A DNA stretch of 64,000 nucleotides from Cryobacterium zongtaii (GTDB lineage: Bacteria > Actinomycetota > Actinomycetes > Actinomycetales > Microbacteriaceae). Where the stretch lies: the NCBI RefSeq assembly GCF_002909375.1, contig NZ_PPXD01000026.1:186001-250000 (forward strand), read 5' to 3'. The position numbers and the translations under genes are program-made. This document shows, in pieces, positions 1-64,000 of the stretch (position 1 is the stretch's first letter; every line of letters starts with the position of its first letter). The notes below the pieces were generated by a model. The model saw only the letters and a program-made list of their open reading frames with translations, ran no database searches and was not told where the DNA came from.

Positions 1-421
1 AGAACCGGCGGGAGGCCTGGATCTTGTCTTCGGTGTCGACCAGCTCGCCCTGCAACTGCAGGTAGTTCTGGCTGGCCTGCAGCTGCGGGTACGCCTCGGC
101 GACCGCGAAGATGCTCTTCAGGGCCGTCTGCATGTGGTTCTCGGCCGCGGCGGCGTCCACCGGGCCCTGCGCGGAGAGAGTCTCGGCGCGCGCCTTGGTC
201 ACGTTCTCGAAAACCGACTTCTCGTGAGCCGCGTAGCCCTTGACGGTTTCGATCAGATTGGGGATGAGGTCGGCACGGCGCTTGAGCTGCACAGTGATGT
301 CGCTCCACGCTTCATCCACCCGCACCTTGAGGGTGATGAGCGAGTTGTAGGTCGCCCACAGGTAGATACCCGCGATCGCAACGAGTGCGACGACGATGAG
401 GACCGGGATGAGCCATTCCAT
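1..421 (-). CDS. lemA: LemA family protein (3' part outside the window)
   Basis: My own translation of the minus strand from the ATG at 421 starts [20 protein letters not shown], one N-terminal membrane segment (about residues 3-20). It continues with the LemA core: [15 protein letters not shown], then [19 protein letters not shown], then [15 protein letters not shown]. LemA proteins are small membrane-anchored helical-bundle proteins of poorly known role. The gene runs off the left edge, so about 140 residues are visible and the C-terminus is missing. A second ATG lies at 416 out of this frame. The family call is secure; the cellular role is unknown. Confidence 0.9.
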
Positions 422-603
422 GGCAGCGTCTCCTTGCGATTTGACCTGGGCGATACGTGTTCGAGCCCCATCATAACGAAGCCCGCTGGGGCTCCCATGT
501 GCTTCCCATCACACTCCAAGGAATCATCCCGCCCGGGTCCGCGAAGTGTGAGAAAAGCACCCATCCGGGCCGGTTTTCGGGGCTTGTCTCACACCTCGCG
601 AAC

Positions 604-2058
604 CTATCTTGCGCTGAGGACTTCCTGGAGCCAGCGGTAGGAGAGTTTGGGGGTGCGCTTCCGGGCGGGGTCGGTGAAGTCCACGTGGACCAGGCCGAAG
701 CGTTGGGTGTAGCCGGCCGCCCATTCGAAGCCGTCCAGCAGCGACCAGATCAGGTAGCCGCGAAGGTCAACCCCCTCGGCCGGTCCGCCGGGCGCGACGG
801 CGTCCACGGCCGCCACGAGGTGCTCGGCCAGGTAGTCGATGCGGGCCAGGTCGGTCACCGCGCCACGGACATCCGCTGTGTCGGGATAGCTCGCGCCACC
901 CGCGGTGAGGTAGACCGGCGGCAGGGCCTCGCCGTAGCGGTCCTGCAATTCGGCCAGCAGCACCGGCAGGTACTCGGGTGCGTTCGGCCAGCCGAACCCG
1001 GTGACCGGATGCTCGCGGAACTCGGTCAGGTGGAACGGCAACCGGCTGCTCATCGGGCGTTCCTCAGCGGGACGGTCCTCGGGCGCGCGTACCGGTTTGG
1101 CCGCTCCGGCCGCCACCCGGCTGGGCTGGAAGTACTCCACGCCGTAGAAGTCCAGCGGCTGGTGGATCGTGCGCAGGTCGTCGGGTTCGATCTCGTGCAG
1201 GTAGCGCAGCTCGTTCTCGAACACCCCGACGGGGTCTGGGTAGCGGCCGAGCAGCACCGGATCGGCGAAGAGCCGGTTGCGCAGCAGGTCGTAGAGGGCC
1301 GCGGCGTCGCGGTCGGCCTCCCGGTCGGTGGCGCTCTGCACCGGCGAGTGCACATTGGCGAGGCCGATCCCGCCGCGCACGTCGGCGGCGCGCAGCCCCT
1401 GCACGGCGAGGCCGTGACCGAGCAGCTGGTGGTGGCCGGCCGGTAACGCGTCGAACAAGAGGGCCTGGCCCGGGGCGTGCACGCCGATCATGTAGCCGTT
1501 GAACATCACCGTCGCCGGGTCGGCGATGGTGACCCACCGGTCGATGCGGTCGCCGAAGACCGCACCCATCTCGTGGGCGTAATCGCCGAATCTCATCGCG
1601 GTGTCACGGTTCAGCCAGCCGCCACGGAGCGCAGCGGGGGTGTCCCAGTGCGACAGGGTTGCCATCGGGCTGATGCCGTTGCCGAGCAGCTGATCGAGCA
1701 GCCTGTCGTAGAACGCCAGACCCGACCGGTTCAGCGTCCCACGACCGTCGGGTTGCAGGCGCGGCCAGGCGAAGGAGAACCGATAGCTGTCTGCGCCCAA
1801 CTCCCGCAGCAGGGTGACGTCCTCGGTCAGCTTGCCGATGTGGTCGGCGGCGACCGACGCGTTCTGGCCGTCCAGGATGCGGCCGGGCTCGCGGGTGAAG
1901 GCATCCCAATGGGATTCGCCGCGGCCGCCGTCACGCGCGCCGCCTTCGATCTGGAAGGCCGAGGTGGCCGTGCCTATCTGAAAACCGGTGGGGAGCCGAT
2001 CGCCCAGTTCGGCGGCCCGGTGCTGCCAGGCGCGGGACGCCGGGGTGTTGCTGCTCAT
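604..2058 (-). CDS. GH1-fold protein lacking both catalytic glutamates (predicted pseudo-glycosidase)
   Basis: This 484-residue protein has the length and fold signature of glycoside hydrolase family 1 beta-glucosidases: GTATSAFQIEGG near the N-terminus, FSFAWPRLQPDGRG, SHWDTPAAL, and WSLLDGFEWAAGYTQRFGL near the C-terminus. The acid/base motif, normally T-[LFM]-N-E-P, reads TIADP with Asp180 at the Glu position. The nucleophile motif, normally [IV]-T-E-N-G, reads LTAGG with Ala386 at the Glu position. I checked both on the DNA. It is the last gene of a four-gene operon: its ATG at 2058 overlaps the preceding TGA by 4 bp. A retaining glycosidase mechanism looks impossible, so binding, another chemistry or a structural role is more likely. 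Confidence 0.85.
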   Translation of the reverse strand: MSSNTPASRAWQHRAAELGDRLPTGFQIGTATSAFQIEGGARDGGRGESHWDAFTREPGRILDGQNASVAADHIGKLTEDVTLLRELGADSYRFSFAWPRLQPDGRGTLNRSGLAFYDRLLDQLLGNGISPMATLSHWDTPAALRGGWLNRDTAMRFGDYAHEMGAVFGDRIDRWVTIADPATVMFNGYMIGVHAPGQALLFDALPAGHHQLLGHGLAVQGLRAADVRGGIGLANVHSPVQSATDREADRDAAALYDLLRNRLFADPVLLGRYPDPVGVFENELRYLHEIEPDDLRTIHQPLDFYGVEYFQPSRVAAGAAKPVRAPEDRPAEERPMSSRLPFHLTEFREHPVTGFGWPNAPEYLPVLLAELQDRYGEALPPVYLTAGGASYPDTADVRGAVTDLARIDYLAEHLVAAVDAVAPGGPAEGVDLRGYLIWSLLDGFEWAAGYTQRFGLVHVDFTDPARKRTPKLSYRWLQEVLSAR

Positions 2059-3365
2059 GGCCCAAGAACTCTTTCCAGGTAACGGTTGGTGAATCGACGC
2101 TCCGGGTCGAGCCGGTCCCGCACGGCGAGGAAGTCGTCGAAGCGCGGGTAGACCTGGCGGAGCGTGTCCGCGTCCAGGTTGTGCATCTTCCCCCAGTGTG
2201 GGCGACCGTCGTGCGCGCGCATAATCGCCTCGACGTCGGCGAAGTACTTCTGCGGGTTCTCGCGGAAGTACCTGTGCACGGCGATGTAGCCGGTGTCTCG
2301 TCCGTAGCCGGTGGAGAGCCAGATATCGTCGGCCGCGCTCGAGCGCACTTCGAGGGGGAAGGAGATGCGCCAGCCGCGCTTCTGGATGAGGGCGCGCACC
2401 TCGCGGAGCGCGTCCGGCACCGCCTGGCGCGGCAGCGCGTACTCCATCTCGTGGAATCGCACGGTGCGGTTCGTGACGTAAACCCGATGCGAGTGGTCGG
2501 TGACGTCGCGGCGGCCGGTGAGCCGTTCCACGAGGCGGTTGACCCTGGGCACCAGCGGCGGCAGGACCACTCCCGCCGCGCAGGTGGCGCGGAACACCGC
2601 GTTGCCGAGCAGTTCGTCGTCGACCCAGCGGTTCAGCCGGCCCAGCGGGTCCCGGCCGGTGCGCGGCGGCAGCCGGGTGTTGGTCTTGGTGAGGGCGGTC
2701 TCGGTGTGCGGGAACCAGTAGAACTCGAAGTGGTCGGCCGAGGTGCTGCGCTCGAGGTAGCCGTCCAGAACGGCCTCGAACGGCTCCGGTGCGTCGACGG
2801 CGTGCAGGAGAAAGGCCGGCACGCACTGGATGGTGAGGTCCACGAGGATGCCCAGGGCGCCGAGCCCCAGTCGCACCGCGGGTAGCAGCTCGGGATTCTC
2901 GGTCTCGGTGACGCGCAGCACCGAACCGTCGCCGGTGACCAGCGTCACGGCGACGATCTGGGCGGCGAGGCCGGCGAAGGCGCCGCCGGTGCCGTGCGTG
3001 CCGGTCGAGGTGGCTCCGGCGATGGTCTGCCTGTCGATGTCGCCCATATTCTCCAGGGCGAGCCCGTAGGGGGCCAGCAGCGCGGGCAGTTGGTGCAGGC
3101 GGGTGCCGGCGGCGATGGTCACCCTGGCCGTGGCCTCGTCGACGTCGATCAACCCGCCCCAGGCCAGGTCCAGTTGCACGCCGGGCGAGACCGCGATGCC
3201 CGAGAAACTGTGTCCGGAACCGACGGCCTTGATCCTGACGCCCGATTTCACGGCGGCGAGCACGGCGCGCTGCGTGGCGGCCGCGCTGGTCGGCCGCTCC
3301 ACCCTGACCGGCACGACGGACTCGCTGCGCGCCCAGTTCTGCCAGCGGGCGCCGCTGGCCGTCAC
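2055..3365 (-). CDS. FAD-linked sugar-lactone/alditol oxidase family protein (D-arabinono-1,4-lactone oxidase-like)
   Basis: A 436-residue VAO-type flavoprotein. The FAD-binding region includes GSGHSFSG, where His52 is the expected covalent FAD attachment site, then GDIDRQTIAGATSTGTHGTG. The C-terminus has HWGKMHNLDADTLRQVYPRFD, typical of ALO/AldO oxidases (FAD_binding_4 plus ALO domains). These enzymes oxidise aldonolactones or alditols with oxygen, giving hydrogen peroxide. The GTG start at 3365 overlaps the upstream TGA by 4 bp, and its own TGA overlaps the next ATG. The substrate is unknown. The partners (PLP deaminase/aldolase-like and a degenerate GH1 protein) suggest a sugar- or amino-acid-derived metabolite rather than vitamin C chemistry. 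Confidence 0.85.
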   Translation of the reverse strand: MTASGARWQNWARSESVVPVRVERPTSAAATQRAVLAAVKSGVRIKAVGSGHSFSGIAVSPGVQLDLAWGGLIDVDEATARVTIAAGTRLHQLPALLAPYGLALENMGDIDRQTIAGATSTGTHGTGGAFAGLAAQIVAVTLVTGDGSVLRVTETENPELLPAVRLGLGALGILVDLTIQCVPAFLLHAVDAPEPFEAVLDGYLERSTSADHFEFYWFPHTETALTKTNTRLPPRTGRDPLGRLNRWVDDELLGNAVFRATCAAGVVLPPLVPRVNRLVERLTGRRDVTDHSHRVYVTNRTVRFHEMEYALPRQAVPDALREVRALIQKRGWRISFPLEVRSSAADDIWLSTGYGRDTGYIAVHRYFRENPQKYFADVEAIMRAHDGRPHWGKMHNLDADTLRQVYPRFDDFLAVRDRLDPERRFTNRYLERVLGP

Positions 3366-4606
3366 AGGAAGGCCTTGCCTTCGCCTCGGTAGGTCGGCAG
3401 CATGTCGACCACGATACCGTCCTCGACCAGCGCGAATTCGTTGAGATGTTCGCTGAGTTCGCCGGACTTGGTGTGCCGCAGCCAGACACGCTCGCCGACC
3501 CGCAGGGCGGCGGCGGCAGAACCGGTGACCGGTGACTGCACCTCCCCCGCCATCTCGCGCGGCACCAGGCTCAGACCCTCCGGCCAGACCAGGCGCGGTG
3601 AGCGATCCGCCCCCGGCGGACCGGAGGCGATCCAGCCGCCGCCGAGCAAGGCCGCCGTCTGCGCGGTGGGCTTCCGCACAACCGACAGGGCGAAGGCGGC
3701 GGCCGGTGCCGGCCGGAAGCCCGAGTAGCTGTCGAACAGGTGGCCGCCGAAAAAGCCGCTCCCGGCCGCGATGTCGGTCACCGAAGTGTCGGCGTGGGTG
3801 CTCTCCAGCGAGCCGGTGCCGCCGCCGTTGACGAATTCCAGGTCGGCGACCTGCCGCACCGCGGCGACCGCCGCGGCGCGCCGGGCCGTGATGTCGACGA
3901 TCGACCTGTTGCGCACCCACCGGTTCAGCCCGCCCTGCACGGGGTGGCCAGGGGGCCTGTCGCCGAGACCGGCGATCTGCGCCTCATACGCCATCAGCCC
4001 GACCAGCTCGAAGCCGGGCCTGGAGACGATGGCCAGGGCCAGGGCCCTGGCGTCCTCCGGCGTGTGCACGGGCGAGCGCCACACCCCCAGGTGGCCGAGC
4101 ACCGGCGCGTTCCAGGACGCGTCCAGTTCGAGGCAGACCCGGATGCGTTCACGCTGCGACGGCGCGAGCACGGCGTCGACGATGTCGAGGTGGTCGATCG
4201 AGTCCACCATCAGGGTCACTCGGGCGGCCAGGTCGGCCGAGCGGGCCAGCGTGTGAAGCGCCGCCCTGTCGACGCTGGGGTAGCCGACCACGATGTCGTC
4301 GTGGGTCTGGGCGAGCCAGAGGGCCTCGGCCAGGGTGAAGGCGAGAATGCCGCGGTAGCCGGGCAGGGCGAGCACGGCGTCGAGCACGCCGCGTACCCGC
4401 AGCGACTTGCTGGCCACCCGGATCGGGGTGCCCTGGGCGCGGCCGAGCATGTCGTGGGTGTTGTGCCGCAGGGCCCCGAGGTGCAGCGCCCCCACGGGGG
4501 TGTCCAGGCCCCGGGTGGCCTCGGTCAGGTCCGGCCAGTACTGCTGCGGGTCGAGCCAGGGCGTGGCAGCCGGACCGGTCGGCCGCGGTGAGAGGTCGAG
4601 GCTCAT
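3362..4606 (-). CDS. PLP-dependent amino-acid deaminase/aldolase (alanine racemase-fold, D-threonine aldolase/D-serine deaminase-like)
   Basis: A 414-residue protein with a fold-type III (alanine racemase N-terminal) barrel. Early landmarks are LDTPVGALHLGALRHNT and IRVASKSLRV, where Lys67 is the likely PLP lysine. LEFVNGGGTGSL fits the phosphate-binding loop. The C-terminal part, RHTKSGELSEHLNEF, resembles the metal/substrate region of D-serine dehydratase-like proteins. Actinobacterial annotations usually call this type 'amino acid deaminase/aldolase'; the real substrate is not established. The ATG at 4606 overlaps the TGA of the TetR gene by 4 bp and the TGA overlaps the next GTG by 4 bp, so translation is probably coupled. 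Confidence 0.8.
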   Translation of the reverse strand: MSLDLSPRPTGPAATPWLDPQQYWPDLTEATRGLDTPVGALHLGALRHNTHDMLGRAQGTPIRVASKSLRVRGVLDAVLALPGYRGILAFTLAEALWLAQTHDDIVVGYPSVDRAALHTLARSADLAARVTLMVDSIDHLDIVDAVLAPSQRERIRVCLELDASWNAPVLGHLGVWRSPVHTPEDARALALAIVSRPGFELVGLMAYEAQIAGLGDRPPGHPVQGGLNRWVRNRSIVDITARRAAAVAAVRQVADLEFVNGGGTGSLESTHADTSVTDIAAGSGFFGGHLFDSYSGFRPAPAAAFALSVVRKPTAQTAALLGGGWIASGPPGADRSPRLVWPEGLSLVPREMAGEVQSPVTGSAAAALRVGERVWLRHTKSGELSEHLNEFALVEDGIVVDMLPTYRGEGKAFL

Positions 4607-5223
4607 GCGGGCCGGCCCAGCGCGGCGACGGAGTCCGCGGCGAAATCGAGCAGGGTGGCGGTGGCGGTGTCATTCCGATCCACCAGCCAGGCGATGGTGA
4701 GGCCGTCGGTGAGGGAGACGAGAAGGCGGGCCACCTCGCCGACGGGATGCAGCCAGACCGAGCCGCTCCGCCGGGCCGCGGTGTCCAGCGCCTCGGCCGC
4801 GAGGGCGTGGTAGCGCTCGTACTGGGCCACGGCGAGGTGGCGCAACTCCGGGGACCTGAGGGCGTACTGGGTGAGTTCGAGCATGGCCTTCTCTCTCAGG
4901 GGGTCGCGGCTCATGTGATCGGCGTAGCGTTGCAGTCCGTCGCGCAGGATCTGCCGCAGCGACTGGATGTCGTCCTGACCCTGCGATTCCGTGCTGGACG
5001 GCTCAGGTAGCACGGCGGTGGCTTCCTCAGCCACGACGTACCTGATGAGTTCGACCATCAGCTCGTCGCGGCTCTGGAAGGCGTAGTGGAAGCTTGCCAG
5101 CGACATACCGGCCTCGGCGACGATGGCTCGAGTGGTGGCCTGGGCCACGCCCCGGTCGGCGACGACCCGTAACGCGGCACGCACCAGGGCGCTGCGCCGG
5201 TCCGCGGCGGGGATGCGTGTCAC
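4603..5223 (-). CDS. TetR family transcriptional regulator
   Basis: A 206-residue protein with a typical TetR helix-turn-helix at about residues 28-50 (ATTRAIVAEAGMSLASFHYA), followed by an all-helical C-terminal ligand domain. The GTG start at 5223 was preferred because the protein then begins MTRIPAADRRSALVRAALRV, the usual distance from the HTH. A longer in-frame extension to 5376 has no TetR-like sequence. It is the first gene of the operon, overlaps the deaminase-like gene by 4 bp, and is divergent from the Ig-like protein gene. It probably controls its own operon; the effector is unknown. Confidence 0.9.
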   Translation of the reverse strand: MTRIPAADRRSALVRAALRVVADRGVAQATTRAIVAEAGMSLASFHYAFQSRDELMVELIRYVVAEEATAVLPEPSSTESQGQDDIQSLRQILRDGLQRYADHMSRDPLREKAMLELTQYALRSPELRHLAVAQYERYHALAAEALDTAARRSGSVWLHPVGEVARLLVSLTDGLTIAWLVDRNDTATATLLDFAADSVAALGRPA

Positions 5224-5363
5224 CTGATCACCTTGTCCTGCGTCGTTAACGTCGAATAGTGGGGCAGTTGACCCAGTGCACATTATGGCGCAGGATCTCC
5301 TCGGTCGGGCGCGCCACATTGACATTCCTGGCCATGGCCCATGGAATGGTCTGAGGGAGTCCA
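5224..5363. promoter_or_regulatory. Divergent intergenic region with a perfect 13-bp palindrome
   Basis: This 140-bp gap separates the TetR operon (minus) and the Ig-like membrane protein (plus). It contains the perfect palindrome CCATGGCCCATGG at 5332-5344, 20 bp before the plus-strand start codon. A plausible plus-strand promoter is TTGACC at 5268-5273 with CAGGAT at 5291-5296 (17-bp spacing). The palindrome is a candidate operator for the adjacent TetR protein, but it is shorter than many TetR sites and nothing proves binding. Confidence 0.35.
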
Positions 5364-7634
5364 TTGCAGAGGTCACGCCGTTTCAGCGCGCACGGGTCGA
5401 ACACACGAACCGGTCGGGGTCTTCGGCGACCCACACGCACGCGGGCGGCCTCGTTCGGGATCCTGCTCGCGGCTCTGGTCGGCACCGTGCTGATCGGCCC
5501 GCTCGCCGGTGCGGTCCCACCGGCCATGGCCGTCACGATCGAGACGGCGCCTGCCACCGCGACCGAACCGGCACCCGCCGAAACCACGACTCCCGACGCC
5601 TCGCTGGCGCCGTCGGAGTCAGACTCGCCGTCAGAGCCACCAGCGGAGACGCCGTCCGAGTCGCCGGCTCCGCCCGCCCCCGCCGCGCCCACCATCGACA
5701 GCCCCGGCGCCAACGCCTTCGTGGCCGGGAGCGTCACCGTCTCCGGTACCCGTGACCCCACACACGACATTCAGCTGCTCTCCCCCACCGGCGGCGCTCC
5801 GCTGTGCACCGTCGCCACCGACGGGTCGTCCACCTGGCAGTGCCCCGGAGTGGTCCTGCCCAGCGGACCCGCCGTCGACCTGCGGGCGGAGGTGCCCGGG
5901 GACTCCGCCCTCGCGGCGGTCCACACCGTACGGGTGCTGCAGGCCCCGACGGTCACGGGCGGCTCGACCGGCCATTCCTCCTCGAGCGGGATGGTGCGCG
6001 GCACCGGCTATCCCGGCGCCACCGTCACCGCCACTCTCGCCGCGGGAGCGAGCTGCTCGTTCACCGTCGACACCTCCGGGGTGTGGGCCTGCCTGCTGGA
6101 GGGCGCGGTGTCGAGCGGGGCGCAGCAGATCACTGCCTCACAGCAGACCTCGTTCAGCGCCCCGGAGTCGTCGCCGGCAAGCGATCCGATCAGCCTGACC
6201 TTCGACGTCGACGCCCCGGCCGCGCCCGTCGTGACGAGTCCCGCCGCCGACGCCACGCTGACCTCCGCCGCCGGGCCGTTCACCGGGCGGGGCGAGAACG
6301 GGGCCACCGTCACGGTCTTCGCCGGCGCCTACTCGGTCTGCAGCGCCGTCGTGTCCGGTGGCACCTGGTCGTGCACAGGGTCCGGCATAGCGAACGGCTC
6401 GTACGACCTGCGCGCAGTGCAGCAAGATGCCGCCGGCAATGTGAGCCCCGGCAGCTCGGCGATCCGGGTGACCTTCGGTGCCGCGACCGCGGCGCCCGCA
6501 CCGGCCCCGACACCGACCGCCGCCCCGCCCGTCGTGCCTGCCCCGACGGCGACCGCACTGGCGACCCCCACGGCCACACCGGGCAGCGGTTCGCCCAGCC
6601 CGCTACCCGCCGCCCCCGACGACGGCGACGCCGCCGCACCGCCCGAGCTGACCGTGCCAGGAGGCGGCTGGAACGACCCCACCCAGTTCAGCACCGCGGT
6701 GATCCCGCCCTGGACCGTGGCGCAATTCCCTTGGCTGCAGGCGGCGATGCTCACGCTGGGAGCCCTGCTGCTGCTCGTGATTCCGGCCCGGCTGCTGGCC
6801 GGCACCATCACCCGGGCGCGAGACGGCCGGCCGCTCTTTCGCGGCCACCAGCTCGCCGGCCGCAACCGCGCCGGTGAGGAATTCGAGGTCGCCCCGACCC
6901 TGCAGGTCAACCGCTGGGTGGCCTACGGCGGCACCGTCGTCGCCGCCGCCGTGTTCGTCCTGTTGTCTGGCCCGGTGTCCGCCACGCCGGCCTATCTCCG
7001 GCTGCTGCTGGCCGTGGTTCTCGCCCTCGTGGTGGTGAACGCCGTAGCCGCCCTGGTGCCGCGGTGGTGGGGGTCCAGGGCGCTGCACATCGAGGTGACC
7101 ACGACGATCCTGCCGCGGTACCTCGCGGTCGTCGCCGTCACCGCGCTCGCCTCCAGGCTGTTCGAGCTACAGCCCGCCCTGCTCTTCGGCCTGCTGGGCA
7201 GCGTCGTCGTTGGCGCGGGGCCCGGCCTGGCCCAACGGGGCCAGCTGGCCGCCATCCGGGCCGGCAGTTTGTTCGCCCTGGGACTGGCCTCGCTGCTGGT
7301 CGTCGGCACCCTACCGGCGGCCGACGGTTTCCTCAGCACCCTGGCCGCTGAGGTCGCGAACACCGTCGTGCTGGCCTCGATCGGCTCGGCCGTGCTCGTG
7401 CTCATTCCGATCGGGAATACGAGTGGACGCAGCATCCTGGCCTGGTCGCCGCCGATCTGGGCCGCCCTGACGGTGCCGGCCTTCCTCACTCTGTTCACGC
7501 TGCTCTCGCCCATGCTTCCGCGTTGGACGGGCACCGGCGCCGCGATGCTGCTCTGGGTGGTGGCGACGGGCTTCGCCGTGGTCAGCGTGGCCGCCTGGGC
7601 GTGGCAGCGCTTCGTACTGCCAGGCCGACGCTGA
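5364..7634 (+). CDS. Secreted Ig-like repeat protein with C-terminal polytopic membrane domain
   Basis: A 756-residue protein. The N-terminus has a signal-like hydrophobic segment (about residues 30-55), then a Pro/Glu/Ser/Thr-rich stretch. Next come three bacterial Ig-like modules, each carrying a Cys pair in the pattern C-x(n)-W-x-C: CTVATDGSSTWQC, CSFTVDTSGVWAC and CSAVVSGGTWSC. After an Ala/Pro/Thr linker, the last about 290 residues hold roughly eight to nine hydrophobic segments. The start is a TTG at 5364 behind GAGGGAG; it is not certain. The layout suggests extracellular Ig modules displayed from a membrane-embedded domain. I do not recognise the membrane domain, and no function can be given. 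Confidence 0.75.
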   Translation: MQRSRRFSAHGSNTRTGRGLRRPTRTRAASFGILLAALVGTVLIGPLAGAVPPAMAVTIETAPATATEPAPAETTTPDASLAPSESDSPSEPPAETPSESPAPPAPAAPTIDSPGANAFVAGSVTVSGTRDPTHDIQLLSPTGGAPLCTVATDGSSTWQCPGVVLPSGPAVDLRAEVPGDSALAAVHTVRVLQAPTVTGGSTGHSSSSGMVRGTGYPGATVTATLAAGASCSFTVDTSGVWACLLEGAVSSGAQQITASQQTSFSAPESSPASDPISLTFDVDAPAAPVVTSPAADATLTSAAGPFTGRGENGATVTVFAGAYSVCSAVVSGGTWSCTGSGIANGSYDLRAVQQDAAGNVSPGSSAIRVTFGAATAAPAPAPTPTAAPPVVPAPTATALATPTATPGSGSPSPLPAAPDDGDAAAPPELTVPGGGWNDPTQFSTAVIPPWTVAQFPWLQAAMLTLGALLLLVIPARLLAGTITRARDGRPLFRGHQLAGRNRAGEEFEVAPTLQVNRWVAYGGTVVAAAVFVLLSGPVSATPAYLRLLLAVVLALVVVNAVAALVPRWWGSRALHIEVTTTILPRYLAVVAVTALASRLFELQPALLFGLLGSVVVGAGPGLAQRGQLAAIRAGSLFALGLASLLVVGTLPAADGFLSTLAAEVANTVVLASIGSAVLVLIPIGNTSGRSILAWSPPIWAALTVPAFLTLFTLLSPMLPRWTGTGAAMLLWVVATGFAVVSVAAWAWQRFVLPGRR

Positions 7635-7657
7635 GACGCGCCGCGCCGGGTGATTCC

Positions 7658-7734
7658 TGGTGCCCCCGCTGGGATTCGAACCCAGACTGTGACGATTTTA
7701 AGTCGCCTGCCTCTGCCGGTTGGGCTACGGGGGC
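7658..7734 (-). tRNA. tRNA-Leu(UAA), short-variable-loop form
   Basis: The minus strand folds as a complete tRNA: acceptor GCCCCCG pairs with CGGGGGC, the discriminator is A, and CCA is encoded at 7660-7658. The anticodon stem is GGCGA/TCGTC with loop CTTAAAA, giving anticodon TAA (Leu, UUA codon). The T arm is CTGGG-TTCGAAT-CCCAG. The variable region is only about five nucleotides, so this is a class I shape. Bacterial leucine tRNAs normally have a long class II variable arm. The D stem has a C/A mismatch at 13-22. See findings. Confidence 0.85.
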
Positions 7735-7798
7735 ACGCCCGGTCTAGCCGGGCAGCACGAGCGGATGCCGCACCGGGGTGCGGCATCCACCGGTGACT

Positions 7799-9253
7799 TT
7801 ACGGTGCTGCGATGGTCTCCGTGCCTGATTCGGCAGCGGCGACCTCGACGACGGGCTTCTTCACCGGGGCCTTGCGCGGTGCTCGCGGGGCCTTCACCGC
7901 GGCCGGGGCGACGACCGCGGGTGCGGCTGCCGGCGGCTTCGGACGGGACGCGAACTCCTGGAACACGGCGCGAGGCGTCTGCACGGCCTCGAGCGACACG
8001 ATGTCGCGGCCCAGGAAGAAGTTCAGGACCCAACCTCCGACGACGCGGATCTTGCGCTCCCAGCTCGGCATGGCCAGGCCGTGGTAGCCGCGGTGGGCGA
8101 TCCAGGCCGGGAAACCCTTGAGGGCGAATTTGCCGGACTGGAATGCGCCGACGCCGACGCCGAGGCCGGCCACGGCTCCGAGGTTCTTGTGGTTGTAGTC
8201 CGCGGGGCCCTCACCGCGGAGGACCGCGACGATGTTCTTGGCCATGAGCTTGCCCTGGCGCACGGCGTGCTGGGCGTTCGGCACGCAGAAGCCGCCGACG
8301 CCGCCGCCGGAGAGGTCGGGAACCGCGGTGATGTCACCGGCGGCCCAGGCGTCGACGACGATCTCGTCCTCGGTGCCGACACGCAGGTCGGCGCGCACGC
8401 GCAACCGGCCGCGCTCTTCGACCGGGAGGTCGGTGTTGCGCACGATGCCGGGGTTCGCCATGACGCCGGCGGTCCAGACGATCAGGTCGGTCTCGAAGGA
8501 CTCCCCGGTGGAGAGCTCGATCTTGCCGTCGACGGCAGAGGTGAGCTGGGTGTTCAGGTGCACCTCTGCACCACGCTCGGCGAGGTTCTTGATGACCCAC
8601 AGCGCGGTGGTTTCGCTCACCTCCGGCATGATGCGACCCATTGCCTCGATGAGGTGGAAGTGCGTGTCCTCGAAGGCGATCTGCGGGTACTTGGTGAGCA
8701 GCGAGCTGGCGAAGGAGCGCAGCTCGGCGAACACCTCGATGCCGGCAAAGCCGCCACCGATGACCACGAAGGTCAGCAAGCGGTCGCGCTCGGGGCCGGC
8801 GGGCAGCTGGGCTGCCTTGTCGAAGTTGGTGAGGACGGTGTCGCGGATCGCGACGGCTTCCTCGATGGTCTTCAGGCCGATGGCCTGGTCCGCGACCCCG
8901 GGAATCGGGAAGGTGCGCGACACGGCGCCGGCGGTGACCACGATGATGTCGTAGTCGAAGACCCACGGTTCGCCGACCGGCGGCGTGATCGTGGCCTTCT
9001 TTTCCGCGTGGTTCACGTTGGTGACCTTGGCGGTGAGCACATTGGTCTTCTTGAGGTGGCGACGGTGGGCCACGACCGAGTGACGCGGATCGATGGATCC
9101 GGCGGCCACCTCGGGGAGGAACGGCTGGTAGGTCATGTACGGCAGCGGATCGACCATGGTGACCTCGGCCTCGCCGGGACGCAACCACTTCTCAAGCTTC
9201 CAGGCGGTATAAAAACCCGCGTAGCCGCCACCGACGATGAGAATTTTGGGCAC
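7799..9253 (-). CDS. ndh: Type II NADH:quinone oxidoreductase (NDH-2)
   Basis: A 484-residue non-proton-pumping NADH dehydrogenase that feeds electrons from NADH into the quinone pool at the inner face of the membrane. It has two dinucleotide-binding motifs: VGGGYAGFYTAW at the N-terminus for FAD and VIGGGFAGIEVFAEL mid-protein for NADH. Other NDH-2 landmarks are TYQPFLPEVAAG, the FAD-contacting WAAGDITAVPDL, and PNAQHAVRQGKLMAKN. The last about 50 residues are an Ala/Pro/Lys-rich tail (KAPRAPRKAPVKKP) that is longer than in typical NDH-2 and may be disordered. The ATG follows AGGAGGCC-like sequence, so the start is well supported. Confidence 0.95.
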   Translation of the reverse strand: MPKILIVGGGYAGFYTAWKLEKWLRPGEAEVTMVDPLPYMTYQPFLPEVAAGSIDPRHSVVAHRRHLKKTNVLTAKVTNVNHAEKKATITPPVGEPWVFDYDIIVVTAGAVSRTFPIPGVADQAIGLKTIEEAVAIRDTVLTNFDKAAQLPAGPERDRLLTFVVIGGGFAGIEVFAELRSFASSLLTKYPQIAFEDTHFHLIEAMGRIMPEVSETTALWVIKNLAERGAEVHLNTQLTSAVDGKIELSTGESFETDLIVWTAGVMANPGIVRNTDLPVEERGRLRVRADLRVGTEDEIVVDAWAAGDITAVPDLSGGGVGGFCVPNAQHAVRQGKLMAKNIVAVLRGEGPADYNHKNLGAVAGLGVGVGAFQSGKFALKGFPAWIAHRGYHGLAMPSWERKIRVVGGWVLNFFLGRDIVSLEAVQTPRAVFQEFASRPKPPAAAPAVVAPAAVKAPRAPRKAPVKKPVVEVAAAESGTETIAAP

Positions 9254-9292
9254 GATTAGAAGGCCTCCTACAGGGATTGGATACGCGAAAGT

Positions 9293-10570
9293 TTAGAGAT
9301 GAGAACGAATTCGCTTGAAATGCCGCGTGGCCCCAATGCCGAACAGCGTTACTAGGATAGCAAAACCCACCAGGACGGCGAGCGGCACGCTGACATAGGT
9401 GAGGGTGAGTGGGCTGGGCAGCCAGCCGGCGGCGCTGTTCTGCTCCGGCAGGGGCGGGTCGGCATCCGGGACAACGGGCACCGGAGTTCCCGGTGTGGCG
9501 GGCGTCATCGGCGCGGCGTCGGCGCGGCGGTGCAGGGTGATCCACTCCTGCAGGAGCTCGGCGGGCGTGGCGGAGGTGGACTTCGGCACGTACGCGGAGA
9601 CCGCGGCGGCGGCGTCGATCAGGCCGTTGCCGTAGATCGGGCTCGGTACCGTGTGCCCGTTCGGGTTCGCGGTCTCGATGATCCGGTTCATCACCTCGGT
9701 GGCATCCAGCTTCGGGTAGGCCGAGCGCACCAGGGCCACCAGCCCGGAGACTATCGGCGCGGCCGCGCTGGTGCCGTTCCACTCCATGTAGCCGCCGCCG
9801 GGCGCGACACCGACGAGCTTCTCGCTGGGCGCGGCAACGGCGATGGTGATGCCCTGCGAGGAGGCGTCGAAGCTGGCCTCCTTGGACTGGTCGACACCGG
9901 CGACGGTGAGTACGCCGGGAATGGTGGCGGGGGCGCCGACCTCGGTCGTTCCGCTGCCCCTGTTGCCGGCCGCAGCGACAACCACGACGTCGTTTTCGAA
10001 CGCGTACATGAACGCGTCATCCCAACTGGTCGGCCAGTCGAGAGTGTTGCGGGTGAGTGACATGTTGATCACGTCGGCGCCGTTGTCGACGGCCCACCGG
10101 ATGCCCGCGGCGATCTGGTCGTCATTGCTGAGCACGGCGTCACTGGTGCCGAACGCCACCGAGACGGCGAGGATGGACGCCTCTGGCGCCACGCCGATCA
10201 GGCCGCCGCCGGTTGGCGTGCCACGGCCGGCGAGGAGGGATGCCACCAGTGTGCCGTGTTCGTTCTCGGCGCCGACCGGGGTCTGGCCGTTCGACGAGCC
10301 GACGCCGGAGACGTCGGTGCCTCCGACGACGGCGCCGTTGAGCTCGGTGATGCTGCCGTCGACACCGGTGTCGATGACGGCGACGGTGACGCCGGCTCCC
10401 TTGGTGGTGGTCCAGGCTTGGCTGAAGCCGTAGTCATTCAGCCAGTATTCGAGGTCGCGTACCTGGTCGGCGCGGGCGACGGAGGTGTCGCCGACGACGC
10501 CCACGACCGCGACGGCTGCCGCGAGGGTGATCGCGACGCCGGTGAGGATGCGGCGCGCGGCGCCGGTCAC
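9293..10570 (-). CDS. Mycosin-like S8 subtilisin-family serine protease, membrane anchored
   Basis: A 425-residue secreted protease. It has an N-terminal signal segment (about 8-34), then the subtilase triad: Asp67 in VAVIDTGVDG, His105 in EHGTLVAS, Ser268 in NGTSAAAPIVSG, with oxyanion Asn203 in AAGNRG. A Pro-rich linker leads to a C-terminal membrane helix (about 391-413) and a short basic tail. This layout is that of MycP mycosins of type VII secretion. However, no ESX components are in the window. The GTG start at 10570 overlaps the TGA of the DUF501 gene by 4 bp. Its natural substrate is unknown. Confidence 0.85.
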   Translation of the reverse strand: MTGAARRILTGVAITLAAAVAVVGVVGDTSVARADQVRDLEYWLNDYGFSQAWTTTKGAGVTVAVIDTGVDGSITELNGAVVGGTDVSGVGSSNGQTPVGAENEHGTLVASLLAGRGTPTGGGLIGVAPEASILAVSVAFGTSDAVLSNDDQIAAGIRWAVDNGADVINMSLTRNTLDWPTSWDDAFMYAFENDVVVVAAAGNRGSGTTEVGAPATIPGVLTVAGVDQSKEASFDASSQGITIAVAAPSEKLVGVAPGGGYMEWNGTSAAAPIVSGLVALVRSAYPKLDATEVMNRIIETANPNGHTVPSPIYGNGLIDAAAAVSAYVPKSTSATPAELLQEWITLHRRADAAPMTPATPGTPVPVVPDADPPLPEQNSAAGWLPSPLTLTYVSVPLAVLVGFAILVTLFGIGATRHFKRIRSHL

Positions 10571-11103
10571 GCGTCGGCCGGCGGGACCGCCGGCGGAGCG
10601 TAGTCCAGGCACTCGCACACCTGGGGCGACCAGGCGGCCCGCAGCAGGGCCAGGTCGCCGATCGGGTTGACGCCGGGACCGGCCGCCAGGGCGTGCGCGG
10701 CCAGGGCGTGCAGGCACTTGACCCGCACCGGCATCCCGCCGGAGGAGACGCCGGCGAGCTCGGGGACCACGCCGATCATCTCGCGATCGGCCAGGAAGCT
10801 TTCGTGCGCGGCCCGGTAGTGGGCGCGCAGGTCCTCGTCGTCGGCGAGCATCTGGTTGTACTCGTTCATCACCTGGGTGGCTTCCAGGAACGACAGCGCG
10901 GCCGTGGCGGCAGGGTGCGATAGGTAGTACAGGGTGGGGAACGGGGTGCCGTCCTCCAGCCGCGGCGCCGTGGCCACGACGGTGGGCGCGCCGCAGGCGC
11001 AGCGGGCGGCGATGCCGATCACGTTGCGGGCGGGGCGACCGAGCTGCGCGGAGACCGTGGCAATGTCGGCCTCGGAGGCGGGGTCGAAGGGCGGTCGGGT
11101 CAT
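10567..11103 (-). CDS. DUF501 domain protein
   Basis: A 178-residue protein matching the actinobacterial DUF501 family: LGRPARNVIGIAARCACGAP near the N-terminus, FPTLYYLSHPAATAALSFLE, and RVKCLHALAAHALAAGPGVN followed by VCECLDYAPPAV. Cys35, Cys37 and the C-terminal CEC are possible metal ligands. It lies in the conserved order eno-ftsB-DUF501, with a 4-bp overlap at both ends. Its biochemical role is unknown. In many actinobacteria an exopolyphosphatase gene follows; here a mycosin-like protease gene does. Confidence 0.9.
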   Translation of the reverse strand: MTRPPFDPASEADIATVSAQLGRPARNVIGIAARCACGAPTVVATAPRLEDGTPFPTLYYLSHPAATAALSFLEATQVMNEYNQMLADDEDLRAHYRAAHESFLADREMIGVVPELAGVSSGGMPVRVKCLHALAAHALAAGPGVNPIGDLALLRAAWSPQVCECLDYAPPAVPPADA

Positions 11104-11693
11104 TGTGCTGCCTCCTGGGGGGCCAGTGCGGATGTCATCACCGATCGGAAGACGGAGTCGACCCAGTCGACTTCGGTGTCCTGGATGGCGGTACTGATGG
11201 GTGCGGTGTCGGCGGCGTCGTCGACGCTGGCTCCGCTGTCGTTGATCACGAGAAAACTGATGTCACCGGGCAGCACGTAGGAGAGCCGGTCCCGCGCCTG
11301 GGTGGTCACGAAGGTGCGGTCGTTCCACCGTTCCCGCTCCGCCTTGAGGTCGTCGACCGAATCCTGTTGCGCTGCGACGGTGTCGCTCAGCTGGTCGATC
11401 TGTTTGCGCTGTTCGGCATAGGTGCGCACACTGGGCGCGAGCACGACGACAGCGAGCACCAGAAGACCCATCATCACGAAGGAGAATCCGCTCAGCCGCA
11501 GGCCACGGAGCCAGCTGCGCACCGCTGTCTCGTCTGTGGCGAGTTTGACCGCCCTCTGCTCCGTCCTGCGGGGCTCGGTCCGGCGGGGCTCGGTTCCGCG
11601 AGGCTCGGTTCCGCGGGACTCGGTACTGTGCGGCTTCGCCCGGCGCGGTTTGGGCAGGCGCGGTGGGGTCATGCCAGAACCGGTGAAGGTCAC
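11100..11693 (-). CDS. ftsB: Septum formation initiator family protein (FtsB/DivIC-like)
   Basis: A 197-residue bitopic membrane protein. An N-terminal cytoplasmic region carries a tandem repeat of GTEPR/RTEPR units (about residues 25-47). One membrane helix follows (about 68-88: FVMMGLLVLAVVVLAPS), then a coiled coil (YAEQRKQIDQLSDTVAAQQ) and a periplasmic part with RLSYVLPGDISFLV. FtsB/DivIC proteins bridge early and late divisome components. I chose the GTG at 11693 because GGGAG lies five bases upstream; an ATG at 11672 has no good ribosome site. It sits between eno and DUF501, as is usual in actinobacteria. Confidence 0.85.
   Translation of the reverse strand: MTFTGSGMTPPRLPKPRRAKPHSTESRGTEPRGTEPRRTEPRRTEQRAVKLATDETAVRSWLRGLRLSGFSFVMMGLLVLAVVVLAPSVRTYAEQRKQIDQLSDTVAAQQDSVDDLKAERERWNDRTFVTTQARDRLSYVLPGDISFLVINDSGASVDDAADTAPISTAIQDTEVDWVDSVFRSVMTSALAPQEAAQ
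11568..11632 (-). repeat. 15-bp tandem repeat inside ftsB
   Basis: About four imperfect copies of a 15-bp unit (GGGGCTCGGTTCCGC-like on the plus strand) encode the repeated GTEPR/RTEPR pentapeptides of the FtsB cytoplasmic tail. Units are in frame, so copy-number change would only alter tail length. Confidence 0.75.
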
Positions 11694-11848
11694 GGTGACT
11701 CCCGTCGGGTGCTCGGTGGGTGATGCTCGCCGGGGCACACAGAAATGCCCCGGTTCTAGAGTGCCAGATCTTTCGGCCCGCACCGTTCGCCACGGCCCGC
11801 GAACCCGGATCCTGTGCAAACCCGCAGCCTGGCGGTGGCGCACGCCCC

Positions 11849-11895
11849 AAAAAAAAGGCTCCCCGCCCCGGACGATGTCCGATGAGCGGGGAGCC
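11849..11895 (-). terminator. Rho-independent terminator of eno
   Basis: GGCTCCCCGC (11857-11866) and GCGGGGAGCC (11886-11895) form a perfect 10-bp stem. Read on the minus strand it is followed by eight T residues (plus-strand A run 11849-11856). It lies directly after the eno stop codon. Confidence 0.9.
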
Positions 11896-11913
11896 CTGGT
11901 GGTTCAGAGGGGA

Positions 11914-13290
<1,377 letters not shown>

Positions 13291-13370
13291 CTAGTGACCG
13301 GTTCGCCGGCCCGCTCAGGACTGAAGTCCCGTTCACCGCCGGAACATCAACCGTTCAGCGGGTGCTCGGT

Positions 13371-14624
13371 TCAGCCGGCCAGCGGCTTGAAGACCAGGTC
13401 GTCGGGCTCGACGGAGTCATCGGTCACGAACGCGAACCGGCCGTAACCCGCGGCACCGGCCCGTTCGAGTAGAGCCTTGAGGTTCTTGGTGCGCTTGTCC
13501 AGCCGCACCCGGAGGCCCTCTGCCACGAGGGCGGTCTTGAGCGCGACGAGGGCGGCCGGGTCGGCATCCTTCTCGTGAACGAGCAGGACGGCGGACTCGG
13601 TGTCGTCGTCGGAGCCGGCGAGCAGGTCGACGATGCGTTCGAACCCGATCGAGAAGCCGCAGGCGGGCACATCGGTGCCGAGGAACCGGCCGATCATGCC
13701 GTCGTAACGGCCGCCGCCGCCCAGCGAGTAGCCCAGGTCGGGGTGCTTGATCTCGAAGATGGTTCCGGTGTAGTAGCCCATCCCGCGCACCAGGGTGGGG
13801 TCGAACTCGAGCGCAACTCCGGGCAGCGCGGCCCGCAGCGCGGAAAGGTCGGCGTACGCGGCGGCGTCCAGCCAGGCCGGCGCATCCTGCGGGTCGGGCC
13901 AGCCGGCGTCGCTGAACCCGGCGAGGGTGTCGGCCAGGCCGGTGGTGTCGATTCCGAGGCCGCCGAGCTCGGTGACGACGCCGTCCACACCGATCTTGTC
14001 GAGCTTGTCGAGGGTGATCAGGGCGCGTTCGGTGAGGTTGCCGGCCACGCCCCAGGTGCTGAGCATGGCGGTGAGGATGCGGCGATCGTTGATGCGGATC
14101 GAGCAGCCGGTCAGGCCCAGGTTGTCCAGGGCTGCGACGGTGGCGGTGATCAGTTCGATCTCGGCAAGCGGGCCGGCCTCGCCGATGATGTCGATGTCGC
14201 ACTGCACGAACTGGCGGTAGCGGCCCTTCTGCGGGCGTTCGGCGCGCCAGACCGGGGCGATCTGGATGGAGCGGAACACCGTGGGAAGCTCGGCGCGGTG
14301 GCTGGCGTAGAACCGGGCCAGCGGCACCGTGAGGTCGAAGCGCAGGCCCAGGTCGGCCAGGGAGAGCAGGTCGTCGGCCTCGGCGGCCGTCACAAGGTCG
14401 GCCGGGCCGATTCCGCGCTTGAGGACTGCGAAGCCGAGCTTCTCGTTGTCGCCGCCGAGGCCGGAGTGAAGCCTGATGGTGTCCTCCATCACGGGCGTTT
14501 CGATCTCGTCGAAACCGTGCGCGGCGAAGCTGGAGCGGATGATGCCCAGAGCCCGTTCGCGGGTGGCCTTGTCGGCCGGGAGGAAGTCGCGCATGCCGCG
14601 GGGAGGGGTCACTGCTGTTGCCAT
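13371..14624 (-). CDS. hisS: Histidyl-tRNA synthetase
   Basis: A 417-residue class II aminoacyl-tRNA synthetase. Motif 2 is seen as SIQIAPVWRAERPQKGRYRQ, the histidine-specific loop as LVRGMGYYTGTIFEIKH, and motif 3 as SIGFERIVDLL. A C-terminal anticodon-binding domain covers about the last 90 residues. The N-terminus MATAVTPPRGMRDFLPADKA is typical. It charges tRNA-His in the cytoplasm. It lies between eno and the ferritin gene on the same strand; the 176-bp gap to eno shows no other gene. Confidence 0.97.
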   Translation of the reverse strand: MATAVTPPRGMRDFLPADKATRERALGIIRSSFAAHGFDEIETPVMEDTIRLHSGLGGDNEKLGFAVLKRGIGPADLVTAAEADDLLSLADLGLRFDLTVPLARFYASHRAELPTVFRSIQIAPVWRAERPQKGRYRQFVQCDIDIIGEAGPLAEIELITATVAALDNLGLTGCSIRINDRRILTAMLSTWGVAGNLTERALITLDKLDKIGVDGVVTELGGLGIDTTGLADTLAGFSDAGWPDPQDAPAWLDAAAYADLSALRAALPGVALEFDPTLVRGMGYYTGTIFEIKHPDLGYSLGGGGRYDGMIGRFLGTDVPACGFSIGFERIVDLLAGSDDDTESAVLLVHEKDADPAALVALKTALVAEGLRVRLDKRTKNLKALLERAGAAGYGRFAFVTDDSVEPDDLVFKPLAG

Positions 14625-14667
14625 GCCCCAATTCTGTCAGGTCGCCCGGCCCGACCCCGCCGCGGCG

Positions 14668-15201
14668 CTAGATCGCGCCGCCGGCGGCTCCGGGCGCGCC
14701 GGCGTCGCCGCCGGCGTCACCGACCTGCTCGCGGGCGATGAAGTTCTCGATGTCGAACAGGTTGTCCTTGGCGCGCTTGGCGATGGTCAACAGGGTCGAC
14801 ATGGAGGCGACCTCCTCGACCTGCTCCTTGAGGAACCAGAGCATGGCCTGCTCGCCGAGGGCGTCGCCGTCGGTGCGGGCGGCCTTGAAGAGCGCCTCGA
14901 TCTGAGCGGTGACCTGCTGTTCCTGCGCGAGGGCCAGCGCGATCGGTTCGACGATGTCAGCGAAACCGTTGATCACGGCGGGGATCCCGGGGATCACGAC
15001 CTCCAGGCCCCGGTCGAGCCGGTACTGCACGAGCATCATCGCGTGGTTGCGCTCTTCTACGGACTGCCGGTAGAAGTGCGCGGCCAGCTGGGGCAGGTCC
15101 TGGCTGTCGAACCAGGTGGCGATGGCGATGTACTGCTGGGACGCGGCGAACTCGTTGCCGATTTGCTGGGTGAGAAGCGCGTTGAAGGTCGTTTCGGTCA
15201 T
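14668..15201 (-). CDS. Ferritin (non-heme, BfrB-like)
   Basis: A 177-residue four-helix ferritin that oxidises and stores iron. Ferroxidase ligands are visible: Glu in QQIGNEFAASQQYIA, the E-x-x-H motif in SVEERNHAMMLVQY, and ALAQEQQVTAQIE. The FLKEQVEEVASM helix continues the bundle. There is a Gly/Ala-rich C-terminal tail (GDAGGDAGAPGAAGGA) after the fifth helix, like the extended tail of mycobacterial BfrB. The haem-binding Met of true bacterioferritin is not evident. Adjacent genes hisS and mazG are on the same strand but not obviously related. Confidence 0.92.
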   Translation of the reverse strand: MTETTFNALLTQQIGNEFAASQQYIAIATWFDSQDLPQLAAHFYRQSVEERNHAMMLVQYRLDRGLEVVIPGIPAVINGFADIVEPIALALAQEQQVTAQIEALFKAARTDGDALGEQAMLWFLKEQVEEVASMSTLLTIAKRAKDNLFDIENFIAREQVGDAGGDAGAPGAAGGAI

Positions 15202-15233
15202 GCTGCGACGTTAGCGGGCCGCACCGCCTGGCG

Positions 15234-15971
15234 CTATGCGGTGGGGAACGCGATAACGCCGGCGTCGGCCGGGTCGCCGTCGGCCAAGCCGAAGGACCCG
15301 TCGCCTATCTCCTGCTCCGCCGCGCGGATCTCGTCCTGCAGGTCGCGGAGCGCGGTGCGCAGCGCCCGCTCGGAGTCCAGCCCCTGGGCCTTGGCCGCGG
15401 ACACGATGGCAAGCAGGATCGGGCCCAGCTCGGCCTCGCTGTCGATGGGCAGCAGGGCGGGCGCATCCGTCTCGAGCAGGCCGATCTTCTGGGCCCGGCC
15501 GAGCACCTTGTCGGCCAGCGCCAGCGCCGGCATGCCCTGCGGTATGCCGTCGAGCACGCTGGTGCGGTGCGGCTTCTCGGCGGCCTTCACGTCGTCCCAG
15601 CCGGCGATGACCTCGTCGGTGGTCTTCTGAGCGCCGCTCTCGGCGAAGACGTGCGGGTGCCGGCCGACCATCTTGCGAGTCATCCGGGCGGCCACCTCCT
15701 GGATGTCGAAGTCCTCCCCCGGTGTCTCGGCGGCGATGCTCGCGTGGAAGACCACCTGGTAGAGCACGTCACCGAGCTCTTCCAGCAGGTCGTCGCGGCT
15801 GCCGCTCTCGATCGCCTCGATCAGCTCGTGAGTCTCCTCGGTGAGGTACTGCACGAGCGACGCGTGGGTCTGCTCGGCGTCCCACGGGCAACCGCCCGGC
15901 GCACGCAGGCGGGCGACCGTGGCGACGAGCTCGTCGAAAGCGGATGGCGTGGGCTGGGCGTATTCGGTCAC
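15234..15971 (-). CDS. mazG: MazG family nucleoside triphosphate pyrophosphohydrolase
   Basis: A 245-residue protein that hydrolyses (d)NTPs, including non-canonical ones, to monophosphates and pyrophosphate. The MazG core is clear: RLRAPGGCPWDAEQTHASL, LTEETHELIEAIESGS and DDLLEELGDVLYQVVFHA, which contains the E-x-x-E and E-x-x-D metal motifs. The second, more degenerate half follows (GPILLAIVSAAKAQGLDSER). The annotated GTG at 15971 has GGAG only one base upstream, so the start is a little uncertain. It is divergent from nhaA; the two 5' ends are about 125 bp apart. Confidence 0.92.
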   Translation of the reverse strand: MTEYAQPTPSAFDELVATVARLRAPGGCPWDAEQTHASLVQYLTEETHELIEAIESGSRDDLLEELGDVLYQVVFHASIAAETPGEDFDIQEVAARMTRKMVGRHPHVFAESGAQKTTDEVIAGWDDVKAAEKPHRTSVLDGIPQGMPALALADKVLGRAQKIGLLETDAPALLPIDSEAELGPILLAIVSAAKAQGLDSERALRTALRDLQDEIRAAEQEIGDGSFGLADGDPADAGVIAFPTA

Positions 15972-16005
15972 ACTCCATCGTAGGCGGCGGGACTAAACTG
16001 AACGC

Positions 16006-16094
16006 TGGTGTGCCGGGAAGTCTGGTCGGCGGGCGAAGTGTTTCGCTCACGACGTACGACCGACCCGCTTTGACCGTGGGTGGACAGGATCTCC
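16006..16094 (+). promoter_or_regulatory. Structured 5' leader of nhaA, candidate cis-regulatory RNA
   Basis: The nhaA leader contains GTGCCGGGAAGTCTGGTCGG (16009-16028 region), which can close as GCC...GGC. A perfect hairpin GCGAA-GTGT-TTCGC follows at 16033-16046, and then CGACCGACCCGC, partly complementary to the earlier GGTCGGCGGG. A TAAACT box at 15994-15999 would start transcription just before this block, so the whole leader would be the structured RNA. Sodium/proton antiporter genes of other bacteria carry known RNA motifs (nhaA-I, nhaA-II). I cannot confirm identity with any of them by eye. Confidence 0.5.
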
Positions 16095-17303
16095 ATGACT
16101 TTCATCCGTTCCGAACGCTACGCCGCCGGGTTCCTGCTTCTCGCCGGTGTGCTCGGCCTGATCATGGCCAACCTCGCCTTCGGTCCGGCGCTGATCGACG
16201 CGGCCAACGAACATCTTCACACCGGCCTGTTCGGGCTGGACCTGTCGGCCAAGCACTGGATCAGCGACGGACTGCTGTCGATCTTCTTCTTCCTCATCGC
16301 CATCGAGCTCAAACGCGAACTGGTGATCGGCGACCTGAACAGCTTCGGCAAGGCGGCGCTGCCCGCCCTCGCCGCGCTCGGTGGGGTCGCGGTTCCCGCC
16401 GGCATCTACCTGCTGCTCACCCAGGGCTCGGGGCTGGCCGCGGGCTGGCCGGTGCCCACGGCCACTGACATCGCGTTCGCGCTGGGGGTGCTGGCGGTGT
16501 TCGGCCGCGGGATCCCGACCCGGGTGCGGGTGTTCCTGCTGGCCCTGGCGGTGCTCGACGACCTCGTGGCGATCCTGATCATTGCGTTTTTCTTCACCCA
16601 GGACCCCGAGCTGCAGTACATCGGCTTCGCGGCGATCACGGCCACCCTCTTCGGGGTCACCAGCCGGCTGCTCAAGCCGCGTTCGCCGTGGGTGCTGGGC
16701 CGGAAGCCGGTCTGGCCGATCATCGTCCTGCTGATCGTCCTCGGCGTGGCCACCTGGTACTTCACCTATCTCTCCGGCGTGCACGCCACCATCGCCGGCG
16801 TGATCCTCGGCCTGGTGATGGCCCGGGTGCCCGGTGGCCGCACCCACCACGTGCTCGAGCCGTACTCCAACGCGGTGATCCTGCCGCTGTTCGCGTTCTC
16901 GGCGGCCCTCGTGGCCATCCCGCAGGTGAGCCTGGCCGAGCTCAGCCCGGCGTTTTGGGGCATTCTGGTGGCCTTGCCGGTGGGCAAGCTGATCGGCATC
17001 ACCCTGGCCGGGAGCCTGGGTAGCCTGATCTCCCGGCGCCCCAACGGGTCCAGGTCCGGGCTCAAGTTCATCGACATCGTGATGGTCGCGTGCCTGGGCG
17101 GCATCGGCTTCACGGTGTCACTGCTGATGGGCGCGCTCGCCTTCGCCGGCAGCGTCGAGGTGGTCGACGAGGCCACCCTCGCCGTGCTGCTGGGCTCGGG
17201 CTTCGCGATCCTGGTCTCGGCCGTCGTGGTCAGTGCGCGGGCACGGCAGTATCGACGGGCCGCGGAAACACCGCGTCCAGCAGCGAGCCCGTCCACGCTA
17301 TAA
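16095..17303 (+). CDS. nhaA: Na+/H+ antiporter NhaA
   Basis: A 402-residue polytopic antiporter that exports Na+ in exchange for H+ for pH and salt homeostasis. It has about 12 membrane helices. Family landmarks: HWISDGLLSIFFFLIAIELK, VPTATDIAFALGVLAVFG and LLALAVLDDLVAILIIAFFF, which holds the essential double Asp, and LGGIGFTVSLLMGALAF. The ATG at 16095 was preferred over the GTG at 16080 because ACAGGA ends five bases before it. The last 74 bp overlap the 3' end of mfd on the other strand. No regulator gene is adjacent; the leader may control expression. Confidence 0.95.
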   Translation: MTFIRSERYAAGFLLLAGVLGLIMANLAFGPALIDAANEHLHTGLFGLDLSAKHWISDGLLSIFFFLIAIELKRELVIGDLNSFGKAALPALAALGGVAVPAGIYLLLTQGSGLAAGWPVPTATDIAFALGVLAVFGRGIPTRVRVFLLALAVLDDLVAILIIAFFFTQDPELQYIGFAAITATLFGVTSRLLKPRSPWVLGRKPVWPIIVLLIVLGVATWYFTYLSGVHATIAGVILGLVMARVPGGRTHHVLEPYSNAVILPLFAFSAALVAIPQVSLAELSPAFWGILVALPVGKLIGITLAGSLGSLISRRPNGSRSGLKFIDIVMVACLGGIGFTVSLLMGALAFAGSVEVVDEATLAVLLGSGFAILVSAVVVSARARQYRRAAETPRPAASPSTL

Positions 17304-20300
17304 GGGCGGCGTCGGCCAGCGGCTCGCCGTTCAGGCGCGGCAGCGGCACGATCATCGACCCGGCCGCGGCCGAATACTTGGCACCCGGGTACATCCGCTG
17401 CACCCGAACCTGCATGGAGTCGGCCAGGTCGACCGGCGCCACCCGCAGGTTGGAGCCCATCGCGACGACCTCACCGAGGCCGGCCTGTTGCGCGTGCCTG
17501 CGCAGCCTGGACACGGCGATGAGGTTGGTGACGGCTTCGGGCGGTTCGCCGTAGCGGTCGGTGAGCTCCTCGAGCACGAGCCCGATCTGGTCGTCGGCGG
17601 CCGCGAGCCCGCTGGCGCCGGAGAGCTTCTGATACGCCTCCAGGCGCAGCCGCTCGCTGTCCACGTACTCCTCGGGGATGTGCGCGTCCACGGGCAGCTC
17701 CAGCCGCAGCTCCGTCTGGCCCTCGGCCACGTCACCGCGGAAGGTCGACACGGCCTCGCCGATCATGCGCAGGTAGAGGTCGAAGCCGACCCCGGCGATG
17801 TGACCGGCCTGCTCGCCGCCGAGCAGGTTGCCCGCACCGCGGATCTCGAGGTCCTTCAGCGCCACCTGCATGCCGGCGCCGAGTTCGTTGTTGGCCGCGA
17901 TGGTGGCCAGCCTGTCGTGCGCGATCTCGGAGAGCGGCTTGTTCTCGTCGTAGAGGAAGTAGGCGTATGCACGCTCCCGGGCACGGCCGACCCGGCCGCG
18001 CAGCTGGTGCAGCTGGCTGAGCCCGTACTTGTCGGCCCTGTCGATGATGATGGTGTTCGCGTTGGCGATGTCCAGGCCGGTCTCGATGATGGTCGTGGAG
18101 ACCAGGATGTCGAACTTGTTCTCCCAGAAGTCCACCACCACCTGCTCCAGCTGCGCCTCCGGCAGCTGCCCGTGCGCCACGGCGACGCGGGCTTCCGGCA
18201 CCAGTTCGGCCAGCTGCGCGGCCACCCGGTTGATGCTGGAGACGCGGTTATGCACGAAGAAGATCTGGCCCTCGCGAAGCAGTTCGCGGCGGATGGCGGC
18301 GGCCACCTGGCGGTCGGAGTACGGCCCGACGAAGGTGAGGATCGGGTGCCGGTCCTCCGGCGGGGTGGCCAGGGTGGACATCTCCCGGATGCCCGTGACG
18401 GCCATCTCCAGGGTGCGCGGGATGGGCGTGGCGCTCATGGCGAGGATGTCGACGTTGGTCTTGAGCTTCTTGAGAGCGTCCTTGTGCTCGACACCGAAAC
18501 GCTGTTCCTCGTCGATGATGACCAGGCCGAGGTCCTTGAAGATCGTGTTCTCCGACAACAGCCGGTGGGTGCCGATGACCATGTCGACGGTGCCGTCGAG
18601 CATGCCGGCCACGGTCTCGCGGGATTCCTTGTCGGTCTGGAACCGGCTGAGCGCCCGCAGGTGGATGGGGAACCCGGCGAAGCGCTCCTGGAAGGTCTCC
18701 ATGTGCTGGCGCACGAGCAGGGTGGTCGGCACGAGCATGGCCACCTGCTTGCCGTCCTGGATGGCCTTGAACGCTGCGCGCACGGCGACCTCGGTCTTGC
18801 CGAAGCCCACGTCACCGGACAGCAACCGGTCCATCGGGATGGGCCGCTCCATGTCGGCCTTGACCTCCTCGATGGTGGTGAGCTGGTCGGGCGTCTCCGC
18901 GAACGGGAACGCCTCCTCGAGCTCACGCTGCCAGGGGGTGTCAGGGCCGAAGGCGTGACCCTTGCTGGCCATCCGTGCCGAGTAGAGCTTGACGAGTTCG
19001 ACGGCGATGTCGCGCACCGCCCGCCGGGCCTTTGTCTTGGCGGCCGACCAGTCGCTGCCGCCCATCTTGGACAGCGCGGGTGCCTCGCCGCCGACGTAGC
19101 GGGAGACCAGGTCGAGCTGGTCGGTGGGCACGTAGAGCTTGTCGCCGCCGTGACCGCGCTTGGACGGCGCGTACTCGAGCACCAGGTATTCGCGGGTGGT
19201 CTTGACCGGGTTGCGGCCGCCGCTGGAGACCTCACGCTGGGTGAGTTCGAGGAACTTGCCGATGCCGTGGGTTTGGTGCACGACGTGGTCGCCGGTCTTG
19301 AGCTGCAACGGATCGACGACGTTCTTGCGCCGACTGGCGAGCTTCTTGATCTGGCGGGCGTCGTAACCGACGGTGCGGCCGTAGAACTCGCTCTCGCTGA
19401 CCAGGGTGAGCTTGGTCTCCGGGATCTCGAACCCGTGAGTGATAGAGGCCTTGATCAGGTAGGCGATGCCCGGTTCCGGGTTCGCCGGGAACTCCTCCAC
19501 GATGCGGGCGGGCAGTTCGGCGCCGGAGAGGACGTCGGCGGCGCGGTCGACGAGGCCGGCGCCCTGCGCGACCACGGCGACGGTCCAACCGTCCTTGAGG
19601 CGCGTGGAGAGGTGCCCGACGGCGCCCTCGACGCTGCCGGCGAAGCTCGGCACGGCGTCGCCCTCGATGCGGATGGTGAGCAGTTCGTCGATCTCGCGGT
19701 GTTCGGGCAGCACCGGGATGTCGGTGGGCGCGGCCTGGAAGGAGCTCAACGTCCACCAGACCCGTTCGCTGGCCCCGGCGCCGGGGGCCGAGTACCGCAC
19801 GGCGTCGCGCAGGGTGCCCAGGGTGAGGAAGTCACCGCTGGCGAGGTCGATGGGGGCCTCGGCGCCGGCGGTGGCGGCGTTCCAGGCGGCGGAGAGGAAC
19901 TCCCGGTTGGTCTCGGCGAGGCTGATGGCGCGGGAGGCGACCCGTTCCGGCGAGATCACGGCGACCGCGGCCTGGCGGGGCAGGTAGTGCGTGACGGGCA
20001 CCAGCCTGTCGACGAGGGCGGGCGCGAGGCTCTCCATGCCCTCGACGGGGATGCCCTCGGCCACCTTGGCGAGCAGACCCGCCAGGCTGGGGAACTCGTG
20101 TTGCATCTCCCGGGCGCGCTGGCGCACGGCGGGGCTGAGCAGCAGTTCGCGGCTGGGCGGCAGGGTCACCGACTCGATGGGTTCGGGCATCGAGCGCTGG
20201 TCGGCGACCGCGAAGGCGCGGATCTGCTCGACCTCGTCACCGAAGAACTCGATGCGGTACGGGTGCGCGGCCATCGGCGGGAACACGTCGAGGATGCCGC

Positions 20301-20865
20301 CGCGCACGGCGAACTCGCCGCGCCGGGTGACCATGTCCACTCGGGCGTACGCCACGTTGACGAGGTCGACGGCGATGGCGGCGAGGTCGTGGCCGCGGCC
20401 GCCGGCGGTGAGCTCGAGCGGGTCGTAGTCGGTGAGGTTGTCGGCCACAGGCTGCAGGGCGGCGCGCACCGAGGCCACCACGATGAGGGGACGCCGGGTG
20501 GCGGCGTCCGTGGCCTCCCAGTCGCGCATCCGCCTCAGGGCGTAGAGGCGGCGGCCCACGATCTCGGCGCTGGGGCTGAGCCTCTCGTGCGGCAGGGTCT
20601 CCCAGGCGGGGAACTCGACGATCTCGGCGTCGTCGGAGAAGCAGCCCAAGTTCTCCCGCAGCGCCTCGGACTCACGGCCGGTGGCGGTGATGATCAACAG
20701 CGCCCGGCCCTTGTCCAACCTGTCGCGCTGCTCGAGCAGCGCGGCCAGCAGCGGGGCGCGGAGGCCCTCGGTAAGCGAGAAGTCGGCGTCACGGGCCGCA
20801 AAGGCGAGGGCGGCATCGAACGTGGAGGCACGCGAAAGCGCCGGAATCAAGCCCTGAAGAATCAC
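17230..20865 (-). CDS. mfd: Transcription-repair coupling factor
   Basis: A 1211-residue ATPase that removes stalled RNA polymerase and recruits UvrA to DNA lesions. Domain order is canonical: UvrB-like N-terminal region (about 1-480), the RNA polymerase-interacting domain with TGDHVVHQTHGIGKFLELTQ, and RecG-like helicase motifs. The latter include GDVGFGKTEVAVRAAFKA (Walker A), DEEQRFGVEHKD (Walker B) and SATPIPRTLEMAVTGIREMS. Then come the translocation region with QLHQLRGRVGRARERAYAYF and a C-terminal TRCF domain. The length matches the family. Its 3' end overlaps nhaA tail-to-tail. The pth gene lies just upstream on the same strand. Confidence 0.98.
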   Translation of the reverse strand: MILQGLIPALSRASTFDAALAFAARDADFSLTEGLRAPLLAALLEQRDRLDKGRALLIITATGRESEALRENLGCFSDDAEIVEFPAWETLPHERLSPSAEIVGRRLYALRRMRDWEATDAATRRPLIVVASVRAALQPVADNLTDYDPLELTAGGRGHDLAAIAVDLVNVAYARVDMVTRRGEFAVRGGILDVFPPMAAHPYRIEFFGDEVEQIRAFAVADQRSMPEPIESVTLPPSRELLLSPAVRQRAREMQHEFPSLAGLLAKVAEGIPVEGMESLAPALVDRLVPVTHYLPRQAAVAVISPERVASRAISLAETNREFLSAAWNAATAGAEAPIDLASGDFLTLGTLRDAVRYSAPGAGASERVWWTLSSFQAAPTDIPVLPEHREIDELLTIRIEGDAVPSFAGSVEGAVGHLSTRLKDGWTVAVVAQGAGLVDRAADVLSGAELPARIVEEFPANPEPGIAYLIKASITHGFEIPETKLTLVSESEFYGRTVGYDARQIKKLASRRKNVVDPLQLKTGDHVVHQTHGIGKFLELTQREVSSGGRNPVKTTREYLVLEYAPSKRGHGGDKLYVPTDQLDLVSRYVGGEAPALSKMGGSDWSAAKTKARRAVRDIAVELVKLYSARMASKGHAFGPDTPWQRELEEAFPFAETPDQLTTIEEVKADMERPIPMDRLLSGDVGFGKTEVAVRAAFKAIQDGKQVAMLVPTTLLVRQHMETFQERFAGFPIHLRALSRFQTDKESRETVAGMLDGTVDMVIGTHRLLSENTIFKDLGLVIIDEEQRFGVEHKDALKKLKTNVDILAMSATPIPRTLEMAVTGIREMSTLATPPEDRHPILTFVGPYSDRQVAAAIRRELLREGQIFFVHNRVSSINRVAAQLAELVPEARVAVAHGQLPEAQLEQVVVDFWENKFDILVSTTIIETGLDIANANTIIIDRADKYGLSQLHQLRGRVGRARERAYAYFLYDENKPLSEIAHDRLATIAANNELGAGMQVALKDLEIRGAGNLLGGEQAGHIAGVGFDLYLRMIGEAVSTFRGDVAEGQTELRLELPVDAHIPEEYVDSERLRLEAYQKLSGASGLAAADDQIGLVLEELTDRYGEPPEAVTNLIAVSRLRRHAQQAGLGEVVAMGSNLRVAPVDLADSMQVRVQRMYPGAKYSAAAGSMIVPLPRLNGEPLADAALIAWTGSLLDAVFPRPVDTAVPAH

Positions 20866-20888
20866 CGCACAAGTCTACGGGTAGTTTT

Positions 20889-21476
20889 CTACGCGGGTGG
20901 GGCGTGGAACTTCTGCTGGGCGGCGGTGACACCCTCTGCGGCGATCATCTCGATCGCATCCGCAGCGTCCTCGAGCATGATCCCCAGGGTGGTGCGTTCG
21001 GTACTGGAGAAGTCGTGCAGCACGAAGTCGGCGGCGTTCTGCCGGCCGGGCGGGCGGCCGATGCCCATCCGGATGCGGGTGAACTCGTTGCTGCCGGTGG
21101 CCGCGATGATGTCGCGCACCCCGTTGTGACCGCCGTGGCCGCCGCCCACCTTGATCTTGAGGGTGTCGAAGGGCAGGTCCAGCTCGTCGTGCACGACGAT
21201 GAGGCGGGAGACGTCCAGGGAGTAGAACCGGAGCAAGGCCGCGACGGGTCCGCCGGAAAGATTCATGAAGCTGTTCGGCTTGGCCAGGATCAGCTTGGGA
21301 CCGCCGGGGAAACTGCGCCCCTCGGCGACGGCGGAATTCGCCTTGTGGTTCTTGAAATTCGCGCGCATCCGGTCGGCGAGCACGGCCGTGACCATGTGGC
21401 CGACGTTGTGGCGGTTACCGGCGTAGCCGGGCCCGGGGTTACCGAGCCCGACTACGAGCCAGAGATTCTCGTCCAG
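20889..21476 (-). CDS. pth: Peptidyl-tRNA hydrolase with apparent CTG start codon
   Basis: Pth cleaves peptidyl-tRNAs released from ribosomes. Reading the DNA upstream of the first ATG (21395) recovers the missing conserved N-terminus LDENLWLVVGLGNPGPGYAG followed by NRHNVGH, with the catalytic His. Further landmarks: FMNLSG, VVHDELDLPFDTLKIKVGGG and RIRMGIGRP. An in-frame stop lies four codons before the CTG at 21476, and no ATG, GTG or TTG exists between. AAAGGA sits five bases upstream of the CTG. This gives 195 residues, the normal Pth length. It is followed by mfd and preceded by the L25 gene on the same strand (46-bp gap), the usual L25-pth pairing. Confidence 0.93.
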   Translation of the reverse strand: MDENLWLVVGLGNPGPGYAGNRHNVGHMVTAVLADRMRANFKNHKANSAVAEGRSFPGGPKLILAKPNSFMNLSGGPVAALLRFYSLDVSRLIVVHDELDLPFDTLKIKVGGGHGGHNGVRDIIAATGSNEFTRIRMGIGRPPGRQNAADFVLHDFSSTERTTLGIMLEDAADAIEMIAAEGVTAAQQKFHAPPA

Positions 21477-21522
21477 GGGGTTCCTTTACAAAAAGTTTCT
21501 GTCCGGCGTTGGAGGGGGAAGA

Positions 21523-22140
21523 CTACTCGGCGGCAGCTTCCTCGGCGGGAGCTTCTTCGCCCTCGACGGTCTCCTCTTCCTCTTCTTCCTCGGCCGGCAG
21601 GTGCACGCCGACGACGACCATCTCGGGGTCGGAGATGAGCGACGCGCCGTCGGGCAGGGTGATCTCGCTGGCGTGGATGAGGGTGCCGTCTTCGAGGCCC
21701 TCGACGTCGACGCTCACGCTCTGCGGGATGTTGGTGGCTTCGACCTCGAGCAGCAGGGTCTTGGCGTCGAGGTCGGCCGTGGTGCCGGGGGCGGTCTCAC
21801 CGATGACGTGCACGGCGACCTCAACCTGGACCTTCTCACCCTTGCGGATGACGATGAGGTCGAGGTGCTCGATGATCTGGCGAACCGGGTCCTTCTGCAC
21901 GTCCTTGACCAGGGTCAGGTGGGTGGTTCCTTCGACGTCGAGCTCGAGCACGGCGTTCGCGCGACGCAGCAGCAGGCCGATCTCGTGAGCCGGCAGGGCC
22001 ACGTGCACGGGCTCGGTGCCGTGGCCGTAGATGACGGCGGGGATCTTGCCCAGCACGCGCAGCTTGCGGGCCGCGCCCTTGCCGAAGCTGTTGCGTGCGT
22101 CTGCGGAAATCTTGTTGTTGCTGTTCTTGGCCTCGGCCAT
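21523..22140 (-). CDS. rplY: 50S ribosomal protein L25/general stress protein Ctc
   Basis: A 205-residue long-form L25 (CTC type) that binds 5S rRNA. The N-terminal L25 domain is clear: SADARNSFGKGAARKLRVLG, KIPAVIYGHGTEPVHVALPA and VKDVQKDPVRQIIEHLDL. The C-terminal beta domain follows (about 100-180), and the protein ends in a very acidic Glu/Ala tail (EEEEEEETVEGEEAPAEEAA). The ATG at 22140 has AAGGAGA upstream; a longer in-frame extension to 22329 lacks L25 sequence. It pairs with pth, as in many bacteria. Confidence 0.95.
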   Translation of the reverse strand: MAEAKNSNNKISADARNSFGKGAARKLRVLGKIPAVIYGHGTEPVHVALPAHEIGLLLRRANAVLELDVEGTTHLTLVKDVQKDPVRQIIEHLDLIVIRKGEKVQVEVAVHVIGETAPGTTADLDAKTLLLEVEATNIPQSVSVDVEGLEDGTLIHASEITLPDGASLISDPEMVVVGVHLPAEEEEEEETVEGEEAPAEEAAAE

Positions 22141-22350
22141 GATGTGTCTCCTTGCGGGCCTCGTGTGCCCGTATTGGTGTTGCGGGCACGGGGCCCGCAG
22201 TACGGATGCTGGTTCAACTCGAACGCATGTCAGCGTGAGGAAAGGCCTGAGAGGACTTTTCGCCGCGTCGATTACGGATTTCGCAGGCACCGGTTTCCCG
22301 GCTGGCGCGAATCCCTCGCCGAAGTTCAACTCAACAGTCTAGGCGATAAA

Positions 22351-23073
22351 GTGACGACCATGCCGCCCAGCTTGCACACCCGAGTGACCGAAGACGTCGG
22401 ACGGTCCATCGTCGATGGGACGGTTCCAGCGGGAACCGTCCTGCTCTCCGACGAGATCGAGCGCCGGCAGGGGGTGAGCCGGTCGGTCATCCGGGAGGCC
22501 ATCCGGGTGCTGGGGTCGATGGGCCTCGTCGAGTCCGTCAAACGGGTCGGCATCAGGGTTCTGCCACCGTCCAGCTGGAACGCCTACGACCCGACCATCA
22601 TCCGTTGGCGCCTGCTCGGCCCCGGCAAGGGCGAACAGCTGCGCTCACTCACCGAATTGCGCTCCGCGGTGGAACCGATGGCTGCGGAACTGGCCGCTCG
22701 GCACGCGGCGGCCTCGGTCGCGGCCGAGCTGATGGACGTGGCCGACCTGATGCGGGCCGCGGGTGACTCGGGTGACCTGTCCTCGTTCCTGGAGCTCGAC
22801 ATCCGGTTTCACCGGCTGGTGCTGCGGGGCTCGGGCAATGAGATGTTCGCCAAACTCGACGGAGCCGTCGCCGCGGTCCTGTCCGGCCGCACCGACCTGG
22901 GCCTGCAGCCGGACCGCCCGCACGAGAACACCCTGCAGTTGCATGCCGAGGTCGCCGAGGCGATTTCGGGCGCACGACCGCAGAAGGCTCGGGAGGCGAT
23001 GGAGCGGATCATGCGCCGCACCTACGCCGAGGTGCAGCCCACCTGGGCCGCCGATCCGACCTCCGCGCTATAA
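22351..23073 (+). CDS. FadR-type GntR family transcriptional regulator (probable gluconate/pentose-phosphate regulator)
   Basis: A 240-residue regulator. The winged HTH lies at about residues 8-75 (SDEIERRQGVSRSVIREAIR is the recognition region). The FCD ligand domain follows, with metal/ligand landmarks FLELDIRFHRLVLRGSGNE and LHAEVAEAISGARPQKAREA. It starts at GTG 22351 or the ATG at 22360. The 3' end is 72 bp before gnd on the same strand, and a palindrome lies between. This context suggests control of 6-phosphogluconate dehydrogenase in response to gluconate or a phosphosugar; the ligand is an inference. Confidence 0.88.
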   Translation: MTTMPPSLHTRVTEDVGRSIVDGTVPAGTVLLSDEIERRQGVSRSVIREAIRVLGSMGLVESVKRVGIRVLPPSSWNAYDPTIIRWRLLGPGKGEQLRSLTELRSAVEPMAAELAARHAAASVAAELMDVADLMRAAGDSGDLSSFLELDIRFHRLVLRGSGNEMFAKLDGAVAAVLSGRTDLGLQPDRPHENTLQLHAEVAEAISGARPQKAREAMERIMRRTYAEVQPTWAADPTSAL

Positions 23074-23079
23074 ATATGA

Positions 23080-23096
23080 TTACATGGGCTATGTAA
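23080..23096. promoter_or_regulatory. Palindromic candidate operator upstream of gnd
   Basis: TTACAT-GGGCT-ATGTAA is a perfect 6-5-6 inverted repeat in the 72-bp gap between the GntR-family gene and gnd. The surrounding sequence is unusually AT-rich for this window. FadR-type regulators bind short palindromes of this kind, so autoregulation and control of gnd are likely. Confidence 0.6.
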
Positions 23097-23145
23097 GCCA
23101 CTAATCTTGAACATGATCACAACTCACAGATCTAAGGGAGAACAC

Positions 23146-24597
23146 GTGTCAGAAACCGGTTCAGCAAATATCGGCGTTGTCGGACTGGCGGTGATGGGCT
23201 CCAACCTCGCCCGTAACCTCGCCAGCCGCGAAGGCAACACCGTGGCCGTGTACAACCGTTCGCCCGAACGCACCCGGCTGCTCATGGATGAGCACCCCGA
23301 GGCCGGTTTTGTCGCCTCCGAGACCATCGAGGCATTCGTCGCCTCGCTCAAGACCCCCCGCACCGCGATCATCATGGTGCAGGCCGGTAAGGGCACCGAC
23401 GCCGTCATCAGCCAGCTGACCGAGCTGTTCGAGCCCGGCGACATCATCGTCGACGGCGGCAACGCCCTGTTCACCGACACCCTCCGCCGCGAGAAGGCCG
23501 TGCGCGAGACCGGTATCAACTTCGTCGGCGCCGGCATCTCCGGTGGTGAGGAAGGCGCCCTCAAGGGTCCCAGCATCATGCCCGGCGGCTCCGCTGAGGC
23601 GTACGTCACCCTCGGCCCGATCCTCGAGTCCATCGCCGCTGTCGTCGACGGTGAGCCCTGCGTCACCCACGTCGGCACCGACGGCGCCGGCCACTTCGTC
23701 AAGATGATCCACAACGGCATCGAGTACGCCGACATGCAGCTCATCGGCGAGGCGTACGACCTCATCCGTCGCGGAACCGGCAAGACCCCGGCCGAGATCT
23801 CCGAGATCTTCACCAAGTGGAACAAGGGCGACCTCGAGAGCTACCTCATCGAGATCACCGCGGAGGTCCTCAAGCAGGTCGACGCGGAGACCGGCAAGCC
23901 GCTCGTCGACGTCATCCTCGACCAGGCCGGCAGCAAGGGCACCGGCGTGTGGACCGTGCAGACCGCGCTCGACCTGGGCATCCCCGTGTCCGGTATCGCC
24001 GAGGCCGTATTCGCCCGCTCCGTCTCCTCCAAGCCCGCGCAGCGTGCCGCTGCCGCAGCTCTCCCCGGTCCGAGCATCAACCCCGTCGAAGACGTGGATG
24101 GCTTCATCGAGGGTGTCCGTCAGGCGCTCTACGCGTCCAAGGTCATCGCCTACTCGCAGGGCTTCGACGCCATCGTCGCCGGTGCAGAGCAGTACAACTG
24201 GGACATCAAGAAGGGCGATATCGCGAAGATCTGGCGCGGTGGCTGCATCATCCGCGCCCGCTTCCTCAACCGCATCACCGAGGCGTACACCGAGAACCCG
24301 GGACTCGTCTCGCTCGTGACCGCCCCGTTCTTCACCGATGTCGTTGCCACGGCCCAGGACTCCTGGCGCAACGTCGTCGCCGACGCCGCCCACGCCGGCA
24401 TCCCCGCGCCGGTTTTCGCGTCGTCGCTGGCGTACTACGACAGCCTGCGTGCTGACCGCCTTCCCGCTGCCCTCACCCAGGGCCAGCGCGACTTCTTCGG
24501 GGCGCACACCTACAAGCGCGTCGACAAGGAAGGCACCTTCCACACCCTGTGGTCCGGCGACCGTACCGAGATCGTCACCGAGGGCTCCTCGCACTAG
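23146..24597 (+). CDS. gnd: 6-phosphogluconate dehydrogenase, decarboxylating
   Basis: A 483-residue oxidative pentose phosphate enzyme that makes ribulose 5-phosphate, CO2 and NADPH. Rossmann motif: IGVVGLAVMGSNLARNLAS with the NADP-contacting VYNRSPERT. Family signatures: IIVDGGNALFTDTLRREK, FVGAGISGGEEGALKGPSIM, HFVKMIHNGIEYADMQLIGE (catalytic Lys) and DQAGSKGTGVWTVQTALDLG. C-terminal residues include FFGAHTYKR. The GTG at 23146 was chosen for its ribosome site (AAGGGAG) and because the protein then starts close to the Rossmann strand. It follows a GntR-type regulator and a palindrome that probably control it. Confidence 0.97.
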   Translation: MSETGSANIGVVGLAVMGSNLARNLASREGNTVAVYNRSPERTRLLMDEHPEAGFVASETIEAFVASLKTPRTAIIMVQAGKGTDAVISQLTELFEPGDIIVDGGNALFTDTLRREKAVRETGINFVGAGISGGEEGALKGPSIMPGGSAEAYVTLGPILESIAAVVDGEPCVTHVGTDGAGHFVKMIHNGIEYADMQLIGEAYDLIRRGTGKTPAEISEIFTKWNKGDLESYLIEITAEVLKQVDAETGKPLVDVILDQAGSKGTGVWTVQTALDLGIPVSGIAEAVFARSVSSKPAQRAAAAALPGPSINPVEDVDGFIEGVRQALYASKVIAYSQGFDAIVAGAEQYNWDIKKGDIAKIWRGGCIIRARFLNRITEAYTENPGLVSLVTAPFFTDVVATAQDSWRNVVADAAHAGIPAPVFASSLAYYDSLRADRLPAALTQGQRDFFGAHTYKRVDKEGTFHTLWSGDRTEIVTEGSSH

Positions 24598-24644
24598 AGG
24601 CTCCTCCCCCGGAGTTCCTCGCTCCCGCAGCACCCGCCCGGCAA

Positions 24645-24709
24645 CTGTTGCCCGTGCGGACATTTGCGCCCGGCACGCCGGGTCCAGTTGTCCGTACGGG
24701 CAACAGTTG
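24645..24709. repeat. 65-bp palindromic repeat, copy 1
   Basis: An almost complete palindrome between gnd and the AbiEi/DUF559-like gene. Outer arms CAACTGTTGCCCGT and ACGGGCAACAGTTG, inner arms CGGACA/TGTCCG and CCCGGC/GCCGGG. It aligns without gaps to copy 2 at 25804-25868 (about 50 of 65 positions identical by my count). It could also work as a bidirectional terminator for the converging genes, although it lacks a clear T run. Confidence 0.75.
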
Positions 24710-24740
24710 TTTGGTCGTTGGGCTGCCTGGCGAGCGGCAC

Positions 24741-25697
24741 TCATCGGGTCCCGGACAACCCGGCAGCGACCAGAAGGCGACTCAGCGAACCCCGGTCGGC
24801 GAGCTCGCCAGGGCCCCACCGCACCACCCGGAATCCGTCGGCGCGCAGGTGGTCCTCGCGCACCTTCTCGGCGTAGACGACATCACCCGGTGCGCGCCCA
24901 CGTAGGTACTCGTCCTTGAGGTACTTGCCCCGTCCGTCGAACTCCCCGATCAGCCGAAAACGCGGCCACTCGAAGTCGGTGTAGTACCACCCGCCTCGCG
25001 GATTCGGGTGCCGGCACTGCAACTCGGGATCGGGGAAGCCCAGCGAGAAAATCGCGACGCGGCTTATCGACTCCCCCGGATTGTCAGCGTTTGGACGCGC
25101 GAAGGCTATGGCCCGCTGCGCTTTGGTACTGCCACGCAATGACCCACACCGGGCGAGCATTTCGGACAGGTCGTCCGAATAGACGAGCACCTCCGGGGTG
25201 GCCCGCCGAGGATTGATGCCGTGGTCGAGTGCGACAACGGCATCTTCGAAGCTTGCCGTTCTGGCCAAGTCGAGCAGGGTGCGAGCCGGGCTGGTCACGA
25301 GCACGCCGTCGAGTTCGACGACCTCGGCCCAGTCGAACGCGGTGCGATGCACGAATACGCCGTTCTTGCTGCGCACCCGTGCCGCCGGCACCGCCAGGAC
25401 ATGCACGGCTTCTGGCCAAGCGCCACCCAGCGGGATACCCCACAGCGCCGCGGCGGACTGGTGGCTGACGACGGGGTCGTGCCGCCTGGTCGCCACAACG
25501 GCACGGATGTGGTCGACGTATCGGTCCCGTGACGCCAAGCCGCCCCAGCGGTCCATCGTCGTGAAGACCCCGCGGCGCAAGCGGGTGCCCTGCCCCCGAT
25601 CGACAGATCGTCGAAACTGCCGGGCATCCGTGTCGGTCACACCGATGTTCTTGACAAGGAACAGGCCCGTTCGTGGGTCCAGCCGGTCATCAGTCAT
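24741..25697 (-). CDS. AbiEi antitoxin-like / DUF559-type endonuclease-like protein
   Basis: A 318-residue protein. The N-terminal half resembles AbiEi-type antitoxin domains: RGVFTTMDRWGG, then VVSHQSAAALWGIPL, FVHRTAFDW, and GVLVTSPARTLLDLARTASF. The C-terminal half resembles the Vsr-like DUF559/MTES_1575 restriction-endonuclease fold: YYTDFEWPRFRLIGEFDGRGKYL with Asp and Glu-x-Asp acidic residues, then EKVREDHLRADGFRVVRWG. Such genes are common, often in several copies, in Microbacteriaceae, and their role is unknown. No cognate AbiEii toxin gene is adjacent. Two related palindromic repeats flank it, suggesting a mobile or cassette-like unit. Confidence 0.75.
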   Translation of the reverse strand: MTDDRLDPRTGLFLVKNIGVTDTDARQFRRSVDRGQGTRLRRGVFTTMDRWGGLASRDRYVDHIRAVVATRRHDPVVSHQSAAALWGIPLGGAWPEAVHVLAVPAARVRSKNGVFVHRTAFDWAEVVELDGVLVTSPARTLLDLARTASFEDAVVALDHGINPRRATPEVLVYSDDLSEMLARCGSLRGSTKAQRAIAFARPNADNPGESISRVAIFSLGFPDPELQCRHPNPRGGWYYTDFEWPRFRLIGEFDGRGKYLKDEYLRGRAPGDVVYAEKVREDHLRADGFRVVRWGPGELADRGSLSRLLVAAGLSGTR

Positions 25698-25803
25698 GTG
25701 GCGAGACTCTCAACCACCGTGTCAGCGATACCCGGCACCCACCCACCTGTGCACTCCTGACCCGGTGCCCCGACTGGGGAGGGACGGTGCCGCCAACTCG
25801 CTT

Positions 25804-25868
25804 CTGTTACCCCTGCGGACATGTGCACCCCGCGTGCCGGGGCCATATGTCCGCACCGGGACCATTTG
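25804..25868. repeat. 65-bp palindromic repeat, copy 2
   Basis: Ungapped partner of the repeat at 24645-24709. Inner arms GCGGACAT (25815-25822) and ATGTCCGC (25846-25853) and the centre CCCCG/CGGGG are intact. The outer arms have decayed. It lies between the start of the AbiEi-like gene and the stop of the permease gene. Confidence 0.65.
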
Positions 25869-25885
25869 GGGCGGGGCGGGGCGGG

Positions 25886-27169
25886 TCAGGGGCGGGGGCG
25901 GCGGGCGGAGCGGGACAGGCGCAGGGCGCGGCCGACGAGGCCCAGCGCCAGCCAGCCGAACGCGGCGACGACCCCCGGCCAGGGCAGGGTCAGGGCCAGG
26001 AGCAGGCAGCCGGCCACGCCCAGGTACTGCACCCAGCGCGGCAGCCAGCGCTGCTCGCCCGGCTGCCGCAGCGCGGCCAGATGCGCGATTGCGTAGTAGA
26101 CCAGCACCGCGGAGGCCGAGAAGCCCACCAGCCGGGCGGCATCCAGCAGCAGCACGCCAAGCACCGCGACCAGGCCCATGGCCACCTCCGCCGACACCGG
26201 GGTGTTCAGGGTCGGCGACACGCGGCTGAGTGCGCCCGGCAGGTCGCCTTCCCTCGCCATCGCCAGCCCGGTGCGGCTGAGTCCGGCCAGGATGCCCGCC
26301 AACGAGCCCAGGCAGGCGATGGCCGCCAGCACCCGGACGATGACGGTCCACGGCTCCGCACCGCCGACGAGGTCGGCCAGCGGCGAGACTGAGTCCGCCA
26401 GGCCCGCCGGTCCGAGCACGAGCACGCAGAGCACTCCGATCACCGCGTAGACCACCAGGGTGACGCCGAGGGCGGCCACGATCGCGCGGGGCAGGGTGCG
26501 GCGGGGGTCCCGCACCTCCTCCCCCAGCGTGGCCATGCGGGCGTAGCCGGCGAACGCGAAGAAGAGCAGGCCGGCCGACTGCAGGATGCCCGCCCCGCCG
26601 CCGGCCAGCAGCGACCCGGTGTCGAACGAGGCCGTGAGCGACCCGCCGGCAAGCCCGGCAGCCACCACGACCACCAGCACGAGCAGCCCGCCGAGCACCA
26701 GGAACACCACCGCGGCGCTGAGCCTGGCGGTGCTGCGCACACCCGCCAGGTTGACGGCTCCGAGCACCAGGATCGCCAACACGGCCACCGGCCGGGCCTG
26801 CTCCGGCCACAGGTAGCCGCCCAGGATCGAGGCGATGGCCGCGGCCGAAGCGGTCTTGCCGGCCAGGAACAACCAGCCGGCGGAGAACCCCCACCACGGG
26901 CCGAGGGTCGCCCGCCCGAACACATAGACTCCCCCGGACACCGGATGGCTCATCGACAGCTGCGCCGAGCTCAGGGCATTGAGCGAGGCGACCAGCCCCG
27001 CCAGAACCAGCCCGATCAGCAGACCGGAGCCGGCGGCGGCGGCCGCGGGCACCCACACGTAGAACACCCCGGCGCCGATCATCGCGGCCAGGCCCAGCAC
27101 CATCGCCCCGACGGTACCGAGGTGCCGCTGGAGGGCACCCTGGCCCTCCCGCCGATCCGTAGCGTGCAT
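25886..27169 (-). CDS. APC-superfamily amino acid permease
   Basis: A 427-residue transporter with about 12 hydrophobic helices. The first helix carries the APC substrate motif GLAAMIGAGVFYVWVPAAA. Later landmarks: SMSHPVSGGVYVFGRATLGP, LLFFAFAGYARMATLGEEVR and MAREGDLPGALSRVSPTLNTP. It imports or exchanges amino acids or polyamines across the cytoplasmic membrane; the substrate cannot be read from sequence. The ATG at 27169 places helix 1 at the normal distance; a longer extension to 27256 is arginine-rich and unlikely. No clear ribosome site is visible. Confidence 0.88.
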   Translation of the reverse strand: MHATDRREGQGALQRHLGTVGAMVLGLAAMIGAGVFYVWVPAAAAAGSGLLIGLVLAGLVASLNALSSAQLSMSHPVSGGVYVFGRATLGPWWGFSAGWLFLAGKTASAAAIASILGGYLWPEQARPVAVLAILVLGAVNLAGVRSTARLSAAVVFLVLGGLLVLVVVVAAGLAGGSLTASFDTGSLLAGGGAGILQSAGLLFFAFAGYARMATLGEEVRDPRRTLPRAIVAALGVTLVVYAVIGVLCVLVLGPAGLADSVSPLADLVGGAEPWTVIVRVLAAIACLGSLAGILAGLSRTGLAMAREGDLPGALSRVSPTLNTPVSAEVAMGLVAVLGVLLLDAARLVGFSASAVLVYYAIAHLAALRQPGEQRWLPRWVQYLGVAGCLLLALTLPWPGVVAAFGWLALGLVGRALRLSRSARRPRP

Positions 27170-27258
27170 GCGGCAAGGATACGGCCGCAAGGTGAACCGC
27201 AGGCATCCGCGATCGGGCGCCCTCAAGCCGGCGCGATCTGATTTACTGGAGGGCACTC

Positions 27259-27624
27259 ATGAGCGATTTTCACCCCGAACTCTCCGGTTACGAACCGACG
27301 GACTCCTCCCGGCCCCTCCGCGGCCGGCGGATGGTGCTGCTCATGCGCATCACCGTGATCCTCGGCCTCGTGGCCCTGCTCGTGCCCGGCGTGCTCACCA
27401 CCATGAGCATCGCCTCGGCCACCGCCGCCAGGGCCTGCGCCGCGGCCGTGACGCGCTACTACCCGCTCTCCGAGGGCATCGACGCCAGGTTCGAGCTGGT
27501 CGGGGCGGGCGGCTTCGGCTGGCAGTGTTACGCAATCGACCAGAACGAACGCCAGACCTTCGTCATGCCGCTGGGCATCATCCCGGGCCCGTTCCGCCCG
27601 CCGGCCGCCGGCGTCACGACCTAG
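27259..27624 (+). CDS. Small membrane protein of unknown function
   Basis: A 121-residue protein with good ribosome site (CTGGAGGGC) before the ATG. It has one membrane helix at about residues 26-52 (LMRITVILGLVALLVPGVLT), and a C-terminal region with two Cys residues (RACAAAV and WQCYAID) that could form a disulfide outside the cell. No recognisable family. Only 18 bp separate it from the DUF1905 gene, so the two are probably cotranscribed. Confidence 0.7.
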   Translation: MSDFHPELSGYEPTDSSRPLRGRRMVLLMRITVILGLVALLVPGVLTTMSIASATAARACAAAVTRYYPLSEGIDARFELVGAGGFGWQCYAIDQNERQTFVMPLGIIPGPFRPPAAGVTT

Positions 27625-27642
27625 TCCGACGAAAGGCGCCCG

Positions 27643-27942
27643 ATGGGACCCACCTTCACCTTCACGACGGCACTGTGGAACGCCGAGAGCATGAACGCGT
27701 GGGTGTTCGTCTCGCTGCCCGCCGACCAGTCCGACGAGATTAGGGAGCTCACCGACGGACTGCGGGTCGGCTTCGGCTCACAGCGAGTGCGGGTGGCTAT
27801 CAACGGCTCCAGGTGGGCCACCTCGATCTTCCCCGAGAGCGCCACGGGCCGGTTTGTTCTGCCGGTGAAGAAGGCCATCCGCGAGGCCGAGAAGATCGGC
27901 GTGGGCGACACAGCGACGGTCACCGTCGAACTCGTGCTCTGA
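27643..27942 (+). CDS. DUF1905 domain protein
   Basis: A 99-residue protein of the DUF1905 family. Characteristic pieces: FTFTTALWNAESMNAWVFVS at the start, GFGSQRVRVAINGSRWATSI, and FVLPVKKAIREAEKIGVGDT with VTVELVL at the end. The fold is a small beta barrel; the function is unknown. The ATG follows CGAAAGGCGCCCG. It is convergent with prs and the genes share a hairpin terminator. Confidence 0.88.
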   Translation: MGPTFTFTTALWNAESMNAWVFVSLPADQSDEIRELTDGLRVGFGSQRVRVAINGSRWATSIFPESATGRFVLPVKKAIREAEKIGVGDTATVTVELVL

Positions 27943-27952
27943 AACGCGAAAA

Positions 27953-27977
27953 GGCCGGCCCCGAAACGGGACCGGCC
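27953..27977. terminator. Hairpin between DUF1905 gene and prs
   Basis: GGCCGGCCCCG-AAA-CGGGACCGGCC forms a strong GC-rich stem (one mismatch) between the two convergent stop codons, with AAAA on the plus-strand 5' side, giving a short T run on the minus strand. It probably terminates prs and may act both ways. Confidence 0.7.
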
Positions 27978-28003
27978 AACCGCGAAAGTGCTGAGTGCGA
28001 GCC

Positions 28004-28981
28004 TTACGCGGCGCCCTCGAACATCGATGTGACGGATCCCTCGTCGAAGACCTCGTGGATGGCGCGCGCCAGCAGGGGCGCGATCGGCAGCACGGTCAGC
28101 GTCGGGAAACGCTTGTCCTCGGGGATCGGCAGGGTGTCGGTGACGACGACTTCCTGGATGGCGTCGTTCTGCAGCAGCTCGAGCGCGGGCGGGCTGAAGA
28201 CGGCGTGCGTGGCGGCGACGACGACACCGATGGCGCCGGCGGCCATGAGCGCCTCCGCGGCCTGCACGATGGTGCGGCCGGTGTCGATCAGGTCGTCGAC
28301 GATCAGGCAGACCCGACCCTTGACCTCTCCGACGATCTCGTGAACGGTGATCTGGTTGGGCACCAGGGGGTCGCGGCGCTTGTGGATGATGGCCAGCGGG
28401 GCGCCGAGCTTGTCGCTCCAGATGTCGGCGACGCGCACACGGCCCATGTCCGGCGACACGATCGTGAGGGTGGACGGGTCCAGCTTGGCCCGGAAGTGCT
28501 CGAGCAGCACCGGCATGGCGAAGAGGTGGTCGACGGGGCCGTCGAAGAAGCCCTGGATCTGGGCGGCGTGCAGGTCGACCGACATGATGCGGTCGGCGCC
28601 GGCCACCTTGAACAGGTCGGCGACGAGGCGGGCTGAGATCGGCTCGCGGCCGCGACCCTTCTTGTCCTGACGGGCGTACGGGTAGAACGGCGCGACCACG
28701 GTGATCCGCTTGGCCGACGCACGCTTGAGCGCATCCACCATGATCAGCTGTTCCATCAACCACTCGTTGATGGGGTTGGTGTGCGACTGGATGACGAACG
28801 CGTCCGCACCGCGCACACTCTCGTCGAACCTGGCGTAGATCTCGCCGTTGGCGAAGGTACGCGCGTCGGTGGGGATCAGCTCCGAACCAAGTTCTGCGGC
28901 GATGTCGATCGCGAGTTGTGGGTGTGCTCGCCCCGAGATGAGCACCAATTTCTTCTCGCCGCTGCTCTTGATTCCAGGCAC
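28004..28981 (-). CDS. prs: Ribose-phosphate pyrophosphokinase (PRPP synthetase)
   Basis: A 325-residue class I PRPP synthetase making phosphoribosyl pyrophosphate from ribose 5-phosphate and ATP. Signatures: FANGEIYARFDESVRGAD, FYPYARQDKKGRGREPISAR, the metal-binding SVDLHAAQIQGFFDGPVDHL, and the PRPP loop CLIVDDLIDTGRTIVQAAEA. It starts with GTG at 28981 directly after the TAG of glmU (no spacer), so the two are a transcriptional and probably translational unit. The glmU-prs order is conserved in actinobacteria. Confidence 0.97.
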   Translation of the reverse strand: MPGIKSSGEKKLVLISGRAHPQLAIDIAAELGSELIPTDARTFANGEIYARFDESVRGADAFVIQSHTNPINEWLMEQLIMVDALKRASAKRITVVAPFYPYARQDKKGRGREPISARLVADLFKVAGADRIMSVDLHAAQIQGFFDGPVDHLFAMPVLLEHFRAKLDPSTLTIVSPDMGRVRVADIWSDKLGAPLAIIHKRRDPLVPNQITVHEIVGEVKGRVCLIVDDLIDTGRTIVQAAEALMAAGAIGVVVAATHAVFSPPALELLQNDAIQEVVVTDTLPIPEDKRFPTLTVLPIAPLLARAIHEVFDEGSVTSMFEGAA

Positions 28982-30409
28982 CTAGTCTCCGCTCTGTGAC
29001 GCGGCTGTCGCCGCATCTGTTCCCGGCCGGTTGGTCTCTACCCAACCGACCATATTGCGTTGCGGAGCCACGTTGATCGCGAGCGCCCCGGCCTGCACGT
29101 CCTTACGGACCACAGTTCCGGCGCCCGTGTAGGCTCCGTCACCGATTCTAATCGGCGCGACGAACACGTTGTGCGACCCGGTGCGCACATGGGACCCGAT
29201 CACCGACGGGTTCTTGGTCACGCCGTCGTAGTTCGCAAAGATCGTGCCGGCACCGATGTTGGAGTGCACCCCGACCGTGGCGTCGCCCACGTAGCTGAGG
29301 TGCGGCACTTTGCTGCCCTCGCCGATGACGGCGTTCTTGGTCTCCACGAAGGTGCCGATCTTGCCGTCGGCGCCGAGCCAGGTGCCCGGCCGCAGGTAGG
29401 CGAACGGGCCGACGGTGGCGCCGGCGCCGATCACCGCGAGAGTGCCGTCGGTGCGCTTGACCGTGGCCCCTTCGCCGATCTCGCAGTCGAGCAGGGTGGT
29501 GTCCGGGCCGACGATCGCTCCGGTGGCCACCGTGGTGGAACCGAGGATCTGGGTGCCCGGCAGCAGGGTCACGTCGTTCGCGAGCGTGGCCTTGAGGTCG
29601 ATCCAGGTGGTGGCCGGGTCCTGCACGGTCACACCGGCCAGCTGCCATCCCCGCACGATGACGGCGTTGAGCTTGGCGGCGGTGTCGCTGAGCTGGGCCC
29701 TGTCGTTGATACCTGCAACGAGCCAGGCATCCGCCACCGGCACGGCGCGCACCTCTGACCCGGCGGCGCGCAGCAGACCGATCACGTCGGTGAGGTACTT
29801 CTCGCCCTGCACGTTGTCGGTGGTGAGTCTGGCCAGCTGGTCGCGCAGTTCGGACAGGCCGAAGATGTACACGCCGGCGTTGATCTCGTCGACGACGCGT
29901 TCGTCGTCGTTGGCGTCCTTGTGTTCCACGATCCGGTCGAAGCCGCCGTCGTCGCTGCGGATGATGCGGCCGTAGCCGGTGACGTCGGTCGGGAACGCCG
30001 ACAGCACGGTGGCGGACACCTCCGCGCGTTCGCGGTGCGCCTCGATGAAGTTCGCCAGGGTCGCGGCGTTCAGCAGCGGCACGTCACCGCTGATCACGAG
30101 CACGTCACCGTCGAAGTCGGCGGGCAGCGCTGCGACGGCCTGCTCCACGGCGCGACCGGTTCCGGGGATCTCGTCCTGGTCGACGAGCAGGCTCTCCGGT
30201 AGGTCGAGGGCGACGAGCTCGGCCAGGCGCTCACGCTCGTGCCGGAGCACCGTGATCACGTGCGCGGCATCGAGGGCACGGGCCGTGGCCAGCACATGGC
30301 TGATGATCGGCAGTCCGGCGAGCGGATGCATGAGCTTGGGCAGGCTGGACTTCATGCGGGTGCCCTGGCCGGCGGCCAGCACGATGATAGCGAGGCGGGA
30401 ATCGGTCAC
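28982..30409 (-). CDS. glmU: Bifunctional N-acetylglucosamine-1-phosphate uridyltransferase/glucosamine-1-phosphate acetyltransferase
   Basis: A 475-residue two-domain enzyme making UDP-GlcNAc for peptidoglycan. The N-terminal uridyltransferase has IIVLAAGQGTRMKSSLPKLM, VISGDVPLL and EHKDANDDERVVDEINAG. The C-terminal part is a left-handed beta helix of hexapeptide repeats (VGPFAYLRPGTWLGADGKIG, VPHLSYVGDATVGVHSNIGA) with the acetyltransferase residues. The GTG at 30409 has AGAGGA five bases upstream. A short extension to 30439 is not needed. The tRNA-Gln gene lies just upstream. Confidence 0.97.
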   Translation of the reverse strand: MTDSRLAIIVLAAGQGTRMKSSLPKLMHPLAGLPIISHVLATARALDAAHVITVLRHERERLAELVALDLPESLLVDQDEIPGTGRAVEQAVAALPADFDGDVLVISGDVPLLNAATLANFIEAHRERAEVSATVLSAFPTDVTGYGRIIRSDDGGFDRIVEHKDANDDERVVDEINAGVYIFGLSELRDQLARLTTDNVQGEKYLTDVIGLLRAAGSEVRAVPVADAWLVAGINDRAQLSDTAAKLNAVIVRGWQLAGVTVQDPATTWIDLKATLANDVTLLPGTQILGSTTVATGAIVGPDTTLLDCEIGEGATVKRTDGTLAVIGAGATVGPFAYLRPGTWLGADGKIGTFVETKNAVIGEGSKVPHLSYVGDATVGVHSNIGAGTIFANYDGVTKNPSVIGSHVRTGSHNVFVAPIRIGDGAYTGAGTVVRKDVQAGALAINVAPQRNMVGWVETNRPGTDAATAASQSGD

Positions 30410-30442
30410 TGTGGTCCTCTCAACTGTGCTCTCACACATGAG

Positions 30443-30514
30443 CTCCGCCGCCAGGACTCGAACCTAGACCTAACAGCTCCAAAGGCTGTCGTGCTGCCAT
30501 TACACCACGGCGGA
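30443..30514 (-). tRNA. tRNA-Gln(UUG)
   Basis: The minus strand gives acceptor TCCGCCG paired with CGGCGGA, discriminator G and no encoded CCA. The anticodon arm is ACAGC-CTTTGGA-GCTGT with anticodon TTG (reads CAA). The T arm is CTAGG-TTCGAGT-CCTGG. It is 72 nt long and lies 33 bp upstream of the glmU start on the same strand. Confidence 0.95.
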
Positions 30515-30618
30515 TTGCATCGGCTCGGGGCCGGGCAACGGAGTCAAGTCTGCCAGATGCGCGGACGCCCCGCGTCATCCGCGGTTTCCGGGGTCGATGA
30601 AAACCGGATAATGGACGG

Positions 30619-31110
30619 ATGCCTGCTCATGACGAAGTCGACCGGATCGTTGATGCCTGGTTGCGGGAGCGCCCCGACCTGGATTTCGCGCCCCTTCAGG
30701 TGTTCTCCCGCGTCGCCCGGCTGAGCAAGCATCTGGACCGTGCCCGCCGCACTGCGTTCTCGCGGTCGGAGCTGGACTCCTGGGAATTCGACGTGCTGTC
30801 GGCGCTCCGCCGGGCCGGCGCCCCGTTCGAGCTGAGCCCGAAGCTGCTGCTGCAGCAGACCCTGGTGTCCAGCGGAACCATGACCAACCGTATCGACAGG
30901 CTGGTCGAACGGGGCCTGGTCACCCGCCGCACCGACCCCAACGATGGCCGCGGCATCTTTGTAAGCATGACCGCCGGCGGATTGACCCGGGTGGATGCCG
31001 CGATCACCCGTCTGGTAGACGCCGAGGCCGCCCTTCTGGCCAGCCTGCCCTCAGCCGACCAGGAGCGCCTCGCCGCCCTCCTGCGCAAGCTCAGCCTCGA
31101 CTTCGACTGA
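30619..31110 (+). CDS. MarR family transcriptional regulator
   Basis: A 163-residue winged-helix regulator. Recognition region: LLLQQTLVSSGTMTNRIDRL, wing: LVTRRTDPNDGRGIFVSMTA with the conserved D-x-R. The N-terminal helices contain the dimer interface (ARLSKHLDRARRTAFSRSEL). It converges with pstB (stop codons 12 bp apart), so there is no shared promoter with the Pst locus. Its target and ligand are unknown. Confidence 0.9.
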   Translation: MPAHDEVDRIVDAWLRERPDLDFAPLQVFSRVARLSKHLDRARRTAFSRSELDSWEFDVLSALRRAGAPFELSPKLLLQQTLVSSGTMTNRIDRLVERGLVTRRTDPNDGRGIFVSMTAGGLTRVDAAITRLVDAEAALLASLPSADQERLAALLRKLSLDFD

Positions 31111-31122
31111 GCGTCGCGCCGG

Positions 31123-32091
31123 CTATCCGAACCGGCCGTTGACGTAGTCCGCCGTGCGGCTGTCGATCGGGTCGCCGAACATCAGGTCGGTCGGCCCGTG
31201 CTCGACGATCCCGCCGGGGGTGCCCTGGGCGGCGAGGAAGAACGCGCAGTTCTGGGAGACCCGCTGGGCCTGCTGCATGTTGTGGGTGACGATGACGATC
31301 GTGACCTCGTGGGCCAGCTCGAGCATGGTCTCCTCGATCACCCGGGTCGACGTGGGGTCCAGGGCCGAGCACGGTTCGTCCATCAGCAGGATCCGAGGCG
31401 TCACCGCGAGGGACCTGGCAATACACAGGCGCTGCTGCTGCCCGCCGGACAGCCCGCCGCCGGGGGCACGCAACCGGTCCCGAACCTCGGTCCACAGCCC
31501 GGCCTTGGTCAAGCAGCTCTCGACCAGATAGTCCTTCTCGTCGTTCGAGGCACGGACGCCGGTGAGGGTGAGCCCGGCAATGACGTTGTCGTAGATCGAC
31601 ATGGCCGGGAACGGGTTGGGCTTCTGGAAAACCATGCCGATGTGCTTGCGGGCGTCGACGAGTTTGCGTTCCGGATCGTAAATGTCCTCTCCGTCGAGCA
31701 GTACCTCGCCGGCCAGGCTGGCTGCCGGCACGAGCTCGTGCATCCGGTTCAGGATGCGCAGGAATGTCGACTTTCCGCAGCCGGATGGGCCGATCAGGGA
31801 GGTGATGACGCCCGCCGGCATGGTCAGGTTCACCCTGTCGAGCACCTGCCGCTCGCCGAACCAGGCCGACACGTTGCGCCCCTCCAGGGTGGCCAGCGGT
31901 CGCGGCTCCACCGCGATGGGCAGCCCGACGGTCGGGGTTCGTGTGCCCATGCGGGCCGGAAAGGCGAAACCGCGGGACCGCCGCGCCCGACGGTCTGGCT
32001 GAGCCCGGTCGGCCGGGTGAGCGGGGCGAGGGGCCGTCGTCACGGCCGGCAGCACCTGCGTCAGCTCGGCATCCTGGGTGGACTGGGTCAT
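31123..32091 (-). CDS. pstB: Phosphate-type ABC transporter ATP-binding protein PstB, N-terminally extended
   Basis: A 322-residue ATPase. Core motifs: Walker A IGPSGCGKSTFLRILNRMHE, Q loop GMVFQKPNPFPAMSIYDNV, signature LSGGQQQRLCIARSLAV, Walker B ILLMDEPCSALDPTST and switch His in VIVTHNMQQAQRVSQNCAFF. These are the diagnostic PstB forms. It is about 65 residues longer than usual, with a Pro/Arg-rich N-terminus; an internal ATG at 31950 is another possible start. It is the last gene of the surface-protein-rich locus, about 9.7 kb from pstA. No phoU follows. Confidence 0.93.
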   Translation of the reverse strand: MTQSTQDAELTQVLPAVTTAPRPAHPADRAQPDRRARRSRGFAFPARMGTRTPTVGLPIAVEPRPLATLEGRNVSAWFGERQVLDRVNLTMPAGVITSLIGPSGCGKSTFLRILNRMHELVPAASLAGEVLLDGEDIYDPERKLVDARKHIGMVFQKPNPFPAMSIYDNVIAGLTLTGVRASNDEKDYLVESCLTKAGLWTEVRDRLRAPGGGLSGGQQQRLCIARSLAVTPRILLMDEPCSALDPTSTRVIEETMLELAHEVTIVIVTHNMQQAQRVSQNCAFFLAAQGTPGGIVEHGPTDLMFGDPIDSRTADYVNGRFG

Positions 32092-32109
32092 GAGGACTCG
32101 TTTCGTTCG

Positions 32110-33129
32110 CTAGAGCAGGTTGGGGAGGAGCCGAACAGCCTGGTCGGCGACGAAAAGCCCACCGACTGCCACGACCGGGATAAAAACCGTCCAGGCCTTC
32201 TGCAGGCCGACGCGGCGGAAGGACCAGATCATCGCCAGTTCAATCAGGAGGAAGAATTGGAGAGCGAAGGCCAGCGCCCACACCGTCGTGGTGTCGGTTG
32301 CCAGTTCCTTGTGCGATGCCGGCAGGGTGACATAGCTGGTCTGGCGGATGCCCGCCGGCTGTGTCTCGCTCGTCAGAACGGCATCCACCCTGGCCACGCC
32401 GCCCGGCACGAAGGCCGCCCCTCGCGCGGTCTCGAGGATCAGACGGCTCTCCCCCGCGGCCAGCGGGGTCGGTGCCGGATCTCCGGCGTAGCGCACCCCG
32501 ATCACTTCGAAAGTCTGCTCGCCCTGGCCGGTGAGCACGGTGAACACCTGGCCGGGCGCCAGTTCCTGGATTCGCGCGAACGGCCCGCCGTACGCGGCGG
32601 CCCGGCCCATGACCACGCTGATGCCGGCCTGGCCGGGCAGCACAGTGTCGCGGCGGTGCCCGGGACCCAGGCGGGTGGTCCCGGAATCGGAGCCCTCGAC
32701 AATAACCTCGTGCACACCGAGCGAGGGGATGTCGATGATCGCGAGCGGGGCGCCGTCCGCCAGGAGCACCTTGTCAACGGTTCCCTCACTCACCGGCGCC
32801 GTTCCCTGGGCCAGTTCCACCCGCAGCGTGTCGGTGAGCTGCTGCTGGGAGACGAGGTGCTGCAGGTTTCCCAACACCGTGAGGTTGGCGAGGAAGCCGA
32901 AGATCAACGCGGCGACGATCGCCAGGATGGTGCGCAGCAGCAGGTCGGCCGGGGTGAGGACAAGCACGGTCGGCGGTGCCGGCATGCGGCGCGGCGGTTT
33001 CGGCGGCTGGCGCGGGCGCCATCCCCTGGGCGGCTGTGATCCGACGGGCGTTGGAGCGTCAGGCTGTTCGTATGACGGCTCAGGAGCCCGGCCTGGCTTC
33101 CAGCCGCGCGGCGGCCTGGTCAGGGTCAC
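32110..33129 (-). CDS. Sortase-fold membrane protein without catalytic His and Cys
   Basis: A 339-residue protein. Pro/Arg-rich cytoplasmic N-terminus with two PPRGW motifs, membrane helix at about 62-84, then a sortase-like beta barrel (about 125-255), then two C-terminal helices (about 283-303 and 312-331). Sortase landmarks align closely: IIDIPSLGVHEVIVEG, LGPGHRRDTVLPGQAGISVV and YGGPFARIQELAPGQVF. The catalytic His position (xGHR in sortases) is Arg176 in MGRAAAYGG. The catalytic Cys position (LTLxTC) is Ala235 in LILETARG. The Arg of the third motif may survive as Arg247. It overlaps the upstream gene by 4 bp (GTGA). A transpeptidase reaction is unlikely. Confidence 0.8.
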   Translation of the reverse strand: MTLTRPPRGWKPGRAPEPSYEQPDAPTPVGSQPPRGWRPRQPPKPPRRMPAPPTVLVLTPADLLLRTILAIVAALIFGFLANLTVLGNLQHLVSQQQLTDTLRVELAQGTAPVSEGTVDKVLLADGAPLAIIDIPSLGVHEVIVEGSDSGTTRLGPGHRRDTVLPGQAGISVVMGRAAAYGGPFARIQELAPGQVFTVLTGQGEQTFEVIGVRYAGDPAPTPLAAGESRLILETARGAAFVPGGVARVDAVLTSETQPAGIRQTSYVTLPASHKELATDTTTVWALAFALQFFLLIELAMIWSFRRVGLQKAWTVFIPVVAVGGLFVADQAVRLLPNLL

Positions 33130-33866
33130 GATGCGGTTTCCGCGACGCTGACGGGAAAGAGCCTCTTGGTGAGGAGCGCATAGCGAGCGGCAACGGACAG
33201 GCCGACGACCAGAGCGGCTACCAGCAGTACGAAGTACGGCGGAACCAGAAGCAGTGCGTCCCGGGTGACCGGAGTCAGCGCGGTGCCGTCGACACTGTCC
33301 GGCGGGGTCAGGGTCACGTGGCTGTTGAAGACGCTCCACTGGCTCACATCGGTGAAGGTCGTGGTGACGGTGCGGGTTTCACCACCGGGCAGGTCGGTGA
33401 GCGAGGCGTCATCCGCGGCACGGATTTCTAGGCCGACGGCGTTGTCCACCCAGAACCGGAGGGACGAGCTGATCGGATTGTCGGTGAGGTTTTTCACCGT
33501 GAACGTGAGCACGATGTCCCCGCCGTCGGGACCCGCGGTCGGGTGTGCGGTCGCGGTGAGCCCGCTCACGGCGAGGACGCCGGCCAGCACGACGGGATCC
33601 GCTCCGAGGGCTGCCGTGGCCGCAGCGCCCACCGTGGTCACCTGGGTTGTTGCCGGGATGACCGGTGTGGTGGAAGCGCTGCTCGCCCGGTTGGTCGCTG
33701 CCGGGCTGGGCGATGCCGTGGAGCCGAGGACGCTGACAGTGAGGCCCACTCCGTCCGGATCTTCGTTCGCCGAGGCGCTCCCGGAGAGCCCCATCAAGCC
33801 GAGCGCGGGAACCAGTGCGCAGAACACGACGATCAGGAGGCGCCGCGTGGGGCGGGAGGTGAGCAC
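33126..33866 (-). CDS. Membrane-anchored surface protein with CARDB/NEW3-like beta-sandwich
   Basis: A 246-residue protein. The signal peptide (about 8-34, LLIVVFCALVPALGLMGLSG) is followed by a Ser/Thr/Ala-rich spacer. A beta-sandwich region contains GGDIVLTFTVKNLTDNPISS and LPGGETRTVTTTFTDVSQWS, like CARDB or NEW3 adhesion-type modules. It ends with a membrane helix (about 212-232) and a short basic tail. The start is uncertain: GTG at 33866 gives a compact signal peptide, while a TTG at 33902 is also possible. Its 3' end overlaps the sortase-fold gene. The function is unknown; the context implies a part of the surface scaffold. Confidence 0.7.
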   Translation of the reverse strand: MLTSRPTRRLLIVVFCALVPALGLMGLSGSASANEDPDGVGLTVSVLGSTASPSPAATNRASSASTTPVIPATTQVTTVGAAATAALGADPVVLAGVLAVSGLTATAHPTAGPDGGDIVLTFTVKNLTDNPISSSLRFWVDNAVGLEIRAADDASLTDLPGGETRTVTTTFTDVSQWSVFNSHVTLTPPDSVDGTALTPVTRDALLLVPPYFVLLVAALVVGLSVAARYALLTKRLFPVSVAETAS

Positions 33867-34031
33867 AGTCAAGTTAGTCTGTTCCGGTTTTCTCTGGGCC
33901 AAAGCACAGGCAAACGACAGGCGAACGCGCCGGAAAGAACTGGCGTTGCCCGCGCGGATGACCGACCTCGGGAGGACTTTATCGGGATGAATGGACGGGG
34001 AGTGGTATCCAGTGGGGCGGAGCGTCCGCGC

Positions 34032-35105
34032 TCAGGCGGTCGCTTCGTCGCGGGCTTGGCGCCGGGCTTCCGCCTCGGTGTAAGCGATCCAGGCCGTGGC
34101 TCGCGCCGAGTCCCTGGACCGGCCGAGCCGCACAACAAGCAGGGTGAAGCCGATGAGGACAAGAAGGATCACGAATGCCCAGGGCACCACGAACATGTCA
34201 CTGCTGCGCTCCGCGGTGGGCAGGACCCCCGCCTCCAGGGCATCCGGGTCGACCGTGGCGGCGAGGGAGACCTGCGGGTTGAGGTACACCCAAGGCCCCA
34301 CCCCGGGTACAACGAGCGTCACGGTGCGGGAGCTGCCGGGAAGCATCTCGGGGATCTTGATCTTCGTCAGGCCGGAGAGGGGGATGCCGAAGATGCCGCG
34401 CACCTGGGCGACGGTATTGGCGCCCAAGGACACGTTGCCGGTGTTCTGCAGGCTGATGGTGAGGGAGGTTTCGCCGGCGAGTGGATTGAGCTCGCCGCGG
34501 TAGGACGAGACGATGCTGCTGATGGTGAGGCCGGGTTGCAGCTCTCCCTTCACCCGCGCGTAAAGCCGGATGGCCACCCGGCGGTCCACCGATACCTGGC
34601 CGGCCGGCGAGAGCGCGGAGACGATGATGCCGCCCGCGTGGTCGCCGGGAACGGCGTCGGCGGGAACGGTGACGGTGAAAGGGATGATTTGGGAGGCACC
34701 GGGCGCCAGGTCAACCTGTACGGTGTCAACCCCGCCGTCGAATGCCACCCAGTTGCCGGCGTCGACGGGTTCCGCGTCGCCTTCCAGCAGCGAATAGCTG
34801 CCGTCTTCTGCGTTGAAGGCATCGGTGGCGTATACGGTGACGGACTGCGCCGTCGTCCCGGAGTTGCGCACCAGGTATTCGTCCGAGATCTGCTGGCCGG
34901 GCTCCACCTGGTAGCTGAACCGGGACCGGGACTGGTCAACACTGCCGTTGGCTGCGGGCGCGGCGGCGATACCGTCCGAATCATCCGCCCAGGCGCCAGC
35001 GGCACCCAGGCCCAGGGTCATGCCCAGGGTGACGAGCACACCTGTAATAGCGAGGGCGGAGCGGCGGGAGGTGGTGCGACGGATGATCACGATCGGCGAT
35101 CTCAT
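34032..35105 (-). CDS. DUF916 / WxL-interacting-type membrane protein
   Basis: A 357-residue protein with signal peptide (about 15-41), two Ig-like beta domains and one C-terminal membrane helix (about 312-332, WAFVILLVLIGFTLLVVRL) followed by a basic tail. The N-terminal domain matches DUF916 (WxL peptidoglycan-binding partner proteins): FSYQVEPGQQISDEYLVRNS, DLAPGASQIIPFTVTVPADA and VPGDHAGGIIVSALS. In Firmicutes such proteins are encoded next to WxL surface proteins and bind them. Here the WxL-like gene is immediately upstream, fitting that pairing. Confidence 0.82.
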   Translation of the reverse strand: MRSPIVIIRRTTSRRSALAITGVLVTLGMTLGLGAAGAWADDSDGIAAAPAANGSVDQSRSRFSYQVEPGQQISDEYLVRNSGTTAQSVTVYATDAFNAEDGSYSLLEGDAEPVDAGNWVAFDGGVDTVQVDLAPGASQIIPFTVTVPADAVPGDHAGGIIVSALSPAGQVSVDRRVAIRLYARVKGELQPGLTISSIVSSYRGELNPLAGETSLTISLQNTGNVSLGANTVAQVRGIFGIPLSGLTKIKIPEMLPGSSRTVTLVVPGVGPWVYLNPQVSLAATVDPDALEAGVLPTAERSSDMFVVPWAFVILLVLIGFTLLVVRLGRSRDSARATAWIAYTEAEARRQARDEATA

Positions 35106-35175
35106 TTCTCAGGTGGTGAGGGGCGGGTAGTACCGAGACGCGGCGGGAATCACGCAAGGGTGGGTCGGGGCGGGA

Positions 35176-35208
35176 GGGAAGGGACGACGCTGAACGCCGC
35201 CCCTTCCC
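35176..35208 (-). terminator. Intercistronic hairpin after the WxL-like gene
   Basis: GGGAAGGG (35176-35183) and CCCTTCCC (35201-35208) form an 8-bp stem 16 bp after the WxL-like stop codon on the minus strand. No T run follows, so it is more likely an RNA-stabilising or attenuating element than a full terminator. Confidence 0.45.
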
Positions 35209-35223
35209 CGGTTTGGGCGACTG

Positions 35224-36294
35224 CTACTTCGAGACGACCGTGAGGGTCAGCGTCGAGTTGTAGGTGCCGGCAGCCTTCGCCTGCGGGGCGACGAAGGTCA
35301 GGTCGGCGTTCAGTACGCTCAGGCCCGTGGTGTTGGCCGCGGCACCCGAGGCGAACGCCGCCGGGTAGGTGGCGGAACCGGCAACCTGGGGTGCGGCAGC
35401 GGTGACGCCCGTCGCCACGGTTCCGGCCGCCGTGACGGACGGTGCGATGCCCAGCTGGGACTTGCCGATGGTGCTGGTCGGGTCGGCGCTGTTGGTGAAG
35501 TCAACAACGTTCGCCGTCAGGTCCCAGCCTTCCTTGGTGAGGAAACGACCGTCGTTCACCGTGACGGCACCCAGGGTGCCGGTGGTGGTGGAGACGTTGT
35601 TCACCAGCGTCGGAGTGGCGAAGGTCGCCGCGGCGCCCGTCGGAACCTCGAGGCTGAGTACACCGTTTTCCGGGGCGAGGATGGTCGGGGCCAGCGCGAT
35701 GTTCTGAACCGTCTCGGATTCCTCGGCCGGGACCTCGGGCACACCCGCGGCCTCGATGGGACTGAAGACGTAGTCGCCGGTACCGGCGGTCACGGTGACC
35801 GTGCGGTAGAAGGCGCCAACGACGGTCACACCGTTGTTGATCGTGCAGGCCACCCCGAGGCTGTAGGTTCCGCCTGCAGCCTTGATGCCGGACTGGCCGG
35901 GCAGGCCCAGGATCAACTGAATCGGGTTCAGGGTGGCAGCGACGATCTCGACGGTGCCGGGGTTGAATCCGTTGACCCTGAATGCCTGCCAGGCGGCGGC
36001 GGTGCGCTCGTCGCCGGGAGCAGACATGAACGTCCAGCCCTCGGTGGACTCTGCCGGGCAATACGTCGGGTTCGTGTAGCCGAGCTCGTCTGAGGCGCCG
36101 TAGGCGTCTGTCTCCCAGCCGAAGACCGTGGAGCCGTCGGTCACGAACTCACCGTTGGTGTCGTAGATGTACAGCCCGCCATCGGAGCCGTTCTTCTGCG
36201 GTTGGACTGCGGCGGACGCGCTCGTGGCACCGGCCATCAGGGCCAGGGACACCACGCCTACGGCAGCGATGCGTAATTTACTGTTGAGTTTCAC
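35224..36294 (-). CDS. WxL-like secreted surface protein
   Basis: A 356-residue secreted protein. The GTG at 36294 follows AAAGGA by six bases. Signal peptide about 1-28, ending ATSASA. The C-terminal domain (about 240-356) resembles a WxL domain: GRFLTKEGWDLTANVVDFTN, TIGKSQLGIAPSVTAAG and a closing strand AAGTYNSTLTLTVVS. WxL domains bind peptidoglycan non-covalently. The N-terminal part contains GGLYIYDTNGEFVTDGSTVF and Cys residues, but no recognised domain. It lies next to the DUF916 gene, its expected partner. The WxL assignment is by pattern and is less secure than that of DUF916. Confidence 0.65.
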   Translation of the reverse strand: MKLNSKLRIAAVGVVSLALMAGATSASAAVQPQKNGSDGGLYIYDTNGEFVTDGSTVFGWETDAYGASDELGYTNPTYCPAESTEGWTFMSAPGDERTAAAWQAFRVNGFNPGTVEIVAATLNPIQLILGLPGQSGIKAAGGTYSLGVACTINNGVTVVGAFYRTVTVTAGTGDYVFSPIEAAGVPEVPAEESETVQNIALAPTILAPENGVLSLEVPTGAAATFATPTLVNNVSTTTGTLGAVTVNDGRFLTKEGWDLTANVVDFTNSADPTSTIGKSQLGIAPSVTAAGTVATGVTAAAPQVAGSATYPAAFASGAAANTTGLSVLNADLTFVAPQAKAAGTYNSTLTLTVVSK

Positions 36295-36328
36295 TTCATA
36301 TCCTTTTCGAGTTGAAGGTACGGGTGGG

Positions 36329-37432
36329 CTAGGCGGTCTTGGCGACGCGGTACGCGACGACGCCGGTCGTGGGCGCAAGGAAGCCGAACTTCTTCTTGAC
36401 CGCGCCGGCCTTCGTGATCAGCGTCTGCGAGTTCGTCAGGCTGTTACCCTGCGCGGCGTCAAGGAGCTTGGCGAGGTTGACGTCGTACTTGGCGGAGGCC
36501 GAGTTGACGCGGGCGTATTCGACCACGAGGTAGGTGTCGCGGCCCCAGGTGGTGTCCGAGTAATAGGTGGCGTTGGGAACCATCGCGGTTCCGGTGCCGG
36601 TGACCGGGGAGGTGCCGGCGACCATCGAGCCGAGGGTGCCGGTACCACGCTTGTCGTAGCTGGCACCGGTGTTCATTGCGATCCAGCGGGACACGGCCAT
36701 GGGCATGACCGAGTTGGTCGTGAGGGTCGTGGCGTCGTGCTCCTGGCCCTCAACGACGCAGCCGCCTTCAGCGACCGTGCGCATTGCGGTCTCAGAGGAG
36801 CCGATCTTTCCGAGCCAGTCCTTGCGGGTGCCCGAACCGTTCTGGGGAATAATCGGGGTGACCGTGACCCCATTCACGGTGGTGACCGAGCACTCGTAGA
36901 GGCTCTTCATCTCCGAGCCGGAGAGTGAGGAGATGTCCGTCGCCGTGCCGTTGTAGGCGTAGGCGATGGCGTCACGGCCGAACGGAACGTACATGAGTTC
37001 GCCGTTGGCGTTGGCGGTGCCTGCGCTGGACGAACGCGCGATGTCGACCTGGCCTGTGATGACGACGTTGACCGGGCTGCCTGCGGTACCGGAAGTGTAC
37101 GCTGCGCCGTCGATGGAACGGCTGAGCGCCTTGACGCCGTCGCCCGAGCCGTTGGGACGGCCAAAGCGCACGCCGCTGGACTTGGTGGTGATGTAGGGGG
37201 ATCCGGTCGCGTCGAACGACCCGATGGAAGCACCGTTGACCGTGGAACGGATGGCGGAGCTCGTGATGCTCGTGCCGTTGGCGAGGGCGCTGACGACATC
37301 TTCGAGGGTGTCAGAGCCCACGATGGAGTAGCTGTTCGAGACGGGATCGGCGTGAGCCGGAGCAGCGAGGGCAATGCCAGAGAGGGTGACGCCGACAGTC
37401 GCGCAGAACGCAATAGCCTTCTTCGAAATCAC
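36329..37432 (-). CDS. PstS-like substrate-binding protein (compact form)
   Basis: A 367-residue secreted type 2 periplasmic-binding protein. GTG start at 37432 with AAAGG seven bases upstream. Signal peptide about 1-28 ending in APAHA. PstS-type landmarks: SNSYSIVGSDTLEDVVSALA, TGQVDIARSSSAGTA, ELMYVPFGRDAIAYAYNGTA, LSGSEMKSLYECS and PIIPQNGSGTRKDWLGKIG. The SGTR loop corresponds to the oxyanion-binding region of PstS. It has no lipobox and no C-terminal helix, so it may be released or held by partners. It is one of three PstS-like proteins in this locus. Confidence 0.8.
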   Translation of the reverse strand: MISKKAIAFCATVGVTLSGIALAAPAHADPVSNSYSIVGSDTLEDVVSALANGTSITSSAIRSTVNGASIGSFDATGSPYITTKSSGVRFGRPNGSGDGVKALSRSIDGAAYTSGTAGSPVNVVITGQVDIARSSSAGTANANGELMYVPFGRDAIAYAYNGTATDISSLSGSEMKSLYECSVTTVNGVTVTPIIPQNGSGTRKDWLGKIGSSETAMRTVAEGGCVVEGQEHDATTLTTNSVMPMAVSRWIAMNTGASYDKRGTGTLGSMVAGTSPVTGTGTAMVPNATYYSDTTWGRDTYLVVEYARVNSASAKYDVNLAKLLDAAQGNSLTNSQTLITKAGAVKKKFGFLAPTTGVVAYRVAKTA

Positions 37433-37542
37433 TGTGATGCCTTTCGGGTGTGGTGCAAGGAACGGAATCCGGACGGACCCGCTTGTCCCGACGTGCTCTC
37501 CCGTGGTCAATGCCTTGGGCGGAACCGTCAAGCTATGGCGCA

Positions 37543-40146
37543 TCAGAGCTGTTTTCTTCTGATGCGCGAGATCATCGGGACCGCCCCGGCGGCCGCGAGG
37601 CCCGAGAGCAGCCCGGCCGGTACGGCGAGGGCCACCGGTCCAACCATGGGGTCGTCAGGTGTCGCCGCTCCGAGGAGTGGACCGGCCGCAGCGCCGGTCG
37701 CCGTGGGTGCGGTGGCTGCAGCGACAGTTACTGCTGCCGTGGCGACGGCGCCGGATCCGCTTGCCGTCACCGCCGCGCGGGTGGGGGTCACCGGAACTGT
37801 CGCCGCAACGGGTGCGGAGGTGGCAGGCGGTTTCGCAGTGGGGCTGATGCCCTGCTCGATGGCCGTGGCCGCGACCAGCGCCTGGTCGATCCAGCTCTGC
37901 GGCATGGGGGCGTACCCGGCCGGCAGCTGGCCGAGTTCGGTGCCGGGCTCCTGGCCCGTCGTGGCCGCGTAGCGGATCAGGTTTGCGAACTTGGCGCGCT
38001 GCGTGGCGTCGGTCTGCAGGGGATTGAGCGCGGCATAGACCGGCATCGTCAGCGGATACGCCGTGAGGGCGGCCCGGGTCGCGCTGGAGGCCGGGTCGAA
38101 TTCCAGCACCTTGGGCTGTTGCGCCGTTGGCGTCATTGCCGCGGCTGCGGCGAGCATCGAGTCGGAATCGGGCGACACGTATGCGCCGGCCGGATTGAGC
38201 AGGGAGGCCGTGACGTTCTGGTAGCGCGACGCGGCCGCGGCCGTGCTGAGTCCGATGACGCCCTGCTCGCCGACCAGGGCTCGGGTACTCTTGAGGTACT
38301 TCGGCGGGGTGCTCGTGGAGTCCCAGCCGCCGAGCTGCAGCCCGTCGCCGCGCAGGGTGAGATAGGCGCCGTTCTCGAAGTCGGAGGTGTACGGCCGCCA
38401 GGTGACCAGGTTCACCGGCCCCACGTAGTTCGAACCCTCCGTCGCTTCCGTCTCGACGGGGTCGGCCTTGGGGAAGTTGTCACGGGGCAGTGCGAACGCC
38501 GCTCCAGTGGGGTTGATCGCGGCATTGGTGGAGTACCAGGGGTTCACGATCATGCCCCACTCGTCGGGGGTGCCGTCCAGGAAGGCCACGGCGTCGGCAT
38601 CCGCCATCACATAGCGCCACAGCTGGGTGGCGAGGTCGGAGCGGCCCGACGGGCTCAGGGCATCAGACAGCGAGACGCTGTTGAGGTCCTGGGCGGCCCA
38701 TTCAGGGTCGTTGATCTCGAGGAAGTCGGGATCGGTGGTGATGTTGCGCGCGTTGTCTCCGGGGTGTTCGAAATCGACGTAGTTGATGTGGGTGAGGTCG
38801 GCTCCCGGAGGCAGTGCCGATACGTAGGACGCGGTGAGCAGCTTCGCGATCAGGCGCGGGGTGAGATTGACAGATGTGAATGCCTGCGTTTCCCGGTCGA
38901 TGTAGTCCTGGTCGATGCCGCCGATGGGCTTCACCCGCCGGTCGATCGCGAAGGAGACGGTGACGCCGGACATCCCGACCGGGGCGTATTGCAGGGGGTC
39001 CGCTGTGGTGGTGCTGGCGGGAAACGAGGTGAAAGCGAGCGGACTGGGGACTGTACCGGCGGCTTTGGCCAGGACGTCGGATTCGTTGCCGGTGCTCAGC
39101 ACGAACGCCGACCCTGTCGTGCCCGCGCAGAGATTCGGCTGCCAGGAGGAGATAGCTCCGGCGATGAGTTCACTGCCGCCGAGCTGGGATTCGGCGCTGC
39201 CGATCTCGCAGCGCACGCCGACGGGCTTGAAATGAAGCTTCACGGCGACATGGTGTTGCCAGGCATCCCAGAACAGGCCGGGCCGGATGATCTGGCTCAC
39301 GCCGGAGTCACCCGTTCCCCGGGGGATGACGACCAGCCAGCAGGACCTGCCGGTGGTGTCCTGGCCGGCAACTACGACGGGCTGGCCACAGCCGAGACCG
39401 GGAGACTGCATGGTTGTCTGTACCTCGAACTTGATCGAGCCGGCGCCGGTGTCGTCGGAACCGGCCCACTTCACCTCGTTAGAGGTGTACTGGGTGAAGA
39501 ACTCATTGCTGTTGACGTCGACGCCCGTGTCGTGCACGAGGACGCCCTCCGCATTGGGCACCACGGAGGCAACGGTGCCGCCGTTGAGGGAGGTGAACGG
39601 TATGGAGGTGTATGGCGGGTTCGCGAATCCGGAGCCCGCGGACGTGTACTGCTCGTCCTCTGGAGCGATGTTCGGCGCCAGGCCGGTGTCGGGTTCGTTG
39701 GGATCGACCTCGACGTTCGCCTCGACGTTGGAGTCGCGGCCGGCATTCGGGAAAGCACCGTACTGGCAGGTCGTGCGGTCAGGGTGCCCTGGATGATCCG
39801 GATCATCGCCCCAGCACTGCGCGATCTGCAGGAAGTTCTCGCCGCCGACGTTGCCCTGTGGCCGCACAGACTTCTTGCCGCCGGTCCAGCTCACCAGGAT
39901 GCCCTCGGACACGAGGTCGGTGGTTTTGGAGACCGTCACCGAGAGATCGGGAAACGGTGCCCCGGCCGGGTCGAGCTCGTAGTCAGCGGCGGTCACGGTG
40001 ACGGCACTTGAGTTGTCGGCCACGGCGGGGATAGGGGCCAGTGAGGTGAGCGCGGCAACGCCGACGCCGACCAGAAGGCCCACGACGATGCCGCCGGCAC
40101 CCGCCCGGGTCCAGAGCGAGGTTTTCACCGTTGCATGGCGGCTCAT
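37543..40146 (-). CDS. Giant PstS-related surface protein, C-terminal membrane anchor
   Basis: An 867-residue protein. Signal peptide about 14-43. The N-terminal about 270 residues (VTVSKTTDLVSEGILVSWTG, QIAQCWGDDPDHPGHP and Cys-containing loops) do not match a family I know. The C-terminal half has PstS-like features: LQYAPVGMSGVTVSFAIDRR, SVNLTPRLIAKLLTASYVSA and KFANLIRYAATTGQEPGTEL followed by LPAGYAPMP. An Ala/Thr/Pro linker leads to a final membrane helix and the basic tail RIRRKQL, with no LPxTG motif. The ATG overlaps the TGA of the upstream PstS-like gene by 4 bp. It is probably a wall-spanning binding protein. Confidence 0.72.
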   Translation of the reverse strand: MSRHATVKTSLWTRAGAGGIVVGLLVGVGVAALTSLAPIPAVADNSSAVTVTAADYELDPAGAPFPDLSVTVSKTTDLVSEGILVSWTGGKKSVRPQGNVGGENFLQIAQCWGDDPDHPGHPDRTTCQYGAFPNAGRDSNVEANVEVDPNEPDTGLAPNIAPEDEQYTSAGSGFANPPYTSIPFTSLNGGTVASVVPNAEGVLVHDTGVDVNSNEFFTQYTSNEVKWAGSDDTGAGSIKFEVQTTMQSPGLGCGQPVVVAGQDTTGRSCWLVVIPRGTGDSGVSQIIRPGLFWDAWQHHVAVKLHFKPVGVRCEIGSAESQLGGSELIAGAISSWQPNLCAGTTGSAFVLSTGNESDVLAKAAGTVPSPLAFTSFPASTTTADPLQYAPVGMSGVTVSFAIDRRVKPIGGIDQDYIDRETQAFTSVNLTPRLIAKLLTASYVSALPPGADLTHINYVDFEHPGDNARNITTDPDFLEINDPEWAAQDLNSVSLSDALSPSGRSDLATQLWRYVMADADAVAFLDGTPDEWGMIVNPWYSTNAAINPTGAAFALPRDNFPKADPVETEATEGSNYVGPVNLVTWRPYTSDFENGAYLTLRGDGLQLGGWDSTSTPPKYLKSTRALVGEQGVIGLSTAAAASRYQNVTASLLNPAGAYVSPDSDSMLAAAAAMTPTAQQPKVLEFDPASSATRAALTAYPLTMPVYAALNPLQTDATQRAKFANLIRYAATTGQEPGTELGQLPAGYAPMPQSWIDQALVAATAIEQGISPTAKPPATSAPVAATVPVTPTRAAVTASGSGAVATAAVTVAAATAPTATGAAAGPLLGAATPDDPMVGPVALAVPAGLLSGLAAAGAVPMISRIRRKQL

Positions 40147-41783
40147 TTGAGGCCGTCCCTGCCACCGCGCGGAGCCAGGCGTCGCCAGAAGACCGGCGGC
40201 AGCACTGCCGCCGCCACCAGGAAGGTCGCGGCCAGGAGCATCAAGGATTGCTGTATCCCCCAGCCTTCGTCGGCCAGCGCGAAGGGCGTCGCCACGGCAG
40301 CACCGGCCAGGGTCGACCCGGCTGCCCCGCCGGAGATCAGGGCCCCGTTTGCGTCGTACACTGCCGCGGTACCCGTCGAGGCGGCAGCGCCGCCGGTCGC
40401 CGCGGCCGCCGCGGCGGCGGTCTCCGTGGTTCCACCGGTGGCGCTACCCCCGGTTCCCGAGCCGGAGACCGGGGTCTCCGCCGGGGCGCCGGCGGTCCCG
40501 GTGGTGCACTGATTGGGACCCACCTTGTCGCAGTCCTGCGGTTGAGCAGCCGTGAGGGCGAGCTGGTTGCTCGACGGTGAATCCCCGGGTTTAAATGTGG
40601 GGTTGTTGCACTTATTGATGTCCACACCCGTCGTGTCCGCCCCCGGGATGCGCTTGATCTGGTCGAATCCGGCCAGCACCAGGTTCATGGGAAGCGGCGA
40701 GTAGCCCAAATCGGCGGCCTGCTGCTGGCCCTCGCAGAGCATGTAATTCGCGAATGCGCCGAGGGTGAAACCCTTGCCGGCCGTGAAGACCCCGCCGACC
40801 TCAGTGGGAACGATCATGTACGAGTAGCTCGACAGCGGGTAGGTTCTTGCGTCGGCGCTGTTGTACACCCCGTCCAGGATCTGGGTGAGGTAGTTCGGAC
40901 CGGGGGTCTGGTCGATTTGGGCTGTCGTCAGGGCAACGGCCACCGAAGAGGCCGTGGGCTCGACGTAGTAGCCGGCCTGGTTGAGCACCTTGGCCACGGG
41001 AAAGCCGGACTCGAGGGCGTACGAGTACTCGACGTAGGTGATGGCGCCTTCGCCGTAGTCCTGGCTAACGTAGCCGGCCACCCCTGAGGACAGGCTCTGG
41101 GCCTTGGCATTGCCGAAGGTGGGGTACTGGGAGGTCAGCCCGCAGGGTGTTGGACGGTTGACCGAGGTACAGAATGCGTTCCAAAGGTCGGGGTGCTGCT
41201 TGGACATCCAGAGGGTGAACTGGGCGGTGGAGCCGGAGCCGTCGGAGCGGACAACCGGCACGATGCCCTTGTCTGGCATGGCCAGGCCGGGGTTGTCAGC
41301 CTGGATGGCCGGGTCGTTCCAGTTGGTGATGACGCCGGTGAAGATCTTGGTGACGACCTCGCCGCTCAGCCGCAGGTTGGATACTCGCACCCCGTTGATC
41401 TTGAGGTTGTACATGAAGGAGGTGCCTCCAGCCACGATGGGCATGTACGCGTATCCCCTGGTAGGTACTTCTGGTGCCGTACCGTTTTCCGGGGCGAGCT
41501 GGAAGGGGACCTCGCTCACGGCGAAGTGGACGACGCCGGCGATGAAGTCACTGCGACCGGTCGAAGAACCGCCGCCGTTGTAGTTCACGGTCATCCCGTA
41601 GTTCGACGCCACGTTGGTGCGCCACTGGTCGAGGGCGTTCTGCGACCAGGTCGAGCCGCTGCCCGAGATCGGGTCGTAGCTGACAGCCTGCGCCGGCAGG
41701 GCGCCGGTCAGGCTAACGATCACGACGGCGCTGAGTGCGAACAGGGCGTGGATTGCACGAATCCACCGGGTTTTCGGCGTCAC
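40143..41783 (-). CDS. PstS-like phosphate-binding protein with C-terminal membrane anchor
   Basis: A 546-residue protein. Signal peptide about 10-33, then a PstS domain: SGSGSTWSQNALDQWRTNVA, NYNGGGSSTGRSDFIAGVVH, VVRSDGSGSTAQFTLWMSKQ and YSPLPMNLVLAGFDQIKRIP. The Ser-rich oxyanion loops of PstS are well kept, so phosphate or a similar oxyanion is a reasonable ligand. A long Gly/Ala/Thr linker (about 430-500) leads to a membrane helix near 512-532 and a basic tail. Normal PstS proteins are lipoproteins without such an anchor. The GTG start at 41783 overlaps the pstA stop by 4 bp. Confidence 0.85.
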   Translation of the reverse strand: MTPKTRWIRAIHALFALSAVVIVSLTGALPAQAVSYDPISGSGSTWSQNALDQWRTNVASNYGMTVNYNGGGSSTGRSDFIAGVVHFAVSEVPFQLAPENGTAPEVPTRGYAYMPIVAGGTSFMYNLKINGVRVSNLRLSGEVVTKIFTGVITNWNDPAIQADNPGLAMPDKGIVPVVRSDGSGSTAQFTLWMSKQHPDLWNAFCTSVNRPTPCGLTSQYPTFGNAKAQSLSSGVAGYVSQDYGEGAITYVEYSYALESGFPVAKVLNQAGYYVEPTASSVAVALTTAQIDQTPGPNYLTQILDGVYNSADARTYPLSSYSYMIVPTEVGGVFTAGKGFTLGAFANYMLCEGQQQAADLGYSPLPMNLVLAGFDQIKRIPGADTTGVDINKCNNPTFKPGDSPSSNQLALTAAQPQDCDKVGPNQCTTGTAGAPAETPVSGSGTGGSATGGTTETAAAAAAATGGAAASTGTAAVYDANGALISGGAAGSTLAGAAVATPFALADEGWGIQQSLMLLAATFLVAAAVLPPVFWRRLAPRGGRDGLK

Positions 41784-43030
41784 GAGGACGACTCCTTCTT
41801 CTTTGGGGCAGGCGGGAGCGGGGCAGGCTGGTGCGGATGGCGGAGGTCGCCCCGGATCGTGATGCGCTGCAGGTCACGCAACGAGGCCGCCACCACCCGC
41901 TGCTGCTGGCGGCGCGACAGGTCGCCCGGGCCGCGCCCACCGATCAGCCTGGCGATGGCGAACAGGGCGAGCACCAGCAGGATCAGCACCGCCGCCGCCC
42001 CGAAGCCGCGGGCGATCATGTTGGGCTCAGGTGACTTGACGAAGTCGAACACCTGAAGCGACAGCGAGATCATCGGGCCCTCGAACGGATTGAGGTTGAC
42101 GACCGCAGTCACGCCGCTGGTGAGCAGGACCGGGCTGGTCTCACCGATCCCCCGTGCGGTGCCCAGGATCACGGCCGTGGCCAGCCCTGGCCGGGCAGTG
42201 GGCAGCACTACGTGCCAGATGGTGCGCCACCGGGTTGAGCCCAGGGCATATGCGGCCTCGCGCAGGTTGCCGGCCACCAGGCGCAGCACGATGTCGGAGG
42301 CCCGGATGACGATGGGCAGCATCATCACCGTGATCGCCATCGCTGCGGCGAAACCCGACCGCTGGTGGGTGATCAGTACGATGATCGCCGAGTAGACGAA
42401 GAGGCCGGCCACGATCGAGGGCAGCGCGGTCATGGCATCCGAAATCGTGCGCACGAACCGGGCGAACCGGCCGCCGACCTCGTTGAGGAAGAGCGCGGTG
42501 AGGATGCCCAGCGGAACCGTGATGATCAGCGCCATGCCGATCTGCATCAGGGTGCCGACGATGGCGTGCAGGATGCCACCGACGTCGAGTCCGTCGAGGG
42601 GCCCAGCCATCTCCATGCTCTCGGTGAAGAAGTTGAGGTGGGGCAGCGCCTCCTGCCCGCGCACCAGGGTGAAGGCCACGACGAAGACCAGGGCGCCGAA
42701 GAGCACTACACCGGCGCTGGAGAGCAACACGGCCATCACCCGGTCCTTCACCTCCTGGAAGTCAGCCGTGAAGCTCACCAGCAGCGCGTAGAAGCCGATG
42801 AAGGAGAGGAAGGCGACAATCGTCCATCCGATGCCGCCGGACAGCGGCGTGACCCAACCAAAGATCAGGGTGGCCAGGGCCATGGCCGCGGCGGCGGCGC
42901 CCAACACGTTGAAGCGGTCGCCCACCCGCGCCGAGCGCACCCGGCGGCGTGGACCGATCGCGATTCCGTCGGGTGACGGGATGTGGGTGCTGCGCGCAGC
43001 CGGCGTGAGGGTGGTCTCTGTCAGTGTCAT
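41780..43030 (-). CDS. pstA: Phosphate-type ABC transporter permease PstA
   Basis: A 416-residue permease, longer than usual PstA at both ends. About seven hydrophobic segments. The binding-protein-dependent permease EAA loop is EAAYALGSTRWRTIWHVVLP followed by TARPGLATAVILGTARGIGE. Another landmark is GGILHAIVGTLMQIGMALII. The C-terminal cytoplasmic tail (about 75 residues, RRQQQRVVAASLRDLQRITI) is unusual. The ATG at 43030 is two bases after the pstC stop. It pairs with PstC to form the membrane channel. Confidence 0.92.
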   Translation of the reverse strand: MTLTETTLTPAARSTHIPSPDGIAIGPRRRVRSARVGDRFNVLGAAAAAMALATLIFGWVTPLSGGIGWTIVAFLSFIGFYALLVSFTADFQEVKDRVMAVLLSSAGVVLFGALVFVVAFTLVRGQEALPHLNFFTESMEMAGPLDGLDVGGILHAIVGTLMQIGMALIITVPLGILTALFLNEVGGRFARFVRTISDAMTALPSIVAGLFVYSAIIVLITHQRSGFAAAMAITVMMLPIVIRASDIVLRLVAGNLREAAYALGSTRWRTIWHVVLPTARPGLATAVILGTARGIGETSPVLLTSGVTAVVNLNPFEGPMISLSLQVFDFVKSPEPNMIARGFGAAAVLILLVLALFAIARLIGGRGPGDLSRRQQQRVVAASLRDLQRITIRGDLRHPHQPAPLPPAPKKKESSS

Positions 43031-43032
43031 GG

Positions 43033-44073
43033 TCAGTCGCTCTCTGCCCCTGAGCGGGACCTGGCCACAATGGAGGAGGCCGTGAAGTTGATGACCAGGG
43101 TCAGCAGGAACAGCACCAGACCGGCCGCCATCAGCGCGGAGAGGCCGAAGGCGCTCGATTCGCCGTAGCGCAGGGCGATAAGCGCCGACACCGAATTGCT
43201 ACCGGTCTTGAGCAGCTGCCAGTTGATGGTGAAGATCGGCGAGATGATCATGTAGACGGCGATGGTCTCGCCCAGGGCCCGGCCGAGGCCGAGCATGGTG
43301 CCGCCGATAATTCCGCCGCGTCCAAAGGGAAGGACGACGGCCTGGATCATGCCCCAGCGGGTCGACCCGAGGGCGAACGCCGCCTCGCGTTCCCCGATCG
43401 GGGCCTGGGAGAAGGCCTCGCGCATGACCGAAGTCTGGGTGGGCACCACCATCAGCCCGACAACGATGCCGGCGATGAACGCCGAGGAGGTGAAAGCGCT
43501 GGCGTCGGTGAGGGCATCGCCGGACGCATCCGAGACCCTGAAGAACGGGATCCAGCCGAAGTAGGTCGAGATCCAGCTGGCCACCGGGATGACGTTGGCT
43601 TGCAGGAAGAACACTCCCCAGAGCCCGAAGACCACGCTCGGCACGGCGGCCATCAGGTCGACGAGGGTGACCAGGGTGGACCGCAAGCGGCCCTGGGCGA
43701 CCTCGGAGATGAGCAGCGCGGTGCCCAGCGCGAGCGGCACCGCGACACACATGGCGATGAGGGCGATCGTGATGGTGCCGAAGAGCACAGAGGCGATGCC
43801 GAAGGACTGGGACTCCGGTGACCATTCCTGTTCGGTGAGGAACGAGAAGCCCGCGACGCCGAGGGCGTCAGAGGCCCGGATCGAGAGGAAGACCCCCACG
43901 GCGAGCATGATCGCGACGGTGATACCACCGGCGGCGAACGCCACCGAACGGAACACGGAGTCCGACACCGACGGCCGGGACACCAGCGTGCGCCGACGTT
44001 CCTTCTCGAAGGGGAACGCTTCGGTGTCCGGCGCGGGGCGCGTAGACAGAGAAGCATTGATCGTGCGTGGCAT
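43033..44073 (-). CDS. pstC: Phosphate-type ABC transporter permease PstC
   Basis: A 346-residue permease with about six to seven membrane helices. EAA loop: EREAAFALGSTRWGMIQAVV followed by LPFGRGGIIGGTMLGLGRAL. Further PstC landmarks: FLTEQEWSPESQSFGIASVL, LMAAVPSVVFGLWGVFFLQ and GIVVGLMVVPTQTSVMREAF. The ATG at 44073 has GAGGA about six bases upstream; a longer extension to 44151 is not supported. It is the first gene of the locus. The 163-bp gap upstream contains the palindrome AAACATATGTTT at 44146-44157, but no convincing PHO box. Confidence 0.93.
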   Translation of the reverse strand: MPRTINASLSTRPAPDTEAFPFEKERRRTLVSRPSVSDSVFRSVAFAAGGITVAIMLAVGVFLSIRASDALGVAGFSFLTEQEWSPESQSFGIASVLFGTITIALIAMCVAVPLALGTALLISEVAQGRLRSTLVTLVDLMAAVPSVVFGLWGVFFLQANVIPVASWISTYFGWIPFFRVSDASGDALTDASAFTSSAFIAGIVVGLMVVPTQTSVMREAFSQAPIGEREAAFALGSTRWGMIQAVVLPFGRGGIIGGTMLGLGRALGETIAVYMIISPIFTINWQLLKTGSNSVSALIALRYGESSAFGLSALMAAGLVLFLLTLVINFTASSIVARSRSGAESD

Positions 44074-44145
44074 GGGTGTCCTCGGGAGCGACAGGGGGGG
44101 GAACGGGGCAGGGCCGTGCGGGCCGGGTAAGCGGCCGCACGTCCG

Positions 44146-44157
44146 AAACATATGTTT
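44146..44157. promoter_or_regulatory. 12-bp palindrome upstream of pstC
   Basis: AAACATATGTTT is a perfect AT-rich palindrome in a GC-rich background, 73 bp before the pstC start, between pstC and the upstream kinase gene. It is a candidate operator for the locus. No regulator is linked to it by sequence. Confidence 0.35.
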
Positions 44158-44236
44158 GGGTTGCCGGGTGAATTCGCGGAGTCGGTTTCGCTACCGAGCC
44201 ATGGACACGGTGTGTTGACTTGGCGCCGGTCGACGC

Positions 44237-46039
44237 TCAGGGCGACGGAGCCGGCGGTGCGCTGTTCGTGGGCGTGGTGCTCGGGCCCGGCGACGACGAC
44301 GGCGTGGCCGTCGGATGGACCGGGGCCGCGGCGGCCACGGTGATCGTCACGCTCGTTCCGAGGCGCAGCACCGCTGCCGGGTCCGGATGGCTCGCGAGCA
44401 CCGTGCCAGGCACCGTAGCCCCGTCGATGCGGGTCTCGACGACAGCGACGAATCCCGCGTTCTGCAGGGCGGCCACAGCCTCAGCCGAGGCAAGCCCGAC
44501 GGTGGCGGGAACGCTGTTCGAGCCGGACGCCACCACCAGGTCGACGGTGTCCCCCGCGTTCAGCCACGATCCTGGCCCCGGCTCAAGGGCGAGAACGGTG
44601 TCGCCGGTCCGCACCGAATCCGCCGGTGTCAGGCTGCCCAGACGGAGACCTGCGGCCTCGAGGGCAGCGCGGGCCTCGCCGAGCGGCATGATGGTGAGCT
44701 CGGGCACCTGGACCGATGGGGATGGGGCCTCGACCGGTGCTGGGGGTGCCGTCGACATGTCGGTGCTGACCTCCGCAGCGGTCGCCGATGGCGTGCTGCT
44801 CACGGCCACGAACGACCGGGCAGAGCCACCGGCGGCCGCCACCCAGCCGGCCGCGATCACCCCCGCAACGAGCACCAAGGCGACCCAGCCGGCCGCCCGC
44901 CCTCCGCCCGGCCGCTGGCGTCCGGGCCGAGGCACGGAGGGCGATCCGGCCGCCGAACCTGTGGCCGACCCGGCCGTCGCCCCACCCGGCGGACGTTGCG
45001 CGGTGCGCGGCAGCACGGTGGTGGGGCCGGGGTCGGTGACGGCGTGTGGCAGCCCGTCAACCAGGCGGTCGAACCGGCGAGTGCGGTCGTCGCCGATACC
45101 GGTATCGGCCGGCGCGGGCGGCGTCAGGGCCAGAATGGCGTTCCGCATCTCAGCCGCGGAGGTGAACCTGTCCTCCCGGTGCTTGAGCAGCGCCCGCACC
45201 ACGATCCGGTCGACGCCCCGAGGGATGCCGGCCCGTGCCACCGACGGAACCGGTGGCGGTGCGAGCGCGTGGGCGCGCATCACTGCGGCCACGGTGTCGC
45301 GGACATAGGGCGCCTCCCCGGTCAGCGCGAAGTACAACACCCCGCCCAGCTGGTAGAGGTCACCGCGCTCGTCGACGGGAACACCGGCGGCCTGCTCGGG
45401 TGAGAGGTAGTTGACACTGCCCAGCACGCCGACGGGCCGGTCCTCATCGGCATCCGGATCGTGGCCGTCTGCCGGTTCGCTGCCCAGCACGTCCGACCCG
45501 ACCGCCGCCCGGCCGGCCGCATCCGCCAGGCCGAAGTCGAGCAGTCGGACGCCAGCTATATCGAGTCGGCCGTCGCCGCCGGGGGCGATCATGATGTTCG
45601 CCGGTGACACGTCGCGGTGGATCAGCCCGGCGGCGTGGGCGGCGGCCAGCGCCTGCAGCACTGCGAGAGCGACCGTGAGGGCATCCGGGACCGGAAGCGG
45701 GCCGGTGCGGCCGACGTGCTCGGCGAGGCTCTCGCCCGGGGCGAGATCCAGGGCGATCCAGGCGAGCGGCTCGGCGGCATCGTCGTGCACACCCACGTCG
45801 AGGACGGCCACGATGTTCGGGTGCCGGACCCCGGCCGCCGCACGGGCCTCCCGGAAAAACGCCTCCCGGAGCCTCGGGGAGCTGGACAACACCGGATGCA
45901 GGATCTTGAGCGCGATGGTTTCGCCGGAACGGGTGTCGACGGCGGCGAAAACCGACGCGGATCCACCCGTGCCGAGCAGCGCACCCAGCCGGTAGCGCTC
46001 GGAGATCAGGCCGGCGACCGGGCCGGACAGCCGGTTCAC
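44237..46039 (-). CDS. PASTA-domain serine/threonine protein kinase (PknB-like)
   Basis: A 600-residue receptor kinase. Kinase domain about 14-300: G-loop LGTGGSASVF, Lys45 (IALKIL), Glu64, catalytic loop HRDVSPANIM with Asp143, and LDFGLAD with Asp168. The catalytic-loop Lys (HRDxK) is Ser145, an uncommon variant; other key residues are intact. A membrane helix lies at about 384-403. Outside are two PASTA repeats (about 445-505 and 509-570), known to bind peptidoglycan or muropeptides, and a Pro/Ser/Thr tail. The GTG at 46039 overlaps the transglycosylase stop by 4 bp. It probably senses cell-wall state; the Pst locus lies directly downstream. Confidence 0.9.
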   Translation of the reverse strand: MNRLSGPVAGLISERYRLGALLGTGGSASVFAAVDTRSGETIALKILHPVLSSSPRLREAFFREARAAAGVRHPNIVAVLDVGVHDDAAEPLAWIALDLAPGESLAEHVGRTGPLPVPDALTVALAVLQALAAAHAAGLIHRDVSPANIMIAPGGDGRLDIAGVRLLDFGLADAAGRAAVGSDVLGSEPADGHDPDADEDRPVGVLGSVNYLSPEQAAGVPVDERGDLYQLGGVLYFALTGEAPYVRDTVAAVMRAHALAPPPVPSVARAGIPRGVDRIVVRALLKHREDRFTSAAEMRNAILALTPPAPADTGIGDDRTRRFDRLVDGLPHAVTDPGPTTVLPRTAQRPPGGATAGSATGSAAGSPSVPRPGRQRPGGGRAAGWVALVLVAGVIAAGWVAAAGGSARSFVAVSSTPSATAAEVSTDMSTAPPAPVEAPSPSVQVPELTIMPLGEARAALEAAGLRLGSLTPADSVRTGDTVLALEPGPGSWLNAGDTVDLVVASGSNSVPATVGLASAEAVAALQNAGFVAVVETRIDGATVPGTVLASHPDPAAVLRLGTSVTITVAAAAPVHPTATPSSSPGPSTTPTNSAPPAPSP

Positions 46040-46854
46040 GGCATCCGCGCTGCGTAGCCGTTCGCCGCCACGGCGACGGAATCGACGTAGCTCTCGACGT
46101 GGTTGTACGAGTAGACGGCCGCCCGCCAGGCCGTCGCGGCCGAGAGGTCGCCCGTGTCGCAGAGGTACCGGCCGGTCGCCAGCGCGGCGTCGTCGATCTG
46201 TTGGGGGTCGGCGGTTCCGTCGCCATTGCCGTCCGCACCCCACCGGTCCCAGGTGGCCGGGATGAATTGGAGCGGGCCGACGGCACGGTCGAACTCGGTA
46301 TTGCCGTCCCAGCGGCCGGCGTCGGTGTCGACGAAGACGTCGTATTCGGACCCATCCAGCAGCGGCCCGTAGATCCCCGGCGCCGCGACGCCGTCGGCGC
46401 CGATCGCTGAGCCGTCGTGGCTGCCGTGGTCGGATTCGATCGATCCCAGCGCCGCGAGGGTAGTCCAGCCCAGGCGACAGCCGGGCTGTTCGCTAGCCAG
46501 CCGCAGTGCTGCGCCCGCGTACCCGAGCAGAGCTCTGTGCGGGATGCCGGTGGCCGATGCCGCCGCCCTGGCCCAGTCCGCCGACACCAGGCCGGCAGCG
46601 GGGACTCCGACCAGGACGGAAGTGCCGACGGCCACGTTCCCTGACTGGCTGACGGATGCCGTTGGCGCCGGGGCAGGCAGCAACACTGCCGGCGCAGCGG
46701 CACTGCTCGACTCGCCCGCACTGCTCGACCAGGCCGTCCTGTACTCCCCTGGCCCTCCCACCGATTGCAGCAGGGCTCCCCCGACCAGCCAGGCCGTCAG
46801 GACCAGGAACAGGCCGAGGGGTACCCAGTCGGCCCAACGCTCGCGGGCGCTCAC
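46036..46854 (-). CDS. Membrane-anchored lytic transglycosylase-like protein (SLT fold)
   Basis: A 272-residue protein with an N-terminal membrane helix (about 10-31), an Ala/Ser/Pro spacer and a C-terminal transglycosylase domain. Landmarks: RLGWTTLAALGSIESDHGSH with the likely catalytic Glu140, then FDRAVGPLQFIPATWDRWGA, GTADPQQIDDAALATGRYLC and AVYSYNHVESYVDSV. Such enzymes cleave peptidoglycan glycan strands. GTG start at 46854, 4-bp overlap with the preceding gene and with the kinase gene. The coupling with a PASTA kinase suggests regulated wall remodelling. Confidence 0.88.
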   Translation of the reverse strand: MSARERWADWVPLGLFLVLTAWLVGGALLQSVGGPGEYRTAWSSSAGESSSAAAPAVLLPAPAPTASVSQSGNVAVGTSVLVGVPAAGLVSADWARAAASATGIPHRALLGYAGAALRLASEQPGCRLGWTTLAALGSIESDHGSHDGSAIGADGVAAPGIYGPLLDGSEYDVFVDTDAGRWDGNTEFDRAVGPLQFIPATWDRWGADGNGDGTADPQQIDDAALATGRYLCDTGDLSAATAWRAAVYSYNHVESYVDSVAVAANGYAARMP

Positions 46855-47318
46855 CAGACGCCGGCCAGTTCGGCGTCGCCACGGGGCCGGCGGGAACGGC
46901 GGGCTCCGGGCTCGACCATGCGCCGAGGATCGGCCGTCACCACCGCGCTGCGCAAGGCGGCCAGGGCGCCCGCGCAGGCATCCCGGCTGGCCGACGTCGT
47001 TCCGTACCACCGTCCACTCGTCATCACGGCGACGTTGTCGACGGTGACAACCCAGCCGTGGGTTCCGGATACCGGCCCGGTCACGGCGCGCATGGCCATC
47101 CGGTCGACCCCAAGCTGCAACGCGAGCACGTGCGCCCGAGCCGTGGCGAAGGACGAATACACCGAGGAACTGCGCCCCAACTCCCGGCTGTTCGACGCGA
47201 GGAGACGCCAGATCCCGGAGTGTGCCGACCAGGACCCGTCGGTGGCTGACGTGCCGCGCGCGCCGCCGCGGCGTGGAACCGGCACGATGCGGGCAAGCCC
47301 GACCTCGCCCGATTGCAA
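46851..47318 (-). CDS. Small protein of unknown function (first gene of the kinase operon)
   Basis: A 155-residue protein if started at the TTG at 47318, which has AGGGAA just upstream. It contains SSSVYSSFATARAHVLALQL and VDNVAVMTSGRWYGTTSASR, followed by an Arg-rich C-terminus. No membrane helix and no family that I recognise. The composition is ordinary for the region, and the tail overlaps the transglycosylase start by 4 bp (GTGA), which supports it as a real gene. The start codon lies inside a hairpin (see the next entry). Confidence 0.55.
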   Translation of the reverse strand: MQSGEVGLARIVPVPRRGGARGTSATDGSWSAHSGIWRLLASNSRELGRSSSVYSSFATARAHVLALQLGVDRMAMRAVTGPVSGTHGWVVTVDNVAVMTSGRWYGTTSASRDACAGALAALRSAVVTADPRRMVEPGARRSRRPRGDAELAGVW

Positions 47319-47353
47319 GTGTTCCCTAAACGACAGCCAACCCTGCAATCGGG
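47308..47353 (-). promoter_or_regulatory. Inverted repeat covering the start of the kinase operon
   Basis: CCCGATTGCA (47308-47317) and TGCAATCGGG (47344-47353) are perfect 10-bp inverted arms. In the minus-strand transcript the 3' arm includes the end of the TTG start codon, and the AGGGAA ribosome site lies in the 26-nt loop. It could hide the start codon, or be a DNA operator. Confidence 0.5.
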
Positions 47354-47573
47354 GGTCAGCGGCCGAGCTGAAGGCGCAAAAGATCACGCTGGCGCTCGTT
47401 GACACGCTGCTCCTCGAAACCCTGGATTGACTCGGTACGAGGACAAACCCAACGGGTGTCGGTGATGACAACGCTGACGTGGCCGGCCTCAGCGAGAACA
47501 TTCGTGGGGCGAGGTGACCGTAGCCGGTCAGTTGACTGAACGAGCGGTGTACGCTCCCTGACCGAACGCTGTG
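47319..47573. other. Intergenic region between metI and the kinase operon
   Basis: About 255 bp without a convincing gene. It is expected to hold the promoter of the kinase operon. Apart from the inverted repeat at its edge I see no tRNA, repeat or clear terminator. Confidence 0.5.
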
Positions 47574-48233
47574 CTATCGGCGCAGCGCCTTGCGGGCCAG
47601 TCGGTTGCCGAGGAACTGCACAACCTGCACGAAGATGACGATCAATAGCACCGCGGCCCAGGTGACGACGGGGTCGAACTGGCGCCAGCCGTAGAGCAAC
47701 GCGAACGCACCCAGTCCGCCGCCGCCGACGTAGCCGGCTACCGCTGACATGTCCACGAGCGCGACGAAGATGAACGTGTAGCCCAAGATCAGCGGGCCCA
47801 GAGCCTCAGGCAGCAGCACCGTGAAGATGATCCGCACGGGGCCCGCGCCCACGCTGCGGGCCGCTTCGATCACGCCGGGCGTCACGGTGAGCAGGTTCTG
47901 CTCCACGATGCGGGCCATCGCGAACATGGCCGCGAGGGCGATCGTGAAGATCATCGCGTTGTTGCCGATCCCGGTGCCCACAACGGCGCGGGTGAGCGGT
48001 TGCACGGCGGCAAGGAAGATGATGAACGGGATGGGCCTGATGGTGTTGACCAGAACGTTGAGGACGCCGAACACCGCCCGATTGGACAGGATGCTGCCCG
48101 CCCGGGTGAGGTAGAGGCCGAGGCCCACTAGCAGGCCGCCGAACCCGCCCAGGAGCAGGGTGAGGCCCACGATGTACAGGGTCTCCCACGCGGCTACCCA
48201 CAGCTGGGGCAGAAGATCGATGAGTCCGTCCAT
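47574..48233 (-). CDS. metI: Methionine ABC transporter permease MetI
   Basis: A 219-residue permease with five hydrophobic segments. Family landmarks: [60 protein letters not shown] (EAA loop) and [20 protein letters not shown]. With MetN and MetQ it imports methionine. Only 2 bp separate it from metN upstream. The order metQ-metN-metI on the minus strand is a complete importer. Confidence 0.95.
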
Positions 48234-48235
48234 GG

Positions 48236-49276
48236 TCAGCGCACCTCGGTGACTGTCGTGAGCGCGCGCACCCTGTCGAGTGCGGCGTCGATGGTCGTGT
48301 CGTCGCCGGTCAGCGCGAGGGTGAGGTGCCCGAACGGGCGCCCCTGGATTTCGTTGATGCCGCCGTACACGACCTGGAAGGCGATACCGTCGCGGGACAG
48401 TTCGCCGAACACCTGGGTCTGGTCGACGGTGTCGCTGCGGAACGCGAGGGTCACGATGCGGCCGGTGTGCCTGGCGCGGAGCACCTCCAGCTCGGGCTTG
48501 GACGGCAGCCCCTTCACCACCGTTGAGACGAAACGAGCGGATGCGGCCTGCTGCGGGTTCGAGAACACGTCGAACACGTCGCCGCGTTCGATGATGCGAC
48601 CCTGGTCCATGACGGCAACCTTGGTGGCCAGCGTCTGGATGACATCCATCTCGTGGGTGATGACGATGATGGTGACGCCGAACTCGCGGTTGACCCGCTT
48701 GAGCAGTTCGAGGACCTCGTGGGTGGTCTCGGGGTCGAGGGCGCTGGTGGCCTCATCGGCCAGCAGCAGCGCGGGCGACGAGGCGAGGGCACGGGCGATG
48801 CCCACCCGCTGCTTCTGTCCGCCGGAGAGCTGGTCGGGATAGGCGCCGGCCTTGTCGGCCAGTCCCACGAAGTCGAGCATCTCGGCGACCCGTTTGGTGC
48901 GCTCGGCCTTCTCTCGACCGGCCACTTCGAGCGGATACGCCACATTGCGGGCCACGGTGCGGGAGTTCAGCAGGTTGAACTGCTGGAAGATCATGCCGAT
49001 ACCCAACCGGACCGGCCGCAGTTCGCGTTCGGGCAGCTGGGCGACGTCCCGACCGTCGATGAGGATCTGGCCCGCGGTTGACCGCTCGAGCACATTCACC
49101 AAGCGCACCAAGGTGCTCTTGCCGGCGCCCGAGTAGCCGATGATGCCGTAGACGTCGCCGGCGTCGATGCTGATGCTCACGTCGTCGATCGCCGTCACAT
49201 CCGGGGCTCCCTTGACGGTGGCCGGGTACACCTTGCTGACGTTGCGCAATTCGACGAGTGGGGTTGAAACGGTCAT
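48236..49276 (-). CDS. metN: Methionine ABC transporter ATP-binding protein MetN
   Basis: A 346-residue ATPase. Walker [22 protein letters not shown] loop [10 protein letters not shown]; signature [16 protein letters not shown]; Walker [21 protein letters not shown]; switch His in [12 protein letters not shown]. The C-terminal about 90 residues form the NIL (ACT-like) domain, where cytoplasmic methionine gives feedback inhibition in known MetN proteins. Complete and typical in length. Confidence 0.96.
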
Positions 49277-49303
49277 GCAGATCCTTCGGTTGGAACGGGG
49301 AAA

Positions 49304-49338
49304 GGCCGGCCGCGCCTCACGGGGAGGGGCGACCGGCC
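49304..49338 (-). terminator. Intercistronic hairpin between metQ and metN
   Basis: GGCCGG (49304-49309) and CCGGCC (49333-49338), extended by further G/C pairs, form a strong stem just after the metQ stop on the minus strand, followed by only three T residues. It may partly stop transcription or protect the metQ transcript, giving more MetQ than MetN and MetI. Confidence 0.5.
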
Positions 49339-49346
49339 GGGACTGC

Positions 49347-50237
49347 CTACTTCTGTGCTGCGGTGTCCTTCTCGACCGTGGCCAGGGCGGCCTGCAGGTC
49401 GGCGGGCGACGTGGTGGCCAGGACCGCGGAGTTGCCGGAGACCTCGAGCAGGCCGTCGGTGACGGTCGTCGTGGTCTGGAACAGCTCGACGAGCTTGGCG
49501 TAGGTCTCGTTGTCCTTGTCGTCGGCGCGCACGGCGAACACGTTCACGTAGGGCAGTGCGGACTCGTCGGAGGGATCGTCCTTGACGAGGGCGTCCTCGA
49601 ACTTGAGGCCGGCCTTCTCCACGAAGTCGTTGTTGATGATCGCGGCATCCACGTCGGGCAGCGACGTCGCGGTGAGGGACGGCTCGAGCGCGGTGACGGT
49701 GACGAGGGACTTCTCGGTGTCGACGTCGTCGAGAGTGGAGAAGATCGTGCCGCCGTCCTTGAGGGTCAGCAGGTCGGCGCTCTGCAGCACGAGCAGCGCG
49801 CGGGCCAGGTTGCTGGCGTCGTTGGGCACGGCGACGGTGTCGCCCTTGCCCAGGTCGGCCACGTCGGTGACCTTGGTGGAGTACAGGCCGAGCGGGTAAA
49901 TGGCCGTCGCGCCGATGGGCGTGAGGTCTTCGCCGCTGGAGACGTTGTAATCGGCCAGGTAGACCAGGTGCTGGAACTGGTTCATATCGATGTCCCCGTT
50001 GGTCAGCGCCGGGTTGGGCTGGTTGTAGTCGGCGAAGTCGACGACCTCTACGGTGATGCCCTCTTCGGCGGCGGCCTCGGTGTAGTCGGCCCAGTATGGG
50101 TCGCTGGCCCCGACAACACCGATTTTCACGGTCTTGTCGTTGCCGCCGGCGCCACCGGCGCAGCCGGCGAGCAGGGTCACGCTGGCGCCGAGCGCCAGGG
50201 CTGCCAGGATGCTCTTCTTCGTTGTGATGTTCTTCAC
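49347..50237 (-). CDS. metQ: Methionine ABC transporter substrate-binding lipoprotein MetQ
   Basis: A 296-residue NlpA-family lipoprotein. Signal peptide with lipobox: SVTLLAGCAGG (lipidated Cys near residue 28). Binding-protein landmarks: VKIGVVGASDPYWADYTEAA, VVDFADYNQPNPALTNGDID, NQFQHLVYLADYN and PNDASNLARALLVLQSADLL. It captures D- or L-methionine outside the membrane. GTG start at 50237, with GGAG about nine bases upstream. I looked for a SAM riboswitch in the upstream 268 bp and found none that I could fold by eye. Confidence 0.93.
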   Translation of the reverse strand: MKNITTKKSILAALALGASVTLLAGCAGGAGGNDKTVKIGVVGASDPYWADYTEAAAEEGITVEVVDFADYNQPNPALTNGDIDMNQFQHLVYLADYNVSSGEDLTPIGATAIYPLGLYSTKVTDVADLGKGDTVAVPNDASNLARALLVLQSADLLTLKDGGTIFSTLDDVDTEKSLVTVTALEPSLTATSLPDVDAAIINNDFVEKAGLKFEDALVKDDPSDESALPYVNVFAVRADDKDNETYAKLVELFQTTTTVTDGLLEVSGNSAVLATTSPADLQAALATVEKDTAAQK

Positions 50238-50505
50238 TCTGATGTTCTCCACGTTTCGTTCGCTGTGTGTGCGCCCGCGCACGACGATGCGTTCACAGGC
50301 ACAGCGCAACCACGGAGTCATCGCGTGGGGGTTCTGTGCCGCAGCGTCGGGTGGCACTCTTCTACGGTAGCCGCAGCTCGGTCGAGCCGTGGGCCGCTCG
50401 GACACGAAACGTCACAGGAACTTCGACGAAAGCCGCCCAGTCACAGAATCTGCGAGCTGGGCGGCGGGTCGAGCAACCGGGGGTGCCGGTGGTGAGGGCG
50501 GTGAC

Positions 50506-52311
50506 CTATTTTTCGAGCAGCACCGAGAGTTCGACCCACCGGGTTTCGAAGCCGGCGACGGCGTCTTCGGCCGCGGCAACCTCGGCCTGCAGTGTGCCCA
50601 GGCCCGTGTAGTCGCTCTGGTCGTGCGCGGCGAGGGCGTTGTGGAGTTCCTTGATCTTGGCCTGCTGCTTGGCGACCTTGCGGTCGATGGACGCGAGTTC
50701 CTTCTGGGCGTTGCGCAGCTCGGCGCCGCCGAGCGCCGGCTTACCGGAACCCTTGGCGGTGGCGGACGTCGGAGACGCCGCATCTGCCGTGAAGGAGCCG
50801 CCGGCGACCTGGCGCTTGCGCAGCTCGAGGTACTGGTCCACACCGCCGGGCAGGTGGTGGAAGCCGCCGTCGGAGACCGCGTACTGGTTGTCGGTGACGC
50901 GCTCGATCAGGTACCTGTCGTGCGAGACCACCAGCAGGGTGCCGGGGAAGGAGTCGAGCAGGTCTTCCATGGCCGCGAGCATGTCGGTGTCCAGGTCGTT
51001 GGTGGGCTCGTCGAGGATCAGCACGTTCGGCTCGTCCAACACGATCAGCAGCAGCTGCAGGCGACGCTTCTGGCCACCGGAGAGGTCCTTGACCTGGGTG
51101 GAGAGCTGCGCACTCATGAAGCCCATCCGCTCGAGCATCTGGCCGGGCGTGATCTCTTTGCCACCGGCCATGTACGAGGTGCGCTGGCGGGCGATGACGT
51201 CGCTGACCCGGTCATTGCGGATGTCATCAAGTTCGAACAGCTGCTGGGTGAGCACGGCGACCTTGATGGTCTTGCCGCGCTTGACCTTGCCGCTGTCGGG
51301 CGTGAGGGTGCCGGCCACGAGGTTGAGCAGGGTCGACTTGCCGGCGCCGTTGACACCGAGGATGCCGGTGCGCTCACCCGGCGCGATCAGCCAGGTGATG
51401 TTGTTGAGCACGGTCTTCTCACCGAAGGTGACGGAGACATCGACGAGGTCGACGACGTCCTTGCCGAGGCGCTGCATGGCCATCGACTGCATCGACACGG
51501 TGTCGCGGGGCGGCGGCTCGTTCTCGATCAGTTCGTTGGCGGCGTCGATGCGGAACTTGGGCTTGGCGGTGCGGGCGGGAGCGCCGCGGCGGAGCCAGGC
51601 CAGTTCCTTCTTCATCAGGTTCTGGCGCTTGCCCTCCATCACGGCGCTCATCCGGTCGCGTTCGACGCGCTGCAGGATGTAGGCGGCGTAACCACCCTCG
51701 AACGGTTCGATCAGGCGGTCGTGCACCTCCCAGGTCATGTTGCAGACCTCGTCGAGGAACCACCTGTCGTGGGTGACGACCACGAGGCCGCCGGAGTTCT
51801 GGGCCCATCGGTTTTTAAGGTGGCCGGCCAGCCAGGCGATGCCTTCGACGTCGAGGTGGTTGGTGGGCTCATCGAGGAAGACCACGTCGTGGTCGCCGAT
51901 GAGGACCTGGGCGAGGGCCACCCGGCGGCGCTGGCCACCGGAGAGGTCGTCGACGAGGGTGTCCCAGGGGATGTCGCGCACGAGGCCCGCGATCACGTCG
52001 CGCACCTTCGAGTCGCCCGCCCAGACGTGCTCGTCGATGCCGCCGACGATGGTGTGCCCCACGGTCTGGCCGTTGACGAGGTCGTCGGACTGGTCGAGGA
52101 CGCCGATGGTGACGCCGCGTCGGCGGGTCACCCGGCCGGAATCGGGCTCCATACGACCGGCGAGCAGGCGCAGGAGGGTGGACTTGCCGTCGCCGTTACG
52201 GCCGACGATGCCAATGCGGTCACCCTCGTTCAGTCCGGCGGTGACGCTGTCGAAGATGACGCGGGTGGGAAATTCAAGGTGCAGGGACTCGGCCCCGAGC
52301 AAATGTGCCAT
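50506..52311 (-). CDS. ABC-F family ATPase (Uup/EttA-type, ribosome-associated)
   Basis: A 601-residue soluble protein with two ABC domains and no membrane helices. Walker A motifs: GRNGDGKSTLLRLLAGRMEP and GVNGAGKSTLLNLVAG. Signatures DDLSGGQRRRVALAQVL and DLSGGQKRRLQLLLIVLDEP. The charged inter-domain linker (ERDRMSAVMEGKRQNLMKKE) and a C-terminal coiled coil (about 530-600, ASIDRKVAKQQAKIKELHNA) point to the Uup-like branch. ABC-F proteins act on ribosomes; some give antibiotic resistance, others aid translation. Its place beside rsmA and metG housekeeping genes argues against a resistance role. Confidence 0.92.
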   Translation of the reverse strand: MAHLLGAESLHLEFPTRVIFDSVTAGLNEGDRIGIVGRNGDGKSTLLRLLAGRMEPDSGRVTRRRGVTIGVLDQSDDLVNGQTVGHTIVGGIDEHVWAGDSKVRDVIAGLVRDIPWDTLVDDLSGGQRRRVALAQVLIGDHDVVFLDEPTNHLDVEGIAWLAGHLKNRWAQNSGGLVVVTHDRWFLDEVCNMTWEVHDRLIEPFEGGYAAYILQRVERDRMSAVMEGKRQNLMKKELAWLRRGAPARTAKPKFRIDAANELIENEPPPRDTVSMQSMAMQRLGKDVVDLVDVSVTFGEKTVLNNITWLIAPGERTGILGVNGAGKSTLLNLVAGTLTPDSGKVKRGKTIKVAVLTQQLFELDDIRNDRVSDVIARQRTSYMAGGKEITPGQMLERMGFMSAQLSTQVKDLSGGQKRRLQLLLIVLDEPNVLILDEPTNDLDTDMLAAMEDLLDSFPGTLLVVSHDRYLIERVTDNQYAVSDGGFHHLPGGVDQYLELRKRQVAGGSFTADAASPTSATAKGSGKPALGGAELRNAQKELASIDRKVAKQQAKIKELHNALAAHDQSDYTGLGTLQAEVAAAEDAVAGFETRWVELSVLLEK

Positions 52312-52361
52312 AGGGTTCGAGCCTATCCCCCGCAGCTGAGCGCCAGTACCGCGCGGGCGGG

Positions 52362-53297
52362 CTAGGAGGTGAGGATTCGGGCGCCGTGCACGGGGCCGGT
52401 GGCGCGCACCACGTTCAGGCGGGCGGCGCTCAGCGCCACCGTCAGTTCGAGGCCGGCGTCCAGGTCCGGCACGAGGAACGCCACGGTGGGACCTGACCCA
52501 GAGAGGATGCCGGCCAGCGCGCCGTTGGCCTCGCCGAGCTCGAGCACCCGGCCCAGACCCGGCGCCAGCTGCAGCGCCGGGGCCTGCAGGTCGTTGTGCA
52601 TGGTGTCGGCGAGCATGGCCGGGTCCCCCGCGCGCAGGGCCTGCAGCACGTCGGCATCCACGGTGGGCTGCTGTGAGGCGGGGAAGATGTCCTGGGCGTG
52701 CCGGGTGCGGTGCCGGTCGAGCTCGTTGTAGACCGAGGGTGTCGACATGCCGAACTCGGCCAGGGCGAGCACCCAGTGGAAGGTGCCCTTGGCCAGGGCG
52801 GGGCTGAGCTGGTCACCACGGCCGGTGCCGATGGCGGTGCCGCCGGTGAACGCGAACGGCACATCCGCGCCGAGGGTGGCCGCGATCTTCAGCAGCTCGT
52901 CGCGGCTCAGCTCGGTGCCCCAGAGCGTGTCGCAGGCGAGCAGCGTGGCCGCGGCATCCGCAGAACCGCCGCCCATGCCGCCGGCGATGGGCACGTTCTT
53001 GTCGATTTCGAGGTGCACCCCGCCGGTGTAGCCGGTGGCCCTGGCCAACGCACGGGCGGCCTTGATCGCCAGGTTGCTGCCGTCCACGCTCAGATTCGAC
53101 GTGTCGATGGAGCCGGTGAACTCGACGCTGAAGTCGTCGGAGGCCGAGGCACGCACGTCTTCGTAGAGGGAGACGGCCTGGAACGCCGTGGCGAGATCGT
53201 GGTAGCCGTCGTCCATCACGGCTCCCACTTTGAGGAATACATTGATTTTGCCCGGTGCCCGCGCATGCACAACCGGTGAGGTCGCCGTGTTGGTCAT
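52362..53297 (-). CDS. ispE: 4-diphosphocytidyl-2-C-methyl-D-erythritol kinase
   Basis: A 311-residue GHMP kinase of the MEP isoprenoid pathway. Landmarks: [20 protein letters not shown], then [18 protein letters not shown], the ATP-binding loop [20 protein letters not shown] and the third motif [16 protein letters not shown]. Full length. It follows rsmA with a 9-bp gap on the same strand, the common actinobacterial order metG-tatD-rsmA-ispE. Confidence 0.96.
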
Positions 53298-53306
53298 GTT
53301 CCTAAC

Positions 53307-54185
53307 CTAGGCCAGCCAGGCCCGGGCGATCGCCAGGAAGTCGTGGACGGTGAGCTGCTCGCCGCGCTCGGTGGGGTCGATGCCCGCCTTGCTGAGCACC
53401 TCCGTCGCCTGGGCCGAGTCGCCGAGCACGCCGGACAGCGACTGGCGCAGCATCTTGCGGCGCTGCTGGAATGCGCCGTCGACCAGCGCAAACGTTGCCA
53501 GGCGCAGTTCCTCGGATGCGAGTTCCTCTGCACTTCGTTCGAAGGCGATGAGGATCGAATCGACGTTGGGGACCGGCCAGAAGACCTGCCGGCTCACCTT
53601 GCCGGCGGTGCGGAACTGGCCGTACCAGGCGGCCTTGACGCTGGGACTGCCGTAGATCTTCGAGCCCGGCGCGGCGGCGAGGCGCTCGCCCACCTCGGCC
53701 TGCACCATCACCACGCCGGCGCGGATGGAGGCGAAGTGCTCGAGCAGGTGCAGCAGCACCGGCACCGACACGTTGTAGGGCAGGTTCGCCACCAGGCGGG
53801 TGGGGTCGCCGGGCAGCTCGGCGATCTTCAGAGCGTCGGCACGGATGACGGTGAGCGCGGCGCCCGGCTGCATCAGCTGCACGGTCAGCGGCAGCTGCTC
53901 GGCGAGGCGGTCGTCGATCTCCACGGCCACGACGGCGGCTCCCACCTCGAGGATACCCAGGGTGAGCGAGCCCAGGCCCGGACCCACCTCCACCACGGTT
54001 TCGCCGGGCTTCACGGCGGCGACCTTGACGATCCGCCGCACGGTGTTGCCGTCGATGACGAAGTTCTGGCCGAGCTTCTTGGTCGGGTTCACCCCGAGCA
54101 TCTCGGCGAGGTCGCGGATCTCGGCCGGCCCGAGCAGGGTGGGCGCGGTCGGTTCTTTGGCTGAGTTGTGGGCAGAGTCGGTCAT
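53307..54185 (-). CDS. rsmA: 16S rRNA (adenine(1518)-N6/adenine(1519)-N6)-dimethyltransferase
   Basis: A 292-residue KsgA enzyme. SAM motif VEVGPGLGSLTLGILE preceded by KKLGQNFVIDGNTVRRIVKV; catalytic motif LVANLPYNVSVPVLLHLLEH; C-terminal RQVFWPVPNVDSILIAFER and FQQRRKMLRQSL. It dimethylates two adenines near the 3' end of 16S rRNA. The ATG at 54185 overlaps the tatD stop by 4 bp; a longer extension to 54560 is an out-of-family Arg-rich read-through of tatD. Confidence 0.96.
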   Translation of the reverse strand: MTDSAHNSAKEPTAPTLLGPAEIRDLAEMLGVNPTKKLGQNFVIDGNTVRRIVKVAAVKPGETVVEVGPGLGSLTLGILEVGAAVVAVEIDDRLAEQLPLTVQLMQPGAALTVIRADALKIAELPGDPTRLVANLPYNVSVPVLLHLLEHFASIRAGVVMVQAEVGERLAAAPGSKIYGSPSVKAAWYGQFRTAGKVSRQVFWPVPNVDSILIAFERSAEELASEELRLATFALVDGAFQQRRKMLRQSLSGVLGDSAQATEVLSKAGIDPTERGEQLTVHDFLAIARAWLA

Positions 54186-55138
54186 GCGAGGCCTCCGGCC
54201 GGGCTGATGCGGGGGTCTCGGGGGGTGTCGGTCAACACCACGGGTTCCGCGTCCCAGCGGCCGTAGACGAGTTCGGTGTTCGAGGTGATCTGGGCGGCGA
54301 GCACCGCGACATCCGTCTGCAGGTGCTCTGCCATGGCGCGAAGGGTGTGCGGCAGCAGGTACGGCGCGTTGGGACGACCGCGGTGCGGGGTGGGCGTGAG
54401 GTAGGGCGCGTCGGTTTCCACCAGCAGCAGGGCGCGAGGGGCGACGTCGAGTGCCTCCCGCAGCGTGGCGGCGTTTTTGAAGCTCACCGGTCCGGCGAAA
54501 GACATGTACCAGCCATGGTCGGCGCACAGCCTGGCCAGTTCGGCGTCGCCGGAGAAGCAATGGAAGACCGTGCGCTCGGGGGCTCCCACCCGCAGCAGGG
54601 TCTCGACGACCTCGTCGTGGGCGTCCCGGTCATGGATCTGCAGGGCGAGACCGTGTCGTTTGGCGATCTCGATGTGCGCCTCGAAAGACCGGAACTGGGC
54701 CGCCCGGCCGTCGGGGCCGGTGCGGTAGAAGTCCAGCCCGGTTTCGCCGATGGCGACCACCCGGGGGCGGGCGGCGAGCTCGTCGATCACCGCGAGGGCT
54801 TCGTCGAGGGTTCCGGCCGTCTCCAACTCCGGTGTGTCGTTGGGGTGGATGGCGACGGCGGCGAGCATCCGTGGTTCACGGGCCGCCATCTCGGCGGACC
54901 AGCGGGAGGTGGCCACGTCGGTGCCCACCTGGATGACGCCGCGGACGCCCACGCTGGAGGCCAGGTCGAGGTGTTCGGCCACCGAGAGCGGCGTGATGCC
55001 GTCCGAGATTTCGAGGTGGGTGTGGTTGTCGTAGACGCCAACGACCAGCGGCACCGGCGCCGGCGGGTAGACCAGGTCGCGGCCGGCGGTGGCCTCGCGC
55101 GAGCGGATGTGGGTGCTGTCGGCCGAACCGTTAGCCAA
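54182..55138 (-). CDS. tatD: TatD family metal-dependent hydrolase
   Basis: A 318-residue TIM-barrel hydrolase, likely a DNase or general phosphodiesterase. Metal motif YDNHTHLEIS (H-x-H) at the N-terminus, AIGETGLDFYRTG, LALQIHDRDAHDEVVETL, VFHCFSGDAELARLC and LLVETDAPYLTPTPHRGRPN. The start is a TTG at 55138 that overlaps the metG stop by 8 bp, so it is translationally coupled. About 30 extra residues precede the metal motif. Confidence 0.93.
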   Translation of the reverse strand: MANGSADSTHIRSREATAGRDLVYPPAPVPLVVGVYDNHTHLEISDGITPLSVAEHLDLASSVGVRGVIQVGTDVATSRWSAEMAAREPRMLAAVAIHPNDTPELETAGTLDEALAVIDELAARPRVVAIGETGLDFYRTGPDGRAAQFRSFEAHIEIAKRHGLALQIHDRDAHDEVVETLLRVGAPERTVFHCFSGDAELARLCADHGWYMSFAGPVSFKNAATLREALDVAPRALLLVETDAPYLTPTPHRGRPNAPYLLPHTLRAMAEHLQTDVAVLAAQITSNTELVYGRWDAEPVVLTDTPRDPRISPAGGLA

Positions 55139-56699
55139 CAGCGGCCTCGATGCGCGGGAACAGGGCGGCCAGCGGCGAGACGTGGCTGCCGCCGGTCCAT
55201 TCCCAGGCCCGGTCGATCTGCGCGTCCTGCACGTCGCCGGTGCCGCCGAGGGCGGCCCACAGCGTCGCGGTGGCCTGCGGGGTCACCGGGGAGAGCAGCA
55301 CGGCGAGGGTGCCGAGGCCGCGGACCACGGTGTGCAGCACGGTTTCGAGGCGTTCGCGGTCGTCAGGGTTCTTGGCCAGCGCCCACGGTTCCTGGGTGGT
55401 GATGTACCCGTTGAGCTCGTCGACGAGCTCCCACACCGCGGCGAGGGCCTCGTGCAGGGCGAGCCTGTCGATGGCCGCGTCGGCGGTCTTGGTAACCCGA
55501 ATTTCGGTGTCGCGGATGGCGGTATCCGCGTCACGCGGCGTACCGCCGGCCGGGATCTCGCCGTCGCAGTAGCGCACGACCATGGCGATGACGCGGGATG
55601 CCAGGTTGCCGAAGCCATTGGCGAGCTCGGACTGGTAACGCGCGGACAGGTCCTCCCACGAGAACGAGCCGTCCTGGCCGAAGCTGATGGCGCGCATGAA
55701 GTAGTACCGGAACGTGTCGGAGCCGAAGACGTCGGTGATCTGGTTCGGGGCGATGCCGGTGAGCTTGGACTTGCTCATCTTCTCGCCGCCGACGAGCAAC
55801 CAGCCGTGACCGAAGACCTGGGTGGGCACCGGCAGCCCGGCGGCCAGCAGCATGGCGGGCCAGATGACGGCGTGGAAGCGCAGGATGTCCTTGCCGACGA
55901 TGTGCGTGGCGGGCCAGAGCCGGCTGAACTTCTCATCGTCCTGGCCGTAGCCGGCGGCGGTGATGTAGTTGAGCAGGGCGTCGAACCAGACGTAGACGAC
56001 GTGGCTGTCGTCCCACGGCACCTTGATGCCCCAGTCGAAGCTGGACCGCGAGATCGACAGGTCGCTCAGGCCCTGCTTGACGAAGGAGATGACCTCGTTG
56101 CGGGCCGATTCGGGCTGGATGAAGGTGGGGTTGGCCTCGTACATGGCCAACAGCTGGTCGGTGAAGGTGCTCATCCGGAAGAAGTAGTTCTTCTCGTGGA
56201 GCAGCTCGACGGGGATGGAGTGGATGGCGCAGACCTGCTGGCCGGTGTATTCGCCGGCGCCGGCCACGAGGTCGCCGGGCTGCTTGTACTCCTCACAGCC
56301 CACACAGTAGAAGCCCTCGTACTCGCCAGTGTAGATGTGGCCGGCGTCGAAGAGGTGCTGCAGGAACTTCTGCGCGTTCTCCTCGTGGCGGACGTCGGTG
56401 GTGCGGATGAAATCGTCGTTTCGGATATCGACGGTCTTCAGCAGCGGCTTCCACGCGGTCTCGACCAGCCGGTCGGCCCACTCCTTGGGGGTGACGCCGT
56501 TGGCGGTGGCGGTGCGCAGGATCTTCTGGCCGTGCTCGTCAGTGCCGGTGAGCAGCCAGGTGTCCTCCCCCCGCTGGCGGTGCCAGCGGGCAAGCACATC
56601 CGCGGCCACCTCCGTGTAGGCGTGCCCGATGTGCGGGACATCATTCACATAGAAAATAGGCGTGGTGATGTAAAAAGATGAGCCGTCGGACATGCTCAT
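55131..56699 (-). CDS. metG: Methionyl-tRNA synthetase
   Basis: A 522-residue class I synthetase. HIGH motif in VNDVPHIGHAYTEVAADVLA, KMSKS loop in GEKMSKSKLTGIAPNQ, a metal-binding knuckle with CVGCEEYKQPGDL, and the anticodon region with AAGYGQDDEKF and ITTQEPWALAKN. No C-terminal tRNA-binding appendage. Starts at ATG 56699 or the ATG at 56693. It leads the metG-tatD-rsmA-ispE block. Confidence 0.97.
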   Translation of the reverse strand: MSMSDGSSFYITTPIFYVNDVPHIGHAYTEVAADVLARWHRQRGEDTWLLTGTDEHGQKILRTATANGVTPKEWADRLVETAWKPLLKTVDIRNDDFIRTTDVRHEENAQKFLQHLFDAGHIYTGEYEGFYCVGCEEYKQPGDLVAGAGEYTGQQVCAIHSIPVELLHEKNYFFRMSTFTDQLLAMYEANPTFIQPESARNEVISFVKQGLSDLSISRSSFDWGIKVPWDDSHVVYVWFDALLNYITAAGYGQDDEKFSRLWPATHIVGKDILRFHAVIWPAMLLAAGLPVPTQVFGHGWLLVGGEKMSKSKLTGIAPNQITDVFGSDTFRYYFMRAISFGQDGSFSWEDLSARYQSELANGFGNLASRVIAMVVRYCDGEIPAGGTPRDADTAIRDTEIRVTKTADAAIDRLALHEALAAVWELVDELNGYITTQEPWALAKNPDDRERLETVLHTVVRGLGTLAVLLSPVTPQATATLWAALGGTGDVQDAQIDRAWEWTGGSHVSPLAALFPRIEAAVG

Positions 56700-56772
56700 A
56701 TCTTATGGGGGCCTGCGTAGGCGTCAGACCCTGTTACGCCGCGCGGCAGCTCGGCCCGGCTCAGCCCATTGC

Positions 56773-57648
56773 TCAGTCCAGCGGCAATTCGGGCTGCGGG
56801 GCGGCTTTCTGGCGCGGCGCGGCGGTCCCGGCGGCCTTGCCGGTGAGCGCGGCCTCGTACAGGTCGCGCTTGCCGAGCCCGGATGCGGCTGACACGTCGG
56901 CAGCTGCGTCCTTCAGGCGAGCCCCGGCCGCGACCAGCGCCAGAACCTCCTCGACGCCGGTGGCCAGGTCGAGCACCCGCGGCGTCGCCCCGGCGACGAC
57001 GATGCAGATTTCGCCTCGGACGCCCGCCGCGGCCCACTCGGCCAGCTCGGCGGCGGTGCCCCGCTTGACCTCTTCGTAGAACTTGGTCAGCTCCCGGCAT
57101 ACCACCACGCGGCGGTCGCCGCCGAGCGCGACGGCGAGGTCGGTGAGCGACGCGGCAAGCCGGTTGGGTGATTCGAAGAAGACCATGGTGCGGCGTTCGG
57201 TGGCCACCTCGCGCAGCGCCTGCATCCGCTCACCGTGTTTGCGGGGCAGGAAGCCCTCGAAGGTGAACCTGTCGGTGGGCAGGCCGGAGACGGCCAGCGC
57301 GGTGAGCACGGCCGACGGTCCGGGCAGCGCGGTGACGGTCACACCGGCGGCGATCGCGGCATCCACCAGGTGGAAGCCGGGGTCGGAGACCGTGGGCATG
57401 CCCGCGTCGCTGAGCACGAGCAGGTCGGTGTCGCGGGCGAGTTCGACGAGTTCGGCGGCCTTGCCCCGTTCGTTGTGGTCGTGCAGGGCGATCAGACGGG
57501 GCCGGTTCTCCACGCCGAGGGCCTTGAGCAGGTGCACCGTCACCCGGGTGTCCTCGGCGGCGATGACGGTGCTGGTACGCAGCGCCTCGATCAGGCGGGT
57601 CGAGGCGTCCCCGAGGTTTCCGATGGGCGTGGCAGCCAGAATGATCAT
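56773..57648 (-). CDS. rsmI: 16S rRNA (cytidine(1402)-2'-O)-methyltransferase
   Basis: A 291-residue tetrapyrrole-methylase-fold enzyme. Landmarks: IILAATPIGNLGDASTRLIE, VIAAEDTRVTVHLLKALG, LIALHDHNERGKAAELVELA, LVLSDAGMPTVSDPGFHLVD and VFFESPNRLAASLTDLAVAL. It methylates C1402 of 16S rRNA. The start is divergent from the mannosyltransferase gene, with a shared short gap. Confidence 0.96.
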   Translation of the reverse strand: MIILAATPIGNLGDASTRLIEALRTSTVIAAEDTRVTVHLLKALGVENRPRLIALHDHNERGKAAELVELARDTDLLVLSDAGMPTVSDPGFHLVDAAIAAGVTVTALPGPSAVLTALAVSGLPTDRFTFEGFLPRKHGERMQALREVATERRTMVFFESPNRLAASLTDLAVALGGDRRVVVCRELTKFYEEVKRGTAAELAEWAAAGVRGEICIVVAGATPRVLDLATGVEEVLALVAAGARLKDAAADVSAASGLGKRDLYEAALTGKAAGTAAPRQKAAPQPELPLD

Positions 57649-57713
57649 GGTCCCAGTCTCGCAGCACAGTCTTGCAGCACAGTCACGCAGCAGTGGCTCA
57701 CTACGATGGTCAG

Positions 57714-59255
57714 GTGCTCCTCACCCCCGTTGCGACCGCCCGTGTGACCGAGCGTTGGAGTGCCCTGTGGGGCAATCGGTGGGTTCGCCTGGCCGGGCCG
57801 GCACTGGTGGTTCTGCTGGCCGCGGGCTTACGGTTCTGGAACCTCGGCCACCCCGGCACCCTGGTGTTCGACGAGACCTTCTATGTGAAGGACGCCTGGA
57901 GCCTGTTCAACAACGGTTACGAGTCCACCTGGCCGGATGGCGCCGACGCCCTGTTCGCGGCGGGGCAGAGCAATATCTTCGGTACCGCCCCGTCGTTCGT
58001 GGTGCATCCGCCGCTCGGCAAATGGCTCATCGCCCTGGGGATGGCGGTCTTCGGCACCGATAACCCGTTCGGTTGGCGGGTCGTCACGGCGCTGGTCGGG
58101 GTGCTCGCCGTCGTGCTGCTCATGCTCATCGCCCAGAAGCTGTTCGGCTCGGTGTTGCTGAGTACGATCGCCGGTTTCCTCTTCGCCATCGACGGCAACG
58201 CGATCGTGATGAGCCGGGTCGCCCTGCTCGACAACTACGTGATGTTCTTCGCCCTCCTCGGCTTCGGCGCGGTACTGATGGACCGGGACCACCACCGGGC
58301 CAGGCTCGGGGCGTGGCTGAACGAGAAACGGGACAACGAGGTCGACCCCACCTGGGGCCCCGCGCTCTGGTGGCGGCCGTGGGTGCTGGCCGCGGGCCTG
58401 GCCTTCGGGCTGGCCTGTTCGGTGAAGTGGTCTGGGGCCTATTTCCTGGCCGCCTTCGGCATCTACCTGGTGGTGGTCGACGCGCTCGCCCGCCGCCGGG
58501 CCGGGCTGCCGTTCTGGGCCAGCGGAGCGATCCTCAAGCAGGGGCCGGTGACCTTCCTGCTCCTGGTTCCCGTGGCGGTGCTGACCTTCCTGGCCTCCTG
58601 GACCGGCTGGTTCGTCACCCGCGGCGGCTACTACCGGGACTGGGCCGATCAGGCCGGACAAGCCTGGACCGGGTCTCTGGCCTGGGTTCCGCACAGCCTG
58701 CAGAGCTTCTGGCACTACCAATCGGCCGCCTACGGCTACCACGTTGGCCTGGTGACCCCGCATCCGTACCAGGCGAACCCGCTTACCTGGCTGCTGATGA
58801 GCCGGCCGACGAGCATGTACTACCAGGGCTCGTCCCTGGGCGAGAACGGCTGTGGTTATGCCACCTGCTCCGAGGCCATCACCGGCATCGCCAACCCGCT
58901 GATCTGGTGGGCGGCGACGGCCGCGATCCTCTATTTGGTCTACAGGTTGGTGCGGTACCGGGAGTGGCGCGTCGGCCTGATCCTGATGGGCATGGTCGCC
59001 GGTTACCTGCCCTGGCTGATGTACCTGAACCGCACGGTGTTCCAGTTCTATACGATCGCGTTCGAGCCGTACTTGATCCTCGGGCTGACCCTGGTGATAT
59101 CTCTGCTGATCAAGAATGGATCCGGTCGGGCGATCGTGGCGGTGTTCCTGGCCCTGGCCACGATAGTGAGCGCCTACTACTTCCCGCTCTGGACCGGTGC
59201 CCAGGTTCCGTTCGCTTTCTGGCAGGCGCACATCTGGCTGCCGAGCTGGCGCTGA
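57714..59255 (+). CDS. Protein O-mannosyltransferase (GT39, dolichyl-phosphate-mannose type)
   Basis: About 513 residues with ten or more membrane helices. Family motifs: NLGHPGTLVFDETFYVKDAW (the acidic D-E catalytic site), FVVHPPLGKWLIALGMAVFG, HSLQSFWHYQSAAYGYHVGL and a C-terminal GMVAGYLPWLMYLNRTVFQF. In actinobacteria such Pmt enzymes mannosylate secreted Ser/Thr/Pro-rich proteins during Sec export. Several such proteins are encoded in this window. The start is uncertain: GTG 57714 is used, TTG 57672 and GTG 57744 are alternatives. Confidence 0.92.
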   Translation: MLLTPVATARVTERWSALWGNRWVRLAGPALVVLLAAGLRFWNLGHPGTLVFDETFYVKDAWSLFNNGYESTWPDGADALFAAGQSNIFGTAPSFVVHPPLGKWLIALGMAVFGTDNPFGWRVVTALVGVLAVVLLMLIAQKLFGSVLLSTIAGFLFAIDGNAIVMSRVALLDNYVMFFALLGFGAVLMDRDHHRARLGAWLNEKRDNEVDPTWGPALWWRPWVLAAGLAFGLACSVKWSGAYFLAAFGIYLVVVDALARRRAGLPFWASGAILKQGPVTFLLLVPVAVLTFLASWTGWFVTRGGYYRDWADQAGQAWTGSLAWVPHSLQSFWHYQSAAYGYHVGLVTPHPYQANPLTWLLMSRPTSMYYQGSSLGENGCGYATCSEAITGIANPLIWWAATAAILYLVYRLVRYREWRVGLILMGMVAGYLPWLMYLNRTVFQFYTIAFEPYLILGLTLVISLLIKNGSGRAIVAVFLALATIVSAYYFPLWTGAQVPFAFWQAHIWLPSWR

Positions 59256-59445
59256 CCAGCATTAACGCTGTGATTGCAACACATTCCCAGCCTCGAACAT
59301 ATGCCAAAATTGGAATACATCCCCTGTTAAAGGCGTGTGAATTCACGCTATTTTCGGGTCTCGAACCCGTAGGATGGCCGTTATCTGCTTGACGAGTGAT
59401 TGCTCTACAACCGACTGAGAAGTCCAGATACAAACCAAAGGCCTC
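59256..59445 (+). promoter_or_regulatory. AT-rich leader/promoter region of the desaturase gene
   Basis: About 190 bp, clearly richer in A and T than its surroundings. It contains the perfect palindrome GTGAATTCAC (59337-59346 region), a hairpin CGGGT-CTCGA-ACCCG at 59355-59369, and TAGGAT at 59371-59376, a plausible -10 box. A long 5' leader before a membrane-lipid desaturase could serve temperature control. No gene is visible. Confidence 0.45.
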
Positions 59446-60546
59446 ATGTCGGAAGCATCTGCCGCACCCACGGTGCGTATTGTCCGCACCCGCAAGGGTG
59501 GCGACTCCCAGAACCCCACCACCGAGTACTCCTCCCTGCTGCACACCGTGCGGAATCTCGGTCTGCTCGGCCGCCGCACCGGCTTCTACTGGGGCGTCTT
59601 CGCCGCCCTGGTCCTGATCACCGTCGGCCTCGGCGTCGGCTTCGTGCTGCTCGGCGACTCCTGGTACCAGCTGATCATCGCCGGCGTGCTCGGCATCATC
59701 CTCACCCAGTTCGCGTTCCTCGCCCACGAGGCGTCGCACCGCCAGGTCTTCCAGTCCGGCCCCGCCAACGACAGGGCCGGCCGTGTCCTCGCCAACCTCT
59801 TCGTCGGCATCAGCTACGCCTGGTGGATGACCAAGCACAGCCGCCACCACGCCAACCCGAACGTGGTCGGCAAGGACCCCGACATCGACCCCGACTTCAT
59901 TGTGTTCCGCGAGGAAGACGCCGCGAAGGTCAACTGGATCACCTCGTTCATGACCCGCAAGCAGGGGTACCTGTTCTTCCCGATGCTCACCCTCGAGGGC
60001 ATCAACCTGCACATCCAGGGCTTCAAGACGGTCTTCGGCAAGGGCAAGGTCGACAAGCGTTGGCTCGAGATCAGCATGCTCACCAGCCGCATCGTGATCT
60101 ACCTCGCCGTCATCTTCTACTTCCTGCCGCTGGGCATGGCGTTCGCCTTCGTCGGCGTGCAGATGGCCGTGTTCGGCGTCTACATGGGCGCCTCCTTCGC
60201 CCCCAACCACAAGGGCATGCCGCAGCTGCCACACGAGAGCAAGGTCGACTTCCTGCGCCGCCAGGTGCTCACGTCGCGCAACATCCGAGGCGGCACCCTC
60301 ATGGACACCTTCATGGGCGGCCTGAACTACCAGGTCGAGCACCACCTGTTCCCGAACATGGCCCGCCCGCACCTGAAGAAGGCGCAGGAGATCACCAAGG
60401 AATATTGCCAGTCCAACAAGATCCTCTACACCGAGACCGGACTGTTCGAGTCCTACGGCATCGTGGTCGCCTATCTCAACAAGGTGGGCCTGGCCGCCCG
60501 TGACCCGTTCGACTGCCCGATGGTGCAGCGCTTCCACCACCGCTGA
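59446..60546 (+). CDS. Membrane fatty acid desaturase (acyl-lipid/acyl-CoA type)
   Basis: A 366-residue di-iron desaturase with four membrane helices. The three histidine boxes are HEASH, HSRHH and QVEHH (the Q-x-x-H-H form of front-end and linoleoyl-type desaturases). Additional landmark: FAPNHKGMPQLP. It introduces a double bond into membrane acyl chains, which increases fluidity in the cold. The ATG follows CAAAGGCCTC. The AT-rich leader upstream and strong terminator downstream show it is a single-gene unit. Confidence 0.94.
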   Translation: MSEASAAPTVRIVRTRKGGDSQNPTTEYSSLLHTVRNLGLLGRRTGFYWGVFAALVLITVGLGVGFVLLGDSWYQLIIAGVLGIILTQFAFLAHEASHRQVFQSGPANDRAGRVLANLFVGISYAWWMTKHSRHHANPNVVGKDPDIDPDFIVFREEDAAKVNWITSFMTRKQGYLFFPMLTLEGINLHIQGFKTVFGKGKVDKRWLEISMLTSRIVIYLAVIFYFLPLGMAFAFVGVQMAVFGVYMGASFAPNHKGMPQLPHESKVDFLRRQVLTSRNIRGGTLMDTFMGGLNYQVEHHLFPNMARPHLKKAQEITKEYCQSNKILYTETGLFESYGIVVAYLNKVGLAARDPFDCPMVQRFHHR

Positions 60547-60567
60547 CCCTCCTCTCGACTGAGAGAG

Positions 60568-60598
60568 AAGCCCCGAGAATCCTCGATTCTTGGGGCTT
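60568..60598 (+). terminator. Rho-independent terminator of the desaturase gene
   Basis: AAGCCCCGAGAAT-CCTC-GATTCTTGGGGCTT forms a long, nearly perfect stem with TTTT after it, 22 bp downstream of the stop codon. Confidence 0.9.
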
Positions 60599-60617
60599 TT
60601 CTCACGCTTCACGGGCG

Positions 60618-61616
60618 ATGGGTAAAGTTGACCCAATGTGGATCTGGGGAGTGGGTGCGGCCGGGGTGGCCGCGCTGGTCGCGTGGGGCGTGCACTCCGC
60701 GCTTCCCGCGGTACCGCTGCTGACCGCGGCCGTGCTGCTCGGCATCGTGGTGGGGCAGCTGCCCGTGCTGCGTCCGGCGGTCACCGGGATGCTCGCGCCC
60801 GGCCTGACCCTGGCGTCCCACCGGCTGATGCGCCTGGGCGTGGTGTTGCTGGGCCTCAAGCTCAGCCTGGTCGACATCCTCGGTCTGGGCTGGGTCACCA
60901 TCACCAGCACGGTCCTCATCGTGGTGCTCACCTTCTTCGGCACCCTGTGGCTCGGCCGCCGCGTCGGCCTACCCGGACACCAGCCGTTGCTCATCGCCAC
61001 GGGCTTCGCCGTCTGCGGCGCGTCTGCGATCGGAGCGATGAGCGGCGTGGTCAAGGCCAAGGACCGGGAGACCGCCACCCCGGTGGCGTTGGTGACCCTG
61101 TGCGGCACCCTCGCGATCGGCGTGCTGCCGTTGCTCTGGCATCCGCTGGGCCTGACCGACCTCCAGTTCGGCCACTGGGTCGGCGCCGGTGTGCACGATG
61201 TGGGCCAGGTGGTCGCCACGGCGCAGATCGCCGGGTCGGCGGCCCTCGCCGTGGCCGTGGTCGTCAAGCTCACCCGGGTGCTGATGCTGGCGCCACTCGT
61301 GGCCGGCGTGGCGGTGTACGAGCGGCGGCGGGCGGGCACCGTCGATCGCACGGTCCGGCGGCCGCCGGTGGTTCCCCTGTTCGTCGCGGGGTTCCTGGCC
61401 ATGGTGCTGGTGCGCACCTTCGTTCCGCTGCCCGCCACCGTGCTCGAGTCCATCGATCTGGTACAGACGGTGCTGCTGGCCATGGCGCTGTTCGGCCTGG
61501 GCACCGCGGTGCGCCTGTCCGAGCTCCTGCGCACCGGCGGCAAGGCCCTCGGCGTGGGCCTGGCCTCCTGGCTGCTGATCGCCCTGCTCGCTCTGGCCGC
61601 CGTCCTCATCAGCTGA
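60618..61616 (+). CDS. YeiH/UPF0324 family membrane protein (putative sulfate/anion exporter)
   Basis: A 332-residue protein with about ten hydrophobic segments. Family landmarks: HRLMRLGVVLLGLKLSLVDI, FAVCGASAIGAMSGVVKAKD, GVHDVGQVVATAQIAGSAAL and LFGLGTAVRLSELLRTGGKA. The family (UPF0324/Cons_hypoth698) is poorly characterised and sometimes called a sulfate exporter. The start is 60618 or the ATG at 60636, which begins MWIWGVGAAG; neither has a clear ribosome site. Nearby metY uses sulfide, so a sulfur link is possible but is only an inference. Confidence 0.88.
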   Translation: MGKVDPMWIWGVGAAGVAALVAWGVHSALPAVPLLTAAVLLGIVVGQLPVLRPAVTGMLAPGLTLASHRLMRLGVVLLGLKLSLVDILGLGWVTITSTVLIVVLTFFGTLWLGRRVGLPGHQPLLIATGFAVCGASAIGAMSGVVKAKDRETATPVALVTLCGTLAIGVLPLLWHPLGLTDLQFGHWVGAGVHDVGQVVATAQIAGSAALAVAVVVKLTRVLMLAPLVAGVAVYERRRAGTVDRTVRRPPVVPLFVAGFLAMVLVRTFVPLPATVLESIDLVQTVLLAMALFGLGTAVRLSELLRTGGKALGVGLASWLLIALLALAAVLIS

Positions 61617-61708
61617 CGGTCGCTGCTGTGCAGGCCGGGCGGAGGTCATGTGGCGCACTGTTACGCCACTCCGCCCGCGGTCCCGCGCCGGGCCGGTAGC
61701 GTAACCGC

Positions 61709-63007
61709 ATGGCAGATCGCGAGTACGGCTTCACCACCAGGGCAATCCACGCCGGGAACATCCCCGACGCAGTGACCGGGGCCCGGGCCCTGCCCATCTA
61801 CCAGACCAGCGCGTTCGTGTTCGACGACACCGCGGATGCCGCGGCCCGGTTCGCGCTGCAGAAGTACGGCAACGTCTACTCCCGGCTGTCGAACCCCACC
61901 GTGGCGGCGTTCGAGGAGCGCATCGCGAGCCTCGAGGGGGGCCTGGGCGCCGTCGCCACGGCATCCGGCCTGGCCGCGCAGTACATCACCTTCGCCAGCC
62001 TGGCCGGGGCCGGCGACCACATCGTCTCCAGCGCCAACCTCTACGGCGGTTCGATCACCCAGCTCGACGTGACCCTGCGCCGCTTCGGCGTGGAGACCAC
62101 CTTCGTGCAATCCGCCGACCCGGCCGACTACGCCGCCGCGATCACCGACAAGACCAAGCTGATCTTCGCCGAGACCGTCGCCAACCCGTCCGGTGAGGTC
62201 GCCGACATCGAGGGCCTCGCCGCGGTGGCGCACGCCGCCGGAATCCCGCTGATCATCGACTCCACCATCGCCACGCCGTACCTCTGCCGGCCCATCGAGT
62301 GGGGCGCCGACATCGTCATCCACTCCGCCACCAAGTTCCTCGGCGGCCACGGCACCACACTCGGCGGCGTGGTCGTGGAGAGCGGCCGGTTCAACTGGCA
62401 CAGCGACAAGTTCCCGCTCTTCACCGAGCCGGTGTCCAGCTACGGCGGCCTGGAGTGGTCGGGTAACTTCGGTGAGTACGCCTTCCTCACGCGCCTCCGC
62501 GCCGAACAGCTGCGCGACATCGGGCCGGTTCTCGCGCCGCACTCCGCGTTCCTGCTCGCCCAGGGTGTCGAGACGCTGCCCTACCGGCTGCAGGCTCACG
62601 TGAACAACGCCCGCATCGTGGCCGAGTGGCTGGACGCCGACCCGCGCGTGGACTTCGTCAACTGGGCCGGGTTGCCCAGCCACCCGCACTACGAGCGCGG
62701 CCTCAAATACCTGCCCAAGGGCCCCGGCTCGGTATTCAGCTTCGGCGTCAAAGGCGGCCGCGACGCCGGTCGCACCTTCATCGAGTCCGTCGACCTGGCC
62801 AGCCACCTGGCCAACATCGGCGACGCCAAGACCCTCGTCATCCACCCGGCCTCCACCACCCACGCCCAGCTCAGCGAGCAGCAGCTCGCCGATGCCGGGG
62901 TTCTGGCCGGCCTGGTGCGCATCAGCGTGGGCATCGAGGATGTCGACGACATCATCTACGACCTCGACCAGGCGCTCAGCCAGGCCGCAGCGGGGGGACG
63001 CTCATGA
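61709..63007 (+). CDS. metY: O-acetylhomoserine sulfhydrylase (O-acetylhomoserine aminocarboxypropyltransferase)
   Basis: A 432-residue PLP enzyme that makes homocysteine from O-acetylhomoserine and sulfide. Landmarks: TRAIHAGNIPDAVTGARALP, YQTSAFVFDDTADAA, YSRLSNPTVAAFEERIASLE, and the PLP Lys209 in HSATKFLGGHGTTLGG. Length fits MetY rather than the shorter cystathionine synthases. Its TGA overlaps the ATG of the CoA-binding protein by 4 bp. Together with metQNI and metG the window has several methionine functions, but they are not one operon. Confidence 0.95.
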   Translation: MADREYGFTTRAIHAGNIPDAVTGARALPIYQTSAFVFDDTADAAARFALQKYGNVYSRLSNPTVAAFEERIASLEGGLGAVATASGLAAQYITFASLAGAGDHIVSSANLYGGSITQLDVTLRRFGVETTFVQSADPADYAAAITDKTKLIFAETVANPSGEVADIEGLAAVAHAAGIPLIIDSTIATPYLCRPIEWGADIVIHSATKFLGGHGTTLGGVVVESGRFNWHSDKFPLFTEPVSSYGGLEWSGNFGEYAFLTRLRAEQLRDIGPVLAPHSAFLLAQGVETLPYRLQAHVNNARIVAEWLDADPRVDFVNWAGLPSHPHYERGLKYLPKGPGSVFSFGVKGGRDAGRTFIESVDLASHLANIGDAKTLVIHPASTTHAQLSEQQLADAGVLAGLVRISVGIEDVDDIIYDLDQALSQAAAGGRS

Positions 63008-63567
63008 GCACCGAGACAGTCCAGCTCACCAACGGTTTGAGCTGCAGCGTTCCCACAAATTCGCCGCTGGCCAAGCTGCTGCGCACCCAGCGCACCTGGG
63101 AGGGCCCGGACGCCAAGGCGCGCCTGGGCATCCTGCGGCGGGCACAGTCGATCGCCATCGTGGGTGCCTCCCCCAACCCGGCCCGGTCCAGCTACTTCGT
63201 GGGCACCTACCTGCAACAGTCGAGCGACTACAGGGTCTACTTCGTCAATCCGCGTGCCGACACCATCCTGGGCCAGAAGGCCTACCCCGACCTGGCGTCG
63301 CTGCCCGAGGTACCCGACATCGTCGATGTCTTCCGCAAGGCCTCCGACATCCCCGCCGTGATCGACGACGCCCTCGCCGTGGGCGCCACGACGGTGTGGG
63401 TGCAGCTGGGCATCTGGAACCAGGAGGCCGCGGAGTACGGCGAGGCGAAGGGGCTCACCATTGTGATGGACCGCTGCATCAAGATCGAGCACGCCCGCTT
63501 CCACGGCGGCCTGCACCTGCTCGGTTTCGACACCGGGCAGATCACGGCGCGCAAGACCATCAGGTAG
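63004..63567 (+). CDS. CoA-binding domain protein (YccU-like)
   Basis: A 187-residue Rossmann-like protein: SIAIVGASPNPARSSYFVGT, then YFVNPRADTILGQKAYPDLA, IVDVFRKASDIPAVIDDALA and VWVQLGIWNQEAAEYGEAKG with VMDRCIKIEH. Matches the CoA_binding_2 family. Function is unknown; the overlap with metY by 4 bp (ATGA) and its usual co-occurrence with metY in actinobacteria suggest a role in sulfur amino-acid metabolism. It has an N-terminal extension of about 50 residues before the binding fold. Confidence 0.9.
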   Translation: MSTETVQLTNGLSCSVPTNSPLAKLLRTQRTWEGPDAKARLGILRRAQSIAIVGASPNPARSSYFVGTYLQQSSDYRVYFVNPRADTILGQKAYPDLASLPEVPDIVDVFRKASDIPAVIDDALAVGATTVWVQLGIWNQEAAEYGEAKGLTIVMDRCIKIEHARFHGGLHLLGFDTGQITARKTIR

Positions 63568-63589
63568 CCGCCCGCGTACGATAGAGCGG

Positions 63590-64000
63590 GTGACTGCGTA
63601 CGTATCGGCTCTCGACCTCTTCTCCATCGGAATCGGTCCATCCAGTTCCCACACTGTCGGCCCGATGCGGGCCGCCCTGGCCTTCGCCCAGCACCTCGCC
63701 GAGAGTGGGCGGCTGCCCGAGGTGCGCCGCATCCGCTGCTCGCTGTTCGGCTCGCTCGGCTCGACCGGTCTGGGCCACGGCACGCCCGACGCGATTCTGG
63801 CGGGCCTGGCGGGCCTCACCCCGGAGACCTGCGACCCCGCCGAGGTGCGCAACAGCTGGGTCAATCTCACCGACGGGTCCACCCTGCGCCTGAACGGCAG
63901 CCACCCGGTTGCTGTGCAGAAGAGCGACGTCGTCTTCGAACCGCGCACCCGACTGCCCGGACACCCCAACGCGATGACGCTGTCGGCCTGGGGGGACGAC
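63590..64000 (+). CDS. sdaA: L-serine ammonia-lyase, N-terminal part (cut by window edge)
   Basis: Translation from GTG 63590 gives MTAYVSALDLFSIGIGPSSS followed by HTVGPMRAALAFAQ, the hallmark of iron-sulfur L-serine dehydratases, then LFGSLGSTGLGHGTPDAILA. The reading frame stays open to the window end (about 137 residues). The enzyme converts L-serine to pyruvate and ammonia; the catalytic alpha domain with Fe-S cysteines is beyond the edge. It starts 22 bp after the CoA-binding gene. Confidence 0.93.
   Translation, partial: MTAYVSALDLFSIGIGPSSSHTVGPMRAALAFAQHLAESGRLPEVRRIRCSLFGSLGSTGLGHGTPDAILAGLAGLTPETCDPAEVRNSWVNLTDGSTLRLNGSHPVAVQKSDVVFEPRTRLPGHPNAMTLSAWGDD

Follow-up and report, generated by a model that had tools for sequence, protein, structure and literature searches.

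A protein with a predicted sortase fold and replaced catalytic residues is a fixed part of a phosphate-importer-like operon in many actinobacteria

Sortases are known as enzymes, and PstS, the binding protein of PstSCAB transporters, is usually anchored as a lipoprotein in Gram-positive bacteria. The closest described relatives of the protein considered here are the class E sortases, namely SrtE1 of S. coelicolor (5cuw) and those of S. avermitilis (5go5, 5go6), with which it has in common its predicted fold and the PGQ.G and YG.PF segments. In the published account of SrtE1 (PMC5148588), the key residues are His251, Cys320, Arg329 and the S3-subsite Tyr229, the last of which falls in a GHY motif going by a printed primer. 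These correspond to Arg176, Ala235, Val245 and Arg159 of our protein, hereafter the pseudosortase, which also differs from the class E sortases in its two C-terminal membrane helices and its location in a pst operon. A second comparable assemblage is that of the WxL/WxLIP (DUF916-DUF3324) clusters, in the abstract of which (PMC10599100) no pseudosortase is mentioned. As in those clusters, a DUF916 protein stands beside WxL-like proteins in our locus; unlike there, these genes sit inside a pst operon, and some related loci have PstS-WxL-like fusions. Compared with ordinary PstSCAB transporters, the operon has pstC, pstA and pstS genes whose products pass the respective TIGRFAM cut-offs and a pstB product below the equivalog cut-off (Table 1), but its PstS ends in a membrane helix and lacks a lipobox, and the pseudosortase and further PstS-fold proteins are added to it. 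The same genome also has an ordinary pst operon, the PstS of which bears a lipobox (LSSC); across the 13 kb read there, no gene was called as a sortase homologue. Among the open-access literature matches listed, no title or abstract start ties an inactive sortase to Pst; hence, as far as those matches go, the sortase fold is known, while a conserved, catalytically dead version of it accompanying an ABC importer appears to be new.

The analysed window is a 64,000-nucleotide stretch of the Cryobacterium zongtaii genome (NZ_PPXD01000026.1, positions 186,001 to 250,000). The pseudosortase gene overlaps by 4 nt at its start with the gene for the 258-aa protein, and pstB starts 18 nt past its stop codon. 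The product is picked up by the Pfam Sortase profile PF04203 (39.8 bits against a cut-off of 26.6) and passes the superfamily cut-off, and its best NCBIfam match is class_E_sortase (NF033747), at 48.3 bits far below the cut-off of 160. Two other PF04203 sortases are encoded in the genome.

Table 1. The variant pst operon and the two genes ahead of it, in operon order (positions of the window)
Feature	Coordinates	Strand	Remarks
Lytic transglycosylase-like protein	46036..47010	minus	PF13406 23.4 bits, just below cut-off 24.3
Ser/Thr protein kinase with PASTA domains	44237..46243	minus	PF00069 99.6 bits, PF03793 69.6 bits
pstC	43033..44151	minus	TIGR02138 240.8 bits, cut-off 196.45
pstA	41780..43030	minus	TIGR00974 211.8 bits, cut-off 193.45
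pstS variant	40143..41783	minus	TIGR00975 210.8 bits, cut-off 205
867-aa PstS-fold membrane protein	37543..40146	minus	N-terminal beta region, predicted PstS fold at residues 317-766 (AF2 model), C-terminal membrane helix, basic tail
PBP-like protein	36329..37543	minus	PF12849 27.6 bits, cut-off 27
WxL-like surface protein	35224..36378	minus	384 aa, signal peptide; homologues match PF13731
DUF916 / WxL-interacting protein	34032..35105	minus	PF06030 36.8 bits, cut-off 27.3
258-aa protein	33126..33902	minus	Hydrophobic C-terminal segment
Pseudosortase	32110..33129	minus	GTG start, 339 aa, frame intact; Pro-rich N-terminus, membrane helix, predicted sortase-fold domain at about residues 110-256, two C-terminal membrane helices, LLPNLL end
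pstB (Pst ATPase)	31123..32091	minus	TIGR00972 325.8 bits, below equivalog cut-off 343.2

The 339-aa protein is predicted to adopt a sortase fold. Its AlphaFold2 model, built from 49 input sequences (mean pLDDT 90, pTM 0.79), shows long helices at residues 60-108, 280-307 and 309-333 with a beta domain in between, and both Foldseek and VIA-align returned sortases as its best solved structural matches. These include 4d70 (Foldseek E 6.8e-10; VIA-align Z 17.5) and 6ixz (Z 17.7, rmsd 2.5 over 157 residues), followed by the class E entries 5cuw, 5go5 and 5go6 (Z 14.6-14.8, rmsd 2.2-2.5, 126-131 residues; for SrtE1 5cuw, Z 14.8, rmsd 2.4 and 131 residues). Profile and model thus bear out the preliminary description of this DNA, which had proposed a sortase fold with both catalytic residues replaced. 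Direct reading of the DNA likewise confirms Arg176 at the position of the catalytic His and Ala235 at that of the catalytic Cys. The gapless alignment of the sortase motifs claimed in the same description stands through the His motif and fails further on, the spacing from Ala235 to the third catalytic position differing by about two residues. That position, Arg in true sortases, aligns with Val245 across the indel; it is aliphatic in most of 127 homologous rows, and Arg247, two residues on, is unconserved (Arg in 63 and Tyr in 54 of the 127).

These replacements are shared by the homologues. One set was gathered by a sequence pattern at residues 160-169, away from the sites counted at positions 176, 235 and 249; it comprises the best 80 of 438 relatives together with the query, and in it Arg176 and Asp249 are each present in 81 of 81 sequences and position 235 is Ala in 77 and Ser in four. 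The other was drawn from the Microbacteriaceae and overlaps with the first, 11 sequences besides the query being identical over the last 250 residues. Here all 51 homologues counted carry Arg at 176, and position 235 is Ala in 46, Gly in three, Ser in one and Thr in one, in counts that leave out a true sortase (L056), two sortases from the genome of the window itself and a damaged copy (L054). The latter, a second pseudosortase copy in genome G118, lies near a contig end and looks damaged around the His motif. Pooling the sets without duplicates and without rows shorter than 180 residues gave 131 rows, with 126 Arg, one Lys and four His at position 176, the His rows being true sortases. Among the approximately 127 rows chosen for having Arg or Lys at this position, R176 is encoded by all six synonymous codons, implying that the residue rather than the DNA is conserved, and the equivalent of the class E S3-subsite Tyr is Arg159 in 117.

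That we are looking at a decaying sortase, or at one with a different catalytic apparatus, is hardly credible. The sortase homology and a nearly invariant His158 might be read in its favour, but His and Cys are replaced across a whole clade in which synonymous codons have been exchanged, no Cys is conserved across the pseudosortase homologues, and His158, being present in 13 of 14 true sortases too, is not a new catalytic residue of the pseudosortases. We therefore rejected an alternative nucleophile, and likewise recent decay, since the replacements are common to the pst-linked homologues, with several synonymous codons, and none of those read has an intact His/Cys pair. As a separate observation, the pseudosortases of three loci (L042, L046, L051) have Cys at the positions matching 166 and 205, possibly forming a disulfide private to this subgroup.

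Of 199 genomes of the Microbacteriaceae, the family of the source genome, 47 have a match to the pseudosortase, the match in one of them (G025) being a true sortase. When 76 pseudosortases and 15 true sortases, a set thinned at 75% identity, were placed in a tree rooted on a sortase of the source genome, all 76 pseudosortase tips formed one clade with support of 98.1/95, whereas support among the true sortases is low. Its deep members come from other families and have Arg (L103, L105, L106) or Lys (L104) at position 176; position 235 is occupied by Ala, Ser or Thr. A wider search gave matches in 133 of 296 genomes; the 18 loci newly fetched and read at the residue level comprise seven pseudosortases and 11 sequences with His. 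One contig titled Stenotrophomonas maltophilia (L174) encodes a pseudosortase together with pstB and is probably a case of assembly contamination.

Many actinobacteria retain the pseudosortase, and in them it is a constant element of this phosphate-importer-like operon. Adjacency was scored by stop-codon distance, a pstB stop 0.7-1.5 kb beyond that of the pseudosortase on the same strand being taken to mark the next gene. By this measure pstB follows the pseudosortase directly in 52 of 52 Microbacteriaceae loci (L004-L055) and in 79 of the best 80 loci out of 438 relatives, the remaining one (L158) ending at a contig edge. Of seven deep loci, L101 and L102 have the same adjacency, L100 is cut by a contig end and has pstC, pstA and pstS upstream of the pseudosortase, and L103-L106 have it among pst genes in other arrangements. 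At every pseudosortase locus long enough to tell, pst genes are present. A Streptomyces-type PHO-box pattern matched the window five times against 6.4 expected, with no match just upstream of pstC. The kinase ahead of pstC probably has its true start near 46045, inside the tabulated open frame. Homologues scoring above 100 bits to the transglycosylase-like protein and to this kinase occur near pst genes, before or after them, in 14 and 15 locus stretches respectively, some of which overlap.

The preliminary description had further suggested that the non-enzymatic domain serves as a docking module for the surface proteins of the locus. The predicted fold, the missing His and Cys and their conserved replacements are in keeping with a non-enzymatic docking module; that its main role would be to hold the WxL-like and DUF916 proteins is, in our judgment, unlikely. 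Genes of this kind do lie just upstream in most of the loci: in the 80 best of 438, short contigs included, a DUF916 homologue was detected in 68, a WxL-like gene in 67 and a homologue of the 258-aa protein, which itself has no Pfam or NCBIfam match at E 0.01, in 72. But in L042, L046 and L051 pstS is the gene immediately ahead of the pseudosortase, which leaves no space for WxL-like or DUF916 genes, and no homologue of either was detected in L150, L186 or L187, in contrast to the pst genes. Incomplete detection and absence from the three minimal loci leave docking of these proteins unsupported as the main role. In two of the minimal loci a PF04203 sortase with a TC motif is encoded near the transglycosylase gene (L046:6617-7675 and L051:1036-2616), the one in L046 being nearest to class F, below the cut-off.

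The distribution of the PstS variant points in a different direction. The window type of PstS occurs in 49 of the 199 Microbacteriaceae genomes (weakest match E 2e-101), and the pseudosortase is found in 46 of these 49 and in none of the other 150. In the three exceptions (G112, G131, G156) the contigs with the PstS variant measure only 3.1-4.3 kb, and the rest of these genomes yielded no pseudosortase either. Where PstS-like genes occur outside the main locus (G037, G007), their products are without the membrane tail, and none of the genes called in the 15-18 kb around them is a pseudosortase. Taken with the pstB linkage, this co-occurrence identifies the constant partner of the pseudosortase as a Pst transporter with a membrane-anchored PstS.

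Accordingly, the reading that we favour, at a probability of roughly 0.55, is that the pseudosortase serves a second, variant Pst transporter as its own non-enzymatic membrane subunit and probably docks the membrane-anchored PstS beside the permease. Its basis lies in the predicted fold, the replacement of His and Cys (and, by alignment, of Arg), the conservation of the replacements, the single clade and the near-absolute linkage to pstB and this type of PstS; the docking step is one that we infer. Under such a scheme, the PstS of the variant transporter would be held by its C-terminal membrane helix instead of a lipid, and the former substrate groove of the pseudosortase together with its conserved membrane helices would hold the PstS tail next to PstCA, so that PstS would be docked non-covalently, being neither cut nor attached to the wall.

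The PstS tail itself may be a remnant or a mimic of a sortase sorting signal. The PstS of the window lacks a lipobox, has no Cys at the end of its signal peptide, and ends in a hydrophobic helix and a basic tail, the helix being preceded by PFALADEGWG; over 95 aligned PstS tails, which include some WxL-like fusions, the commonest residues here are P-F-T-L-[AP]-D-x-G-W-G, a motif that is hard to recognise in L101-L106. We compared 60 PstS tails, hand-picked from 94, with 55 tails of the 867-aa family and 44 of the 258-aa family. The LPXTG_anchor model TIGR01167 matched seven of the 60 (best E 0.0063; the window tail is not among them) and was their commonest NCBIfam match among the best 25 of 31 families listed. 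It matched none of the 44 tails of the 258-aa family and was not among the best 25 of 34 NCBIfam families on the 55 of the 867-aa family; other sorting-type models matched these controls sporadically (CoaP_CTERM two of 55, among the best 25 of 34 families; GVDTG_CTERM one of 44). The exact motif L[PA]xTG is present in five of the 60 PstS tails, one of the 44 and none of the 55, and the looser L[PA]..G in 30 of 60 against seven of 44 and 13 of 55; a still more permissive pattern, [LIV][PA], two or three residues of any kind and then G, is found in 43 of 60, 21 of 44 and 35 of 55. Together, these comparisons suggest, and no more than suggest, that the PstS tail is derived from a sorting signal or imitates one.

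The preliminary description had also stated that no surface protein of the locus shows an LPxTG-type signal. As an exact motif this is true of the window; in the wider family it breaks down, both in the PstS tails with L[PA]xTG and in the WxL-like homologues of three Cryobacterium loci (L112:8206-9168, L113:8253-9119 and L114:8159-9121), whose C-termini consist of LASTG followed by a hydrophobic segment and then a basic tail. The homologues of L113 and L114 pass the TIGR01167 cut-off and that of L112 is just below it; no DUF916 homologue was detected in any of the three loci. We consider it possible, though doubtful, that an inactivated class-E-like sortase and a degenerate PstS sorting-signal tail co-evolved, with the tail being read and PstS thereby held non-covalently at the ABC permease. 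With the class E Tyr being Arg in the pseudosortase, the groove has been remodelled and may have no affinity for a sorting-signal-like peptide. A related notion, which we regard as very improbable, is that the pseudosortase binds the sorting-signal-like PstS tail and keeps a housekeeping sortase from cutting it. The two other sortases of the genome and the few tails with the exact motif would give such a shield an object, but the scissile Thr is rare in PstS tails, and most of them would hence need none.

Residues at the former active site invite one more explanation, in which the rebuilt site (Arg159, Arg160, Arg176, Asp249) would bind either phosphate or a phosphorylated compound and would signal to or gate the transporter. 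Conserved charged residues do stand where the class E sortases have the substrate Tyr and the catalytic His, although the count for Arg160 is biased by its lying inside the search pattern, and the partner is an importer of the phosphate type. Against this, the conserved acids could merely pair with the arginines, and we hold such an anion pocket to be quite unlikely. The ligand of the transporter may itself be unusual: PstS keeps R[SA]DGSG in 89 of 96 sequences (RSDGSG in the window), but the equivalent of E. coli Asp56 is Glu in the window protein and in 73 of 80 matched sequences (16 of the 96 being unmatched), and thus the ligand of the window PstS may be other than plain phosphate, possibly a similar oxyanion.

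Returning to the Pst-subunit reading, the core of transporter and pseudosortase would in Cryobacterium zongtaii have been supplemented by a second membrane-anchored PstS-fold protein and by WxL/DUF916-type proteins. The AF2 model of the 867-aa protein (pLDDT 82) matches 1a40 over its residues 317-766 (Z 29.3, rmsd 2.9, 309 residues). The Pfam WxL profile PF13731 matches eight of 33 homologues of the 384-aa WxL-like protein (best E 6.4e-7), the window copy not being one of them, and seven PstS-like open frames in related loci (L061, L148, L154, L157, L159, L164, L166) have a WxL-like C-terminal domain. In this form the locus plausibly collects phosphate, or an oxyanion like it, across several levels of the wall.

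In broader terms, a single clade that has kept the fold, lost the chemistry and stands beside an ABC importer wherever the locus can be read presents the sortase fold in a second trade. Annotation by name similarity could list these pseudosortases as active sortases. How a Gram-positive binding protein that has no lipid anchor stays at its permease can be tested directly in this system. If the pseudosortase does read and hold a degenerate sorting-signal tail on PstS, the variant Pst transporter would have a mode of anchoring its binding protein distinct from both lipidation and covalent attachment to the wall.
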